57,569 nucleotides of DNA. Origin: a bacterium. Lineage in GTDB: Bacteria; SZUA-79; Acidulodesulfobacterales; Acidulodesulfobacteraceae. Positions within the stretch are counted from its first letter, which is position 1; each line of letters opens with the position of its first letter. The notes beneath the pieces are model-generated. The model searched no databases, was not told the origin of the DNA, and worked only from the letters and a program-made list of their open reading frames with translations. The stretch lies in assembly GCA_021798015.1 (NCBI GenBank), contig JAJZYP010000002.1:1-57569 (forward strand). The letters run 5' to 3'. The position numbers and the translations under genes were made by a program. This document shows positions 1 to 57,569 of the stretch, in pieces.

Positions 1-483
1 TTGGCAGTCCAAGGAGTTTTTGATCCCGGTTACTGGTATATCGCGACCCAGGAAGCGCAGGCATTAGCATGGGTATTTGAAAAATTAGGATGGAACTTAA
101 TGAATAATATGACATTCGGCTTTGTAAACGGAATTCCCAACCCTGTGCTTAATCCCCCTCTTTTGATGTCTTTCGGAACGATTATTGGCGCTGCGATAAT
201 GGCACTTTCCTTTAGGGAATTTAGCTGGAAAGTTCCAAATCTTGAATCGATTATTTTTGCGGTATTCGGTGGTTGGTTTATGGGTATAGGCGTGAGGATT
301 GGATTAGGATGCAATATCGGGTCATTCTTTGTTCCTGTTGCCAATGGGGATCCAAGCGGCTGGGTTTATTTTATCGGTATGATAATAGGAAGTTATTTTG
401 CGGTTAAAATAATCGGTAAATGGATTAATTATAAGAGCACTAAAGCGTTAAAAGAATTGGACAATATTGAAGGTTTTATGTAA
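1..483 (+). CDS. YeeE/YedE-family sulfur-compound transporter, C-terminal part (partial)
   Basis: This is the C-terminal 160 residues of a membrane protein cut by the left edge of the window. The TTG at base 1 is probably an internal Leu codon, because family members run to roughly 350-400 residues. Three or so hydrophobic segments are visible, with the family signature GLGCNIGSFF near residue 104 and the membrane helix GWVYFIGMIIGSYFAVKI after it. In the E. coli member TsuA such GxGC sites relay thiosulfate across the inner membrane; the substrate here is not determined. The TusA, DsrE and rhodanese genes directly downstream support a role in importing a sulfur compound and handing sulfane sulfur to cytoplasmic carriers. 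Confidence 0.85.
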   Translation: MAVQGVFDPGYWYIATQEAQALAWVFEKLGWNLMNNMTFGFVNGIPNPVLNPPLLMSFGTIIGAAIMALSFREFSWKVPNLESIIFAVFGGWFMGIGVRIGLGCNIGSFFVPVANGDPSGWVYFIGMIIGSYFAVKIIGKWINYKSTKALKELDNIEGFM

Positions 484-525
484 TATGGTAATATATAATG
501 TAATAAATCGTGGAAAATTAAAATT

Positions 526-783
526 ATGAGTAATATTTTATGGAAACAATCAGAAAATACCTATGTACTTGATTGCAGAAAGTTAAGCGAGAAGATGACT
601 CAGGTATATGTTAAAAAAGTGTTGGATAAGATTAAAACCGGATCTCATTTAAATGTGGTAACAAAGGGACCATCATGCGACGAGTGTTTTGGTGTTATGG
701 AATTGTGCGAGGTTGAAAAATGTGAATTGGTGAATGTTACAAACGAAAAAGGAATATATACTTATGAAGTTCTCAAAAACTAA
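526..783 (+). CDS. TusA-like protein lacking the CPxP motif, Cys-rich
   Basis: This 85-residue protein aligns end to end with the true TusA encoded next to it (shared LD at 15-16, Q26, YxKKVLxK around 28-35). The catalytic Cys-Pro-x-Pro is replaced: the equivalent of Cys22-Pro23-Val24-Pro25 reads Glu-Lys-Met-Thr. It instead carries Cys17 and a C-x2-C-x6-C-x4-C cluster (C51, C54, C61, C66) absent from the neighbour. It therefore cannot use the usual persulfide chemistry at Cys22. Metal binding, or a persulfide on another Cys, is possible (inference). It lies between a YeeE transporter gene and tusA in the same orientation, so it likely belongs to the same operon. Confidence 0.7.
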   Translation: MSNILWKQSENTYVLDCRKLSEKMTQVYVKKVLDKIKTGSHLNVVTKGPSCDECFGVMELCEVEKCELVNVTNEKGIYTYEVLKN

Positions 784-827
784 ATTTAAATTAAAATTAT
801 AAAATTATAAGGAGGTTGTAAATTCTC

Positions 828-1076
828 ATGGCGGTAAAATTTGAAAAAGTAAGTGATAACAACTACATGTTGGATGTTACGGGTTATGTTTGCCCCGTTC
901 CTCAAATGTATGCAAAAAAAGTTTTAGAAAAGTTAAACAAAGGCGACCATGTGAAGGTTATGGTCAATAATCCTTCTTCTCATGAAAGCATATCTCAATT
1001 CTGCACAAATGAAGACCACCCAATTGTAAATACAACTTTAGAAAAGGGCGTTTATACGATTGAGATTGTAAAGTAA
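828..1076 (+). CDS. tusA: TusA-family sulfur carrier protein
   Basis: This is an 82-residue protein with the complete TusA signature Cys22-Pro-Val-Pro after a short N-terminal strand, followed by the amphipathic helix MYAKKVLEKLNKGD. TusA proteins carry sulfur as a persulfide on this Cys and exchange it with rhodaneses and DsrE-type proteins in the cytoplasm. A strong ribosome binding site (AAGGAGG, about 810-816) precedes the ATG. A second Cys lies at QFCTNEDH near residue 64. It sits in an operon-like run with a YeeE transporter upstream and a DsrE-like gene downstream, as in many sulfur-oxidising and sulfate-reducing bacteria. Confidence 0.9.
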   Translation: MAVKFEKVSDNNYMLDVTGYVCPVPQMYAKKVLEKLNKGDHVKVMVNNPSSHESISQFCTNEDHPIVNTTLEKGVYTIEIVK

Positions 1077-1131
1077 AAATACTTTTGCATTGTATTACCG
1101 ATATATTATGATATTTAAAGAGGAGATTTGT

Positions 1132-1440
1132 ATGCACATTGGTGTTGTGGTAACCGACGATAAATATATAAATGATGCCATAGGCTTATTAAAAACGGCA
1201 TCTTCGAAAGGTTTTGAAACCGAATGTTTTTTGACGGACAGAGGTATTTTGATGTTGAACTTTAATAATTTTACTGATTTTGTAGATAAGATTAATTGCA
1301 AAGTTTCAATGTGTGAGTATTCTATCGACAGATTAGGGGAAACTAAAAATATTGAAAAGTTTAAGGATAAGATGATAATAGGCGGTCAGTATCAGGATGC
1401 CGAATTAGTAAGCCGTTCCGATAAAGTGATTGTATTTTAA
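1132..1440 (+). CDS. DsrE-like small sulfur-relay protein
   Basis: This 102-residue protein begins MHIGVVVTDDKYINDAIGLLKTA and has the alternating strand-helix pattern of the DsrE/TusD fold. I place the start at the ATG at 1132, because a good ribosome binding site (AAGAGGAGA, about 1118-1126) precedes it; an in-frame TTG at 1090 is less likely. Family members bind persulfide on a conserved Cys. Candidates here are the Cys in TECFLTDRG, which lies where many DsrE proteins place their active site, and Cys residues near KINCKVSMCEY. The assignment to DsrE rests on fold-level resemblance and the tusA neighbour, so it is tentative. Confidence 0.6.
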   Translation: MHIGVVVTDDKYINDAIGLLKTASSKGFETECFLTDRGILMLNFNNFTDFVDKINCKVSMCEYSIDRLGETKNIEKFKDKMIIGGQYQDAELVSRSDKVIVF

Positions 1441-1555
1441 AAATGATTTACTTTACATAATTTGCATTATTTGATATTACTAAATAAATTAAGTAAATAT
1501 AATAAATAATGTGAATAATTATTTTCTAATGCTGGATTAAAGATAAGGATAAATT

Positions 1556-1825
1556 ATGGACGATAAAAAGCCAAAACGAATATTAGTAATATCACAGTTT
1601 AAGAAAGACGAAGGGTTGAGAATGGCCAACGGTTTAACGTTGCTGGATGATAAGGTAAGGGTTGTCGTTATCGGCGATTTAGAAAAAAACGAAAATGTGG
1701 ATATTCAGCTTGAAGCCATTGAATTTGGTGAAACTCCATTGCAATATATAGACCCGAATAAAGATTCTGATTTAAATAATTTAACCGATGAAATCCAAAA
1801 TGCGGATGTGGTGTATATCTTATGA
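1556..1825 (+). CDS. Small conserved protein of unknown function in sulfur cluster
   Basis: This is an 89-residue soluble protein without Cys. It opens with a beta strand KRILVISQ, then a helix LRMANGLTLLDD and a second strand VRVVVIGD, a Rossmann-like order resembling DsrE/TusD proteins but with no sulfur-binding Cys. The stop codon overlaps the start of the next gene by 4 bases (ATGA), which indicates translational coupling. I do not recognise a characterised family. Its place between a DsrE-like gene and an exported rhodanese suggests a role in sulfur relay or its regulation, which is inference from context only. Confidence 0.6.
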   Translation: MDDKKPKRILVISQFKKDEGLRMANGLTLLDDKVRVVVIGDLEKNENVDIQLEAIEFGETPLQYIDPNKDSDLNNLTDEIQNADVVYIL

Positions 1826-2022
1826 ATAAAAAAATTCTATTTTTATATGTTGACAGTTCGGAAATCGGAAAAGACAGGATTATGCATAAAGTTGCCGAAA
1901 ATTTGAAAAAAAGAGGTTTGGAAGTTAAAGAGATTATAAAAAATAATAATGAAAATATGATTTTAGATGAAATTTTGTGGAGTGATGTTCCAATTGTCGT
2001 TAAAGGTTCTAAAGATTTTTAA
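1822..2022 (+). CDS. Small hypothetical protein coupled to preceding gene
   Basis: This is a 66-residue protein starting MNKKILFLYVDSSEIGKD, with a strand-helix-strand pattern and a short C terminus ending in KGSKDF. Its ATG overlaps the stop of the preceding gene by 4 bases, so the two are probably translated together. No Cys, membrane segment or signal peptide is present. I cannot assign a function. It could be the second half of a split DsrE-like fold completed by the preceding gene product, but that is speculation. Confidence 0.5.
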   Translation: MNKKILFLYVDSSEIGKDRIMHKVAENLKKRGLEVKEIIKNNNENMILDEILWSDVPIVVKGSKDF

Positions 2023-2110
2023 ATAAACCTTAAAAGTGAATCATTACTTTATTTTGAATTAATTTAGAATTAAACCTTAAATGTTAATTTTAATTTGGGA
2101 GAAAAGGGCT

Positions 2111-3055
2111 ATGAAAAAATTAAAAATTTTACTGTTTACCTTTCTGGTAATGTTTTTTGGAATTAGTAGTGTTTATGCCTTAAATGTTCCAAAGGATCAT
2201 CTGGTTTCACCACATTGGGTTTACAGCCATATGCATAATAAGAATCTGGTTATAGTCGATGTGAGGGTTCCTAAAGCATATGCGTCAGGGCATATTCCCG
2301 GCTCTGTCAATATACCGTTCCCTTCAATAATGCAAAATTATATCGGGATTAAGATTCTCGGTAATATTGCAAGTCCGGAGAAAATGACAGGCATATACAG
2401 ACGCGCAGGGATAACCAATCACAGCATAATTGTCTTTACGGGAGGCGGTATATCTAAATTTCCGCTTGGCTATAGTAACGAAACCAGAGCGCTATGGACG
2501 GGGTGGTTTTACGGATTAACAAAAATGGCAATATTAAACGGCGGATTAGCGAGATGGATGAAGGATAAATTGCCTGTTACAACTAAACCGTCACATCCTG
2601 TGGCAAGCAACTTTACAATCATGAAGATGAGATTACGCTCACGTGCCACATATCAAAGGATATGGAAATATCTATATATTCATAATGTTGTGCTAATCGA
2701 TGCAAGACCCGTGGCATGGTTTAAAGGACTTGATCATGACCCGAGGTTTATAAAACACGGACATATACCTGGGGCGATTAATGTCCCGTTTACAGAATTT
2801 GAAAAAATGTCTAAAGCAGGTTATTACGAATTTGTAACCCCTGCTGAAGCAAGAGCAATATTGGTAAAAGCCGGCGTAAGTTTTAGAAAACCGATAATTA
2901 CACAATGCAATACAGGCTACTGGGCTAGCGCTGATTGGTTTGTAATTAAGTTCTTACTTCATAAAAACAACGTTGCCGATTATAACGGTTCATGGGTGCA
3001 ATATTCCAGAATACCAAATGCTCCGATAGTCGATTTACATATACATAAATATTAA
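2111..3055 (+). CDS. Exported tandem-rhodanese sulfurtransferase
   Basis: This 314-residue protein begins with a cleavable signal peptide (MKKLKILLFTFLVMFFGISS, cleavage likely after VYA). Two rhodanese domains follow, each with the DxR and HIPGxxNxPF signatures (VDVRVPKAYASGHIPGS and IDARPVAW...HGHIPGAINVPF). Only the second domain has a catalytic Cys (TQCNTGYWAS); the first has FTGGG at that position, as expected for thiosulfate/mercaptopyruvate sulfurtransferases. It should act outside the cytoplasmic membrane on thiosulfate or a similar donor, feeding the YeeE transporter upstream (inference). I chose ATG 2111, with GGGAGAAAAGG ahead of it and a signal peptide right after, over an in-frame ATG at 2081. 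Confidence 0.88.
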   Translation: MKKLKILLFTFLVMFFGISSVYALNVPKDHLVSPHWVYSHMHNKNLVIVDVRVPKAYASGHIPGSVNIPFPSIMQNYIGIKILGNIASPEKMTGIYRRAGITNHSIIVFTGGGISKFPLGYSNETRALWTGWFYGLTKMAILNGGLARWMKDKLPVTTKPSHPVASNFTIMKMRLRSRATYQRIWKYLYIHNVVLIDARPVAWFKGLDHDPRFIKHGHIPGAINVPFTEFEKMSKAGYYEFVTPAEARAILVKAGVSFRKPIITQCNTGYWASADWFVIKFLLHKNNVADYNGSWVQYSRIPNAPIVDLHIHKY

Positions 3056-3100
3056 GATGTATAAAAAAATAAATATTAATTATATGAATTGAAGGTTTTT

Positions 3101-3134
3101 CCTTAATCTTCTCCCATATAGGAGGGGATTAAGG
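3101..3134 (+). terminator. Hairpin after rhodanese gene
   Basis: CCTTAATC and GATTAAGG form an 8-bp perfect outer stem, extended inside by CTCCC pairing with GGAGG around a short loop. It lies about 45 bases after the rhodanese stop and is followed by AATTTTAATTT. It is a plausible intrinsic terminator separating the sulfur cluster from the next gene, although the T run is short and interrupted. Confidence 0.6.
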
Positions 3135-3163
3135 AATTTTAATTTATCTGAGGTTAAAACAAT

Positions 3164-3757
3164 ATGAAAAAAATTTTTTTACCAGTGTTTATGTTTCTAA
3201 TGATTTTTTTAAGCTTTAATATTGTCAAAACAGATGCAAAGATGCCTCTTAACGCATGCGCTATGAATAAGACAAAAAAACTAAAGAGTATGAAGAAGTT
3301 TTTTATGCTGCATTCATTAGGCTTTGGATTTAATTTTTATATATTTCATCCGGGTCCTTACTGGGTTTTTCAGAATGCAAAAGTTTTGAAATTAACCCCG
3401 GCACAGGCTTTGCAAGAGAAAATGCTTACAAAAGAGATGATGAATGATACAAAAAAGGGTATTATAACACTTAAAAGGGCAATAATAAGATATAGAACTT
3501 ATGCCATGCATAAAAATCCAAGTATAAAAAAATTAATAAGTTATGTAAAAGCCGTCGGAGAAGCGGAAACCTATCTTGGATATGAAATGATACCGTTTCA
3601 TATTAAAGGTTACCGTGTACTTAACGCATCTCAAAGAATAATGTATTTAAAGCTTACAAAAATTAAAGCGGCAAAGATGAGGGCAATGAGGCATCAATTT
3701 ATGCGAATGATGCATATGGTACACATGCGGATGATTCATAAAAAAATGATGCATTAA
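3164..3757 (+). CDS. Exported Spy/CpxP-like protein with Met/His-rich tail
   Basis: This 197-residue protein has a signal peptide (MKKIFLPVFMFLMIFLSFNI) and a predicted helical body. An LTPAQALQEKM segment near residue 85 resembles the LTxxQ repeats of the Spy/CpxP/ZraP periplasmic family. The last 30 residues contain 10 Met and 5 His in patterns such as MRMMHMVHMRMIHKKMMH. Such Met/His tails bind soft or borderline metals, for example Cu(I), Ag(I), Ni or Zn, in other proteins. Family members act as periplasmic chaperones or metal sensors. The family call is tentative because only one LTxxQ-like motif is seen. It is a single-gene unit between two hairpins. Confidence 0.55.
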   Translation: MKKIFLPVFMFLMIFLSFNIVKTDAKMPLNACAMNKTKKLKSMKKFFMLHSLGFGFNFYIFHPGPYWVFQNAKVLKLTPAQALQEKMLTKEMMNDTKKGIITLKRAIIRYRTYAMHKNPSIKKLISYVKAVGEAETYLGYEMIPFHIKGYRVLNASQRIMYLKLTKIKAAKMRAMRHQFMRMMHMVHMRMIHKKMMH

Positions 3758-3772
3758 AAAATATTTATTATC

Positions 3773-3812
3773 GTCCATTAGCTTGTGCCTTTATAGATAC
3801 AAGCTAACGGAC
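3773..3812. terminator. Bidirectional terminator between convergent genes
   Basis: A 14-base arm at 3773-3786 (GTCCATTAGCTTGT) pairs with 3799-3812 (ACAAGCTAACGGAC) with one mismatch around a 12-base loop. Downstream on the plus strand is AGTTTTTA; on the minus strand a run of A/T follows. It lies between the convergent Spy-like and cytochrome genes and can serve both. Confidence 0.75.
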
Positions 3813-3817
3813 AGTTT

Positions 3818-5158
3818 TTAATATATTCTTTCCAGCCTTTTCCAAAGGAGATATTTACTATCCACATCTTCTTTTAAGGCTCTTAAAAAAATAATTTTTA
3901 TAATTTTTGGCAGATATTTAATTTTTAGTAATGCCTCGAAAAACCGCGTATAATGCGATTCCGGCTTAACGGTAATCCATGCCTTTATGTACTTGGAACC
4001 TTTAAGTAATGGATAATCATATATAAGTTTAGCAGTTTGAAATGGTTTTAAACGTGTATCAAAGTGTTGTTTTCTTAAATTTAAACTCACGCTCCAGCCT
4101 ATTATATATCGTTTAATTGATTTGTTGATGATATTTCCGCCGGATTTTTCCTGTGCAATGTTTAAAATGACCTTAGGTGTTGTATATGTTGGAAAGTCAT
4201 GCCCTACCCCGGAATTTGTCAAACTTAAAGTTGTGCTAACTTTGCCTGAATAAATCTTAATCTTTTTTAAATGAATAGTTATAGCTTTTAATACAAAATT
4301 TTTATTATAAATGCTTTTAAACGCCATCGAACCTTGCGGAGTATGGCATGTTTCGCACGAAATACCTTTAGTCGCATAAATGCTGTTTTTCCATTCATTA
4401 TAAGTATTTTCAAATAATTTTCCTTTAAGCCCTCTATCATCGGGAGAAAACTGATGACATTTAATACAAAAATAAGATTTCGTGAACGCTTTGGTTGGAA
4501 CAAAGCCTCCGTGAGCAATTTTACCCTGTTTCAGGTATTTTTTAATATTAGGACCAAATCTATGATAATACCTAACATGGCAGGCAGCGCAGCTAACGCT
4601 TAAGTCACCCTTGCCTATAGGTATTTTTAGCGCATTTAATGCTATAACCATTGCCTTTTTTTCTTTTGTGCCGTTTCGTAAAATATTTTTTTCCTTTTTA
4701 CTTAATCCTTTATATTTGTCGTGTTTTACATAATATTCCGCAAGCGGCGAATGACAGCTAAGACAGCTCATAACCCATGATTTCCAGTGTTTTGAAGTCA
4801 TTTTTTTCAATAAAAGTTGTCCCACCACGCCGGCGTCCATCGAATGAGCCATTCTTGATTTTTTCCATTCAGCATATTGCTTATAATGGCACACCATGCA
4901 AGAAGAAGGCGAAAGAGATTTTTGAAGTTTAGGCCAATTATAGGGGGGAATTCCTTCGTTAATCGGTGTTTCCCAGTATATATCTAAAAATTTATGTATA
5001 TTTTTATCTTTAGCAAGTTTTTTTAGATATAAATATTTTTTACTAACTTTTTTGTATTCAGTGTTGGTTTTTGCGCAGGCTGTTAAAAGGAAAATTGAAA
5101 TAAACAGCATTGAAATTGAAACTATTAGCCAGTATAATTTTTTTTCCTCACGTATCAT
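3818..5158 (-). CDS. Pentaheme c-type cytochrome lipoprotein
   Basis: This 446-residue protein has an N-terminal hydrophobic segment ending in a lipobox (LTAC, Cys28), so it is probably a lipid-anchored exported protein. Five heme-binding CxxCH motifs follow: CMVCH (about 87), CLSCH, CAACH, CIKCH and CETCH, all in the first 275 residues. The motif NSGVGHDFPT near residue 305, seen in other multiheme proteins, may supply a distal His ligand. The C-terminal third is heme-free. It should take part in electron transfer in the periplasm or at the outer membrane; its partner is not visible. It is preceded by a TetR-type gene with 10 bases between them, so the two are likely cotranscribed. Confidence 0.85.
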   Translation of the reverse strand: MIREEKKLYWLIVSISMLFISIFLLTACAKTNTEYKKVSKKYLYLKKLAKDKNIHKFLDIYWETPINEGIPPYNWPKLQKSLSPSSCMVCHYKQYAEWKKSRMAHSMDAGVVGQLLLKKMTSKHWKSWVMSCLSCHSPLAEYYVKHDKYKGLSKKEKNILRNGTKEKKAMVIALNALKIPIGKGDLSVSCAACHVRYYHRFGPNIKKYLKQGKIAHGGFVPTKAFTKSYFCIKCHQFSPDDRGLKGKLFENTYNEWKNSIYATKGISCETCHTPQGSMAFKSIYNKNFVLKAITIHLKKIKIYSGKVSTTLSLTNSGVGHDFPTYTTPKVILNIAQEKSGGNIINKSIKRYIIGWSVSLNLRKQHFDTRLKPFQTAKLIYDYPLLKGSKYIKAWITVKPESHYTRFFEALLKIKYLPKIIKIIFLRALKEDVDSKYLLWKRLERIY

Positions 5159-5168
5159 AAAAAAGGAA

Positions 5169-5768
5169 TTAATTATCGGAGATTAATTTTAAATAGTTTA
5201 TTATGGAATCAAAGCAGTTTCTTAATTTTTTTTTATCATGATAAGATTTTGCCACTAAAATGCAACCTTCCATAGATGCAACTAAAAAATCGGCCACTTC
5301 TTCGGGAACAAAATTTTTATTTATGATTCCAAGTTCCCATGATTTATTAATAGCTTTTTTAATATAAGATGACCACATTTTAAGTATAGAATTGGTTTTT
5401 TTGGAAAATTCGGTATCTACCGAAGAAAGTTCTAAAATTAAATTGCCTAAAGGACATCCTGTTAATGAATAAAGATTAGCCTTTTTATCATAAGTAAGGT
5501 TAATTTTTTTTATTATATTTTTAATAGGATTTTTACTAATATGAACATCATGCCATTCAATAAAGAATTCCTTTTTTATTATTTCATCTAAAATAATATT
5601 TGCGATATCCCTTTTTGATTTAAAATAATAATACAGGGAACCCTTAGATATGTTAACTTCATTTAAAATACCATCTATGGTGGTTCCTTTGTATCCCTTA
5701 TTTAGCATTAAAAGATAACTCTTGTTTATTATCGCGTCCCTTACATCTATATTGTGATTATTGGACAT
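5169..5768 (-). CDS. TetR/AcrR-family transcriptional regulator
   Basis: This 199-residue protein has a typical N-terminal TetR DNA-binding domain. The recognition region reads GTTIDGILNEVNISKGSLYYYFKSKRDI, with the YYYF signature at about residues 46-49. The C-terminal helical domain, which binds the ligand, is less conserved and includes a Cys in GCPLG and another in EGCILVA. The gene is the first of a two-gene unit with the pentaheme cytochrome on the same strand, so it probably controls that unit and itself. The ligand is unknown. Confidence 0.9.
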   Translation of the reverse strand: MSNNHNIDVRDAIINKSYLLMLNKGYKGTTIDGILNEVNISKGSLYYYFKSKRDIANIILDEIIKKEFFIEWHDVHISKNPIKNIIKKINLTYDKKANLYSLTGCPLGNLILELSSVDTEFSKKTNSILKMWSSYIKKAINKSWELGIINKNFVPEEVADFLVASMEGCILVAKSYHDKKKLRNCFDSIINYLKLISDN

Positions 5769-5931
5769 AATTAAATCCCATAAAAATAAAATTAATTAAT
5801 GATAATATTATTATAAAATATTATAAAATTCAATATTAAAATAAACAAACTATAATTAATAGACAGTAAATTGTGAGTATGATAAAATTGATAAAATTAA
5901 TCTAAAGATTAAAGAAATTATCAATTATCGA

Positions 5932-6516
5932 ATGTCAATGAAAAATCAACCGAAGATTTTTATAACCGGCGGTATATCATCCGGGAAATCAAACTATGCC
6001 GAGGAGCAAGCCTTGTTGGGTTATAAAACATTATTTGGCGATTCAAGAGAACTTAATTATAATCCGCTTCATTTTATTGCTACCGCAAAATTTAACGATA
6101 TCGACGAAGAGATGATATTAAAAGTTAAAGAACATAAGAAAAAAAGGTCGGCTATTTTTGTTGTTCATGAAAATTTTAACGATATACAAACAGAAATAGA
6201 CATTGTTTACAAATATTTTAAAAATAAAACAGGCATAATCCTTATCGATTCTTTAACATTGTGGCTATCATCTATCTTTAAAAATATTTCTGATTTTGAT
6301 TTTGCATACGAATCTATTTTAAAACTTTCGAAATACCTTAAGGAAATTCAATGTTCCGTTATTACAGTTGCTGACTCTCTTGGATTTAATATGGTGCAGG
6401 CAGATGTTTATCTTAGAAAGTTTATCGAACTGAACGGATTAATGGAACAAGAGTTTTCCGCTATGTCGGACAAAGCTTACTGTGTTATTGCGGGAAATCC
6501 GATACCTTTAAAATAA
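5932..6516 (+). CDS. cobU: Adenosylcobinamide kinase / adenosylcobinamide-phosphate guanylyltransferase
   Basis: This 194-residue enzyme phosphorylates adenosylcobinamide and then transfers GMP to it, giving adenosylcobinamide-GDP in cobalamin nucleotide-loop assembly. The P-loop GGISSGKS is at residues 13-20. The FIATAKFNDIDEEMILKVKEHKKKR block contains the conserved His that is guanylylated in the family. The C-terminal SDKAYCVIAGNPIPLK matches the typical VxxGxPLxLK end. It heads the cobU-cobT-cobS-cbiA run. The start could be ATG 5932 or ATG 5938; neither has a strong ribosome binding site. Confidence 0.9.
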   Translation: MSMKNQPKIFITGGISSGKSNYAEEQALLGYKTLFGDSRELNYNPLHFIATAKFNDIDEEMILKVKEHKKKRSAIFVVHENFNDIQTEIDIVYKYFKNKTGIILIDSLTLWLSSIFKNISDFDFAYESILKLSKYLKEIQCSVITVADSLGFNMVQADVYLRKFIELNGLMEQEFSAMSDKAYCVIAGNPIPLK

Positions 6517-6563
6517 AAATAGAATGAGAATGGAGAGAGAGAAAAAAAGGGGGGGAGGGGTAA

Positions 6564-7649
6564 TTGAACGAAAAGGATTATCTTTTTTCATTGGTTAATT
6601 CGATAAAGCCGTTAAATAAGAAAAGGTTTTATAAGATAGCGGAATACAGGCTAAATAGGCTGATTAAGCCAAAAGGAAGCCTCGGTAGATTGGAGGAGTT
6701 TGCCAAAGATATTGTTTCCATTACCGAGAATGACAGACCTGAGCTCAGAGAAAAATATGTTTGTGTTTTCGCAGGTGATCATGGAGTTGTTAAAGAAGGA
6801 GTTAGTCTTTTTAAACAGGATGTTACGGCGCAAATGGTGAAAAATTTTTTAAGCGGTGGGGCGGCGATTAATGCAATAGCAAACTCCGTCGGCGCTCATG
6901 TTATAGTCGTGGATGTGGGAATTAACGCCGATTTAAGATCCTACGCCGGAAATAATTTTATAAACGGAAAAATTAAAAACGGAACAAATAATATTTATGA
7001 AGATAGGGCTATGACATACGAAGATGGCATAAAATCCTTGCTTAAAGGCATAGAAATATCTTGTATAATAAAGGAAAAAGGGGCAGAGATTTGCGCAACA
7101 GGAGATATGGGTATAGCCAATACTACGCCGTCTTCTGCGATTACCTGTTTTTATTCAAAAAAACCGGCAAGACTTGTTTGCGGTCAGGGAACAGGCGTAA
7201 GTTTGAATATAATAGATAAAAAGGCTGATATTATCGAAAAAGCAATTAAATCCAATATACAAAATGGCAATGATCCAGTGGATGTTTTGGCTGGGGTCGG
7301 CGGGTTTGAAATTGGCGCTATAGCCGGGTTTATATTGGGCTGCGCCGTTAACAGGATGCCTGTCGTCGTCGATGGTTTTATTTCCACCGCAGGCGCGCTA
7401 ATAGCTATAAATCTTAATCCTGATGTTTTAGATTATATGTTTTTGGGACATCTATCAAAAGAAAGAGGTCATAAAACCGCTGTTAACCTTATAAAAGGCA
7501 AGAAACCCATTCTTGATTTATCTATGCGTTTAGGCGAAGGAACAGGTGCGGTTATAGCGATGAAAATAATCGAAACGGCTATCAATATGTATAATAATAT
7601 GTTGACATTTGACGAGGCTAATGTCTTCGCGTCAAAACTCAATAAATAA
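6564..7649 (+). CDS. cobT: Nicotinate-nucleotide--dimethylbenzimidazole phosphoribosyltransferase
   Basis: This 361-residue enzyme activates the lower-ligand base (dimethylbenzimidazole or another benzimidazole) to its alpha-ribotide. Diagnostic features are LIKPKGSLGRLEEFAKD near residue 32, FAGDHGVVKEGVS near 70, the GDMGIANTTPSSAI segment, and LGEGTGAV with the catalytic Glu near 325. The length is typical. It starts with TTG at 6564, supported by a very strong purine-rich ribosome binding site (GGGGGGGAGGGG) just upstream; no ATG lies near. It follows cobU by 47 bases. The ThiC-family gene downstream may make the base it uses. Confidence 0.95.
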   Translation: MNEKDYLFSLVNSIKPLNKKRFYKIAEYRLNRLIKPKGSLGRLEEFAKDIVSITENDRPELREKYVCVFAGDHGVVKEGVSLFKQDVTAQMVKNFLSGGAAINAIANSVGAHVIVVDVGINADLRSYAGNNFINGKIKNGTNNIYEDRAMTYEDGIKSLLKGIEISCIIKEKGAEICATGDMGIANTTPSSAITCFYSKKPARLVCGQGTGVSLNIIDKKADIIEKAIKSNIQNGNDPVDVLAGVGGFEIGAIAGFILGCAVNRMPVVVDGFISTAGALIAINLNPDVLDYMFLGHLSKERGHKTAVNLIKGKKPILDLSMRLGEGTGAVIAMKIIETAINMYNNMLTFDEANVFASKLNK

Positions 7650-7672
7650 ATAATTAAACGGGCAAACAAAAT

Positions 7673-8479
7673 ATGTTTATTGTAAGTAATTTATTGGAAG
7701 CTGTAAACTTTTTAACAATATTTAAATTTAATCTAAGAAAAAAAAATAATACTGCCGGCTTTAACGGGAATAACGGCGATGATACAGCCACTATTAAATT
7801 AAAGGCATCTATAAAGTATTTTCCTCTCGCAGGGTTATTTATCGGGGCGGTTTTAGCCCTTGTGTTTTATATTTTTAACAAGTTTTTGGGAGCATCAGCT
7901 TCCGTTTTGGTGTCAATTTTGTTTCTTTTTATTTTGACCGGCGGACTTCATTTTGACGGCTTGTCGGACACGATAGACGGGCTTTTTGCCTACTTGAAAA
8001 GCGGTGATAGGGTTAGATTTTATAATGCAATGAAAGATGTTAATGCGGGGATTTCCGGAATTATTGCGGTCATCTTTTATATATTGATTATGTGGTTAAT
8101 GATTAAAGGAATGGATTCCGAATTTAGTTATTTATCTTTATTGACATTTCCTGTTATAGGCAGATACTCCATAGTCCTAATGTCTTATTTTTCAAATACG
8201 CCTGAGGACTTTAAAGGAATAGGGACTATTTTTACCGAAGGAACAAATCTTTCAACATTTATTATCGCATCTATTTTTACAATTATAATTGTTTATATTT
8301 TTTTGGAATTGGCAGGGATTTTTTCAGCACTTATTTCAGCCTTTTTTGTCCTAACTTTAGCGTTTTATTTTGCTAAAAAATTCGGTGGAGTTAACGGCGA
8401 TATGTTGGGTTTTGGCGCTAAAGTATCCGAGGTTATTTATATGATTGCCCTGTACGGATTTTATAAAATCTTATATTAA
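7673..8479 (+). CDS. cobS: Adenosylcobinamide-GDP ribazoletransferase (cobalamin synthase)
   Basis: This 268-residue integral membrane enzyme joins adenosylcobinamide-GDP to the alpha-ribazole product of CobT. The hallmark GGLHFDGLSDTIDGLFA, with metal-binding Asp residues, lies near residue 90, and several hydrophobic helices follow through residue 265. GVNGDMLGFGAKVSEV near the C terminus is also typical. A short Asn/Gly-rich insert (NNTAGFNGNNGDD, about residues 26-38) in the N-terminal loop is unusual. The ATG is 23 bases after cobT. Confidence 0.93.
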   Translation: MFIVSNLLEAVNFLTIFKFNLRKKNNTAGFNGNNGDDTATIKLKASIKYFPLAGLFIGAVLALVFYIFNKFLGASASVLVSILFLFILTGGLHFDGLSDTIDGLFAYLKSGDRVRFYNAMKDVNAGISGIIAVIFYILIMWLMIKGMDSEFSYLSLLTFPVIGRYSIVLMSYFSNTPEDFKGIGTIFTEGTNLSTFIIASIFTIIIVYIFLELAGIFSALISAFFVLTLAFYFAKKFGGVNGDMLGFGAKVSEVIYMIALYGFYKILY

Positions 8480-8533
8480 ATCAACCTGGGTAACTTTAAT
8501 CAATATTCATTAATTATTCATTATTATTCTTTT

Positions 8534-10069
8534 ATGTTTTCTGTTTTTTTTGCATCGGACAGATCTTCTTCGGGGAAATCGATGATAACCATGGCTTTTT
8601 CAAAGAAGGTTAAAGAGTTGGGTTATAGGGTAAATGTTTTTAAAACTGGGCCTGATTTTCTTGATCCAATTGTAATATCGAGGGCTGTGAAAACTGAGGT
8701 TAAAAATCTTGACCCTTTTTTGATACCTGCTAAGTTTTTAAATTCCTGGGTTTTTAACGGCGGAGATGATATGGGTTATAACGGCGATTTGAATAAAAAA
8801 CGGGCATTTATAGTTGAAAGCGCTATGGGTTTATACGATGGAAATTCTTATAAGGTAGCAAAAAATTTTAAGTTTCCGGTTGTTTTGGTGATGGATTCCA
8901 AGCGAATTTCGTCCACTATGGCTTCCCTCGTTTATGGACTTAAGAAATATAAAAAATGGGTTAATGTTTGCGGAGTTATTTTAAATAATATTTCTTCGGC
9001 AAGGCATTATCAAATTATTTTCGATGAGATTAAAGAAAATATTAAAGATATCGAGGTTTTTGGCTATGTTTTAAATGACGAAGGTGTTTTTTCTATTAAG
9101 GAAAGGCATCTTGGACTTATAGCTCCGATTACACAGAAAAAGGGCGGGGCAGACGAAGGATTTGAAAAAATTGTAAATAACATAAAAGATGAGGTTTTCC
9201 ACAATATAAATATAGATTTAATGATAAGAACCCTTGAGAAAGAATCAGATGGGTTTAATAATTTGTTTTTTAATTACGTAGGGCAGATAAAAAATACACA
9301 ATTTAAGGCTGAAAGCAACAAAAACAATAAGGGGTTATTCATAAAGAAAAAAAATAATAAAAATAAAAAGGTAAAGATTGCTGTTGCCTATGATAAGGCT
9401 TTCTTTTTTTATTATAATTTTAATTTCGAAATTTTAAAAAGTTTTGGAGCGGAAATTGTTTTTTTTAGTCCGCTCGTAGATAAAACAATACCAAAAGGCA
9501 CCGGGGTAATTTATATCGGGGGCGGTTATCCTGAAATTTACGCAAAAAACCTTGCGGAGAATCACGGCATACTTAATGAAATTTATAAATTTTTTAAAAA
9601 TAATGGTATAATATATGCCGAGTGCGGAGGGCTTATGTATTTAAGCAAAAGTCTCACATATAAGGGTGAAAGTTGGGATTTGTCGGGAATACTTCCGTTT
9701 AATGTAACTATGGATAATACAGGACTTTCTTTGGGTTATAGAAATGTTTATCTTAGGGAAAAGTCATTTCTCGGCGATAAAGGGTTAAGGGTAAATGGAC
9801 ATGAGTTTCATTATTCCAAAATTATAACAAATGATCAAAACGATAATCGAGATAATCGATATAGTTATGATAATCACAATCCGGATAATCTCAAAGAAAA
9901 TTCTGTTGGTTTTAAAAATGTTTTCGAATGCGAAAGTTTAGCATCTCCCGGTATTTTAAAAAAAGAGGGTTATAATGTCTTAAATGCGGTAGGCAGTTAT
10001 GTTCATTTGTCTTTTTTTTCTAATAAGTTAATTGCAAAAAATATAATAGATAATGCTAAAATAATATAA
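8534..10069 (+). CDS. cbiA: Cobyrinate a,c-diamide synthase
   Basis: This 511-residue ATP- and glutamine-dependent enzyme amidates the a and c side chains of cobyrinate. The N-terminal P-loop-like domain begins FFASDRSSSGKSMITMAF, and the C-terminal class-I glutamine amidotransferase domain has the nucleophile in AECGGLMYLSK (about residue 365) and the catalytic His in NGHEFHYSKI (about 421). Immediately after that His is a low-complexity Asn/Asp-rich stretch (about 430-455) made of repeated GATAAT-like codons, which lengthens the protein over the usual 450-470. It lies in the cobalamin run; cbiA is not usually next to cobUTS in every genome but belongs to the same pathway. Confidence 0.92.
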   Translation: MFSVFFASDRSSSGKSMITMAFSKKVKELGYRVNVFKTGPDFLDPIVISRAVKTEVKNLDPFLIPAKFLNSWVFNGGDDMGYNGDLNKKRAFIVESAMGLYDGNSYKVAKNFKFPVVLVMDSKRISSTMASLVYGLKKYKKWVNVCGVILNNISSARHYQIIFDEIKENIKDIEVFGYVLNDEGVFSIKERHLGLIAPITQKKGGADEGFEKIVNNIKDEVFHNINIDLMIRTLEKESDGFNNLFFNYVGQIKNTQFKAESNKNNKGLFIKKKNNKNKKVKIAVAYDKAFFFYYNFNFEILKSFGAEIVFFSPLVDKTIPKGTGVIYIGGGYPEIYAKNLAENHGILNEIYKFFKNNGIIYAECGGLMYLSKSLTYKGESWDLSGILPFNVTMDNTGLSLGYRNVYLREKSFLGDKGLRVNGHEFHYSKIITNDQNDNRDNRYSYDNHNPDNLKENSVGFKNVFECESLASPGILKKEGYNVLNAVGSYVHLSFFSNKLIAKNIIDNAKII

Positions 10070-10136
10070 AATTAAGATTAACGGATAAGTGAAATAAGTA
10101 AATCTGATTTTAATTAAAAATAAAAAATTAAAAAGG

Positions 10137-11459
10137 ATGATTAATAACTCTATGGCAAATATGACGGAAAAAGAATCTGCGGTTCGGGGCATTTGGACGC
10201 ATGGAATGGATTATGTCTTTAATAAAGACGGTATTCCAAAGGAAAGACTAGTGGAAAATATTTTAAACGGCAAGGCGGTTATTTTACATAATAAAAATAA
10301 AGATAAATTTGTCGGGATAGGCAAGGACTTAACCACAAAAATCAACGCAAGTATCGGAACCTCCACAAACCATATTGACATAAAAGAAGAAATTAGAAAG
10401 GCTAAAATTGCCGAGGATAGCGGGGCTGACACACTAATGGAGTTAAGTGTGGGAGGGGATTTAGATCTTATACGCAAAGAGGTTTTAGATAATACTTCTT
10501 TACCTGTCGGGACGGTTCCGCTTTATCAAGCGTTCAGGGATGCCATAGATATATATAAAAATCCGGTGAAAATGCCTGAAAATCTTGTTTTCGATGTTAT
10601 AGAAAAACAGTGCGAAAGCGGTGTTTCTTTTATGGCTATTCACTCCGGCTTAAATTTAATATCTCTTGAGAGATTAAAAAAACAGTCATACAGATATGCG
10701 GGTCTTGTTTCAAAAGGAGGGGCATATTTGGTTGCATGGATGATAGAAAACAATAAAGAAAATCCTTTATATGAAAGATTTGAGGATGTTTTAAAGATAT
10801 TAAAAAAATATGATACTGTTTTAAGTTTGGGAAATGGATTAAGGGCTGGCTCGACACACGATTCCTTCGATAGGGCTTATATGCAAGAACTTATTATAAA
10901 TTGCGAACTTTGCGATATTGCAAGGGATTACGGCGTTCAAGTTATTGTTGAAGGACCCGGGCATATTCCAATCGATGAGATAGAGGCTAATGTTAAGATT
11001 CAAAAAAGAATGTCAAATGATGCCCCTTTTTATGTCCTTGGGCCGCTTGTTACCGATATTGCGGCGGGTTATGATCATATTTCATCCGCAATAGGCGGGG
11101 CATTATCCTCATCTTACGGGGCTGATTTTCTTTGTTATGTTACTCCATCGGAACATTTAGGTTTACCGTCCGAGGAAGATGTCAAAATTGGGGTTAAGAC
11201 GGCTAAGATTGCGGCACATGTCGGGGATATGATAAAACTTAAAAAAAATACCGATGATTTAAATATATCAAAGGCTCGCAGAGATATCGACTGGGAAAAG
11301 CAGTTTAAGTATTCCATAGACCCTGAGTATTCCAGAAAATTATTTAAATTAAAAAATCAGGATGATACTGCAGGATGTAGTATGTGCGGGGAATTCTGCG
11401 CACCGCTGAGGATAAGGAAATATTTTAAATATGAAATCAAGCAAGGGAAAAAGTCTTAA
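10137..11459 (+). CDS. bzaF: ThiC-family radical SAM enzyme, probable 5-hydroxybenzimidazole synthase (BzaF)
   Basis: This 440-residue protein belongs to the short ThiC family, radical SAM enzymes acting on aminoimidazole ribotide. Signatures include TKINASIGTS, EGPGHIPIDEIEAN, LGPLVTDIAAGYDHISSAIGG, and the C-terminal iron-sulfur motif CSMCGEFC near residue 418 (C-x2-C-x3-C). ThiC makes the thiamine pyrimidine; the close paralog BzaF makes 5-hydroxybenzimidazole, the anaerobic precursor of the cobalamin lower ligand. Its place right after cobU-cobT-cobS-cbiA, with no thiamine gene nearby, favours BzaF (inference from context and known paralogy). ThiC cannot be excluded from sequence alone. 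The 3' end overlaps the next gene by 29 bases. Confidence 0.75.
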   Translation: MINNSMANMTEKESAVRGIWTHGMDYVFNKDGIPKERLVENILNGKAVILHNKNKDKFVGIGKDLTTKINASIGTSTNHIDIKEEIRKAKIAEDSGADTLMELSVGGDLDLIRKEVLDNTSLPVGTVPLYQAFRDAIDIYKNPVKMPENLVFDVIEKQCESGVSFMAIHSGLNLISLERLKKQSYRYAGLVSKGGAYLVAWMIENNKENPLYERFEDVLKILKKYDTVLSLGNGLRAGSTHDSFDRAYMQELIINCELCDIARDYGVQVIVEGPGHIPIDEIEANVKIQKRMSNDAPFYVLGPLVTDIAAGYDHISSAIGGALSSSYGADFLCYVTPSEHLGLPSEEDVKIGVKTAKIAAHVGDMIKLKKNTDDLNISKARRDIDWEKQFKYSIDPEYSRKLFKLKNQDDTAGCSMCGEFCAPLRIRKYFKYEIKQGKKS

Positions 11460-11757
11460 CACAATGTTGGTAACCGGTTCTCTTTTTGCGTTTTTACTGG
11501 CTTTGTTCATAATTTATAGCCTCAAAGGTATAGTAAGTGTGTATAGATTAAGGGGGGAAGAACAAAAGCTAAAACAAGAGATTGCCTTAATTAAAAAAAG
11601 AAATCATGTTATAGACAAACAAATATATGAATTGAGTAATAACAAGCAATATATTGCAAATTTGGCAAGGGAAAAACTAAATATGATTAAAAAAGGGGAG
11701 ATAGTATTTAAATTTATTCATAAAAAAAAGAAAGATTTTAATAAAAAAAATAAATGA
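11431..11757 (+). CDS. FtsB/DivIC-type septum formation protein
   Basis: This 108-residue bitopic protein has a single membrane helix (about residues 12-32), a periplasmic coiled coil (RLRGEEQKLKQEIALIKKRNHVIDKQIYEL) and the family ending YIANLAREKLNMIKKGEIVFKF. FtsB/DivIC proteins link early and late divisome components. The ATG at 11431 lies inside the ThiC-family gene, giving a 29-base overlap; an in-frame ATG at 11464 would remove the overlap but leaves almost no cytoplasmic tail. Being tail-to-head with a cofactor gene is unusual for a division gene. Confidence 0.85.
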   Translation: MKSSKGKSLNTMLVTGSLFAFLLALFIIYSLKGIVSVYRLRGEEQKLKQEIALIKKRNHVIDKQIYELSNNKQYIANLAREKLNMIKKGEIVFKFIHKKKKDFNKKNK

Positions 11758-11771
11758 AAATATTTTGCAAT

Positions 11772-13325
11772 TTATAAAATTTCAAAGTATTCAGGGTAAA
11801 AACTATCCTGCATTTTAATTGTTATATTTTTATTAATCGTCGTTTCTAATTTTTCAAGCTCTTTTTCATATTCATATAGCTTGTTCATTATGTAGGAATG
11901 GACTGTTATCGTAATTTTTTTTGATCTTGTCTTTTTTGCATATAAAGATACAGCTCTGAATATTTCAAAACAAATTGTTTGAGGCGATTTTATCATACCA
12001 AGACCTTCACACATTGGGCATTGCTCCAAAAATATGGCGGCAAGACTGTTTCCCGTTCTTTTTCTTGTCATCTCGACTAAGCCAAGTTCGGTTATCTTGT
12101 TAATGGTGGTTTTAACCCTGTCATTTTTAAGAGCCTCTTCTAATGCGCGATATACCTTTTCCTTGTGACTGCCTTTCGTCATATCGATGAAATCGATTAC
12201 AATAATTCCTCCTATATTCCTAAGCCTTAATTGATATGCTATTTCTTTTGCGGCCTCTAAATTTGTTTTTAATATCGTATCTTCAAAGTTTTTTTTGCCA
12301 ACATATTTACCCGTATTTACATCTATTGCTGTCAGGGCTTCCGCATGATCTATCACTATATAACCGCCTGATTTAAGCCATATCTTTTTGTTTAACGCCT
12401 TAGATATTTCTTTTTCGATATTAAAATGTTCGAATATTGGCAGACTGTTAGCATAAAATTCGACTATATTTGTATATTCAGGAGATTGAATCGTCAGAAA
12501 TTCTACTATTTTTTCGTATTCTTCCTTATCATCCACAATAATTTTATTTATTGATTCATTTAGTAAATCTCTTAGCGCTTTTAAGGATATACTTATATCT
12601 TGAAATATAAGCTTAGGGGCTTTTGCTTTAAGCTGGTCACTGTAAATATTATTCCATAGGGCGGTAAGAAATTTGATATCTCGTTCGATGTCGATTTCGG
12701 CGGCATTTTCGGCGGCAGTTCTAATTATAAATCCGGTACCCTCGTTTCTGTATTTTAAAACAATATTTTTAAGTCTTTTTTTCTCTTCATCACTTTTAAT
12801 TTTTCTCGAAATTCCAATAGAAGAAGATGTCGGCATATATACAAGAAACCTCCCTGGAAGGGATATGTGACTTGTAATACGGGCGCCCTTGGTTTTAACA
12901 GGTTCTTTAGCAATTTGAACAAGAATTTCTTGATTTTTTTTTAAAAGTTGGTCTATATTGGGTAAGCCCTTTTTCTTTTTTTTACTTTTTTTATGCTTCG
13001 GCAGTTCTACGTTAATTTCATCATAATTATTATTATCAAGTTCATTTGGCGGCAATTCTTCCAAACCTGGTTCAAAAAAATCATAATCCGATGCGTCAAT
13101 CTCATAAAAGTCGCCGGCATATAAAAATGCGGATTTTTCCCAGCCTATATCTATAAAAGATGCCTGAATTCCGGGAAGCACCTGCATTACCTTTCCTTTG
13201 TATATGTTCCCATGTTTTGGAAAATCAGGTTTTCTTTCGATAAAAATTTCCGTTAATTGCCCATTCTCTAACAACGCGACACGCGTTTCATAATCGTCTT
13301 TGTTTATTATAAGTTCGGTAGTCAA
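11772..13325 (-). CDS. rng: Ribonuclease G/E family endoribonuclease
   Basis: This 517-residue protein starts with the RNase G-type MTTELIINKDDYETRVALLENGQL and carries an N-terminal S1 RNA-binding domain (about 35-165). That domain is interrupted by a highly charged insert (about 85-120, Lys/Glu/Asn rich, KHKKSKKKKKG). The catalytic DNase-I-like region has the metal-binding Asp residues in ALTAIDVNTGKYVG and GGIIVIDFIDM, and the CPMCEGLG motif (about 436-443) resembles the zinc-link Cys pair that joins subunits. It processes rRNA and turns over mRNA. No RNase E-type C-terminal scaffold is present. It is convergent with the ftsB-like gene, 14 bases apart. Confidence 0.92.
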   Translation of the reverse strand: MTTELIINKDDYETRVALLENGQLTEIFIERKPDFPKHGNIYKGKVMQVLPGIQASFIDIGWEKSAFLYAGDFYEIDASDYDFFEPGLEELPPNELDNNNYDEINVELPKHKKSKKKKKGLPNIDQLLKKNQEILVQIAKEPVKTKGARITSHISLPGRFLVYMPTSSSIGISRKIKSDEEKKRLKNIVLKYRNEGTGFIIRTAAENAAEIDIERDIKFLTALWNNIYSDQLKAKAPKLIFQDISISLKALRDLLNESINKIIVDDKEEYEKIVEFLTIQSPEYTNIVEFYANSLPIFEHFNIEKEISKALNKKIWLKSGGYIVIDHAEALTAIDVNTGKYVGKKNFEDTILKTNLEAAKEIAYQLRLRNIGGIIVIDFIDMTKGSHKEKVYRALEEALKNDRVKTTINKITELGLVEMTRKRTGNSLAAIFLEQCPMCEGLGMIKSPQTICFEIFRAVSLYAKKTRSKKITITVHSYIMNKLYEYEKELEKLETTINKNITIKMQDSFYPEYFEIL

Positions 13326-13576
13326 GTAATCCTCTTGATAATATTATAAGTCTTTATTAATATGAAGTTAATATAAGTTAATAAGTTATGATTATTTTAA
13401 CACATTAAGGATTGTAAAATAAATAAGTTAAGTTTTTTTATTTGCTTTTATTTTTGGGTTCTACGTTATATAATATTATATACAATAAGAAGCAATATAA
13501 AAAAAACTAATTGTTAATTGATTTATACATTTTTTAGTTTTATAATAAATAAAAAAACAAGAGAGGTCATAATATT

Positions 13577-13762
13577 ATGGATGAAAATGTTGTTCTTTGC
13601 GCTGTATGCGCATGGAGAGGTGTTTGTAACAAAAAATATAACGTTTCGGGAATAGAGATTTTTAATTGTTCCGATTTTACCAGAGATGTTACACTGACAA
13701 TATCGGGCTTTGAAGATTTATTGTCTCTTATAAACGATAATAAAAATTATAGGGTAAATTGA
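13577..13762 (+). CDS. Small Cys-rich protein upstream of SPOR gene
   Basis: This 61-residue protein has four Cys near the N terminus (C8, C11, C17 and C31; VLCAVCAWRGVCNKKY and NCSDFTRDV), a pattern suited to a zinc or iron-sulfur site. A C-terminal helix follows (FEDLLSLINDN). The ribosome binding site AAGAGAGGT precedes the ATG. The stop is followed after one base by the SPOR gene, so the two are cotranscribed and probably coupled. I recognise it only as a small conserved type seen next to SPOR genes, without known function. Confidence 0.65.
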   Translation: MDENVVLCAVCAWRGVCNKKYNVSGIEIFNCSDFTRDVTLTISGFEDLLSLINDNKNYRVN

Positions 13763-13763
13763 C

Positions 13764-14444
13764 TTGAAAAAGGATAAGCTTTCGGCAGTTATTGTATTTT
13801 TAGTAATCTTATTCATAGTATTTGTATTAGGATTATTTGTCGGGAAAAAGTTATCCCCTCAAAAATCAAAAGAGGGTGTTATTAAAGAGTCCTCTTTAAA
13901 AACGGAGAATAAACCTTCACTTTCTTCTTTAAACATGGGTGGTAATAACCATAAAGTTAAGAAAAAGACCGCTATTTTATCAAATAACATAAAATTTGCG
14001 CCGATATCAAAATTAGCTTCATTGAAAAAAGAGGGTGCCGCCAAAAAGCTTGTCAAAAAACCAACTTCAACTCCGAAACCGAAAACTAAGGTTAAAACCA
14101 GAATTATATATGTTAAAAAGCCTATTTATATTTATAAATATATTACAAAAAAGGCTCCTGTAAAACAAAAAATTTCCGCATCCCCTTTTGCTTCTGAAGT
14201 TTATTATACGATTCAAGTAGCAGCTCTTTCAAAATACAGTGAAGCAAAAAAGTTAGCCGATAAACTTAACTCTATGGGTTTTTTTGCCTATATCGTTCCG
14301 ATAAGTATTTCCGGAAAAAAAGGAAAGGCCACTTACGAACAGGTTAGAGTCGGAAAGTTTTCCACAAATAAGGGCGCAAAATCTGTAGAAAATATAATAT
14401 CGAAGAAATTTAATCTAAAACCGTATATCATAAAGGTCGATTAA
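13764..14444 (+). CDS. SPOR-domain envelope protein
   Basis: This 226-residue protein starts with TTG, one base after the preceding stop. It has a short cytoplasmic tail, one membrane helix (about 8-27), a long Lys/Pro/Ser-rich linker (about 30-145) and a C-terminal SPOR domain (about 148-226; YYTIQVAALSKYSEAKKLADKL). SPOR domains bind denuded peptidoglycan glycan strands at division septa. The linker is extended and low-complexity, as in FtsN- or DedD-like proteins, so a role in division or cell-wall remodelling is likely. Confidence 0.85.
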   Translation: MKKDKLSAVIVFLVILFIVFVLGLFVGKKLSPQKSKEGVIKESSLKTENKPSLSSLNMGGNNHKVKKKTAILSNNIKFAPISKLASLKKEGAAKKLVKKPTSTPKPKTKVKTRIIYVKKPIYIYKYITKKAPVKQKISASPFASEVYYTIQVAALSKYSEAKKLADKLNSMGFFAYIVPISISGKKGKATYEQVRVGKFSTNKGAKSVENIISKKFNLKPYIIKVD

Positions 14445-14518
14445 AATGATTTTTGATTTAGATAATTATTTAGATTGGATAAGTTACAGGGATTTAATTT
14501 AATTTTAATAATTTAATT

Positions 14519-15319
14519 TTAATAAAGATAAAAATTGGATAATCTGTAAATAAAGGTTCCTATTATATTTAGCCTTTTTATAGTCCAGTAATGAGGAAAA
14601 TGATTATAACGCGCCGCATCATATATTGCTTTAACAGCCGCCCTATCCAATGTTTTCTTTCCGGAAGTTCTTAAAACTTTCACCCTATAAATAGACCCGT
14701 TTTTGTTTATAGAAAATTCGATAACAAGTATCCCGGATATTCCTTCCCTTTGCGCTTTTACAGGATATTCCCAAACATTTTCTATTTTATTTTTGACATG
14801 TAAAAGATACGATGCATACGTTAGAGTTGTTGTGTTCAGGTTTACGGTTGCGGATTTTACTCCATGGGAAGGATTTTTTATCCCGGGTTTTTGAACTGAC
14901 CGGTTTTGATTAAAAAACTGTTTTCCCATTGGATAAAGGTTGCTTAGCCGCGGATTTTGTTTTGGCTGCGTCTGATGATTGTTTGAAAAGATATGTGAAC
15001 TGCTTATAATCCTTCTATTTTGAGACGGTGCAGGCGGGACATTGGAGGCCGTATAAGAAGGATTTTTATAAGACGGAGGAGCATTTAACCTTGTATTTTT
15101 GGGAGCAGAATGTGGTTTAATGCTGGCATATTTTGGCTTTTTTATTTTAAATTTTTTTAAGTTTTTGATAAATTTATATGGTTCAACTATAACAGGCTTT
15201 GTATATTTATGATGTTTTTTAGTCTTTTTATTGTTATATCCCAATAAAAACAAGATTAGAGCCGAGTGTATTATAATCGATATAATTAATGCGTATATTA
15301 AGACCTTATTGTTTTTCAT
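14519..15319 (-). CDS. TonB-family protein
   Basis: This 266-residue protein has an N-terminal membrane anchor (about 7-27), a Pro/Lys/Asn-rich periplasmic spacer (about 30-160), and a C-terminal TonB domain. The TonB domain includes YLLHVKNKIENVWEYP, GISGILVIEFSINKNGSI and VLRTSGKKTLDRAAVKAI. TonB proteins pass proton-motive energy from ExbB/ExbD to outer-membrane receptors, which implies a diderm envelope. No exbB or exbD genes are adjacent. The final residues NFYLY extend slightly beyond the usual end. It is convergent with the SPOR gene. Confidence 0.85.
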   Translation of the reverse strand: MKNNKVLIYALIISIIIHSALILFLLGYNNKKTKKHHKYTKPVIVEPYKFIKNLKKFKIKKPKYASIKPHSAPKNTRLNAPPSYKNPSYTASNVPPAPSQNRRIISSSHIFSNNHQTQPKQNPRLSNLYPMGKQFFNQNRSVQKPGIKNPSHGVKSATVNLNTTTLTYASYLLHVKNKIENVWEYPVKAQREGISGILVIEFSINKNGSIYRVKVLRTSGKKTLDRAAVKAIYDAARYNHFPHYWTIKRLNIIGTFIYRLSNFYLY

Positions 15320-15366
15320 AATATTAAAATATTAAAAACTATCTTTTTATTTTAACACTATTTAAA

Positions 15367-15395
15367 TTGATTTAAAATCGTTTTTGCGTTAAAAT
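15367..15395 (+). promoter_or_regulatory. Sigma-70 type promoter for purC
   Basis: TTGATT at 15367-15372 and TAAAAT at 15390-15395 are separated by exactly 17 bases. Transcription would start about 60 bases before the purC ATG at 15461. In a genome this AT-rich such matches occur by chance, so confidence is moderate. Confidence 0.5.
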
Positions 15396-15460
15396 ACATA
15401 TAGTCATTTCTTTTTAGTTATTTATTTTTTTAATTTTAATTTATAAACTTAGGAGGGTTT

Positions 15461-16192
15461 ATGAAAAATACTGAGAGGGAAGAAAAGAGCTTAAAAAAGA
15501 TTTACGAGGGTAAAGCAAAAATACTTTATGAGTATCCCGAAGACGAAAATAAGCTAATAACTTATTTTAAAGATGATGCAACAGCTTTTAACGGGCAAAA
15601 AAAAGGGATAATCATGAATAAAGGCGAGTATAACAACGCTATATCTACTTCTTTATTCAAACTTTTAAAAAATAACGGCATAGAAAGTCATTTTATCGAG
15701 AAATTATCCGATAGAGAGATGCTTGTAAATCACTTAAAAATGTTTCCCGTTGAATTTGTGGTTAGAAATATCACCGCCGGGAGCCTCGCAAAAAAGATGG
15801 GAGTGGAAGAGGGGGTTAAATTACCTTCTCCCGTGGTCGAATTATATTTTAAGAGCGATGAACTTGGTGACCCGATGATTAACGAAACTTATATTAAAGC
15901 ATTTGATTTGGGCGAGATTAAGGGTGTGGAAGAGGCTAAAAATATTGCCATAAAAATAAATGAAATTTTAAAGGATTTTTTTGATAAAAACGGGCTTTTA
16001 CTTGTGGATTACAAATTAGAATTTGGCGCTTTAAACGGAAAAGTCCTTTTGGCTGATGAAATTACTCCGGACACAATGAGGTTGTGGGACAAGGTAACCC
16101 TCGAAAAAGTTGACAAAGATAGATTTAGAAGAGACCTTGGCGGTGTTGAAGAGGCTTATAAGAGAGTTTATGATATAACCTCAAAAATATAA
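15461..16192 (+). CDS. purC: Phosphoribosylaminoimidazole-succinocarboxamide synthase
   Basis: This 243-residue SAICAR synthetase adds aspartate to CAIR in purine synthesis. Diagnostic segments are YEGKAKILYEYP near residue 14, FKDDATAFNGQKKG near 37, VVRNITAGSLAKKMG near 102, and LADEITPDTMRLWD near 203. The length is typical of the bacterial single-domain enzyme. A strong ribosome binding site (AGGAGGG, about 15451-15457) precedes the ATG. It is a stand-alone gene here, with no other purine gene in the window. Confidence 0.97.
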   Translation: MKNTEREEKSLKKIYEGKAKILYEYPEDENKLITYFKDDATAFNGQKKGIIMNKGEYNNAISTSLFKLLKNNGIESHFIEKLSDREMLVNHLKMFPVEFVVRNITAGSLAKKMGVEEGVKLPSPVVELYFKSDELGDPMINETYIKAFDLGEIKGVEEAKNIAIKINEILKDFFDKNGLLLVDYKLEFGALNGKVLLADEITPDTMRLWDKVTLEKVDKDRFRRDLGGVEEAYKRVYDITSKI

Positions 16193-16253
16193 ATAATATA
16201 AATATAAATGATAAACTTAAGCCGACTAATGCCCGCGAGATGACCGTTGAGCG

Positions 16254-16580
16254 CTATATTCCCAAACCGCATCTTATATTTATAGCTTCTTCAAAAGTAT
16301 AAGGACAGGTTTTGGGTATATCTTCGTAAGATATTTTTGAGTCTTTACGTATAATATCTCTTGCCATATTCCATGCTTCCTTAAGAGCTTCCTCTTTTCT
16401 TGATTTAAAGCTGGGATTTTCTTCCATTTCTATCAATACATCGTTTCTAAAGTCTCTTATCATATTTTCCCAGCTTAAGTCATTTGGATTTCTAAGCTCA
16501 GGCCAATTATCCCACCTATAAAAATTGGATAACAAATTAGACAATCGACTTTTAAATTTATCATATTCCGAATTTGCCAT
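16254..16580 (-). CDS. DUF29-like protein
   Basis: This 108-residue soluble protein has helices resembling DUF29: a region with SNFYRWDNWPELRNPNDLSWENMIRDFR, a charged helix, and the C-terminal DIPKTCPYTFEEAINI that matches the xPxxCPYTxExxL ending of that family. DUF29 proteins are best known from cyanobacteria and scattered bacteria; their function is unknown. It is a lone gene between purC (convergent) and the peroxiredoxin gene, and may have come by transfer. The family call rests on the C-terminal motif. Confidence 0.6.
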   Translation of the reverse strand: MANSEYDKFKSRLSNLLSNFYRWDNWPELRNPNDLSWENMIRDFRNDVLIEMEENPSFKSRKEEALKEAWNMARDIIRKDSKISYEDIPKTCPYTFEEAINIRCGLGI

Positions 16581-16650
16581 ATATTTATTTTACCTCTATT
16601 ATCACCTCTAATTATTTATAATAAATATAATAAATAAATGTAGTTTAGGA

Positions 16651-16689
16651 AACCAACTATGGGAATCAATTCCCTCCCATAGTTGGTTT
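16651..16689 (-). terminator. Terminator of the ahpC transcript
   Basis: Perfect 14-bp arms, AACCAACTATGGGA (16651-16664) and TCCCATAGTTGGTT (16676-16689), enclose an 11-base loop. It lies about 20 bases after the peroxiredoxin stop on the minus strand. T-rich sequence follows on both sides, though not as a clean run on the minus strand. It is the strongest hairpin in the window. Confidence 0.75.
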
Positions 16690-16708
16690 TATTAAAGAGG
16701 AATGAAAA

Positions 16709-17329
16709 TTATTTTAATGCCTCATAAACCTTCCCGACAACGGTAGGACCTGGTTTAATAGTTTTTCCGCCTTTATGCCATTTTGCAGGACATACCTCAT
16801 CTGGATGAGTTAAAACATAAATATTAGCTTCAACCTTCCTAACGAGCTCGTCCGCGTTTCTGCCGACATTGTAAAAATTGACTTCCGACGCGGCTAAAAT
16901 GCCTTCCGGATTAATTATAAATGTGCCTCTTAAAGCAAGTCCCGTGTCCTCGTCATACACGCCGAATATTCTGGACACATTTCCTGTGGGGTCTGCTCCC
17001 ATTGCGAATTTTACCTTTTCCAATAATTTTTCATCCCTTTGCCATGCCATATGGACAAAATGTGTATCGGTGCTAATGGAAATTATTTGCGCGCCCATCT
17101 TCTCGAGTTCCTCCTGTTTCTCTGCATAATCCTGTAGTTCGGTTGGGCAAACAAAAGTGTAATCGGCAGGATAAAATACAAGAACGGTCCATTTTTTGTT
17201 TTTCTTAGCTTCTTCTAAGCTAAATTTTCCGAATCCGCCTGTTTTAGGATCGAAAGTATTGATTTCTCCAAATGACGGAACAGGTTTTCCGATAACGGCA
17301 ATTTCATACTCTTCACAATCTTCACACAT
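16709..17329 (-). CDS. ahpC: 2-Cys peroxiredoxin (AhpC type)
   Basis: This 206-residue peroxiredoxin reduces hydrogen peroxide and alkyl hydroperoxides. The peroxidatic Cys is in YPADYTFVCPTEL (about residue 62) and the resolving Cys in HPDEVCPAKWHKG (about 178), so it is a typical 2-Cys enzyme. The extra N-terminal MCEDCEEYE, with a CxxC before the usual start of the fold, is unusual. No reductase gene (ahpF or thioredoxin) is adjacent. A strong ribosome binding site (AAAGGAGG on the minus strand) precedes the ATG. A good promoter and a PerR-like dyad lie upstream. Confidence 0.94.
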   Translation of the reverse strand: MCEDCEEYEIAVIGKPVPSFGEINTFDPKTGGFGKFSLEEAKKNKKWTVLVFYPADYTFVCPTELQDYAEKQEELEKMGAQIISISTDTHFVHMAWQRDEKLLEKVKFAMGADPTGNVSRIFGVYDEDTGLALRGTFIINPEGILAASEVNFYNVGRNADELVRKVEANIYVLTHPDEVCPAKWHKGGKTIKPGPTVVGKVYEALK

Positions 17330-17381
17330 AAAAAAACCTCCTTTTAATTTAATTGGTTAATTTTGTTATTTATTTATATTT

Positions 17382-17394
17382 AATAATAATTATT
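17382..17394. promoter_or_regulatory. PerR/Fur-type operator candidate at ahpC start site
   Basis: AATAAT-A-ATTATT is a perfect 13-base dyad and, extended by one base each side, matches 11 of 14 positions of the PerR box TTATAATnATTATAA. It overlaps the predicted ahpC transcription start (about 17392), where a repressor would block transcription. The AT-rich background makes chance matches likely. The repressor gene is not in this window. Confidence 0.35.
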
Positions 17395-17398
17395 GTTT

Positions 17399-17427
17399 AG
17401 TATATTTTATTATTTCATACAAGTCAA
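17399..17427 (-). promoter_or_regulatory. Promoter of ahpC
   Basis: On the minus strand TTGACT (17427-17422) and TATACT (17404-17399) are separated by 17 bases, close to the sigma-70 consensus. Transcription would begin near 17392, giving a leader of about 60 bases to the ATG at 17329. Confidence 0.6.
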
Positions 17428-17662
17428 GATATAAATTAAAATTAATTTAAGTCATTAAGATTGAAGAAACAAAGGAAAATAGAAACAATTTTGGGGTTAA
17501 AGAATATTTTGATTTTTTCTTAATATAAATGTACAATTAAACTAATTTTATTTATATTTATATCCTATTTTTCAAAGAAATCAACTATTACAATCTTATT
17601 AATTATATTATAATAAACGATATTCAAATTACATAATTTATTAAATTTAAATAGCTTATGAA
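17428..17662. other. AT-rich intergenic stretch without recognised content
   Basis: Between the ahpC promoter and the YjbQ remnant the sequence is very AT-rich and shows no open frame, tRNA or convincing hairpin. It must contain the ugd promoter, but I see no single good candidate. Confidence 0.4.
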
Positions 17663-17821
17663 ATGGAATTTTATAATTTTTCGGTTAGCACCGTCAAAAG
17701 AACTGAATTAATCGATATTACAAAAAATGTCGAGAATTATGTTTTAAAAAATTCAAAACAAGAGGGACTTTGTGAATTCGATGGACCAAGGCAAAGAAAT
17801 ATTAATTTAATTTTTGTTTAA
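17663..17821 (+). pseudogene. Internally deleted YjbQ/UPF0047 gene remnant
   Basis: An open frame of 52 codons starts MEFYNFSVSTVKRTELIDITKNV, which matches the N terminus of the YjbQ/UPF0047 family (consensus near xxDITxxV). It jumps at residue 36 to CEFDGPRQRNINLIFV, which matches the family C terminus (WQGIxxCEFDGPRxRxVxVxxx). The intervening 80-90 residues, including the HTT and NEN active-site motifs and the GTWQG strand, are missing, while the frame stays open. Family members are about 135-140 residues and some have thiamine-phosphate-synthase side activity. It is therefore almost certainly non-functional as YjbQ. It has no clear ribosome binding site and ends 19 bases before ugd. Confidence 0.6.
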
Positions 17822-17840
17822 GTGGAGGACTATTTCGTAA

Positions 17841-19145
17841 ATGAATATTGGGATAATAGGAACCGGATATGTTGGTCTTGTTACGGGTGTTTGTTTAGCC
17901 GACTCAGGAAATAATGTATATTGCGTCGATAATGATAAAAATAAGATATCTTTGTTAAACAGCGGAGTAATACCTATTTATGAGCCTGGGCTTGAAGAGT
18001 TGATGCTTAAAAATATAAAAAATGAAAGACTTATTTTTACGGAAGATTTGGATTTTGCCGTTAAAAAAACAGATGTTATTTTTATAGCTGTGGGGACGCC
18101 GCCTCAAGGAAATGGAGAGGCCGATTTGTCAAATGTTTTTAAGGTAGCGGAGAGTATTGCAAATTCTATTAACGGTTATAAGGTGGTTGTCGTAAAAAGC
18201 ACCGTTCCGGTCGGAACTTGTAGAAAAGTAGATGCTATAATAAGGGAAATAACAGATGATTTTAGCGTAGTTTCAAATCCGGAATTTTTAAAAGAGGGAG
18301 CGGCAATAGACGATTTTCAAAGACCTGATAGGATAATTATCGGAATAAATAATAACAAATGGTCGTCAAAAGCAAAAGAGATTATAGATGAGATTTATGA
18401 ACCGTTTGTCAGAACCGGAGCGCCTATATATTTTATGGATACTAATTCCTCCGAGCTTACAAAATATGCCGCTAATGCAATGCTTGCGTTAAGAATAACT
18501 TACATGAACGAGCTTGCCAACATGTGTTCTTTGACTGGAGCAAATGTGGACAATGTAAGAATAGGGATAGGTTCCGACAAAAGAATTGGGAAGTCTTTTT
18601 TGTTTCCCGGCATCGGATATGGCGGGAGTTGTTTTCCCAAGGATGTTAAGGCCCTTTATCAAACCGCAAAAGCAAATGGTTATGATTTTAAACTGTTAAA
18701 GGTGGTAGATGAGGTTAATTATTATCAAAAAGAGGTACTACTAAGCTATATTTTGAAATATTTCAAAGGGGATATTTCCGGCAAGACTTTTGCCTTATGG
18801 GGTTTATCGTTTAAACCAAAAACCGATGATATAAGAGAGGCGCCGTCTTTGGTAATTATTTCTAAATTACTTGCATACGGCGCAAAAATTAAGGCTTACG
18901 ATCCAATCGCGATGGATAACACAAAAAAAGTTTTTCCTCAGGTCGAATATGCAAACGAAATGTATGAGGCGCTGAAAGGTTCTGACGGGCTTATTATTGC
19001 AACGGAATGGAATGACTTCAGAGTGCCCGATTTTAAAAAGATTAAAGATAATTTAAAAGACAATGTTATATTTGACGGAAGAAACGTATATGACCCTAAA
19101 AAAATGAAAGAATTCGGGTTTAATTATTTTTCAATTGGCAGGTAA
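17841..19145 (+). CDS. ugd: UDP-glucose 6-dehydrogenase
   Basis: This 434-residue enzyme oxidises UDP-glucose to UDP-glucuronate with two NAD molecules. It has the Rossmann start MNIGIIGTGYVGLVTGVCLAD, NAD-domain segments FIAVGTPPQ and VVVKSTVPVGT, the substrate motif NPEFLKEGAAI, and the catalytic Cys in GIGYGGSCFPKDVKAL (about residue 262). The C-terminal domain has ALWGLSFKPKTDDIREAPS. The length is normal. UDP-glucuronate feeds capsule or exopolysaccharide synthesis, matching manC downstream. An AGTGGAGGA ribosome binding site lies 12 bases before the ATG. Confidence 0.96.
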   Translation: MNIGIIGTGYVGLVTGVCLADSGNNVYCVDNDKNKISLLNSGVIPIYEPGLEELMLKNIKNERLIFTEDLDFAVKKTDVIFIAVGTPPQGNGEADLSNVFKVAESIANSINGYKVVVVKSTVPVGTCRKVDAIIREITDDFSVVSNPEFLKEGAAIDDFQRPDRIIIGINNNKWSSKAKEIIDEIYEPFVRTGAPIYFMDTNSSELTKYAANAMLALRITYMNELANMCSLTGANVDNVRIGIGSDKRIGKSFLFPGIGYGGSCFPKDVKALYQTAKANGYDFKLLKVVDEVNYYQKEVLLSYILKYFKGDISGKTFALWGLSFKPKTDDIREAPSLVIISKLLAYGAKIKAYDPIAMDNTKKVFPQVEYANEMYEALKGSDGLIIATEWNDFRVPDFKKIKDNLKDNVIFDGRNVYDPKKMKEFGFNYFSIGR

Positions 19146-19231
19146 TGACTAAATAATTATGATGAAGCGAATTTTAGGATTATGTTATGGATATAATGTA
19201 ACAACAAAATGAGAAATATGAGGAGTAAAAG

Positions 19232-20731
19232 ATGATCAATGTTATTTTATGCGGTGGCAGTGGTACAAGGTTGTGGCCGATTTCAAGGAAGTTTTTTCCA
19301 AAGCAGTTTTATAAGCTAATCGACAATATGTCTTTATTCCAAATGACGGTTCTACGAAACAGGGATTTTTGTGACGAATTTTTGATTGTTACCAACAAAG
19401 ACCAGTACTTTATTGCGCTTGACCAGTTAGAAGAGATCGGGGTAAAAAATTATAGATTTCTTCTTGAACCTGTTCCGAGAAATACCGCAGCCGCAATTGC
19501 CTTATCCTGTTTTGACGCCGTTAAAAATAAAAATGACATACTTTTTGTTACCCCCTCGGATCATTTAATAAAAAATCAAACCTCCTATAAGAGAGTTGTC
19601 GAAATTGCTCAAAAATCTGCTAAAGATGATAATATGGTTATGTTCGGCATAAAGCCGTCGTCTCCGGAGACAGGGTACGGATACGTCGAGATTGTTATTA
19701 ATAGTGATGAAAGCAATTTAATTAATAATAATTCAAGTTTAGATAAAAATTTCTTGTTAAATTCAAATACATTAAGCAAGACAGATTTATATGAAAATGT
19801 TTTTTCCGTGGGTTCTTTTAAGGAAAAACCCGATAATGAAACGGCATGCCGCTATCTTTCAAAAGGTAATTTTTATTGGAATAGCGGGATGTTTATATTT
19901 AAGCCCGAGGTATTACTAAAAGAACTTGAGATGATATGCTTAAGTATTTACGAATCTTCAAACATAGCTTATGAAAACGCTAAAAAAGAAGGTTCAACGG
20001 TAAGAATATTAGAAAGCGATATGTTTAATATCGAAGAAAATTCTCTCGATTTTGCGCTCTTGGAAAAAACTTCAAAAGTAAAGGTAATACCGGCGGATAT
20101 CGAATGGTCCGATATGGGTAGTTTTGATTCTATTTGCAATGAGTTTAAAAAGGATGAAAACAATAATGCCGTATTAAATAATGCCGTATTAAAAGATGTG
20201 CTAAACATTAATTCAAAAAATAACCTGATAATGTCAAGCGGCAGAATGGTTGCCACAATCGATATAGAGGATTTGATTATCGTGGATACGGATGATGCCC
20301 TTTTGGTTGCAAAAAAGGGCTCCTCGCAAAATGTTAAAAAGGTTGTGGATGAATTAAGAAAAAGAAATTCGGAACTCCATGCCCAACATTTAACCGTTCA
20401 TAGACCGTGGGGTTCATATACGGTCTTATTAGAATCAAATTTATATAAAATTAAAAAGATTATGGTCAAATCAAAAGCTAAATTATCGCTTCAAAAGCAT
20501 TTTCATAGGTCTGAACACTGGATTGTAACAAGCGGAACAGCATTAGTTACGATTGGCGATAAAACCGTGCTTCTTAAAGCTAACGAATCTACATATATTC
20601 CTATCGGTTCCGTTCACAGGCTTGAAAACCCCGGTCTTATTCCCCTTGTTTTAATAGAGGCTCAGGTCGGGGAGTATCTAAAAGAAGACGATATAGTAAG
20701 ATTTGAAGACGATTATCATAGAAACGATTGA
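19232..20731 (+). CDS. manC: Mannose-1-phosphate guanylyltransferase / mannose-6-phosphate isomerase
   Basis: This 499-residue bifunctional enzyme makes GDP-mannose. The N-terminal nucleotidyltransferase has GGSGTRLWPISRKFFPKQFYKL, the VTPSDHLIK motif and FKEKPDNETACRYL. The C-terminal type-II isomerase cupin (about 385-499) has HRPWGSYTVL and QKHFHRSEHWIVTSG. It is slightly longer than the usual 470-480 because of a Ser/Asn-rich insert (about 155-185) and a 5-residue duplication (NNAVL twice, about 311-320). The RBS AGGAGT precedes the ATG. It likely supplies an extracellular polysaccharide together with ugd. Confidence 0.95.
   Translation: MINVILCGGSGTRLWPISRKFFPKQFYKLIDNMSLFQMTVLRNRDFCDEFLIVTNKDQYFIALDQLEEIGVKNYRFLLEPVPRNTAAAIALSCFDAVKNKNDILFVTPSDHLIKNQTSYKRVVEIAQKSAKDDNMVMFGIKPSSPETGYGYVEIVINSDESNLINNNSSLDKNFLLNSNTLSKTDLYENVFSVGSFKEKPDNETACRYLSKGNFYWNSGMFIFKPEVLLKELEMICLSIYESSNIAYENAKKEGSTVRILESDMFNIEENSLDFALLEKTSKVKVIPADIEWSDMGSFDSICNEFKKDENNNAVLNNAVLKDVLNINSKNNLIMSSGRMVATIDIEDLIIVDTDDALLVAKKGSSQNVKKVVDELRKRNSELHAQHLTVHRPWGSYTVLLESNLYKIKKIMVKSKAKLSLQKHFHRSEHWIVTSGTALVTIGDKTVLLKANESTYIPIGSVHRLENPGLIPLVLIEAQVGEYLKEDDIVRFEDDYHRND
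20162..20191 (+). repeat. Perfect 15-bp tandem duplication inside manC
   Basis: AATAATGCCGTATTA is present twice without a gap (20162-20176 and 20177-20191). It adds five residues (NNAVL) in frame to a loop of the guanylyltransferase domain. It looks like a recent slippage event. Confidence 0.9.
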
Positions 20732-20735
20732 TCGA

Positions 20736-21434
20736 TTAATCCCTTCTTTGACCAAACAGATTCAAAAGCATTAAGAATAAGTTGATAAAATCCAAATATA
20801 AAGTTAATGCCCCTAAAACAGTTTCTTTTCTTTCATCAAAGGAACCGCTTAAATATATTTGTTTAAGTTTTTGCATATCATAAGCGGTTAAACCTAAAAA
20901 TATAACAACCCCGAGTATCGATATTATATACATTAGCATGGAGCTATGGAGAAAAAAATTTACAACCATTGCGATTATGATTGCAAATAATCCTACCATC
21001 ATAAAATTACCCATTTCTGTTAAATCTCTTTTTGTGGTATAACCTAAAAATGCCAGCAAGCCAAAAGATGCCGCCGTGATAAAAAACACCTCGCCGATAG
21101 ATTGATTTGTATATACTAAAAAAATGAACGAAAAAGTAACTCCTGTTAAGGCGGAATATAGTAAGAAAATAGCTTCGCTGATATCGGCGGGAAGCCTGTT
21201 TATTCCGAAGGATAATCCTAAAACAGCCGCAAGTTGAAGCCCGATTAATAAGTAAAATATTAAAATATGGGTGTAAAGATATATAACGACCGGTTTATCC
21301 ATAGCTACGAGGTAAGAAACTATACCTGTTATTGCAAGCCCCAGAGTCATCCATGTAAAAATGCCCCTAAAGAAATCCGAAAGACCCTCATCTGAGCGTT
21401 CCCGCGTTCTTGTAATATCGTAATCGTAATTCAT
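20736..21434 (-). CDS. Bax inhibitor-1 / YccA family membrane protein
   Basis: This 232-residue protein has seven hydrophobic segments separated by short loops, a topology typical of the BI-1 (YbhL/YccA) family. Family signatures include ALTGVTFSFIFLVYTN and the C-terminal GLTAYDMQKLKQIY and GALTLYLDFINLFLMLL. Family members affect membrane-protein quality control through FtsH or act as pH-gated calcium leaks; which applies here is unknown. It is convergent with manC, 4 bases apart, and lies downstream of the initiator tRNA gene on the same strand. Confidence 0.93.
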   Translation of the reverse strand: MNYDYDITRTRERSDEGLSDFFRGIFTWMTLGLAITGIVSYLVAMDKPVVIYLYTHILIFYLLIGLQLAAVLGLSFGINRLPADISEAIFLLYSALTGVTFSFIFLVYTNQSIGEVFFITAASFGLLAFLGYTTKRDLTEMGNFMMVGLFAIIIAMVVNFFLHSSMLMYIISILGVVIFLGLTAYDMQKLKQIYLSGSFDERKETVLGALTLYLDFINLFLMLLNLFGQRRD

Positions 21435-21520
21435 TTATTCTACTTTATTTATTTAATTTTAATTTAGTTAAGTTCCGAATTTGTAAATCTGTTAGGAATA
21501 TAAATACAGGCGTTTTTAAA

Positions 21521-21597
<77 letters not shown>

Positions 21598-21610
21598 ATA
21601 TACTTTATTA

Positions 21611-21639
21611 ATTATATAATTTTATTTATATAATTGCAA
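21611..21639 (-). promoter_or_regulatory. Promoter of the initiator tRNA gene
   Basis: On the minus strand TTGCAA (21639-21634) and a perfect TATAAT (21616-21611) are spaced by 17 bases. Transcription would start a few bases before the mature tRNA end at 21597. Confidence 0.6.
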
Positions 21640-21753
21640 TATAAATTTAATGCCTAAAACCCTAAAATAAAAATACCCTTGATTTTTTGTACGAAATTTA
21701 TAATAATTGATAAATAAAATTAATTAATTTTATTTATGACGGGATTATTTTTT

Positions 21754-22938
21754 ATGGAAACTGAAATTAATAAAAAAACGCCTCTTTATGACGAACATAT
21801 AAAATTAGGGGCTAAGATTGTTCCATTTGCAGGTTTTTTAATGCCTCTTTATTACAAAAGCATTACCTTCGAACATTTAAATGTTAGAAATAACTCTGGA
21901 CTTTTCGATATTAGCCATATGGGGGAAGTAATTATTAAGGGAAAGGATGCAGGAGCTTTTGTAGATTATGTCTTTACTGCCGATGTTTCAAAAATTGAGC
22001 CTGACGAAATAATATATTCGTTGATACTTAATGAAAAGGGCGGGATAATTGACGATGTAACCATATTTAAGTTCTCCGAAAATGAATTTATGGCTGTGGT
22101 AAATGCCGCCAATACTCAAAAGGATTTTTCCTGGCTTCATTATCAGCAGTCGGAATTTCAAAAAAAAGGGTACGATGTTAGTATTGAAAATGTCAGCGAA
22201 AAGATAGGGCTTATTTCTGTTCAGGGCCCTAAATCGAGAGATATAATATATCCTTTAGTGGATGAAATTGTCAAGATTGGCGGATGCGGTTTTTTTGATT
22301 TTAAATTTAAACCTAAGCCTGTCATAAAATTAAAACATTTCGAGTTTAGCTGCATACTGTTTAAAGATATTAACGTCGAGGCTTTAATTTCAAGAAGTGG
22401 ATATACGGGAGAGTTTGGATTTGAAATATTTGTCCCTGCCGAAAAAACCGCAATTTTATGGGATTATCTTTTAAAACACGGCTATCTTTCAAATCTTGTT
22501 CCGGTTGGCTTAGGCGCAAGAGATACTTTGAGGTTTGAGGCTGCTTTACCCCTTTATGGTCATGAGCTTGATGAAACCATTAACCCTTACGATGCCGGTC
22601 TCGAAAAATACCTTTCCGGGACAAAAAATTTTATTGGAAAAGAGGTATTAAAAAATATTAAAAGTAAAGAAAAAAGACTTATATTTTTTAAACTTTCAGG
22701 TAAACAAATACCTCGGCATATGCAAAAAATTCTCGATGAAAATCTTAAACCTATCGGATGTATTGCTAGTGGAACTTATAGCCCGTCAAACAAGTTCCCC
22801 ATAGGAAGCGCATATATTTCCGATACTAATGTCAACCCCTCATCTTTAAAAAACTTTTTTATCGACATAAGGGGAAATTTTGAAAAGGCTGAGGTGGTAA
22901 GTCCGCCGTTTCATAAGAATGTCAAAAAAATAGTTTAA
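21754..22938 (+). CDS. gcvT: Glycine cleavage system T protein (aminomethyltransferase)
   Basis: This 394-residue tetrahydrofolate-dependent enzyme moves the aminomethyl group from lipoyl-GcvH to folate, releasing ammonia. It starts METEINKKTPLYDEHIKLGAKIVPFAGFLMP, matching the family N terminus, and contains GLFDISHMGEV (about 44), ISVQGPKSRDI, and the C-terminal VPVGLGARDTLRFEAALPLYGHE with the catalytic Asp. I prefer ATG 21754 over ATG 21736, since it begins at the conserved region. It leads the gcvT-H-PA-PB operon, with 78 bases before gcvH. Confidence 0.94.
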   Translation: METEINKKTPLYDEHIKLGAKIVPFAGFLMPLYYKSITFEHLNVRNNSGLFDISHMGEVIIKGKDAGAFVDYVFTADVSKIEPDEIIYSLILNEKGGIIDDVTIFKFSENEFMAVVNAANTQKDFSWLHYQQSEFQKKGYDVSIENVSEKIGLISVQGPKSRDIIYPLVDEIVKIGGCGFFDFKFKPKPVIKLKHFEFSCILFKDINVEALISRSGYTGEFGFEIFVPAEKTAILWDYLLKHGYLSNLVPVGLGARDTLRFEAALPLYGHELDETINPYDAGLEKYLSGTKNFIGKEVLKNIKSKEKRLIFFKLSGKQIPRHMQKILDENLKPIGCIASGTYSPSNKFPIGSAYISDTNVNPSSLKNFFIDIRGNFEKAEVVSPPFHKNVKKIV

Positions 22939-23016
22939 GGTTTAAGACTTTTTAAAAATAAGAATAATTAAAATATTAAAATAATTAATAAAATATTAAA
23001 GGATAAGAGGTTAAAA

Positions 23017-23412
23017 ATGACAATAAAAGCTGGTCCGTTTTATTTTTCTGAGTCTCATGAGTGGATTTCAAAAAAAGCGGATAATATTTTTTATATGGGA
23101 ATTTCCGATTTTGCCCAATCAGAGCTTGGAGATGTGGTATATATTACACTTCCTGAAGCAGGAAAGATATACCAGAAGGGAGAAAAAATAGGGGAAATAG
23201 AATCCGTGAAATCGGTTTCCGAGATTTATGCTCCAGTTAGCCTTAAGATTCTTTCCATTAATTCCAATTTAAACGATTCTTCCGAGCTTATTAATACGGA
23301 TCCTCACGGGTCGGGTTATATTGCCATGGTGGAGCCGTTAAATTCTTCCGATGTTTTAGATTTAATGGATAAAAATACGTACGAGTCTTTTGTGTCGTCA
23401 AACCATGCATAA
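23017..23412 (+). CDS. gcvH: Glycine cleavage system H protein
   Basis: This 131-residue protein carries lipoate on the Lys in IGEIESVKSVSEIYAPV (about residue 67). SHEWISKK near the N terminus and GDVVYITLPEAGKIY are typical of the family. It shuttles the aminomethyl group among the P, T and L proteins. A ribosome binding site (AAAGGATAAGAGG) precedes the ATG. The stop overlaps the next gene by 8 bases, indicating coupled translation. Confidence 0.96.
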   Translation: MTIKAGPFYFSESHEWISKKADNIFYMGISDFAQSELGDVVYITLPEAGKIYQKGEKIGEIESVKSVSEIYAPVSLKILSINSNLNDSSELINTDPHGSGYIAMVEPLNSSDVLDLMDKNTYESFVSSNHA

Positions 23413-24862
23413 TTTTCATTATTTTCCCACTTCCGAGTCCGACATTAAAAGGCTTTATTCTATTCTTAACATAAAGAGTAAAAAAGAATTATTCCAAAAA
23501 ATTATCGGGGACATTCCTTTAATAGACGCGAATAATTTAAAAATGCTTTCCGGCGGAATAGATGAATTATCTTTATTTAGCTATTTCTATGATGTCGCTT
23601 TAAGTCTTCCGGATAAAAATAAATTTTCGATCTTTGCAGGAGGAGGAGTTTACAATCATTTTGTTCCTGCAGTAATAGACAGTCTTATTTCCAGATCGGA
23701 ATTTTACACGCCTTACACGCCTTACCAACCGGAGGTGAGTCAGGGAACTCTTTTTGCTTTATTTGAATTTCAATCTATGATGGCAGAGATTTTAGGAATG
23801 GACGTTGTAAACGCATCGATGTATGACGGAGCGGAAAGTCTGGCAGAAGCTATATTAATGTCCTTAAGGCTTTATTTAAACGCAAATTCCGATTATTCCC
23901 CACGGCAGGGACAACAAGTTCAAAATAATTATTCAAGCGATGAAATTAATCCTCATTCCAACCATTTAATCTTAGTCTCAGAGGGGGTTAATCCAAATTA
24001 TCTTTCGGTTGTTAAATCATTTGTCAATAATATAAAGGCAAAAATAAAAATTGTCAAGCTCAATAAAAAAACAGGTCAAACCAATTTAAATGATTTAAAA
24101 TTAAAACTCTCAGCAGGTGTTTCAACAGTTGTTATTCAACAGCCAAACTATTTTGGCATAATAGAAGATTTGGAGGAATTAGAGGAGGTAATTCACGGCT
24201 TTAATCCTATGCCGTTTTTTGTGGTTTCCGGCGCCGAACCTTTTAGTTTTGGCGTCATAAATCCACCTGGTTATCATAATGCCGATATATTTGCAGGAGA
24301 AGGAAATTCCTTTGGAAATTATATGAATTTTGGGGGGCCGCTTCTAGGGATTTTTGGCGCAAAAAGCGAGTATATTAGACAGATGCCCGGAAGAATAGTC
24401 GGAAAAACAAAAGACGCCAAAAACAAGGACGCTTATACATTTATTCTTGCAACAAGGGAACAGCATATAAGACGGGGCGCCGCAACCTCAAACATTTGCA
24501 CTAATAACTCTTTAAATGCGGTTAGAGCGGCTATTTATCTTTCTTTGTGTTCAAAGCTGGGATTTAAAGAGTTATCGCTTTTAAATCTTAAACTTGCACA
24601 TATCTTGCACGAAAAACTTTTAAAAACGGGGCTTTTTGAGGAATGGTTTTCCGGAGATTTTTTTAATGAATTTACATTAAGAATTAAAAATAAAAAGGTT
24701 AGCGCAGTTCAATTTATTAATGGAATGGCAGATAGAGGGATTTTAGCAGGCATTCAAATTGCCGAAGATGGAATTTTAGTATCGGCAACTGAAAGTAATA
24801 GTACCTGCGATATTGAAAGATACGCGGAAAATGCGAAAGATATAATAAAAACGGCGGTGTAA
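23405..24862 (+). CDS. gcvPA: Glycine dehydrogenase subunit 1 (P protein, N-terminal part)
   Basis: This 485-residue subunit of the two-part P protein begins MHNFHYFPTSESDIKRLYSI (ATG 23405, inside the end of gcvH). Family segments include FAGGGVYNHFVPAVID, TPYQPEVSQGTL (about 114), MYDGAESLAEA and GEGNSFGNYMNFGGP. GcvPA lacks the PLP-binding Lys, which is supplied by GcvPB. A Ser/Gln/Asn-rich insert near residues 162-190 is longer than usual. The product decarboxylates glycine with GcvPB. Confidence 0.95.
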   Translation: MHNFHYFPTSESDIKRLYSILNIKSKKELFQKIIGDIPLIDANNLKMLSGGIDELSLFSYFYDVALSLPDKNKFSIFAGGGVYNHFVPAVIDSLISRSEFYTPYTPYQPEVSQGTLFALFEFQSMMAEILGMDVVNASMYDGAESLAEAILMSLRLYLNANSDYSPRQGQQVQNNYSSDEINPHSNHLILVSEGVNPNYLSVVKSFVNNIKAKIKIVKLNKKTGQTNLNDLKLKLSAGVSTVVIQQPNYFGIIEDLEELEEVIHGFNPMPFFVVSGAEPFSFGVINPPGYHNADIFAGEGNSFGNYMNFGGPLLGIFGAKSEYIRQMPGRIVGKTKDAKNKDAYTFILATREQHIRRGAATSNICTNNSLNAVRAAIYLSLCSKLGFKELSLLNLKLAHILHEKLLKTGLFEEWFSGDFFNEFTLRIKNKKVSAVQFINGMADRGILAGIQIAEDGILVSATESNSTCDIERYAENAKDIIKTAV

Positions 24863-24865
24863 AAG

Positions 24866-26353
24866 ATGGGTAATTTTCCTGGAATTTCAGGTCTTTTTTT
24901 TGATGAGGATTTATTAATTCGTCAGAGTTCTAAAGGTGTTTACGGCATAAGCATACCTGATTGCGGGCTTAAAGATTTTGAATTAAAAAAAACTTCGGCG
25001 GATTATATAAACAAAAAATTTGCAAGGAAAAACGACCCGGGGCTTCCAGAGGTGTCTGAACCAACCGTAGTGAGACATTTTATTAGACTTTCAAGCTGGA
25101 ATATGTGCGTAGATTCAACTTTTTATCCGTTAGGTTCCTGCACTATGAAATACAATCCAAAGATAAATGAGTTAATAAGTTCATTAGGTAATATAAAAGG
25201 TTTACACCCCTTAACGCCTATTCACCTTGTTCAACCCGCCTTAAAAATAATATACGATTTTAATCTTATCCTTTGCGAACTTACAGGTTTGGATGAATTT
25301 AGTTTTTCCCCTCAAGCCGGTGCTGCGGGTGAATTTACTGGGTTAAAGGTTATAAAAAAATATTTCGATATAAGGGGAGAAAAAAGGCATATTATACTTA
25401 TACCCGACAGCGCTCATGGAACCAATCCTGCAAGTTCCGCGCTGACAGGCTTTACTCCTGTGGAAATTAAAACAGGCGCAAACGGGTATATCGAGGCAAA
25501 AGATATTGAGAGACACCTGTCTAAAGATGTCGCGGCAATAATGATAACAAATCCTAATACACTTGGAATTTTTGAAAGCGACATTAAAAAGATAAGTGAA
25601 ATAATCCATAAAAATGGTTCCTTAGTATATATGGACGGGGCTAATTTCAATGCTTTTATCGGTAATGTTAAGGTTTTGGATATGGATATAGATTTAATTC
25701 AACTTAATTTGCACAAGACATTTTCCACGCCTCACGGGGGAGGCGGGCCGGGAAGCGGCGCTGTGGGAGTTAGAGGTTTTCTAAAGGATTACTTGCCCAT
25801 ACCATATGTGAGTTTTAATGAGGGTATTTATAATATAAGCGAGGATAAAAAATATACCATCGGCAGGATTGCCCCATTTTTATGTAATTTCGGCGTTCTT
25901 CTAAAGGCTTACGCTTATCTTCTTTCTCTTGGGAAGGATAATATTGCATCGGTTAGCGAAATTGCGATACTTAACGCAAACTATGTCAAAAAACGGCTCG
26001 GTAAGATATTAGACGGTGCAGACCCATTTGAAGATAGGTTATGTATGCACGAATGTGTTTTTACCGATAAGGCGATAGAGGATCATGGCATATCAACCAT
26101 TGAGTTTGCAAAACTTTTAATAGATTACGGCTTTCATCCGCCAACGGTTTACTTTCCAAAAAATATCCATGGCGCTATCATGATTGAACCAACTGAGACC
26201 GAGTCCATAAAGACAATAAACGAGTTTTTAAAGGCGATATGCAAAATCAGGTTTAAGACCAAAAAGTCTGCTGCGCTTAAATCTCCTCGTAAAACCAAGG
26301 TTAAAAGGGTTAACGAAGTTCTGGCAAATAAATATCCCGTATTTAAATATTAA
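24866..26353 (+). CDS. gcvPB: Glycine dehydrogenase subunit 2 (P protein, C-terminal part)
   Basis: This 495-residue PLP-dependent subunit binds the cofactor on the Lys in LNLHKTFSTPHGGGGPGSGA (about residue 277). Signatures such as TFYPLGSCTMKYNPKIN, GTNPASSALTGF and MDGANFNAF are present. With GcvPA it forms glycine decarboxylase. The ATG is 3 bases after the gcvPA stop, so the genes form one unit. The C terminus carries a basic tail (KTKKSAALKSPRKTKVKR) past the usual end. Confidence 0.96.
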   Translation: MGNFPGISGLFFDEDLLIRQSSKGVYGISIPDCGLKDFELKKTSADYINKKFARKNDPGLPEVSEPTVVRHFIRLSSWNMCVDSTFYPLGSCTMKYNPKINELISSLGNIKGLHPLTPIHLVQPALKIIYDFNLILCELTGLDEFSFSPQAGAAGEFTGLKVIKKYFDIRGEKRHIILIPDSAHGTNPASSALTGFTPVEIKTGANGYIEAKDIERHLSKDVAAIMITNPNTLGIFESDIKKISEIIHKNGSLVYMDGANFNAFIGNVKVLDMDIDLIQLNLHKTFSTPHGGGGPGSGAVGVRGFLKDYLPIPYVSFNEGIYNISEDKKYTIGRIAPFLCNFGVLLKAYAYLLSLGKDNIASVSEIAILNANYVKKRLGKILDGADPFEDRLCMHECVFTDKAIEDHGISTIEFAKLLIDYGFHPPTVYFPKNIHGAIMIEPTETESIKTINEFLKAICKIRFKTKKSAALKSPRKTKVKRVNEVLANKYPVFKY

Positions 26354-26546
26354 TTTTAACCGTATTTTGAAATGCTTGATTTAATGCATTAATATGTTAA
26401 AATATGAATATATTATAAAGAATATAGTAAAATTAAATCAAAAATTTTAAGAAATATTACAATATCGTTATTGCAATATTATGTTATTTAAAATAAAAAA
26501 TAAGCATTTATAATTAATTTCATAAAAGATATGAGGTGAAAATGCC

Positions 26547-27167
26547 ATGACTTTGAACTTTAAAGATGTTAATTTTGAAGCTGCCGATGGCGGAAGTATT
26601 TACGGTTCTTTATTTGGTTCATATCCGGACATCGTTATACTGGCGCATGGCAGGGTTTTTAATAAAGAAAGCTATTATGACCTGTGCGAGGTTCTTTTAA
26701 AAAATAAAATCTCATCCTTAGCTTTTGATTTCAGGGGTTACGGAAATTCAAAACATGGAAGAGGGGATTCGCAGGCATACGGGGAGGATGTTATAGGCGC
26801 TATTAATTTTGCTAAAAGGCAAGATTTTGTAAAAAATATAACGCTCTTAGGTTCCAGTATGGGTGGTGCCGCTGTTTTAAACGCATCGAAACTTTTTAAA
26901 CCATCGGAGATAAAATCTGTTATTGCCCTATCCCCGGTCAATGTCGAGGGTATTAATTTTGTCGATGTTCCTATTCACTACTTAGGCTCGGAGGGAGAAC
27001 AATTTGCCGAAGGTATTAAAAAGATGTATGCCCAGACCAAATCACCCAAAACTATTCACTTTTTTAAAGGCAACGCCCATGCCCAAAATATTTTTGCGAC
27101 GGAATCAAAAGACGAAATTATTTCATTAATAGTTTCTTATATTAAAGAAGAAAAAAAGGCAGAATAA
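26547..27167 (+). CDS. Alpha/beta hydrolase
   Basis: This 206-residue protein has the alpha/beta hydrolase fold: the oxyanion segment ILAHGRVFNKESYY near residue 31, DFRGYGNSKHGRGDS near 66, the nucleophile elbow GSSMGGAA (Ser about residue 101), and a C-terminal His in GNAHAQNIF. A hydrolase or esterase role is likely; the substrate is unknown. A GAGGTG ribosome binding site lies 8 bases before the ATG at 26547; an earlier ATG at 26542 ends after two codons. It is one base from the MFS gene. Confidence 0.85.
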   Translation: MTLNFKDVNFEAADGGSIYGSLFGSYPDIVILAHGRVFNKESYYDLCEVLLKNKISSLAFDFRGYGNSKHGRGDSQAYGEDVIGAINFAKRQDFVKNITLLGSSMGGAAVLNASKLFKPSEIKSVIALSPVNVEGINFVDVPIHYLGSEGEQFAEGIKKMYAQTKSPKTIHFFKGNAHAQNIFATESKDEIISLIVSYIKEEKKAE

Positions 27168-27168
27168 T

Positions 27169-28374
27169 ATGCCTGCCATTTTTTTCGTTTTTCTCGTTAT
27201 ACTTCTTCAAAGAGCCAATACAAATATGGTTCAATCCATAAATCCGCTTTTCGTTAAATATGTCTTAGATAAAAACCTTTTTTACGTAGGCATTACTACG
27301 GCGGTTTACGCGATAAGCACTCTTGCCGTCAGGTATCTTATAAGTATCAGAATTAAGCCTCAGGCTATTTCAAAATTCGTAATTCTCGGACTTTTATTAT
27401 TTTCCGTATCTATACTTGGATATTTTTTTTCTACGAATTATTATGAATTTTTATTATTCGTTATAATCTCCGGCTTTGCAACGGCAATTATAATGCCGTT
27501 TCTTTTGTCGTTAGTTCATTTAGTTTCCGATAAAACGGTTATCGAAAAAAATCTTACTATATATTCGTTAATGTTGAGTCTTGCGCTTGTTTTTGGACCA
27601 CTGCTCGGCTCCGCCATTTTGTCCGTTTTACAAATCCGCTACATTTATATTATGTTATGTATATTTGCGGTATCCGCGTTTTTCTTTGCCGTGAAAATTC
27701 ATATAAAAGCTAAAAGCGCCATTAAGCAAAAAATGGAAAGCGCGGACAATTCAGGAAATACAGCAGATATAGTAAAAAGTTCGGTTTTCGCATTATTTAA
27801 AAACCGCGGGTTTTTAGAGGTAATTTTTTACAATACGACGTTCAGCATAGGTTTCGCGTCTATCGTGGCGCTTGGAGGGGTTTTCGCTAAGGATAATTTC
27901 CATACCGAATATTTTGAAATAACCCTTTTATTTTCGTTGTTTTTTATTTCTTCGCTCATAACGAGGCTTGTCTTGCTGTATTTTACAAAAAAAGGAAACA
28001 TTAGAAATAAAACTAAAATTTTAAATATTTCGATACTTATATCCGTCGTTTCTTTCGTTTTGATGATTTTGTCAAAAAACATCGGTTTTTACGCATTCAG
28101 TTTAATTATACTCGGCATTCCGCACGCCCTTATTTTTCCGATAGGAACGATGAGAATATCAGAGGTTGTAGGTATGAATGACATGGTAGCCGCAAACACT
28201 ATTTATCAGTCCAATTTTGATATCGGCGGTATTATCGGACCGTTTTTTCTTTCATACATAGGCGAGATTTATTCGATAAGGTTTGTATTCGAAATAATAG
28301 CCGTTTTTTTATTTTTGGCGTTTATCACAGGGATATATATAAAAAATAAAAAAATAATTAAACTTAAAAAATAA
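27169..28374 (+). CDS. Major facilitator superfamily transporter
   Basis: This 401-residue protein has about 12 hydrophobic segments with a cytoplasmic loop in the middle (about 180-205), typical of MFS drug or metabolite exporters. It begins directly after the hydrolase gene, so the two may act on a common compound. No substrate-specific motif is recognised. It is followed by about 190 bases of AT-rich sequence before pheA. Confidence 0.85.
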   Translation: MPAIFFVFLVILLQRANTNMVQSINPLFVKYVLDKNLFYVGITTAVYAISTLAVRYLISIRIKPQAISKFVILGLLLFSVSILGYFFSTNYYEFLLFVIISGFATAIIMPFLLSLVHLVSDKTVIEKNLTIYSLMLSLALVFGPLLGSAILSVLQIRYIYIMLCIFAVSAFFFAVKIHIKAKSAIKQKMESADNSGNTADIVKSSVFALFKNRGFLEVIFYNTTFSIGFASIVALGGVFAKDNFHTEYFEITLLFSLFFISSLITRLVLLYFTKKGNIRNKTKILNISILISVVSFVLMILSKNIGFYAFSLIILGIPHALIFPIGTMRISEVVGMNDMVAANTIYQSNFDIGGIIGPFFLSYIGEIYSIRFVFEIIAVFLFLAFITGIYIKNKKIIKLKK

Positions 28375-28535
28375 TTAATTTACAAACAATATTGGTTTAT
28401 GATAAATTAACATGGTAATAAATTAGTTTTGCCTTTTTTTAAAAAATTATGTAAAAATACCTTAATTTTAAAAATATCTTGGCTCTATTTGCTTAAGGGA
28501 AAAATTTAAAAATGTAGGGTATAGAGGTATAAAGG

Positions 28536-28563
28536 TATAGAAGTATGGGTATAGAAGTATGGG
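28536..28563 (+). repeat. Short tandem repeat upstream of pheA
   Basis: GTATAGAAGTATGG occurs twice in direct succession (28536-28549, 28550-28563), preceded by degenerate GGTATAGAGGTATAAAG copies. It ends 6 bases before the pheA ATG, covering its ribosome binding region, where the second GGG/GGTG may serve as the ribosome binding site. Confidence 0.8.
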
Positions 28564-28569
28564 TGAAAA

Positions 28570-29649
28570 ATGGATGAACTAAAAAAACATAGAAAAGAAA
28601 TAGATTCTATCGACAGGCAAATCGTCGAACTTTTAAATGAAAGAGGTAAAATTGCTTTAAAAATCGGACAGGTAAAGTCGTCAAATAACAGGACTTATTA
28701 TAATCCGGCAAGAGAAAGTGAGGTTTACGAAAATATAATAAGCTACAACGAAGGTCCGCTGAAAGACGAACATCTTCAGAATATATTCAGGGAAATAATT
28801 TCCGCATGCATTACTCTTCAATCTGGAATAAGAATCGCTTATTTCGGCCCTGAGGGGACATTTACGCATCTTGCGGCTATTAAAAGATTCGGCACTTCAA
28901 GAATACTTATGCCGGTTAAAACAATACCCGAAGTTTTCAGCTCCGTTTCCAAGGGACTCTCCGAATACGGCGTAGTTCCTGTGGAAAATACCATAGAAGG
29001 CATGGTCAATGCGACATTCGATATGTTTGTTAATTCCGATGTTACCATTATCGGCGAAGAAATCATACCTATAAGCCATTTTCTTTTTTCTAAAGAAGAA
29101 GATATAAAAAAGATTAAAAAGATTTATTCCCATCCCCAGCCGTTCGGCCAATGTAGGAATTTTTTGGAAGAAAATTTTAAAGATGCGGAACTTATAGACG
29201 CTTTTTCGACTGCCGATGCTTGCATTATGGCTTCTAAAGAGAGGGGCGCCGCGGCTATAGCATCAGAAGTCGCAGGCAGAATTTATGGGTTGAACGTTCT
29301 GCTTCCGCACATTGAAGATTACAGTAATAATTTTACGAGGTTTTTGATTATTTCAAACGGCGAAAAAACGCATAAAACAGGTAAAGATAAAACATCTATT
29401 TTATTTTCCATTAAAAATTCGGTGGGGGCGCTGTATAAAATCTTAAAACCTTTTTTTGAAAATGAAATTAACATTACAAAGATAGAATCGAGGCCGTCCA
29501 AAAAATTTAACTGGGATTATTTGTTTTTTATAGATGTGAGCTGTCACGAATCTGACGAAAAACTAAAAAAAGCATTAAAATCAATAGAGGAGTACGTCAT
29601 ATTTATAAAGATTCTCGGTTCATACGAATCTGTCTCTAAAAATATCTAA
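28570..29649 (+). CDS. pheA: Chorismate mutase / prephenate dehydratase
   Basis: This 359-residue bifunctional enzyme leads to phenylpyruvate. Three domains are visible: AroQ-type chorismate mutase (1-85; MDELKKHRKEIDSIDRQIVELL), prephenate dehydratase (about 95-270; AYFGPEGTFTHLAA, PVENTIEGMVNATFD and NNFTRFLIIS with the catalytic Thr), and a C-terminal ACT domain (about 278-359) for feedback by phenylalanine with ESRP at about 308-311. It precedes metF by 6 bases. A tandem repeat sits immediately upstream. Confidence 0.96.
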   Translation: MDELKKHRKEIDSIDRQIVELLNERGKIALKIGQVKSSNNRTYYNPARESEVYENIISYNEGPLKDEHLQNIFREIISACITLQSGIRIAYFGPEGTFTHLAAIKRFGTSRILMPVKTIPEVFSSVSKGLSEYGVVPVENTIEGMVNATFDMFVNSDVTIIGEEIIPISHFLFSKEEDIKKIKKIYSHPQPFGQCRNFLEENFKDAELIDAFSTADACIMASKERGAAAIASEVAGRIYGLNVLLPHIEDYSNNFTRFLIISNGEKTHKTGKDKTSILFSIKNSVGALYKILKPFFENEINITKIESRPSKKFNWDYLFFIDVSCHESDEKLKKALKSIEEYVIFIKILGSYESVSKNI

Positions 29650-29655
29650 AAAATT

Positions 29656-30537
29656 ATGCCTAATAAATTAAAAGAAAATTTAGAAAATAATATTTTTGTC
29701 TATACATCCGAAGTATCCCCCGAAAGGGGCGCTGACCTTTCAAAAATGAAGGCTGCATTCGACCTTTTAAAAAATCGTGTAACCGCATTCAATATTACCG
29801 ATAATCAGGGCGCAAATATGAAAATGTCTTCTCTTGCAGGGGCAATCTATATAAAACAACTGGGCGGAGAGCCGATTTTTCAGCAAACTTGTAGAGATAG
29901 AAACCGTATGGCGCTTGAATCAGACCTTTTAGGCGCTGCCGCATTCGGTGTAAGAAATATTTTAACCCTTACGGGAGATTATATTTCTTTTGGAGATCAT
30001 AAACACGCAAAGGCAGTTTACGATATAGATTCCGTTAACTTGATAGAAATAATAAAAGGATTAAATAGCGGGTTCGATATGAACGGAAATAAGCTCAACG
30101 GCGCTACCGATTTTTATATTGGCGCCGCGGTAAATCCAGAATCTGTCCCTTTAGAACCACAACTTATTAAGTTTGAAAAAAAAATCAAGGCCGGCTGTGA
30201 TTTCTTTCAGACTCAGGCGATATTCGACATAGATAAGTTTGGCAGATTTTACGACTTTTATAAAAATTATAAGGATATAAAGATTATTGCAGGAATCTAT
30301 ATATTGAAATCCGGAAAGACTGCTCGTTTCATGAATAAATCTATTCCGGGAATTTACATAACGGAACATGTTATAAATGAGCTTGAAAATGCCGCCAATC
30401 CGGTAAAAAAGGGGATTGAAATTGCCGCAAGCATTGCAAAAGAGTTAAAGCCGTTAGTTCACGGTATTCACATAATGGCATTTGGCATAGAAGATAAAAT
30501 TACTTATTTTTTGGATGAATTCGAAAAATTTAAATAG
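29656..30537 (+). CDS. metF: Methylenetetrahydrofolate reductase
   Basis: This 293-residue MetF-type protein interconverts methylene- and methyl-tetrahydrofolate. The TIM-barrel signatures TSEVSPERGADLSKM near the N terminus, NITDNQGANMKMS, TCRDRNRMALESDLLGAAAFG and LTLTGDY are clear. CDFFQTQAIFD near residue 180 is also typical. A MetV-like gene lies 4 kb downstream, so the active form is probably the MetVF-type complex of acetogens and some anaerobes (inference). It follows pheA by 6 bases, suggesting cotranscription with it. Confidence 0.92.
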   Translation: MPNKLKENLENNIFVYTSEVSPERGADLSKMKAAFDLLKNRVTAFNITDNQGANMKMSSLAGAIYIKQLGGEPIFQQTCRDRNRMALESDLLGAAAFGVRNILTLTGDYISFGDHKHAKAVYDIDSVNLIEIIKGLNSGFDMNGNKLNGATDFYIGAAVNPESVPLEPQLIKFEKKIKAGCDFFQTQAIFDIDKFGRFYDFYKNYKDIKIIAGIYILKSGKTARFMNKSIPGIYITEHVINELENAANPVKKGIEIAASIAKELKPLVHGIHIMAFGIEDKITYFLDEFEKFK

Positions 30538-30565
30538 AAATTAAATAATTCTTCTTATTTTAACA

Positions 30566-30594
30566 TTGACATTGCTTGCGTAAAAGGTTATAAT
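30566..30594 (+). promoter_or_regulatory. Perfect consensus sigma-70 promoter for por operon
   Basis: TTGACA (30566-30571) and TATAAT (30589-30594) are both perfect matches with the ideal 17-base spacer. The start would be near 30601, leaving a 5' leader of about 128 bases before porG. It is the best promoter match in the window. Confidence 0.8.
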
Positions 30595-30728
30595 TTTTAT
30601 AACGCCGATATAAAATTTTAATTTTCAAACAAGCCTAATAATAAATTTATCAATTCAAAAACATAATTAATAATTTATCGGGGAGTTTCAACTTTTTTGA
30701 ATTATATTTAAATTATAAAGGATAAAAG

Positions 30729-31295
30729 ATGAAAGAAATTAGGATACACGGCAGGGGCGGGCAGGGTTCCGTTACAATGGCATCTATTCTTGCTTTAAGC
30801 TTCTTTGACGACGGGAATTATTGTCAGGCTTTTCCATCCTTCGGGTCGGAAAGGACAGGCGCTCCGGTTCAGGCTTTTGCAAGATTTTCCGATAAACCGA
30901 TCAGGACAAGACACCAAATATACGATCCAAACTATGTCATTGTTCAAGATGTTACTCTTCTTAAGTCTGTTCCCGTTCATAAAGGACTTAAGGAAGACGG
31001 AAAAATTTTAATAAATTCGGAAGCTAATATAAAAGATGTTATTAATGAACTTGGCGGGATTAAAGAGGAAAATATAATTTTGTTTCCCGCGCTTAAAATT
31101 GCGCTTAAGATTTTAAACAAGCCAATTGTTAATACGACTTTACTTGGCGCTTTTTCTGCAATAAGCGGGGATGTTAGCATAGAATCAATTAAAAAAGAGA
31201 TAGAAAATAGGTTTGGTTCAAAATTGGGTAAAATAAACGCTGAAGCCGCTCAAATTGCTTATAATTATATAAAAGGAGATAAGAGTGGATTTTAA
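30729..31295 (+). CDS. porG: 2-oxoacid:ferredoxin oxidoreductase gamma subunit
   Basis: This 188-residue gamma subunit starts MKEIRIHGRGGQGSVTMASILA, the typical entry of the catalytic-domain-III fold, followed by SFGSERTGAPVQAFARFSD. It joins PorD, PorA and PorB, encoded next, to oxidise pyruvate or another 2-oxoacid to acyl-CoA with reduced ferredoxin, reversible in autotrophs. The last 11 bases overlap porD. RBS AAAGGAT precedes the ATG. A leader of about 128 bases follows the promoter. Confidence 0.93.
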   Translation: MKEIRIHGRGGQGSVTMASILALSFFDDGNYCQAFPSFGSERTGAPVQAFARFSDKPIRTRHQIYDPNYVIVQDVTLLKSVPVHKGLKEDGKILINSEANIKDVINELGGIKEENIILFPALKIALKILNKPIVNTTLLGAFSAISGDVSIESIKKEIENRFGSKLGKINAEAAQIAYNYIKGDKSGF

Positions 31296-31548
31296 AATTG
31301 GAATTATAGCCCTTCCGGGAGCCGCGCTTTCAAATAAAACAGGGTCTTTTGCAAATGAAAACCCCGTGTTTAAACTTGAAAAATGCACGGGATGCAATCT
31401 CTGCATTTATTTTTGTCCTGAGGGGGTTGTCTATGGCGACAAAAAAACTAAAATATATGATTATGATGTGGATTACTGCAAGGGATGCGGTATATGCGCT
31501 GAAGAGTGCCCCGTTGGCGACATAGAAATGGTTTTGGTAGAAAAGTAA
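31285..31548 (+). CDS. porD: 2-oxoacid:ferredoxin oxidoreductase delta (ferredoxin) subunit
   Basis: This 87-residue ferredoxin-like subunit has two [4Fe-4S] motifs, CTGCNLCIYFCP (about residue 33) and CKGCGICAEECP (about 65), after a 30-residue N-terminal arm. It starts with GTG at 31285, supported by AAAGGAGAT just upstream, and overlaps porG by 11 bases. It carries electrons from the PorB cluster to soluble ferredoxin. Confidence 0.94.
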   Translation: MDFKIGIIALPGAALSNKTGSFANENPVFKLEKCTGCNLCIYFCPEGVVYGDKKTKIYDYDVDYCKGCGICAEECPVGDIEMVLVEK

Positions 31549-31611
31549 TCAATTTTGATTAATATTGGATTGGCATTAATTTAAATAAATTTTTAATCCG
31601 GTGAATATATT

Positions 31612-32787
31612 ATGAAAAAGGTTCTTGAAGGATCAATGGCTATTGCGGATGGGGTAAGGATGGCCGCGCCCCATGTTATTTCGGCTTATCCGATCACGCC
31701 GCAAACACACATAGTGGAACATCTTTCGCAAATGGTTGCAGACGGTGATTTAGAAGCGGAATTTATTATGGTTGAGAGCGAACATACAGCGGCTTCCGTT
31801 GTTTTAGGCGCCAGCGCTTGCGGGGTCAGGACATATACCGCAACTGCTTCTCAGGGGCTTTTATATATGGAAGAAGTTATTTATAATATTGCAGGTATGA
31901 GGTTTCCCGTTGTTTTGACCGTTGCAAATAGAGCGATTTCCGCCCCGATAAATATCTGGAATGATATGCAAGATGCAATGGCTATCAGAGATACTGGGGC
32001 AATTATGCTTGTTGCGGAAAATAATCAAGAGGCATACGATATGCACATTCAGGCATTTAAGATTGCCGAAAATCCCGATGTTATGCTTCCCGTTGTAGTT
32101 AATGTCGACGGTTTTGTTTTGACGCATACCTTTGAGGTTGTTGAAACGATAGACGACATCAAAAAGGTAAAAGACTATTTACCGCCTTTAAATATGAAAT
32201 ATAAGCTTGATGTTAATAATCCTTATTCCTTTGGGACGGTTGGCGAACCTTCTGTTTATATGGAATCGAGGTTTAATCTTTTTAACGCGATGAATTTGTC
32301 AAAAAAAGTTATAGTAGAGTCGGCGCAAGAATATGAAGAGATGTTTGGTAAATTTCATGGCGCTTTAATAGATACCTATAAGATGGACGATGCAAAAACT
32401 GTAATTGTCGCAATGGGATCAGTACTTGGAACCATAAAAGACGTTGTCGATGAATTAAGGGAATCAGGAAAGAAGGTTGGCGTTTTAAAGATTCGTTCTT
32501 TTAGGCCGTTTCCCGAGGACGAGATTGTGGCCGTTGTTCAAAATACGCAAAATCTTATAGTAATAGAAAAGGCTATATCACCCGGCAAGGGTGGTATCCT
32601 TTCTATGGAGATAAGAGATGTTCTTTATAAGCATAAAGTGACCTCAATTAATGTTAATGGTTATACGCTGGGGCTTGGAGGCAGGGATATTACGCCTAAA
32701 AATATATATGACTTAATTTTGAGGGCGGAAAAGGAAGAAAATGTCGATGGGGAATTTATCGGTTTGATGCAACAACAATATCTTTAA
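31612..32787 (+). CDS. porA: 2-oxoacid:ferredoxin oxidoreductase alpha subunit
   Basis: This 391-residue alpha subunit has the pyrimidine-binding half of the thiamine-diphosphate fold. Signatures are ISAYPITPQTHIVEHL, FIMVESEHTAASVVLGAS and ATASQGLLYMEEVIYNIAG, and SKKVIVESAQ farther on. The length and the PITPQT motif suit pyruvate synthase or VorA-like enzymes; the exact 2-oxoacid cannot be read from the sequence. It follows porD after 63 bases. Confidence 0.93.
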   Translation: MKKVLEGSMAIADGVRMAAPHVISAYPITPQTHIVEHLSQMVADGDLEAEFIMVESEHTAASVVLGASACGVRTYTATASQGLLYMEEVIYNIAGMRFPVVLTVANRAISAPINIWNDMQDAMAIRDTGAIMLVAENNQEAYDMHIQAFKIAENPDVMLPVVVNVDGFVLTHTFEVVETIDDIKKVKDYLPPLNMKYKLDVNNPYSFGTVGEPSVYMESRFNLFNAMNLSKKVIVESAQEYEEMFGKFHGALIDTYKMDDAKTVIVAMGSVLGTIKDVVDELRESGKKVGVLKIRSFRPFPEDEIVAVVQNTQNLIVIEKAISPGKGGILSMEIRDVLYKHKVTSINVNGYTLGLGGRDITPKNIYDLILRAEKEENVDGEFIGLMQQQYL

Positions 32788-32866
32788 AACCGACAAGAAA
32801 TATTAAATAAATTAAAGAATTAAAATAAATACAATTTATTAAATAACAAAGATAGGAAGATAAATT

Positions 32867-33766
32867 ATGTTATTAACTAAAGAGGAAACACATGCCCAGC
32901 TTTTTACTATGGGACACACCGGATGTTCAGGTTGTGCTCAATCCATGGCTGTTAAACTAATACTCGAGGTTCTTGGTAAAAATACGATAGCGACAACCGC
33001 AACAGGATGTCTTGAGGTATTTTCGACCCGTTATCCCGAGTCCTCATGGAGAATTCCATGGATTCATTCGCTTTTTGAAAATTCTGCGGCTGTTGCTTCA
33101 GGTATTGAAGCAGCTCTTAAGGCTATGGGAAAAAAAGAGGATACTACGGTAATAGCTCAAGCAGGGGATGGTGGAACGGCTGATATTGGGCTTCAGGCAC
33201 TTAGCGGTATGTTTGAAAGAAACCACGATGTCCTATACATTTGTTACGACAATGGGGCATATATGAATACAGGTTATCAAAGAAGCGGCCTTACGCCTTT
33301 TGATGCCTATACCACTACAAGCCCTTCGGGAAAGAAGTCATTCGGTAATTCCAGGCCTAAAAAATATATGCCGGAGATTGCTATTGCCCACAGAATTCCT
33401 TATACTGCCGTTGCTTCAGCCGGTTATCCTATCGATCTTCAAAAAAAAGTTAAAAAGGCCAAGTCTATAAAAGGTTCTAAATATTTACAGATTGATGTTC
33501 CATGCGTTCCAGGTTGGAAATATGAACCGAGATATTCGGTTAAAATTGCTCAACTAGCGGTTCAGACAGGTCTTTACCCTTTATTTGAGGCAGAATACGA
33601 CAAAATAATTTCCGTTAAGAAGATAAGTAAAAAGACGCCGGTGGAAGAATATCTTAAACTTCAGGGAAGATTTAAACATCTGTTCAAAGATGAGGCGGGC
33701 AGGGCAGAAATAGAAAAGATACAAAAGATAGCCGACGAAAATATTGAGCGCTACGGTTTAATTTAA
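32867..33766 (+). CDS. porB: 2-oxoacid:ferredoxin oxidoreductase beta subunit
   Basis: This 299-residue beta subunit binds thiamine diphosphate (AQAGDGGTADIGLQALSG, about residue 97, with the GDG start of the motif) and a [4Fe-4S] cluster: CSGC near residue 20, the Cys in ATGCLEVF and the Cys in DVPCVPGWKY. With PorA it forms the catalytic core; Por carries out ferredoxin-dependent pyruvate oxidation or synthesis. It ends 14 bases before folD. Confidence 0.94.
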   Translation: MLLTKEETHAQLFTMGHTGCSGCAQSMAVKLILEVLGKNTIATTATGCLEVFSTRYPESSWRIPWIHSLFENSAAVASGIEAALKAMGKKEDTTVIAQAGDGGTADIGLQALSGMFERNHDVLYICYDNGAYMNTGYQRSGLTPFDAYTTTSPSGKKSFGNSRPKKYMPEIAIAHRIPYTAVASAGYPIDLQKKVKKAKSIKGSKYLQIDVPCVPGWKYEPRYSVKIAQLAVQTGLYPLFEAEYDKIISVKKISKKTPVEEYLKLQGRFKHLFKDEAGRAEIEKIQKIADENIERYGLI

Positions 33767-33780
33767 TTAAATTTAAATTA

Positions 33781-34680
33781 ATGACGCCAAATAATCACAT
33801 AAATAGTAATAGTTGTTATGATAAATTTAAAGAAAAGATTATTGATGGTAGGTTAATAGCAGGAGAATTAGAATCTTCCTTAACCTCTAAAATCAGCGGG
33901 TTAAAAAAAGCGGGAATAGTGCCGTTAATCGCTGTTATTTTAGTTGGAGAAAATAAAGCATCCGTTATATATGTTAGAAATAAAGAGCGTGCCGCAAAAA
34001 GGTGTGGAATATTATCCCAAAAATTTTTCTATCCGGAATCATTAGCCGAAAGGGAGCTCTTAAATAAGATAGAAGAATTAAATAATGACCCTTTAGTCCA
34101 CGGAATTTTAGTCCAGCTTCCTCTACCGCTCCATATAAATGAAAAAACCGTTATGGATACAATTAGTCCTAATAAGGATGTTGACGGTTTTCATCCCTTA
34201 AATGTAGGAAAAATTTTTACGGAAAATTCGTCTTTTTACCCCTGCACCCCATATGGGATTATTAAAATGCTTGATTATTACGATATCTCGGTTAGAGGGA
34301 AAAATTGCGTTATAATAGGTCAAAGTAATATTGTAGGGAAGCCTCTCGCTATAATGCTTATGAATAGGTTTGCCACCGTTGTCTCGCTCAATGTTTTTAC
34401 AAAAGATATTAAATATTTTACAAAGGAGGCGGATATTTTAATTTCAGCCACTGGGAAGGCTAATCTTATAGACGATAGTTATCTAAAAGATGACGCAGTT
34501 GTGATAGATGTCGGTATTTCAAGGCTTGATGGGCATATTTGCGGAGATGTGAATTTTGAAAAAGTTATAGGCAAGGTTTCTAAAATAACCCCAGTTCCAG
34601 GTGGTGTCGGACCTGTAACCGTTTCGGTTTTAATGGAAAACACGGTCAAGGCGGCGCTGCTATATCAAAAAACGGGATAA
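33781..34680 (+). CDS. folD: Methylenetetrahydrofolate dehydrogenase / cyclohydrolase
   Basis: This 299-residue bifunctional enzyme interconverts methylene-, methenyl- and formyl-tetrahydrofolate. The catalytic Tyr and Lys are in SVIYVRNKERAAKR (about residues 60-73), LVQLPLPLHINE and PNKDVDGFHPLN are present, and the dinucleotide domain has GQSNIVGKPLA and TPVPGGVGPVTVSVL. The usual His of the strand before the second helix (TVTHRFTK in E. coli) reads SLNVFTK here. Placed between porB and metV, it supplies the folate C1 arm of the block. Confidence 0.95.
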   Translation: MTPNNHINSNSCYDKFKEKIIDGRLIAGELESSLTSKISGLKKAGIVPLIAVILVGENKASVIYVRNKERAAKRCGILSQKFFYPESLAERELLNKIEELNNDPLVHGILVQLPLPLHINEKTVMDTISPNKDVDGFHPLNVGKIFTENSSFYPCTPYGIIKMLDYYDISVRGKNCVIIGQSNIVGKPLAIMLMNRFATVVSLNVFTKDIKYFTKEADILISATGKANLIDDSYLKDDAVVIDVGISRLDGHICGDVNFEKVIGKVSKITPVPGGVGPVTVSVLMENTVKAALLYQKTG

Positions 34681-34761
34681 ATAAAACCCCCTTTTTAAAC
34701 TTTTGGGAGGGTTTGGGATATGGGCGGAAATTAAATAAAGCAGGTGTAAACGTACAAACAT

Positions 34762-35418
34762 ATGATAGTAACTAAACAAAAGGAATTAGAAGATATAATT
34801 AAAAAAATCCACGGGTCCGTTTTTATATTCGGATGCGGGATATGTTCCGATACTTCGAGGACAGGCGGTCCAAAAGAGGTTATAACGATGAAGGGAATTT
34901 TGGAGGATAAAAATATTACTGTCCATGGAACCTATGTGATAGATGCAATGTGTCATCTCCAAAAGGTTAAAAAGGCTGTTAGAGATAATAAAGAATTTGT
35001 CGCTAAATCTGATTCTATACTGGTTTTATCCTGCGGAAGCGGTGTGCAATCGGCTGTTAACGCGCTGGATGACTCAAAAAGGATAATCTCCGGTGTCGAT
35101 ACGATGTTTTTGGGCAATATCGAGAATCTCTCTTCTTTAAAGGAAATGTGTTCTTTGTGCGGGAAATGTGTTTTAAACGAAACCGGCGGAATTTGCCCCG
35201 TAACATTATGCCCAAAAGGGCTCCTAAACGGTCCTTGCGGTGGAATGAAAAATTATAAATGCGAGATTGATGAAAATTTGGATTGCGCATGGGTTAAGAT
35301 TTATGAAAGGGCTGTTATTCAAAATACTGTTGGAGACATAAAAACAATAGCTAAGCCAAAAGATTATTCCGTTAAAAAACCTGCAATGGCGGTAAAATTT
35401 ACCGGTTCACATAAATAA
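34762..35418 (+). CDS. metV: MetV-like methylenetetrahydrofolate reductase partner
   Basis: This 218-residue protein matches the MetV / methylenetetrahydrofolate reductase C-terminal family. It has FGCGICSDTSRTGGPKEV near residue 23, CSLCGKC near 133, and the ICPVTLCPKGLLNGPCGGMKNYKCEI signature near 145, all Cys-rich and likely binding zinc or iron-sulfur. In acetogens MetV pairs with MetF to make methyl-tetrahydrofolate without direct NADH use. It lies after folD, with an 80-base gap, rather than beside metF as usual. Confidence 0.85.
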   Translation: MIVTKQKELEDIIKKIHGSVFIFGCGICSDTSRTGGPKEVITMKGILEDKNITVHGTYVIDAMCHLQKVKKAVRDNKEFVAKSDSILVLSCGSGVQSAVNALDDSKRIISGVDTMFLGNIENLSSLKEMCSLCGKCVLNETGGICPVTLCPKGLLNGPCGGMKNYKCEIDENLDCAWVKIYERAVIQNTVGDIKTIAKPKDYSVKKPAMAVKFTGSHK

Positions 35419-35485
35419 ATAAAACATATAATAACCAATAACTTGATTTAACTATTAAATATAATACAAAGCGAATAAATTATAT

Positions 35486-36601
35486 ATGAAATCTTTTAAT
35501 GTAAAAGCCCCAGATTATATTTATAAAATAAACCCTTATATTCCGGGAAAACCTATCGAAGAGGTAGAAAGAGAAAAGGGGGTTAAAAATATCGTAAAAC
35601 TAGCCTCAAATGAAAATCCGTTAGGTCCTTCTCCCGAAGCAATTAAATCCATTAAATCTTATCTTAAAAATTTAAACAGATATCCAGACGGCTCCGGTTT
35701 TTATTTAAAGGAGGAATTAGTTCATTTTTTTAAAGCGGCAGGTATTAAATCGGATAAGTTAAAACCCGAAAATTTTATTCTGGGAAACGGCTCTAACGAG
35801 TTAATAGATATAGCCGTCAGGACATTTTGCAACAGGAACGAAAACCTGATTGCCCCGTTTCCTTCGTTTGTCGCATATTACCTTGCAGCAGAACAATTAG
35901 GCTTAAAGTTAAAAATAAGTAAGCTTAAAGATTATGCCTTAGATTTAGACGATATGTATAAATTAATAGACGATAAAACTAAGGTTATTTTTATTTCTAA
36001 TCCGAACAATCCAACGGGAACTTTTTTTTCGAACGATAAGATTAAAGGTTTCGTTAAAAAGGTCAATGATAACATTCTGGTTATAATCGACGAGGCTTAC
36101 ATAGAGTACATGGGAAAATCGCTAATAGATGAAACGGATATTGCAGATTTTCCAAATGTGCTTGTTTTAAGGACTTTTTCAAAGGTGTACGGGTTAGCAG
36201 GACTTAGAGTGGGATACGGGATTGGGCATAAGGATTTAATATCTCTAATGGACAGGGTAAGGGAGCCGTTTAATGTAAATTCGCTGTCTTTAGTCGGCGC
36301 ATTGGCTGCTTTAAGGGATAGGAAATATATTGAAAATGTGGTTGAAACCAACGAAATTGAAAAAAATTATCTTTATTCGACTTTTAAGGGGTTAAATATG
36401 GAATTTGTTGAAACAGGCGCTAATTTTATATTGGTAAAACTAAAAGGGCAAAAAGCAGCCTATATATATGAAAAACTTTTAAATATGGGCGTTATAGTTA
36501 GACCCATGGATAGATTTGGATATGACGATATGGTTAGAATTACTATCGGGAAACATAGTGAGAATGTTAAATTAATTAAAGCTCTAAATAAAATTATGTA
36601 A
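35486..36601 (+). CDS. hisC: Histidinol-phosphate / aromatic aminotransferase
   Basis: This 371-residue PLP enzyme has the HisC start INPYIPGKPIEEVEREKG, KLASNENPLGPSPEAI, the SNPNNPTGTFFS segment, IIDEAYIEYM and the PLP Lys in LRTFSKVYGLAGLRVGYG (about residue 231). Lying among aromatic genes rather than his genes, it probably transaminates prephenate, phenylpyruvate or hydroxyphenylpyruvate as well as histidinol phosphate (inference from context). Confidence 0.93.
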   Translation: MKSFNVKAPDYIYKINPYIPGKPIEEVEREKGVKNIVKLASNENPLGPSPEAIKSIKSYLKNLNRYPDGSGFYLKEELVHFFKAAGIKSDKLKPENFILGNGSNELIDIAVRTFCNRNENLIAPFPSFVAYYLAAEQLGLKLKISKLKDYALDLDDMYKLIDDKTKVIFISNPNNPTGTFFSNDKIKGFVKKVNDNILVIIDEAYIEYMGKSLIDETDIADFPNVLVLRTFSKVYGLAGLRVGYGIGHKDLISLMDRVREPFNVNSLSLVGALAALRDRKYIENVVETNEIEKNYLYSTFKGLNMEFVETGANFILVKLKGQKAAYIYEKLLNMGVIVRPMDRFGYDDMVRITIGKHSENVKLIKALNKIM

Positions 36602-36740
36602 TTTTATTAAAAGTTTTTGCCAATTTTATTTTAATAGAGTAAAATGAAACAATGAATAAAAATTTGGCTAAGCATGTTTTAAGAGCAATAAAAAATAATC
36701 AGGAATAAAAAAATCAGAAATAATTCAAAGGAGACAATGA

Positions 36741-37760
36741 ATGATTTTAGTTTTAAAAAGGGGTGCGACTACGGATCAGGTTAATTATATATTAAGCAAG
36801 ATAGAACAGGCGGGTCTTAAGCCTCATATATCGGAAGGGGCAGATGTTACTATTATCGGGTGTATCGGGCATGAGGCGGCAGTTAAAGTTTTTTTTGGGG
36901 AGGCTGAAGCGCTTCCGGGGGTCGATAAGGCGATCAGAATATCTAAACCGTACAAATTGGCTTCAAAAGAGATAGGGAAAGAAAGAACTGTTATTAAAGT
37001 CGGGAATGTCGAGATCGGCGGAAATAATATTGTCGTGATCGCTGGACCTTGTGCTGTTGAAACATTGGAAAATGTTACGGAAATAGCCGAAAATATTAAA
37101 GCGGCAGGGGCAACAGTTCTTAGAGGAGGGGCGTTTAAACCTAGAACGAGCCCTTATACATTTCAGGGTTTAGGGGAAGAAGGATTAAAATATTTAAGTG
37201 AAGCAAGAAAGAAGACAGGGTTATTGGTTGCTACGGAGGTTATGGATCCGAGGGATTTGGACTTGGTTTGTGATTATGCCGATATTGTGCAGATAGGCGC
37301 AAGAAATATGCAAAATTTTAGGCTTCTTCAAGAGGTAGGAAAGGTTAAAAAGCCGGTTATATTAAAAAGAGGGCTTTGTTCGACGATACAGGAGTTTTTA
37401 ATGTCCGCGGAATATATTATGTCAAACGGCAATGAGGATGTAATACTTTGTGAAAGAGGAATAAGAACATATGAGACATCGACTAGAAATACTTTAGATT
37501 TAAGCGCTGTTCCTGTTATAAAACGCCTTTCTCATTTGCCCGTTATTGTTGACCCATCGCATGCCGCAGGCATTTGGTATTATGTGGAACCCCTTGCGCT
37601 TGGCGCAATTGCCGTGGGCGCGGATGGACTTATGATAGAAGTTCATCCTGTACCTGAAAAGGCTTATTCGGACGGCGCTCAATCTTTAAAATATGATACA
37701 TTTAGCGAAATGATAAGAAAAACGAAACAGGTTGCAGAAGCCATCGGGAGAAGTATATAG
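36741..37760 (+). CDS. aroF: 3-deoxy-7-phosphoheptulonate synthase (type I-beta)
   Basis: This 339-residue enzyme makes DAHP, the first step toward chorismate. An N-terminal ferredoxin-like regulatory domain (1-75; MILVLKRGATTDQVNYIL) precedes the KDO8PS-like barrel, with VIAGPCAVE, RGGAFKPRTSPYTFQGLG, ILKRGLC and IVDPSHAAG motifs. Metal ligands include the Cys in AGPCAVE and the His in DPSHAAG. The N-terminal domain is the Thermotoga-type allosteric site for Tyr/Phe. A strong RBS (CAAAGGAGA) precedes the ATG. Confidence 0.96.
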   Translation: MILVLKRGATTDQVNYILSKIEQAGLKPHISEGADVTIIGCIGHEAAVKVFFGEAEALPGVDKAIRISKPYKLASKEIGKERTVIKVGNVEIGGNNIVVIAGPCAVETLENVTEIAENIKAAGATVLRGGAFKPRTSPYTFQGLGEEGLKYLSEARKKTGLLVATEVMDPRDLDLVCDYADIVQIGARNMQNFRLLQEVGKVKKPVILKRGLCSTIQEFLMSAEYIMSNGNEDVILCERGIRTYETSTRNTLDLSAVPVIKRLSHLPVIVDPSHAAGIWYYVEPLALGAIAVGADGLMIEVHPVPEKAYSDGAQSLKYDTFSEMIRKTKQVAEAIGRSI

Positions 37761-37778
37761 GGGTGTAAATTCATATTA

Positions 37779-38672
37779 ATGTCAATATTTGAAGAAATAT
37801 CAATCATAGGGCTTGGTTTTATGGGCGCATCTATTGCAGGTTCCGTAAAAGCCTTAAGTCCGGAAATAAAGATAAATGGTTATGACATAAATAAAAGAAA
37901 TTTAGAATATTGCATATCAAAAGGAATTGTGGATTCCATAATCGATTTTGATGGTAAAGATAACAACAAGCAAGAAACCTTTCGCATAGTTTTGCTATGC
38001 GCCCCTCCTAATGCCATTCTTACTATATTCGCAAAATATAGAAATTACCTTGAAAATGCCTCTTTGGTAACGGATATAGGAAGCGTAAAGGGTTACATAG
38101 TTCGCGATATAAAAATTAAAAAATTAAACTTAAATGGTTTTGTTGGCTCTCATCCAATGTGTGGTTCGGATAGAGTTGGACCCGAATATGCCGATTTTAA
38201 TCTGTTTAAAGGTAAAAATTGTATCGTTATAAAGGATGAATACGATTTACTTGATGAAAACCGCCTTAAAAAGATTGAAAAGACGGCGCTATTCTGGAAG
38301 ATGCTTGGAATGAACATCGTTTATTCCACCACAGGTTTTCATGACAATATGGTTGCTTATACAAGCCATTTGCCTCATCTAATAGCTTTTTCCTTAAGTA
38401 AAACGGTTTTAAACAAGACACAAAAAGAAAAAGAAAAAGGCGCTTTTAATTTTATAGCAAGCGGTTTTAAGGATTCAACAAGAATTGCCGCTTCGTCTCC
38501 CGATATCTGGACGGATATATTTTTAATGAACAGCGAAAGTATAATTAATTCGTTAGATAATTTTTTGACGGTTGCAAATATGTTTAAAGACTTGTTAAAA
38601 AAGGGTGATGAAGAAGGGTTAAGAGGTTTAATTTTGGATATATCTAATGAAAGAAGAAATATTATAGATTGA
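37779..38672 (+). CDS. tyrA: Prephenate dehydrogenase
   Basis: This 297-residue NAD(P)-dependent enzyme converts prephenate to 4-hydroxyphenylpyruvate. The Rossmann motif is IIGLGFMGASIAGSV (about residues 9-23), followed by TDIGSVK, GSHPMCGSDRVGPEYA with the catalytic His, and YTSHLPHLIAFSL. No chorismate mutase domain is fused, because PheA carries it. It is 18 bases after aroF and is followed immediately by aroA. Confidence 0.95.
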   Translation: MSIFEEISIIGLGFMGASIAGSVKALSPEIKINGYDINKRNLEYCISKGIVDSIIDFDGKDNNKQETFRIVLLCAPPNAILTIFAKYRNYLENASLVTDIGSVKGYIVRDIKIKKLNLNGFVGSHPMCGSDRVGPEYADFNLFKGKNCIVIKDEYDLLDENRLKKIEKTALFWKMLGMNIVYSTTGFHDNMVAYTSHLPHLIAFSLSKTVLNKTQKEKEKGAFNFIASGFKDSTRIAASSPDIWTDIFLMNSESIINSLDNFLTVANMFKDLLKKGDEEGLRGLILDISNERRNIID

Positions 38673-38695
38673 GTGTTTGGGAGGAGGAAAGGTTT

Positions 38696-40075
38696 TTGAT
38701 TGTATTAAAACCCAATAAGGCTTTAGTTACGGGTATTCCAAGGGAAATTAACGGTACGATAGAGGTTCCCGGCGATAAATCCATATCTCACAGGGCTATT
38801 ATGTTAGGAAGCCTTGCTGCCGGAGTTTCAAAGATTGACAATTTGTCGCTTTCACGAGATAATCTGGCAACTGTTTCGGCATTTAAAAAGCTTGGGGTAG
38901 TAATAAATAGGGTTAAGCCCAATGAAAACAATAAAAATTCAAAGAAATTTGTTATTAACGGTGCCGGTCTTCACGGACTAAAGGAGCCGAAGACAATTAT
39001 CAATACCGCTAATTCAGGAACGCTTACGCGTCTCATAACGGGAATACTTGCCGGAGGCGATTTTTTTTCCGTATTATCCGGCGATAAATATTTAAATTCC
39101 CGTCCCATGAAGCGCATAATTGAACCGTTAATTCTTATGGGGGCAAAGATAATCGGACGGGAAAACGGAAATTATCCGCCGGTTGCTATTAACGGAGGAA
39201 AACTAAAATCTATTTATTATGAAATGCCTATCCCAAGTGCGCAGGTTAAATCCTGCATCATGCTTGCGGCGCTTTTTGCGGAAGGAAATACCGTAATTTA
39301 CGAAAAGAAAGCAACAAGAGACCATACGGAGAACTTTTTGAAGCTTCAGGGTTGTCCTATTACCGTTATAAACATAAAGCCTGCCGAAAACCTTATAGCT
39401 ATAACGGGAGGCAGTGAACTTAATCCTTTTGAGATCACCGTTCCCGGCGATTTTAGCAGCGCCGCTTTTTTTATAGCCCTTGGTCTTTTGCGTAAAAATT
39501 CCGAAATTATTATTAAAAACGTTTTGTTAAATGAAAAAAGAACGGGACTTTTAAAGGCTCTAAAGATGATGGGCGCCGATATGGAAATAACCGTAGAAGA
39601 CGAAAAATTGGAAAAGGTCGGAACTATCAAGGCAAGATATTCAAATCTCAAGGGGGTTGCCGTGCCGCCCGAATTAGTTTCCGACATGATAGACGAATTT
39701 CCTATTTTTGCGGTAATAGCGTCGTTTGCTAATGGTATTACTTTAGTCAGCGAAGCAGGAGAATTAAGAGTTAAAGAAAGTGACAGGATTAAAACCATTG
39801 TTGCCAATTTAAGTCTTTTTGGGATTAAAATTAAAGAGTTGGAAGACGGGTTTGAGATTACGGGAAACCCCGGTTTAATTTTTGAGGAAAATAGTGTAAA
39901 ATTAGACAATAAGGATTTTGTGGTTTTGGATTCTTTCGGAGATCACAGGATTGCAATGTCAATGATAATTATGGGATTATTGCTTAAGAATAGGGAAACA
40001 GAGGTTCGTGATATAAGATGCATTAGTACCTCTTTTCCCGAATTTTTTGATACTGTTTTAAAATTAATAAAGTAA
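38696..40075 (+). CDS. aroA: 5-enolpyruvylshikimate-3-phosphate synthase
   Basis: This 459-residue enzyme makes EPSP from shikimate 3-phosphate and PEP. The signatures PGDKSISHRAIMLGSLA and LINTANSGTLTRLITGIL variants, the KSCIMLAAL segment, PGDFSSAAFFI, and RVKESDRIKTI near the C terminus are present. I place the start at TTG 38696 because the strong GGGAGGAGGAAAGG lies just before it; a TTG at 38669 overlapping tyrA is the alternative. It follows tyrA and precedes ispH by 17 bases. Confidence 0.95.
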   Translation: MIVLKPNKALVTGIPREINGTIEVPGDKSISHRAIMLGSLAAGVSKIDNLSLSRDNLATVSAFKKLGVVINRVKPNENNKNSKKFVINGAGLHGLKEPKTIINTANSGTLTRLITGILAGGDFFSVLSGDKYLNSRPMKRIIEPLILMGAKIIGRENGNYPPVAINGGKLKSIYYEMPIPSAQVKSCIMLAALFAEGNTVIYEKKATRDHTENFLKLQGCPITVINIKPAENLIAITGGSELNPFEITVPGDFSSAAFFIALGLLRKNSEIIIKNVLLNEKRTGLLKALKMMGADMEITVEDEKLEKVGTIKARYSNLKGVAVPPELVSDMIDEFPIFAVIASFANGITLVSEAGELRVKESDRIKTIVANLSLFGIKIKELEDGFEITGNPGLIFEENSVKLDNKDFVVLDSFGDHRIAMSMIIMGLLLKNRETEVRDIRCISTSFPEFFDTVLKLIK

Positions 40076-40092
40076 AGTAAAGTAAAAAAATT

Positions 40093-40962
40093 ATGAATAT
40101 AATTGTTGCGCCATCCGCGGGATTTTGTTTCGGTGTAAAAAGAGCGGTCAAAATGGCCGTAGATGCGGCTGAGGCATGTAAGCCGTCCGAGAAATTAAAT
40201 ACGCTTGGACCCATTATTCATAACCCGCAGGTGGTTAAATCTTTGGAAGAAAAAGGGGTTTATTCGGTGAACGGCATCGAAGACGACTGTCATTGCACTA
40301 TTATAATCCGCTCCCACGGCGTTAAATCCGACATTATGGAAAGACTTAAATCAAAGAAGGTCACAATAATAGACGCCACCTGCCCCTTTGTAAAACGGGC
40401 ACAGAACTACATAACCATGGCTACTTCAGACGGATATTTTATAATAATGGTTGGAGATAAAAATCACCCTGAGGTTCAGAGTGTAATTAGTTTTGCCGAT
40501 AAAAACAGGTTTTTAATAATAAACGGGCTGGATGATTTAAAAAATATTCCTGTTTCGGAAAAATTGGCTTTAATTTCCCAAACTACGCAGGATGTTAATT
40601 TTTACAACTCTGTAATTAATGAAGTATTTAAAATTACTAAAAAGGAAATAATTGTTTTTAATACAATTTGTGACGCAACTAAATTAAAACAGGATGAATC
40701 TAAAATCCTTGCTTCAAATGTTGATGTGATGATAGTTGTTGGGGGGTATAATAGCGCAAACACAAATAAACTTAAAAATATCTGCAAAGCCATCCAAAAG
40801 AATACCTATCATGTAGAAACCGAAAAAGAGGTTGATTCTAAATGGTTTATAAACGCCAAGACGGTTGGGATTACAGCGGGAGCATCCACTCCCGATTGGA
40901 TTATAGAAAAGGTCGTTAATACAATACGGCATTTAGATAATAATCAAAAAATGGCTATATAA
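40093..40962 (+). CDS. ispH: 4-hydroxy-3-methylbut-2-enyl diphosphate reductase
   Basis: This 289-residue [4Fe-4S] enzyme makes the final isoprenoid precursors IPP and DMAPP in the MEP pathway. The three cluster Cys are in SAGFCFGVKRAV (about residue 12), DATCPFVKRAQ (about 97) and FNTICDATKLKQ (about 195). The Glu near HPEVQSV, the ISQTTQ segment and the C-terminal AGASTPDWIIEKV are also typical. It sits between aroA and rpsA, an order seen in deltaproteobacteria, but cmk, common in that position, is absent. Confidence 0.96.
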   Translation: MNIIVAPSAGFCFGVKRAVKMAVDAAEACKPSEKLNTLGPIIHNPQVVKSLEEKGVYSVNGIEDDCHCTIIIRSHGVKSDIMERLKSKKVTIIDATCPFVKRAQNYITMATSDGYFIIMVGDKNHPEVQSVISFADKNRFLIINGLDDLKNIPVSEKLALISQTTQDVNFYNSVINEVFKITKKEIIVFNTICDATKLKQDESKILASNVDVMIVVGGYNSANTNKLKNICKAIQKNTYHVETEKEVDSKWFINAKTVGITAGASTPDWIIEKVVNTIRHLDNNQKMAI

Positions 40963-40988
40963 ACTTAATTTAGAACAAACAAAAAGAT

Positions 40989-41017
40989 TTGCTTAATTTG
41001 TTTAAATGTGTTAGATT
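40989..41017 (+). promoter_or_regulatory. Possible promoter of rpsA
   Basis: TTGCTT (40989-40994) and TAGATT (41012-41017) are 17 bases apart, 36 bases before the rpsA ATG, which carries a strong TAGGAGGTAG ribosome binding site. The -10 is not strong. Confidence 0.4.
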
Positions 41018-41052
41018 AGTTTTATCAATTTTAGGAGGTAGTATTAATATTT

Positions 41053-42687
41053 ATGACAAAACAAAATTTTAACCAGAGTAGATCTTTAGGGAAAGACCCA
41101 ACGGAGTTCGAGCTTTTACTTAGTTCTTATGAAAATATGAATAGTAAAGGACTCGTGAGGCAGGGGAAGATTTTAAATATCGATGAAAACTATGTTTATG
41201 TGGATGTCGGGGATAAATCCGATGGAATAATCACAATCGAAGAGATTTCGTCAGGCGGCAATGTAGATATTGCGTCTATATCCATAGGCGATAGCATCGA
41301 GGTTTTTGTCGGACATTATGACGATAAGGCCGGGTATTTAATATGTTCAAGGGAAAAAGCTAAAAATATTTACGCCTTAGATGATATCGAAAGGGTTTGT
41401 AATGATGACGAAATAATTAAGGGGACAGTAGTGGCAAAAACAAGAGGCGGATTAATTATCGACTTGAACGGCGTTACCGCATTTTTACCCGGTTCTCAAA
41501 TAGATGTTAAACTTACAAAGGATTTTGATGCCTTTATAGGAAGAAGCCTTGAGTTAAAAGTTATAAGCGTAAACAAAAAAAATTGCAATGTCATAGTTTC
41601 AAGGCGCAAGGTTATAGAAGATGCGATTAAAAAATTAAAGGAAAATGTTTTAACCGAAATAAAAGAAGGAGACGAGCTTGAAGGTATAGTTAAAAACATC
41701 ACGGATTACGGTGTCTTTGTCGATTTAGGAGGCATGGACGGGCTTATCTATATTACTGATATTTCGTGGAAAAGAATATCACATCCTTCAGAGGTGTTAA
41801 GCCTTGGACAAAAAATCAATGTCAAGGTTATTAAATACGATGAAGAAAAACACAGGGTTTCATTAGGTTATAAACAACTTTTTAAAGATCCGTGGGGAGA
41901 CATACTTGAAAGGCACAAACAGGGTGATATAGTTGAAGGTGTTATAATAAATATTACTGATTACGGCGCATTTGTCGAACTCGATGACGATGTTGAGGGA
42001 CTTATACATATGTCCGAGATGAGTTGGGACAAAAGGTCTGTCGATCTAAAAACCTTTCTAACCAAAGGACAAAGAATTAAGGCGGTAATTTTGAGCATCG
42101 AGCCTGAAACCAAGAAGCTCTCTTTGAGTATAAAAAGGCTTACCGAAAGCCCGTGGAATAAGTTAAAAGATAAGTATCCCGTTGGCGCTGTCGTTGGGGG
42201 AACCGTTAAAAATATATATGAATTTGGAATATCCGTTGAGTTAGATGAAAATTTTGACGCATACATTAAGCAAAGCGATTTTTCCTGGTCAAAAAGAACA
42301 AAACATCCTCAAGAACTATTTAAGATAGGGGAAAGCATCAAGTGTGTCGTTTTAAATATAGATGAGGAAAGGCAAAGGATATTCTTAGGTTTAAAGCAGC
42401 TTACGGAAAGTCCATGGAAAAATATCAAAGATAAATACTCGGTTGGGATGGCCGTTTCGGGTGTTGTATCCAATATTACCGAATTTGGTATATTTGTTCT
42501 TCTTGAAGACGGTATCGAGGGATTAATCCACAATTCAAAGATTCCCGAAAATTTTATTGAAAAAAATAATATTTCCGTGGGTTCAAATATCAATGCCGAG
42601 ATAATTACGGTAGATTCAAACGAGCAAAAAATTGGGTTATCCCTTCTTAATTCCGAGCAAAGTTTAAGTAAAGTTAATAAACCATAA
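41053..42687 (+). CDS. rpsA: 30S ribosomal protein S1
   Basis: This 544-residue protein has six S1 RNA-binding repeats (about 35-105, 120-185, 207-275, 292-362, 380-448, 465-533), seen as GxxxNxxxYGxFVDLG-type segments such as GIVKNITDYGVFVDLGGMDGLI and GVIINITDYGAFVEL. S1 unwinds and holds mRNA for translation initiation. The first two repeats are divergent, as usual. The RBS TAGGAGGT is strong. Confidence 0.96.
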   Translation: MTKQNFNQSRSLGKDPTEFELLLSSYENMNSKGLVRQGKILNIDENYVYVDVGDKSDGIITIEEISSGGNVDIASISIGDSIEVFVGHYDDKAGYLICSREKAKNIYALDDIERVCNDDEIIKGTVVAKTRGGLIIDLNGVTAFLPGSQIDVKLTKDFDAFIGRSLELKVISVNKKNCNVIVSRRKVIEDAIKKLKENVLTEIKEGDELEGIVKNITDYGVFVDLGGMDGLIYITDISWKRISHPSEVLSLGQKINVKVIKYDEEKHRVSLGYKQLFKDPWGDILERHKQGDIVEGVIINITDYGAFVELDDDVEGLIHMSEMSWDKRSVDLKTFLTKGQRIKAVILSIEPETKKLSLSIKRLTESPWNKLKDKYPVGAVVGGTVKNIYEFGISVELDENFDAYIKQSDFSWSKRTKHPQELFKIGESIKCVVLNIDEERQRIFLGLKQLTESPWKNIKDKYSVGMAVSGVVSNITEFGIFVLLEDGIEGLIHNSKIPENFIEKNNISVGSNINAEIITVDSNEQKIGLSLLNSEQSLSKVNKP

Positions 42688-42713
42688 AACCATAATAAAA
42701 CAAATTATCGATA

Positions 42714-43640
42714 ATGAGTACAAGCAAACATCCATTTTTAAGCGGTTTATTGTTTTTAATCATATTTATCGGCATATTTGGGCTTGGTATCTACCTGATT
42801 TTATTTAAATTTCAAGTAAAGTCGAATTACAATGTGGTTCCCGGTTCTTCCCCATATGCGATTGGGATAATAAACCTCACGGGTACAATAAACAGTTCAT
42901 CAAATTTTATATCCCTTCTTCATCACTATAAATATGAAAGTTATGTTAAGGCTGTGGTAATCAGGGTTAATTCGCCCGGCGGGGAGGTTGCGCCGTCTCA
43001 AGCTATGTATGAACAATTAACTAAGTTTAAGAAATATAAAAAGGTTGTGGTTTCAATGGGTTCTGTTGCTGCATCTGGGGCTTATTATGTTTCTTCTGCG
43101 GCAAACGAAATAGTTGCGGAGCCCGGAACACTAACAGGTTCGATTGGCGTTATAATGGAAATGCCCAACGTATATAAACTAATGAAAAAGGTCGGCGTGT
43201 CTTATAATTATATCGTAAGCGGTCCATATAAAGACATCGGGACCCCGTTTAAAGAGATGACCCCAAAGCAGAGAAAGAAGCTTCAAGGTGTTGTTATGAA
43301 TGTATATGGTCAGTTTGTAAATGCCGTTGCAAAAGGAAGAAACCTTAAAGTCGGATATGTTAAAAAACTTGCAAACGGTATGGTTTATTCCGGTCAGCAG
43401 GCGCTTAAATATCATCTTGTGGATAAGCTTGGCGATTTTGAAGATGCGGTTCATTTGGCAAAAACATTAGCAGATATAAAGGGTAGGCCAACTATTATTT
43501 ATCCTGTTAGGAAACAACCTAATTTATTTCAATCCGTTATAAAAAGGGCGGTGAAGTCTTTTATTGATTATGTGGGCGGCAAAACCTTTTTAAAAGGTAC
43601 AGGACTTATAGCATATGATAATGCAAGATTAAATTTTTAA
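42714..43640 (+). CDS. sppA: Signal peptide peptidase SppA
   Basis: This 308-residue single-domain SppA has one N-terminal membrane helix (about 10-32), then the catalytic region with VVIRVNSPGGEVAPSQAMYEQL, the nucleophile in MGSVAASGAYYVSSAA (Ser about residue 124) and the general-base Lys in VSGPYKDIGTPF (about 167). It cleaves leftover signal peptides in the membrane, consistent with Ser-Lys dyad enzymes. It follows rpsA by 26 bases, as in many deltaproteobacteria. Confidence 0.94.
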   Translation: MSTSKHPFLSGLLFLIIFIGIFGLGIYLILFKFQVKSNYNVVPGSSPYAIGIINLTGTINSSSNFISLLHHYKYESYVKAVVIRVNSPGGEVAPSQAMYEQLTKFKKYKKVVVSMGSVAASGAYYVSSAANEIVAEPGTLTGSIGVIMEMPNVYKLMKKVGVSYNYIVSGPYKDIGTPFKEMTPKQRKKLQGVVMNVYGQFVNAVAKGRNLKVGYVKKLANGMVYSGQQALKYHLVDKLGDFEDAVHLAKTLADIKGRPTIIYPVRKQPNLFQSVIKRAVKSFIDYVGGKTFLKGTGLIAYDNARLNF

Positions 43641-43644
43641 ATTT

Positions 43645-44130
43645 ATGGAAATTATTTATGCCCCGTGGCGTATGGACTATTTAGTTAGAGATAAATCAAA
43701 GGATGAATGTGTTTTTTGCGAAGATAACACATGCTTTGAGGATAAGTATGTTCTCTTTAAAGGAAAATATTCATATGTCAAATTAAACACATTTCCTTAT
43801 AATTGCGGGCATATTCTTATTATTCCCGCGGTGCATGCCAAAGAGCTTAATGGACTTTCTTGGGAAGCTGGCGCCGAAATCATGAGACTTTTATCTATAA
43901 GCTGCGATATATTAAAGAAGGTTTACCATTGCGATGGTCTTAATGTGGGGCTGAACTTAGGTAAGGCTGCAGGGGCGGGTATCGAACAACATTTGCATTT
44001 TCATATAATTCCAAGGTGGGAAGGGGATGTTAGTTTTTATACCGTATGCTCGGAATTAAGAGTTATTTCCGAAATATTAGATGATACATATAATAAATTA
44101 ATAGGTGATTTCCAAAAGATTAAGCTTTAG
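43645..44130 (+). CDS. HIT-family hydrolase (Ap4A/AMP type)
   Basis: This 161-residue protein begins MEIIYAPWRMDYLV, has a Cys pair CVFCEDN (about residue 26) and the HIT motif HLHFHIIPRW (about residue 117; His-x-His-x-His), like the bacterial Ap4A phosphorylase-type HIT proteins. The likely role is hydrolysis of dinucleoside polyphosphates or nucleoside-phosphate derivatives. It starts 4 bases after the sppA stop, so translation may be coupled. Confidence 0.93.
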   Translation: MEIIYAPWRMDYLVRDKSKDECVFCEDNTCFEDKYVLFKGKYSYVKLNTFPYNCGHILIIPAVHAKELNGLSWEAGAEIMRLLSISCDILKKVYHCDGLNVGLNLGKAAGAGIEQHLHFHIIPRWEGDVSFYTVCSELRVISEILDDTYNKLIGDFQKIKL

Positions 44131-44167
44131 ATTAAAAAGATTTAAAATTATTCATATAGGTGGATAA

Positions 44168-44425
44168 ATGGTTAAGTTTATAAATCTTATACTGTTCATC
44201 ATTTTTATTGCTGCTGTATTAATCTTTACCGCAGAAAATCCGGAGCGCGTGAGCGTAAAATTTCTGGGCTTCGAATCAATAAAGCTTCCTATCTCCGTAA
44301 TAGTATTTTTCTCTGTTATAATAGGCATTTTAATTGCCCTCATATACCATTTTTATACCGTATATAAGATTAAAAAGGAGCTAAGAAGCGAAAATAGTGA
44401 AAAAAAGACAAATAGCGCCGGCTAG
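44168..44425 (+). CDS. LapA-family (DUF1049) membrane protein
   Basis: This 85-residue protein has two hydrophobic helices (about 4-20 and 39-60) with the pattern FTAENPERVSVKFLGFESIKLPISVIVFFSV typical of LapA/DUF1049, and a charged C terminus. The family is found with lipopolysaccharide assembly and HIT genes in Proteobacteria. A TAGGTGG ribosome binding site precedes the ATG. Function is unproven. Confidence 0.85.
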   Translation: MVKFINLILFIIFIAAVLIFTAENPERVSVKFLGFESIKLPISVIVFFSVIIGILIALIYHFYTVYKIKKELRSENSEKKTNSAG

Positions 44426-44432
44426 TTTGTAG

Positions 44433-45386
44433 ATGTTAAATCTTCAAAAAATAGTTGTCATCGGAGGAATAACCTGTGCAGGGAAAACTGAGGTATCCCT
44501 TAAGCTGTCAAAACTATTTCCATTTAAATTCGAAATAGTTAATTTTGATTCCTTATGTTTTTATAAGTATTTTGATATAGGGACGGCAAAACCTAATGAA
44601 AGCGCCAAAAAAAGTGTCAAACACCACCTTTTTGATATAAAATACCCTAACGAAGAGTATAATGCTCACAGTTTTGCAGAAGATGCAAGGCATACAATTA
44701 ATGATATAATAAAAAAAGGTAAAATACCGCTTTTTGTGGGTGGTACAGCCCTTTATATGAAGTCGCTAATTTATGGTTTTGCTCCTATTCCTGAATTAGA
44801 TAAAACTAAATATAGACAGAAAACGGTTGAATTAATTAAGAAATTGGGAGCGCCCGCGGTTTACGAAAAACTTAAAGAAATTGATCCGTTATACGCCAAA
44901 AAAATATCGCCGAATGATAAACAAAGAATTGCAAGGGCTTACGAGGTTTACGAAGCTACCGGCAGACCTTTTTCGTCATATCTGTCCGAAAATCCGTTTG
45001 AAAAACCTGTTTATGATTACCTGTATTTTGTTTTAATTCCTTCCAAAGATTATCTGGAATCATGTATAATAAAAAGAACGAAAGCTATTTTAAAAGCGGG
45101 CTTAATAGACGAAATTAAGGGTATAATTAATAAAGGTTGCTCTAAGAATTTGAAGCCGTTTAAAAGCATTGGCTATAAAGAGGGGCTTATGTATTTGAAC
45201 AAAGAGATTAAGACAGATGAAGAATTGTTTCAAAGGATTGCGGCTGCGACAAGACAATATGCAAAAAGGCAGGCTACCTATTTTAAGAAGGTGGAAAACG
45301 GGATAATAATAACGCAGACTAATTTGAAAGAAAGGATAGAAATTATAGAAAGACGGTTAAAAATTTTTTTTGACCAAAGAGGTTAA
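44433..45386 (+). CDS. miaA: tRNA dimethylallyltransferase
   Basis: This 317-residue enzyme adds a dimethylallyl group to A37 of tRNAs reading codons beginning with U. The P-loop is GITCAGKT (about residues 11-18), followed by the DIGTAKP segment and HHLFDI, LFVGGTALYMKSLIYG, and the C-terminal TRQYAKRQATYFKK. The P-loop varies from the usual GPTASGKT, keeping the GKT. Its substrate DMAPP comes from the IspH step encoded upstream. It precedes the CCA-adding enzyme gene. Confidence 0.95.
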   Translation: MLNLQKIVVIGGITCAGKTEVSLKLSKLFPFKFEIVNFDSLCFYKYFDIGTAKPNESAKKSVKHHLFDIKYPNEEYNAHSFAEDARHTINDIIKKGKIPLFVGGTALYMKSLIYGFAPIPELDKTKYRQKTVELIKKLGAPAVYEKLKEIDPLYAKKISPNDKQRIARAYEVYEATGRPFSSYLSENPFEKPVYDYLYFVLIPSKDYLESCIIKRTKAILKAGLIDEIKGIINKGCSKNLKPFKSIGYKEGLMYLNKEIKTDEELFQRIAAATRQYAKRQATYFKKVENGIIITQTNLKERIEIIERRLKIFFDQRG

Positions 45387-45418
45387 TCGTATATAATAAG
45401 TGATAAATTAATCAATTT

Positions 45419-46981
45419 ATGATATATGATAGTGTAAATATTGACAAAAGTTTAATTAAACGTTCTTTGCTTGAAATTTTTGATAAATATGGCTACGGCG
45501 AAGAGGGAATGGATTTAATTAAAAAAATAGGAATGTTTGCCGGCAGCATCAGATATAACTCATTTTTAATAGGAGGATTTGTCAGAGATATCATAATATA
45601 CAGTATGAAAATAGACCCTGAAACATCTTCCCGTTTTAATTCTGCAAATGTCTTTAATATTGTTCAAGGCGACAAAATTTATTCCAAAAACAGGCAATAT
45701 TCAGGTATTTGTCTCGATATAGATATTACATTAGAGGGAAGCGCCGAACGATTTGCCGAATTATTAAAGGAAAGAAAGGATATAGATCTTGCAATAAATT
45801 CCATAAAAATTCATAAAAGATTCGGAACGGCATCTATTGAATTTTTAGTTAACGGAAAGCCTCTAAAAGTTGATTTAGCTTCGGCAAGAACCGAGATATA
45901 CCGAAATCACGGCGCGCTGCCTGCCGTTAACATAGGCGGGGCAAGCCTGAGGGATGATGTTTTTAGGAGGGATTTTACAATAAATACATTATCTTTTAGC
46001 CTTAATACGCTTAATGCTAATGATTCGAAGAATGGTGAAAACTCATTGGGCGGAACGCGAACGGCGTTTCTTGCAATAAAAGATTATGCGAGAGGGCTGC
46101 CTGATATATTAAACAAAAAAATCAGAGTATTGCATGATTTAAGTTTTAAAGAAGACCCCACCAGAATGCTGAGGGCTGTCAGATTTGAGAAAAGGCTTGG
46201 GTTTAATATCGAAAAACATACCAAAATCCTTATCAAAAAGGCTCTGGAGGCTAAGGTATTGGATAATATTTCAGGAAAAAGAATAATGGCCGAATTAAAC
46301 CTTTTGCTAAAGGAAAAAAAACCTGAGATATACTTTGCCCGACTGGAGACTTTAGGTATTCTTAAAGGTATTTATTCTAAATTGAGATTTAACAATGACA
46401 ACAAAAAGGTTTTTAGAAAAATTGCAAAAAACTACAAAACCTGTAAAAATGTCCATATATTTTATATTGCCGAGCTTTTGTGTCATTTAAGCCCTGTTGA
46501 TTTTAATATGATAACAGAAAGATTAGCCCTTGGCGAAAAGATTAAAAAAATAACCTTGTCAATGTATCTAGAAGTAAAAGACCTAAAAAAACTTAAGGAA
46601 AAATACTTAAATAAATTATGTAAAAATAAGCCGTTAAAATTAAAAAATAGCGAAATATATCTTATGTTTAAAGGTTTTAGCGAAAGCGGGATATTGTTTT
46701 ATCTATTTAAAAATGATAATAAAGACGATGCAGATTTTAATTTCAAAAAATGGGCTGTAAGATATATAAATAGAATAAGATTTATAAAACCCGCGACTAA
46801 TGGAAACGATATTAAATCTTTAGGTATTTGCGAAGGTCCCGTATGCGGATCTATAATAGAAGAGATTAAACTTTTAAAAATGGACGGTAAACTTAAATCA
46901 AAAGCCGCCGAGTTCCTTTATGTTAAAAATAAATACATCGTTAACAAAAAAATGGAGGGAGTTGAAAATGATAGAATTTAG
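45419..46981 (+). CDS. CCA tRNA nucleotidyltransferase / poly(A) polymerase family
   Basis: This 520-residue class-II nucleotidyltransferase has the GGFVRDIII start of the head domain (about residue 52), metal-binding LDIDITLEG (about 100), RRDFTINTLSFS, and the neck DPTRMLRAVRFEKRLGF. It adds CCA or poly(A) to RNA 3' ends. The exact specificity cannot be set from sequence. The C-terminal part (about 300-520) is long, Lys-rich and poorly conserved. It overlaps the start of pgi by 14 bases. Confidence 0.88.
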   Translation: MIYDSVNIDKSLIKRSLLEIFDKYGYGEEGMDLIKKIGMFAGSIRYNSFLIGGFVRDIIIYSMKIDPETSSRFNSANVFNIVQGDKIYSKNRQYSGICLDIDITLEGSAERFAELLKERKDIDLAINSIKIHKRFGTASIEFLVNGKPLKVDLASARTEIYRNHGALPAVNIGGASLRDDVFRRDFTINTLSFSLNTLNANDSKNGENSLGGTRTAFLAIKDYARGLPDILNKKIRVLHDLSFKEDPTRMLRAVRFEKRLGFNIEKHTKILIKKALEAKVLDNISGKRIMAELNLLLKEKKPEIYFARLETLGILKGIYSKLRFNNDNKKVFRKIAKNYKTCKNVHIFYIAELLCHLSPVDFNMITERLALGEKIKKITLSMYLEVKDLKKLKEKYLNKLCKNKPLKLKNSEIYLMFKGFSESGILFYLFKNDNKDDADFNFKKWAVRYINRIRFIKPATNGNDIKSLGICEGPVCGSIIEEIKLLKMDGKLKSKAAEFLYVKNKYIVNKKMEGVENDRI

Positions 46982-48377
46982 TTTTAAGTATGCCTTAGAG
47001 TCGGCAATCGGAGAAAACGGTATTTCGATAGCGGAAATTCATTCTTTAGAAAACGATCTAGTTCAAGCAAGGAGAAATCTTAATGAATTAAGACGAAATA
47101 AGGATATCGGTTTTTATGATGAAATAAGCGATATAGAGATAGTTAAGACTGTGAAGGAAACCGCCGATAGGCTGTTTTCAAAAGATTTTAATACGTTGTA
47201 TATTTTTGGAATGGGGGGGTCATCGCTTGGCGCAATATTTTTAAAAGAGGCATTAGACGGGATATTTTGCGATAATTATAGCAATGGAAATATAAACGAA
47301 AATGTAAAGAAAAACGGCGGGGTTTTTCATAAAAAGGTAAATGTTATTTTTTCCGAAAATATCGACCCCGGGTATATTTATAAGAATATGGAAAACGTTG
47401 ATATAAAGAAAACTTTATTTTGTTTTGTATCAAAATCTGCCGATACCATTGAAGTTGTGTCCCAGTTTTTTATCGTTAAAGAGATGCTTGAAAACACGGT
47501 GAAAAATTATAAGGATAATTTTTTGTTTATAACCGATAAAAAAAGTGGATTTTTAAGGCGTTACGCCGATGAAAACAATATATCCGCTTTAGATATCGCA
47601 AAAAACGTCGGCGGAAGATACTCGATTGTGACGGCAGGCACCCTTTTCCCTGCTTATGTGATGGGGTTTGATATAGACAAGTTTTTACATGGAGCAATCT
47701 CTTACAGGGATAATATATTAAATAAAGGGGTTTTTGAAAATAACCCTGTTTATTCTTTAGCCGCTATAATTTACCTTTATTACAAACGGAAAAAGAGAAA
47801 TATATTTGTAATTAATGCTTACAGCGATTACTTAAGAGAATTTTCGAGGTGGTTCAGGCAGCTTTTTGCCGAAAGCCTTGGAAAGAATTTGACATCGCCA
47901 ACCCCTGTTCCGGCAATAGGTGCAACCGACCAGCATTCACAACTTCAGCTTTATATGCAGGGACCGCAGGATAAACTGATAGGCTTTTTTTGTTTAAAGA
48001 ATTTTCGTAAAGATTATACAATTAATTCATCGGGGTTTAAAGAATATGATTATTTAAACGGCAAAAAGCTATCCGAACTTCTTCTTAATGAATTAAAAGG
48101 CGTGGAACTTGCGCTTGCCATTGAGGGAAGACCGTCATTTAAGGTTACGATAGATAAAATGGATGAGTTTACGCTTGGAGAGCTGTCCTTTATGTGTATG
48201 GAAATGGTTCCTGTTTTAGGAATGCTTCTTAAAATTAATCCCTTTGATCAGCCTGGTGTTGAAAAGGGAAAGAAATTTGCTTACCTCTTAATGGGCAGAA
48301 AGGAGGAATCCTCATCTTTGTCAAAGGAATTAGAAGAGTTGAACAGATTAAATAATATGCCGGATTTAACATATTAA
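46968..48377 (+). CDS. pgi: Glucose-6-phosphate isomerase
   Basis: This 469-residue sugar isomerase links glucose 6-phosphate and fructose 6-phosphate. The GMGGSSLGAIFLKEAL segment near residue 82, VSKSADTIEVVSQF, GRYSIVTAGTLFPAYVMG and the VPAIGATDQHSQLQLYMQGP signature near 320 are clear. An Asn-rich insert lies at about 103-118. I chose ATG 46968, with TGGAGGGA upstream, over an in-frame upstream start at 46920 inside the preceding gene; the overlap is then 14 bases. Confidence 0.93.
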   Translation: MIEFSFKYALESAIGENGISIAEIHSLENDLVQARRNLNELRRNKDIGFYDEISDIEIVKTVKETADRLFSKDFNTLYIFGMGGSSLGAIFLKEALDGIFCDNYSNGNINENVKKNGGVFHKKVNVIFSENIDPGYIYKNMENVDIKKTLFCFVSKSADTIEVVSQFFIVKEMLENTVKNYKDNFLFITDKKSGFLRRYADENNISALDIAKNVGGRYSIVTAGTLFPAYVMGFDIDKFLHGAISYRDNILNKGVFENNPVYSLAAIIYLYYKRKKRNIFVINAYSDYLREFSRWFRQLFAESLGKNLTSPTPVPAIGATDQHSQLQLYMQGPQDKLIGFFCLKNFRKDYTINSSGFKEYDYLNGKKLSELLLNELKGVELALAIEGRPSFKVTIDKMDEFTLGELSFMCMEMVPVLGMLLKINPFDQPGVEKGKKFAYLLMGRKEESSSLSKELEELNRLNNMPDLTY

Positions 48378-48401
48378 TGATTAATGCTAAAAAATAAATA
48401 A

Positions 48402-49490
48402 ATGGTTCAAAGGGCAATACTAATCGGAATTAATAAAGTTAATGAGGATAAAAAGAAAAGTGAGGATTCGCTTGAAGAACTTGCTTTACTTTCGAAAACC
48501 GCCGGCGCAGCGAATGTAAACATGGTTTTAAAAACGGTAAAAAAAATTGACCCTGCTTATTACTTGTCTAAGGGAATGCTTGAAGATATTAAAGAGTTAA
48601 TACTTCAAAACGGAGCGGACCTGGTGATAATAGACATTAATTTAAGCCCCGCCCAAGAAAGAAATATGTCGGAATATGTGGGTGTAAATGTTATAGACAG
48701 AACAAGACTTATTTTAGATATATTCGCAACGCACGCAAGAACCGCGGAGAGCAAACATCAAGTTGAGCTTGCAATGTTAAATTATATTTTGCCAAGGCTT
48801 AAGGGAAGTGGTATAATGCTTTCAAGGACAGGCGCAGGTATAGGCACGAGGGGTCCGGGAGAAACAAAACTAGAAACCGACAGGAGAAAAGTTAGGCAGA
48901 GGATTGCATACATAAAAGATAAACTTAAATTAGCCGAAAAAACAAGGGGTTTACACAGATTCACAAGAAAGAAGCAGGGTTTACCCACGGCAACCCTGGT
49001 GGGTTATACAAATTCAGGGAAAACGACAATGTTTTCCGCTTTAACAAGAAAGGGCGAAAATGGAGAAAATAAGCTTTTTGCTACTTTAGGAACAAAGATG
49101 GCGGGAGTTTATGACAAAGATAGCAAAAGGAAAGTTATAATATCCGATACGGTTGGATTTATCCAAAACTTACCGCTGTTTTTAGTAGAATCGTTTAAGG
49201 CAACCCTTGAAGAAGTGGTGCATTCCGATGTTTTAATACATGTCATAGATCCCTTTCAAAACGATGCTTTGAGCAAATCCGAGGAGGTTATAAAGATACT
49301 TGATTCAATCGGCGCGGGTGAAAAAAAGACAATAGTGGTTTTAAATAAGATTGATCTTTTAACGAATGAGCGGGTTAGATTTTTACAAACAAAATTAGAA
49401 CAATTAACAGGGAACGATGTAATACCGGTTTCTGCAAAAACAGGGGATAACATTAATATGTTAAAAGAAAAAATATTTAATAATGTATAA
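48402..49490 (+). CDS. hflX: GTPase HflX
   Basis: This 362-residue GTPase has the HflX N-terminal domain with LILDIFATHARTAESKHQVELAMLNYILPRL and RTGAGIGTRGPGETKLETDRR, and a G domain (about 200-362) with P-loop VGYTNSGKTT, DTVGFI and VLNKIDLL. HflX splits stalled ribosomes after stress such as heat shock. The C-terminal extension of some HflX proteins is absent. It is 24 bases after pgi. Confidence 0.95.
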   Translation: MVQRAILIGINKVNEDKKKSEDSLEELALLSKTAGAANVNMVLKTVKKIDPAYYLSKGMLEDIKELILQNGADLVIIDINLSPAQERNMSEYVGVNVIDRTRLILDIFATHARTAESKHQVELAMLNYILPRLKGSGIMLSRTGAGIGTRGPGETKLETDRRKVRQRIAYIKDKLKLAEKTRGLHRFTRKKQGLPTATLVGYTNSGKTTMFSALTRKGENGENKLFATLGTKMAGVYDKDSKRKVIISDTVGFIQNLPLFLVESFKATLEEVVHSDVLIHVIDPFQNDALSKSEEVIKILDSIGAGEKKTIVVLNKIDLLTNERVRFLQTKLEQLTGNDVIPVSAKTGDNINMLKEKIFNNV

Positions 49491-49498
49491 TAGTTATC

Positions 49499-50110
49499 AT
49501 GATTAGGGTTAAATGGAAAAGAGATAAGATTTATAATGTTCATATATTTATATTAATGTTTTTACTTTTAGTTTTGCCTGTTTTTGTTGAGGGATGCGCC
49601 TATAACTCCGCAAAAAATAGTGTGGTCATTAAAGAACCGCTTACAAGTTTTAAATATAAAATGGTTGGAATAGATAAACTCATAAAAGATAATAATCTTG
49701 ATATTGCCAGGGTTTATCTTAAGGAAATGATTAATGGCGGTGTCCACCCCTTTTTCGCTGATTTACATCTGGCGATAATTTATGCAATGTTAAGCAAAAA
49801 AGAAAAATGCGCTAAATATTTAGCAAACGCTAAAAGTCTTATTAATTCAAAACAGGATAAAGTAGAATATCTTTTTTATAAAATAAAAGTCAATTTAATA
49901 AATAGACAAAGGGGGTATTTTGATTCATCGATGAAAATTATTTCAAAATTAAAAAGAAACGGCGCAAATATAGAGAGGCTTTATTACTACAAGGGTTTGT
50001 TGTTTTTTTATCATGGGGACTCGTTAAATGCGTTACGATGCTTTAAAATGGTGATAAAACTAAATTCTAGTTATAAGAGGCGCGCTAAAGATGCGATTAA
50101 TAAGATTTAA
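49499..50110 (+). CDS. TPR-like lipoprotein
   Basis: This 203-residue protein has a hydrophobic N-terminal segment ending in VEGCAYN (a possible weak lipobox, Cys about 33) and helical repeats with TPR-type spacing (YYYKGLLFFYHGDSLNALRCFKMVIKLNSSYKRRAKDAI, about 160-200). It is probably an outer-membrane or periplasmic adapter. It starts 8 bases after hflX and overlaps the next gene by 20 bases. No defined function is recognised. Confidence 0.65.
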   Translation: MIRVKWKRDKIYNVHIFILMFLLLVLPVFVEGCAYNSAKNSVVIKEPLTSFKYKMVGIDKLIKDNNLDIARVYLKEMINGGVHPFFADLHLAIIYAMLSKKEKCAKYLANAKSLINSKQDKVEYLFYKIKVNLINRQRGYFDSSMKIISKLKRNGANIERLYYYKGLLFFYHGDSLNALRCFKMVIKLNSSYKRRAKDAINKI

Positions 50111-50810
50111 CGGATTTAATGAATTTTTGCCTTTTTTATTTTTATTTATTTTTTTATATGGAATTCTGAGTGTTTTTTTAAAGAGCGCTTACGGTCTAAA
50201 TACAACAATAGAAACTTATGTTGTCGTTTCAAAAAATAATAGCGCCGCTTTGCAGTCTCTGGCTATAAAAAAAGCGCTTAGATTATCGTTAAGAAAGGCT
50301 GTAAAAAAATTAGTGAGGAAAAAACTTAGTTTAAAGAAAAATAGCAAAAATTATAAAATATTAAATAAAAACATTTATTCAAATGGAATGAAATATATAT
50401 ATTCATTTAAAGTTATAAAGGCAAAAAGCTATCTTAATCTTTATTATATTAAAATGAATGTTTTAATTAGAGAAAAAGAGTTAAGGAACAAGCTTAAAAG
50501 TTTAGGATTTAAAGTTGTTAAAAATGTTTTGATTTCCAAAAGGGTTAAATACCATGTTTATTATATAAAGTTTATCGGCAGGTATCAATATGCCGACCCG
50601 AATAAATTACAAAAGTTGATGATAAAATATTCGAAACATTTAAACAATCTGTATGTTTCATCTTTTTCAAATAATTTTGTGGAAATTAAGGTTTTATATT
50701 ATGGAAGCATAATAAGGCTTTTTAAAAAGGTGAAAGATATAGTAAAAACATACTTGAACGCCAAAGTGTCCCCCATAAAAGGGAATATAATCATAGTTAA
50801 TGTTAAATAG
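50091..50810 (+). CDS. Exported protein of unknown function
   Basis: This 239-residue protein has a signal-like hydrophobic segment (about 10-33), then a Lys-rich body. SKNNSAALQSLAIKKALRLSLRKAVKKLV recalls the AxxxAxxxAL start of FlgT-like or LPP20-like proteins but is not enough to assign it. It overlaps the TPR lipoprotein gene by 20 bases, so the pair is probably translationally coupled and acts together in the envelope. Confidence 0.5.
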   Translation: MRLIRFNGFNEFLPFLFLFIFLYGILSVFLKSAYGLNTTIETYVVVSKNNSAALQSLAIKKALRLSLRKAVKKLVRKKLSLKKNSKNYKILNKNIYSNGMKYIYSFKVIKAKSYLNLYYIKMNVLIREKELRNKLKSLGFKVVKNVLISKRVKYHVYYIKFIGRYQYADPNKLQKLMIKYSKHLNNLYVSSFSNNFVEIKVLYYGSIIRLFKKVKDIVKTYLNAKVSPIKGNIIIVNVK

Positions 50811-50832
50811 GCTTGGCAGTTTTTAGCTAAAA

Positions 50833-51327
50833 TTAAAAAATATGGAATATGTTTTCTAAAGAAGTAATTGTCATAGTATTTAAATAAAAATTAAAAATGG
50901 CATAAAGGAATATACTAATAAAAAGCGGCATAAAGAAAAATAACAACATATTTTTACCCCTTAAGCCTCCACTGTTTTTCGTATCGTATATTAGACCCAA
51001 CGCAAGCGATATCGGCGGAGCCCCGATAAACATCTGTCCCACAAAAAGACCGATAATAGGACCATATTTCATAACATAATTATGGGCATTTTTAGTCCTT
51101 TTAGCATTAAATAATTTGTTCAAGGGTTTTAATGATCTCAGTTTTATTCCAATAAAAAATAAGACGGAACATAACAGTGTTTCGGATATGGTTATAAGTA
51201 TAATGCTTATGTAAGGATTTAATTTATTGTAAACGGCATATGCCGTTGAGAAATATTTCCCGCCGATTAAAGGGGTTACATTTATTGCAACCATTATAAG
51301 ATACTTGTAGAAAATTGGTTTTAACAT
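50833..51327 (-). CDS. Integral membrane protein, DedA- or small multidrug-export-like
   Basis: This 164-residue protein has about four hydrophobic segments. A central block KYGPIIGLFVGQMFIGAPPISLALGLIY resembles the GxxxxxFxPxxPxxxxxG re-entrant region of DedA/VTT or Sm_multidrug_ex proteins. It is convergent with the preceding gene, 22 bases apart. The resemblance is short, so the family is not certain. Confidence 0.5.
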   Translation of the reverse strand: MLKPIFYKYLIMVAINVTPLIGGKYFSTAYAVYNKLNPYISIILITISETLLCSVLFFIGIKLRSLKPLNKLFNAKRTKNAHNYVMKYGPIIGLFVGQMFIGAPPISLALGLIYDTKNSGGLRGKNMLLFFFMPLFISIFLYAIFNFYLNTMTITSLENIFHIF

Positions 51328-51380
51328 TGGTTTCTACCTGCAATTTTGGGATTACTTTAATCCTTGCGCAATATAATATT

Positions 51381-51408
51381 TTGTTTTTAGAATTTATTTT
51401 GATATAAT
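51381..51408 (+). promoter_or_regulatory. Possible promoter of hsp20
   Basis: TTGTTT (51381-51386) and a perfect TATAAT (51403-51408) are 16 bases apart, about 64 bases before the hsp20 ATG. No CIRCE inverted repeat or clear sigma-32 sequence lies nearby. Confidence 0.4.
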
Positions 51409-51471
51409 TATAAATGTAAATCATATATTTATTAAAGTATAAAATAAACTAAAATTTTGGTGTTGTTAAAA

Positions 51472-51810
51472 ATGTATTGTTTTACTCCAATTTCCGATAT
51501 GTTTGAAACAACTGAATCAATTATTATACAAGTAGAGCTCGCAGGGGTCAAGAAGGAAGATATAAATATAGAACTTACAAATAACTATTTGGAGGTCAGC
51601 GGCATAAAAAGGCATGAAGGGCTTACGGGCGAGGAAATTTTTCAAAGAATGGAAAGGCCGTTTGGCGTTTTTAAAAAAGTTTTTAATTTGCCGAAAGCCG
51701 TAAATAGGGATTCCACCTTTGCTTCGTTTAACGAGGGGCTGCTTGAGATAGTTATCCTTAAAAAGGATAAGGATGACAGTTTTACATTGACAAGTATCGA
51801 CATTAAATAA
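51472..51810 (+). CDS. Small heat shock protein (Hsp20/alpha-crystallin)
   Basis: This 112-residue protein consists mainly of an alpha-crystallin domain: IIIQVELAGVKKEDINIELTNNYLEVSGIK, ERPFGVFKKVFNLPKAVN and the closing GLLEIVILKK. It binds unfolding proteins without ATP. The N-terminal arm is short. I place the start at ATG 51472 rather than the in-frame TTG 51457 or GTG 51460. It opens the hsp20-clpA-DUF1844-clpB block, where the substrates it holds could be passed to the Clp machines. Confidence 0.92.
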   Translation: MYCFTPISDMFETTESIIIQVELAGVKKEDINIELTNNYLEVSGIKRHEGLTGEEIFQRMERPFGVFKKVFNLPKAVNRDSTFASFNEGLLEIVILKKDKDDSFTLTSIDIK

Positions 51811-51907
51811 TTAATTAAACAACCCTTGTGAACGGCAAATATATTAAATATATAATATATGATTAAAAAGAAGAATAAAATAATTTCATGGAAGGTAAAA
51901 ACTTATT

Positions 51908-54238
51908 ATGTTTAATTTAGATAATTATGAAGACAAATTGTCGGAAAGTGGATATAGGGTTCTTACTATCTCGATAGAAGAGTCTAAACGCAGAAAGCAT
52001 TACTACTTGGGGCTTGAACATGTGCTTTATGCTCTAACGGTGGTAGATGAAGAACTTTTAAATGAGATATTTATCGATTTAAAGGTTGACAAAAGAAGGG
52101 TTTTAAAGTTATTAAACGATTATATGATGTCATCCGAGCAATATATCGGCGAGGGGCTAAAGATACCTATTCAGACAAGAAATTTATTTAAAAGCGCTTA
52201 TGACTATGCGCAAAGTTCAGGCAGAAGTTTGATAGATTCGACTGATTTTTTAATGGTTATGTTTCAGGAGCCGAATTCGGTTCCGGTTAAGGTTTTTAAA
52301 AGTCTTAACGTCGATTCCGTGATAATTGCGGATAAGATTTTTCAAAAAATTAGGGAAAGAAAAAACAGGAGTGATGAAAACAAAAGAAAATATGATTTAC
52401 CTTACACACTAAGACAGCATGCAATAAATCTTAGCAAACTTGCCATAATGGATAAGTTGTCGTTGGTGTTTGGTAGAGAGGAAGAAATTACGAGGGTTAT
52501 GGAGATATTATGCCATATCGACAGGCCAAATTCGGTTATTATCGTTGGCGAGCCCGGCGTGGGTAAAACTGCGATAGTAGAAGGGCTTGCAAGAAAAATA
52601 GAGCTTGAGCCTTATAATGTTCCTCCAAGGCTCAGAAATAAAATCATCGTAAATCTTCAAATGAATTCTTTAGTAGCCGGGACGGTATTCAGGGGTATGT
52701 TTGAAGATAGAATGGAAAAGATTATCAACGAATTGAAATCCAGAAAAAATATAATAGTTTTTGTTGATGAGGTTCATTCGATTATAGGGGCAGGTTCCGC
52801 CATTGCCGTTCCAAGCGATGCCGCTAATATATTAAAGTCCTCCTTAGCAAGAGGAGAGGTGCAAATCATTGGAGCAACAACACTGTCCGAGTATAAAGAG
52901 TTTATTGCGGAAGATGAAGCATTGGCGCGCCGTTTTCGGCTTGTAAACGTTAAAGAACCATCTATTGACGATACCAAAAGGATACTTTACGGCTTAAAAA
53001 GAAGGTTTGAGGATACCTATGAGGTGGAAATAGAGGATTCCGCGATAGAAGAATCGCTATCGCTATCCACCCGCTATTCAAGATCTTTAAGATTACCCGA
53101 TAAAGTTATCGGGTGGATAGATTCAGGGTGTGTTAAAGCCGAGATTTACAATGAGGATAGGGTTGTTAAAAAGGAAAATATTTATCAGGTTATTTCTCAA
53201 GAAGCTAATATGCCCATAGACTTAATTAAAAGAGATGTGCTTGAAAGATTTCAAGATATGGAAGATTTTTTTTCAAAACGAATCGTTGGCCAAAAAGAAG
53301 CCATAGATTCCCTCGCAAAGCATATAAGACTGAATAAGGGGCCGCTCAAAGGAAACTTTGATAGACCGGATGCCGTACTTCTCTTTCTCGGTCCCACAGG
53401 GGTCGGCAAAACAGAGACGGCAAAGACAATGGCGGAGTACATGTTTGGTTCGAACAGGAATATTATCAGGGTGGATATGTCCGAATATAAGGACGGATCT
53501 ATTGCTGTAGATAAACTTATCGGTATGCCGAGGGGTATTGTCGGGTCGCCAAGGGGAGGAATTTTGACAAATCAGGTTAAGGATAACCCTTATTCCGTTA
53601 TTTTACTTGATGAAATAGAAAAGGCAAGCGATCAGGTATTTAATCTTTTCCTTCAAGTCTTTGACGAAGGCTTTCTTACGGACGGCAGGGGGAAAAGGGT
53701 TTATTTTTCCGATTCGGTCATTATTATGACTTCAAACTTAGGTTCCCATGAGTTTTCAAGGTTTACAAAACCGTTAGGTTTTATTGAGTCCCATGATGTC
53801 GTTAAATCTATAAATGCAACTATAAACAAGGAAATAGAAAATTTCTTTTCTCCTGAGTTTATAAACAGGATTGATGATATTGTTATATTTTCGCCTCTTA
53901 CGAAGGAAGAGGTTAAACAGATAGCCAAAATGCATGTAGATTTGATTAACGAGGCAATGTTGGAGCATGGAAAGGACTTAACCGTTACTGATGAAGCGTT
54001 AAATAAACTTGTTGAGCAAGGTTACAGCGTCAAATTCGGGGCAAGATTTTTAAAACGCACTATCGATGACATCATTAAGGTTCCGTTGACTCTGCAATGG
54101 AAAGACGGAAATAGTTTTGTAGCCGATTTAATCGATGATAAGGTAAGTATCACCCTAAATAGCAAATATAAGATTGCAACAATAAAAAACAATAAAAATA
54201 ATAAAGAACAATGTGGAGAAGAACCTGACTATGTTTGA
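51908..54238 (+). CDS. clpA: ATP-dependent Clp protease ATP-binding subunit ClpA
   Basis: This 776-residue AAA+ unfoldase has a Clp N domain (1-145), a first ATPase with Walker [14 protein letters not shown] (about 215) and Walker B VFVDEVHSI, and a second ATPase with [13 protein letters not shown] (about 496). It has no ClpB-type middle coiled coil. A KPLGFIES loop follows the second Walker region where E. coli ClpA has the ClpP-docking IGL, so it probably docks to ClpP. No clpS precedes it. It overlaps the DUF1844 gene by 8 bases. Confidence 0.94.
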   Translation: MFNLDNYEDKLSESGYRVLTISIEESKRRKHYYLGLEHVLYALTVVDEELLNEIFIDLKVDKRRVLKLLNDYMMSSEQYIGEGLKIPIQTRNLFKSAYDYAQSSGRSLIDSTDFLMVMFQEPNSVPVKVFKSLNVDSVIIADKIFQKIRERKNRSDENKRKYDLPYTLRQHAINLSKLAIMDKLSLVFGREEEITRVMEILCHIDRPNSVIIVGEPGVGKTAIVEGLARKIELEPYNVPPRLRNKIIVNLQMNSLVAGTVFRGMFEDRMEKIINELKSRKNIIVFVDEVHSIIGAGSAIAVPSDAANILKSSLARGEVQIIGATTLSEYKEFIAEDEALARRFRLVNVKEPSIDDTKRILYGLKRRFEDTYEVEIEDSAIEESLSLSTRYSRSLRLPDKVIGWIDSGCVKAEIYNEDRVVKKENIYQVISQEANMPIDLIKRDVLERFQDMEDFFSKRIVGQKEAIDSLAKHIRLNKGPLKGNFDRPDAVLLFLGPTGVGKTETAKTMAEYMFGSNRNIIRVDMSEYKDGSIAVDKLIGMPRGIVGSPRGGILTNQVKDNPYSVILLDEIEKASDQVFNLFLQVFDEGFLTDGRGKRVYFSDSVIIMTSNLGSHEFSRFTKPLGFIESHDVVKSINATINKEIENFFSPEFINRIDDIVIFSPLTKEEVKQIAKMHVDLINEAMLEHGKDLTVTDEALNKLVEQGYSVKFGARFLKRTIDDIIKVPLTLQWKDGNSFVADLIDDKVSITLNSKYKIATIKNNKNNKEQCGEEPDYV

Positions 54239-54719
54239 AGATAAAAGCGATGTTGACAAAAATGAAAAAGAAGGGAAGCAGTTTAAGTTCGTCGATAAAA
54301 GAAAGTTTTCGGAAAATTCCGCGGAGAGTGGGAATAATGCCTCATCGGATGGCGAAGGAGTAAATGCCGTTGATTCAAACGGCTCAAATATTGACATTGA
54401 TAATAAAACAGAAGACGAGACTGAGGGGATAGGAAATAACACCGTAAACATGAATGAGCCTTCGGAGTTACCGCCATTTGAAGCTGATTTTGCCACTTTT
54501 GTTTATTCATTAAATACACAAGCTTTACTTTTTTTAGGAAAGATTCCAAACCCTATGACAGGCAAATATGAAAAGGATGTTAATATGGCAAAATATCTTA
54601 TAGATACCATAGATATGCTTTCAAAAAAGACTGAGGGTAATCTTGATGATAACGAAAAGAAGCTTGTCGAAAATATTCTTTATGATTTAAGAATGGCATT
54701 TATTTCAGAAAAACGGTAA
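54231..54719 (+). CDS. DUF1844 protein
   Basis: This 162-residue acidic protein has a Lys/Glu/Asn-rich, probably disordered N-terminal half (about 1-75) and a C-terminal DUF1844 domain (about 85-162) with FATFVYSLNTQALLFLGKIPNP and LIDTIDMLSKKTEGNL. I use ATG 54231 with GGAGAAG upstream; it overlaps clpA by 8 bases. The function of DUF1844 is unknown. Its position between two Clp unfoldases suggests a chaperone cofactor or stress role (inference). Confidence 0.9.
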   Translation: MFEDKSDVDKNEKEGKQFKFVDKRKFSENSAESGNNASSDGEGVNAVDSNGSNIDIDNKTEDETEGIGNNTVNMNEPSELPPFEADFATFVYSLNTQALLFLGKIPNPMTGKYEKDVNMAKYLIDTIDMLSKKTEGNLDDNEKKLVENILYDLRMAFISEKR

Positions 54720-54756
54720 TTATATTATTTAAAGGTGAGTCAAGGAAGGTATATTT

Positions 54757-57372
54757 ATGAGACTTGATAATTTTACGATAAAATCACAGGAAGTTATAGA
54801 ACTGACCGTTAATACGGCAAAGGAGGCTAATAATCCCGAGGTGACGGATTTACATCTCCTTTATGCCCTTTTAACTTATGATGAAAACAGCATTGCCGTT
54901 TCTTTATTAAAGAGGATAGGGGTTGATTTAAATGTCTTTTCGGGTGAGGTTGAAAATGCCCTTTCCAAACTCGCAACAGTGGAAGGAGGACTTGAACCCG
55001 GTTTTTCTTCATCTTTAAAGAGGGTGCTTGATGCCGCCGAAAAGAATAGGACGGCTATGAAAGACGACTTCGTTTCGGTCGAACATTTTATACTGGCGCT
55101 TTTAGATGTTAAAGATACAAAGTCGTATGCAATTTTTGCAAAATTTGGCTTAAACAAAGAAACAGCTTTAAAAGCCCTTATGGAAATAAGGGGGAATGCT
55201 AAGGTTACAGATCAAAATCCCGAGGATAAATATCAGGCATTGGAAAAATATACCGTCAATTTAACTCAACTTGCAAAGTCAGGCAAGATTGATCCCGTTA
55301 TTGGAAGAGATAGCGAGATCAGGCGTGTAATGGAGGTTTTGTCAAGAAGAACCAAAAACAATCCTGTTCTTATAGGAGATCCCGGTGTTGGTAAAACCGC
55401 AATAGTGGAGGGATTGGCTAAAAGGATTGCGGATAGCGATGTCCCCGAGATATTAAAAGATAAATCCGTTTTGTCGCTTGATTTAGGCTCTCTTATTGCG
55501 GGGGCAAAATATAGGGGTGAATTCGAAGACAGACTTAAAGCCGTGGTAAAAGAGATAAAATCGTCCAACGGGAAAGTTATAATATTTATAGACGAGCTTC
55601 ATAATCTTGTCGGGGCGGGAAAATCCGAAGGGGCGATGGATGCTTCCAATCTATTAAAACCGGCTTTGGCAAGAGGTGAACTCAGGGCTATAGGCGCCAC
55701 AACGATTAATGAGTATAGAAAGTATATAGAAAAGGATGCCGCTCTTGAAAGAAGATTTCAACCGGTGTTTGTAGCTGAGCCGTCCGTTGAGGATACAATT
55801 TCCATTTTGAGGGGATTAAAGGAAAGATATGAAGCTTATCACGGGATAAGGATTAAAGACTCGGCATTAATTGCGGCGGCAACACTTTCGCATCGCTATA
55901 TTACCGACAGGTTTTTGCCGGATAAGGCTATCGATTTAATAGACGAGGCATCTGCAAAATTAAGGATAGAAATAGATTCTTTGCCGACTGTTCTCGATGA
56001 GATTCAAAGAAAAATTATAAAGATTAAAATTGAGCAGGAGGCATTAAAAAAGGAAAAAGATGCGGAATCAAAAAAGAGATTAAAAGAAATTGATGAGGAA
56101 CTTGCCAATTTAGAAGAGGATTTTAATCAAAAAAAAGCAAAATGGCAAAATGAAAAGGATGCAATTAAAAAAATAGGGGAAATAAAAAAGGAAATAGATT
56201 TTTTAAGGGTTGAAGAGCAAAGGTTTGAAAGAGAAGGAAAATATGACAAGGTTGCCGAGATTAGATACGGCAAGCTGAGTGAGCTCGAAAAAATATTGGA
56301 GGATTCCAACAAAAAGATAGCTCAGATGCAAAAGGGAGGCGGCTTCTTAAAAGAAGAGGTTGATTCCGACGATATTGCAAGGGTTGTCGCAAAGTGGACC
56401 GGAATTCCCGTTACAAAACTTATGGAGGGTGAAAAGGAAAAGCTTTTGCTAATTGAGGAACATTTGCATAACCGCATAATATCGCAAAATGAAGCAATAA
56501 GCAGTGTTGCCAATACCATCAGGCGTTCAAGAGCGGGTTTGTCCGATCAAAACAAACCTATGGGTTCTTTTATGTTTTTGGGGCCTACGGGAGTGGGCAA
56601 AACCGAGCTTGCCAAGGCGCTTGCCGAGTTTTTGTTTGACGATGAAAGCAATATAGTAAGAATAGATATGTCGGAATATATGGAGAAACATACTGTTTCG
56701 AGGCTAATAGGGGCGCCTCCAGGTTATGTCGGTTATGAAGAAGGGGGACAGCTGACCGAGGCGGTTAGAAGAAGGCCGTACAGCGTTGTACTTTTTGACG
56801 AAGTGGAAAAGGCGCATCAAGATGTGTTTAATGTGTTACTGCAACTTCTTGACGACGGTCGTTTGACCGATGGACAGGGAAGGACGGTAGATTTTAAAAA
56901 TACCATTGTCATTATGACATCAAATATTGGTTCCGATATTATACAAAGTTACGTTGGTGAACACTATGAAGAAATGAAAAATAGCGTAACGGGGCTTTTA
57001 AAAAATTACTTTAGACCTGAATTTCTCAACAGACTTGACGATATAATCATATTTCACGCCCTCACGGAGGATGATATTTTAAAGATAGTGGAGATTCAGC
57101 TTAATAGACTTAAAAAGATCTTAGAGGAAAAGGGGATTGAGGTTAGCTATGCGGATTCATTGGTTAAATTTATAGCTATGGAGGGTTATGACCCTGTTTA
57201 CGGGGCAAGACCGTTAAAAAGAGCTATAAAAGCCTTTTTACAGGACAAAATAGCCACTGATTTACTTTCAGGCGGCATTACAGCAGGCGATTCCATTGTT
57301 CTGGATTATAATGAAAGGTTAAATGATGTTATAGTCGAAAAGGTTGTGACGGTTTCGCCCGAAGATGTATAA
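54757..57372 (+). CDS. clpB: Chaperone ClpB
   Basis: This 871-residue AAA+ disaggregase has the Clp N domain (1-145), a first ATPase with [13 protein letters not shown] (about 208), a long charged coiled-coil middle domain (about 410-530) and a second ATPase with [13 protein letters not shown] (about 610) plus the [17 protein letters not shown] pore loop. No ClpP loop is present. It works with Hsp70 (DnaK) to rescue aggregates. It is the last gene of the heat-shock block. Confidence 0.97.
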
Positions 57373-57390
57373 AATATAAAAAAATATAAT

Positions 57391-57405
57391 TTGTCATATT
57401 GACAA
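57391..57405. promoter_or_regulatory. Operator candidate 1 (TTGTCA-TAT-TGACAA)
   Basis: A 15-base perfect dyad, TTGTCA spaced by 3 from TGACAA. Its right half supplies the -35 hexamer TTGACA of the promoter that follows. An identical dyad, read on the other strand, lies at 57431-57445. Two copies 40 bases apart are typical of a repressor operator pair. The controlled gene lies beyond the window. Confidence 0.5.
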
Positions 57406-57427
57406 TAATAATTAATTTTTATATTAA
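57399..57427 (+). promoter_or_regulatory. Promoter between paired dyads
   Basis: TTGACA (57399-57404) and TATTAA (57422-57427) are 17 bases apart. Transcription would start near 57434, inside the second dyad. It reads to the right, out of the window. Confidence 0.5.
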
Positions 57428-57430
57428 TAT

Positions 57431-57445
57431 TTGTCAATATGACAA
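57431..57445. promoter_or_regulatory. Operator candidate 2 (TTGTCA-ATA-TGACAA)
   Basis: The second 15-base dyad, the exact reverse complement of the first, overlies the predicted start site. As an alternative, the two dyads with their flanks form a 17-bp inverted repeat with a 25-base loop that could act as a clpB terminator hairpin, although no T run follows. Confidence 0.5.
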
Positions 57446-57569
57446 ATGAAAAATGATTAGAAATATAATTTTCCTGCTATTAAATTTATTAAATTTTTAT
57501 TTTAACAAGGAAACACGGGTCATTGAGCCTATTTTTTAAAATAAAATATATTTTGGCATAATTATTGCT

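Follow-up and report, generated by a model that had tools for sequence, protein, structure and literature searches.

A TusA paralog without the CPxP motif carries a conserved cysteine loop in a YTD-like operon of Acidulodesulfobacterales

Introduction

Sulfur import and relay clusters of the YTD type are characterized by the gene order yeeE-tusA-dsrE (PMC12998232, PMC9751629). A study of 2026 assigned their dsrE and two small genes to DsrEFH type II, demonstrated sulfur transfer between TusA and Cys67 of DsrE with TusA acting as the sulfur donor, and argued against a specific role of YTD in disproportionation (PMC13293266). The thiosulfate transporter YeeE has a TusA-family partner, YeeD. The Cys of the CPxP motif in S. 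thermophila YeeD captures thiosulfate at the YeeE mouth, changing this Cys abolishes binding to YeeE, and Y43, E48 and R49 of the β2-α2 stretch contribute to that binding (PMC11073785). In E. coli YeeD, the CPxP Cys and a loop cysteine, C39, are both needed in vivo for YeeE-dependent thiosulfate uptake, and the authors suggested that the sulfur or sulfite group passes to a second Cys or to another molecule (PMC11073785). In sulfur oxidation as in disproportionation, it is still a question what accepts sulfur from YeeE-type transporters and how it then moves onward.

Here we describe a TusA paralog, Cys-TusA, encoded between a YeeE/YedE-like gene and a normal tusA. The DNA analysed, referred to as the window, is a stretch of 57,569 nucleotides (contig JAJZYP010000002.1, assembly GCA_021798015.1) from a member of the Acidulodesulfobacterales in phylum SZUA-79, the placeholder name of Ca. 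Acidulodesulfobacteriota. The bacteria that carry Cys-TusA are uncultured, acidophilic sulfur bacteria.

Results

The genes of the locus are listed in Table 1. Their order, YeeE/YedE-like, Cys-TusA, TusA, DsrE-like, two small proteins and rhodanese, is kept at two further loci (L008 and L009), where a small cytochrome is encoded upstream of the operon. The yedE-like, tusA and dsrE-like genes and the two small genes follow the YTD order at all three (window positions 1-2022, L008 and L009). The DsrE-like protein matched canonical DsrE at E 9e-6, and its Cys61, the sole invariant Cys in the alignment, lies under Cys67 of the homolog from genome G511. The first small protein gave a weak match to a cluster protein of G314, the one genome compared (E 2e-7), and for the second, comparison with the canonical cluster protein gave no match in sequence. 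Because this small-protein homology is weak or undetected, we call the operon YTD-like (DsrEFH type II-like), a putative sulfur import and relay cluster, rather than a proven member. The sequence-only reading had regarded as new a sulfur carrier turned metal-binding or sensor protein inside a TusA/DsrE/rhodanese operon; the operon itself is of a known kind, YTD or YeeE-TusA-DsrEFH type II-like. The neighbourhoods of the clusters in G176, G314, G511 and G747 each showed a single TusA.

Table 1. Positions of the genes and motifs of the operon in the window, and of TGA-bearing TusA-like proteins in other contigs
Feature	Position	Strand	Evidence and remarks
YeeE/YedE-like protein, gene cut by contig end	1..483	+	Pfam PF04143; full-length counterpart of 485 aa in L009
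Cys-TusA, CPxP-less TusA-fold paralog	526..783	+	85 aa, ATG start; ORF, Pfam TusA, orthologs, dN/dS, AlphaFold2 model
Codons 22-25 (Glu-Lys-Met-Thr) at the Cys-Pro-x-Pro position of TusA	589..600	+	alignments
Rebuilt β2-α2 loop, codons 48-56 (G-P-S-C-D-E-C-F-G), holding C51 and C54	667..693	+	alignments, predicted models
TusA with CPVP, sister paralog of Cys-TusA	828..1076	+	Pfam 65.3 bits; tree 97/94; 44 bases downstream of Cys-TusA
DsrE-like protein	1132..1440	+	Pfam DsrE 19.9 bits, under cut-off; Cys61 aligns with Cys67, the proposed active residue in DsrE type II-like homologs
Conserved small protein resembling DsrF in position and size	1556..1825	+	conserved in L008, L009
Conserved small protein resembling DsrH in position and size alone	1822..2022	+	conserved in L008, L009
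Two-domain rhodanese, signal-like N-terminus	2081..3055	+	Pfam PF00581, two stretches
TGA-bearing TusA-like proteins (L072; L073-L078)	G000:C169:27576-27743; G001:C26, G002:C16, G003:C1:547926, G005:C7, G006:C31, G007:C66		

Two further genes follow the operon. Positions 3164-3757 encode a 197-aa protein that has a signal-like N-terminus and is enriched in Met, Lys and His toward the C-terminal end; it falls in no convincing family and has a counterpart beside the cluster in L009. Positions 3818-5158 of the minus strand encode a 446-aa lipoprotein-like multihaem cytochrome with several CxxCH motifs and counterparts in L008 and L009, that of L009 being split in two frames (ORFs 1706-2206 and 2197-3036).

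Cys-TusA is a diverged member of the TusA family. Its score against the Pfam TusA profile (PF01206) was 28.9 bits, barely above the curated cut-off of 28.6, and its orthologs in G001 and G005 scored under the cut-off. PF01206 was the sole Pfam family matched at E up to 1, and the DUF2249 profile (PF10006) gave no match. Within the source genome, the neighbouring TusA (41% identical) was the one match found at E up to 1. Aligned with the adjoining TusA, Cys-TusA is similar in length and overall alignment (39-41% identity), with E22-K23-M24-T25 replacing C-P-V-P; the Cys-Pro-x-Pro persulfide site is missing from all three orthologs. The open reading frame, the Pfam match and the alignment, together with the TusA fold of the model described below, bear out the sequence-only reading of a TusA paralog that has lost its catalytic motif. 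Its further claim, a gain of cysteines, stood for C51, C54 and C66, the first two of which are accompanied by a two-residue insertion relative to TusA. The other two cysteines, C17 and C61, are inherited: C61 aligns with Cys59 of the neighbouring TusA, and C17 is also present, as L-D-C, in CPxP TusAs of G176, G511 and G747 (L088, L119, L121). Five Cys in 85 residues is a high content against the 0.9% Cys background in the longer ORFs of the window (binomial P ~0.001), and the three extra Cys by themselves are weakly unusual (P ~0.04).

Conservation of the cysteines in orthologs is stronger evidence than their number alone. Orthologs at the same operon position were found in two genomes of the same phylum (G001:C25, 82% identity; G005:C9, 68%), and all five Cys as well as S21-E22-K23 are invariant across the three sequences, a set too small for ranking the Cys by covariation. 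The spacing is C-x2-C-x6-C-x4-C in two of the three and C-x2-C-x6-C-x5-C in the other. Nucleotide changes are mostly at third codon positions. By pairwise NG86, dN/dS is ~0.12 in the two computable pairs, dS being saturated in the third; a dS exceeding 1 in one pair leaves that ratio rough. A decaying duplicate heading for loss would account for the lost catalytic motif and for a Pfam score just above the cut-off, but the gene is intact in three genomes, all Cys are kept, dN/dS is low and third-position changes predominate, making decay very improbable. Given that the orthologs keep the cysteines and that dN/dS is low, the gene is functional, and Cys-TusA is almost certainly a neofunctionalised duplicate. 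The earlier view of a copy rebuilt rather than decaying is thereby upheld, and the homologs that it envisaged beside tusA exist in two genomes with all five Cys, the spacing between C61 and C66 being x5 in one of them. Its refuting condition, that homologs would lack the Cys, therefore did not hold.

In a tree of 31 TusA proteins, the three Cys copies grouped together (100/99) on a long stem branch (1.08) and were joined to the three neighbouring TusAs (97/94); both groups nest in a larger one that also includes the TusAs of G176 and G314 and has weak support. Since Cys-TusA is sister to the neighbouring TusA, it arose by tandem duplication of the operon TusA; this upstream copy lost CPxP, diverged fast and then came under purifying selection.

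Among 30 genomes of the phylum, Cys-TusA occurs in three, and the subtype of the neighbouring TusA is limited to the same three. No further Cys-paralogs were found in 386 genomes spread over the domain or in 395 genomes of the phylum of the DsrD-bearing genome G051, presumably a sulfate-reducer phylum; for the phyla of G176 and G068, the searches covered 2 and 3 genomes. Genome contigs were scanned twice for the Cys-paralog, the first scan returning nothing and the second just the two known relatives, and a search of plasmids for Cys-TusA relatives found none. Two matches were rejected: one in G044, chance-like and located within an open frame of 451 aa among pyruvate dehydrogenase genes, and one in G289, an ordinary TusA with C-P-M-H. 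Cys-TusA is so far confined to one phylum, and the open-access literature that we searched yielded no description of a TusA that lacks CPxP and bears a Cys loop within an operon of the YeeE-TusA-DsrE kind.

The genomes of the phylum hold 4 to 11 TusA-family matches each (30 genomes). Divergent copies (L068, G000:C141:1284-1867; L069, G003:C4:174921-175519; L070, G002:C11:14828-15619; L071, G006:C60:53123) have S-C-C-M-P-P, S-C-C-A-G-P or C-S-S-C-C-L-G at the active site, and L068-L070 adjoin a standard or near-standard TusA. Remodelling of the active site of TusA copies is thus recurrent in the phylum. All seven genomes inspected encode TusA-like proteins in which an in-frame TGA lies within a C-TGA-G-P/T-P motif (Table 1), probably selenocysteine TusAs (C-U-G-P-P); 25 of the 30 genomes, including the source genome, have a tRNA-Sec gene that scores over the Rfam cut-off.

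The AlphaFold2 model of Cys-TusA, built with 30 aligned TusA relatives, has the two-layer β-α-β-α-β-β TusA fold (pLDDT 84; neighbouring TusA by the same method, 90). Its best PDB match was E. coli TusA (3lvj_C, E 7.7e-4, TM 0.76), followed by the YeeE-YeeD complex 8k1r; a PDB profile search with the three orthologs alone returned nothing useful. Helix 2 spans residues 57-64 in the Cys-TusA model vs 49-61 in that of the neighbouring TusA, and residues 48-56 are modelled as a loop, so that the first half of helix 2 is predicted to be replaced by a loop bearing C51-x2-C54. From the topology of TusA, the sheet edge where the CPxP Cys normally sits is the expected place of C17, C51 and C54, while C61 would be within helix 2 and C66 would begin strand 3, at the end of helix 2 opposite to C51 and C54. 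The block of residues 51-60 has a mean pLDDT of ~71, the lowest in the model, as expected if a ligand orders the loop. A Zn or iron-sulfur site formed by C51-x2-C54, C61 and C66 (or C17) is almost as likely as the thiol relay considered below. Such a ligand would hold the rebuilt loop in place or sense metal or redox state, making Cys-TusA a structural or regulatory partner and not a sulfur carrier. With two conserved Cys after it, the C-x2-C-F-G motif resembles a zinc knuckle, and all these residues are kept in the three orthologs; for the four-Cys set, a metal site is as good a fit as a relay. Weighing against it, C61 and C17 also occur in CPxP TusAs and so did not originate for metal, the C61-C66 spacing varies between x4 and x5, and C66 would lie at the other end of helix 2 relative to C51 and C54.

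Discussion

We favor a thiol relay, at a probability of about 0.4, in which an accessory cysteine protein is paired with a CPxP TusA at the transporter handover. Because C51 and C54 sit in the loop by which YeeD contacts YeeE, we propose that the two Cys roles of E. coli YeeD may be split between two proteins, CPxP on TusA and the loop thiols on Cys-TusA. Cys-TusA would then work with the neighbouring TusA where sulfur exits the YeeE/YedE transporter: TusA would take sulfur on its CPxP Cys, the CxxC thiols of Cys-TusA would accept or reductively resolve it, and sulfur would go on to the DsrEFH-like proteins. By alignment, C39 of E. coli YeeD falls at the G48 column of Cys-TusA, three residues from C51; this offset and the single TusA of the four clusters named above speak against the relay. 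A CPxP-less copy may also fail to dock on YeeE, since S. thermophila YeeD needs its CPxP Cys for binding.

Loss of CPxP with retention of the TusA fold would also suit a pseudo-carrier, a protein of TusA shape but free of chemistry whose docking on YeeE, TusA or DsrEFH would regulate or scaffold the relay, its Cys being structural (disulfide or packing). CPxP-less TusA relatives such as DUF2249 make this conceivable, but it leaves the invariance of all five Cys at 68% identity unexplained, and a protein of the cytoplasm is unlikely to contain disulfides; we consider it improbable. The broader proposition, that tandem duplication within the operon created a functional class new to the TusA superfamily, in which the fold became a metal- or redox-binding Cys protein gating or resolving sulfur transfer between a YeeE-type transporter, TusA and DsrEFH, is possible but less likely than not.

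Whether through a thiol relay or otherwise, Cys-TusA probably has a new job in the passage of sulfur after its entry into the cell. A conserved copy that lacks the motif but has a Cys loop, next to a normal TusA, amounts to a natural experiment; it may tell two roles apart and provides testable mutants. It also extends the reuse of the TusA fold beyond CPxP chemistry, in a phylum with strongly multiplied TusA genes.

Compared with the TusA family, Cys-TusA shares length, fold and Cys61 (Cys59 of TusA), and differs by the absent Cys-Pro-x-Pro, the new C51, C54 and C66 and a helix 2 shortened by the Cys loop. Like YeeD/TsuB, the partner of the YeeE/TsuA thiosulfate transporter, it is encoded beside a YeeE-like transporter, and the required second Cys of E. 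coli YeeD is in the same β2-α2 loop as C51 and C54 (PMC11073785); in YeeD/TsuB, however, CPxP and loop Cys are on one protein, and here they are divided between TusA and Cys-TusA. The locus has the yedE-tusA-dsrE-two small genes order of YTD clusters and an invariant DsrE Cys that aligns with theirs, but an extra CPxP-less TusA lies between yedE and tusA, and its TusA, YedE and DsrE are of a divergent subtype. DUF2249 (PF10006), likewise a TusA-like domain, is an earlier example of a lost CPxP Cys; it differs in being a separate family with an E-P-P motif and no Cys cluster. One such protein is encoded on another contig of the source genome (L084, G000:C75:15200-15400), where an open frame of 182 aa includes two DUF2249/TusA-like stretches and has E-P-P in place of C-P-x-P.
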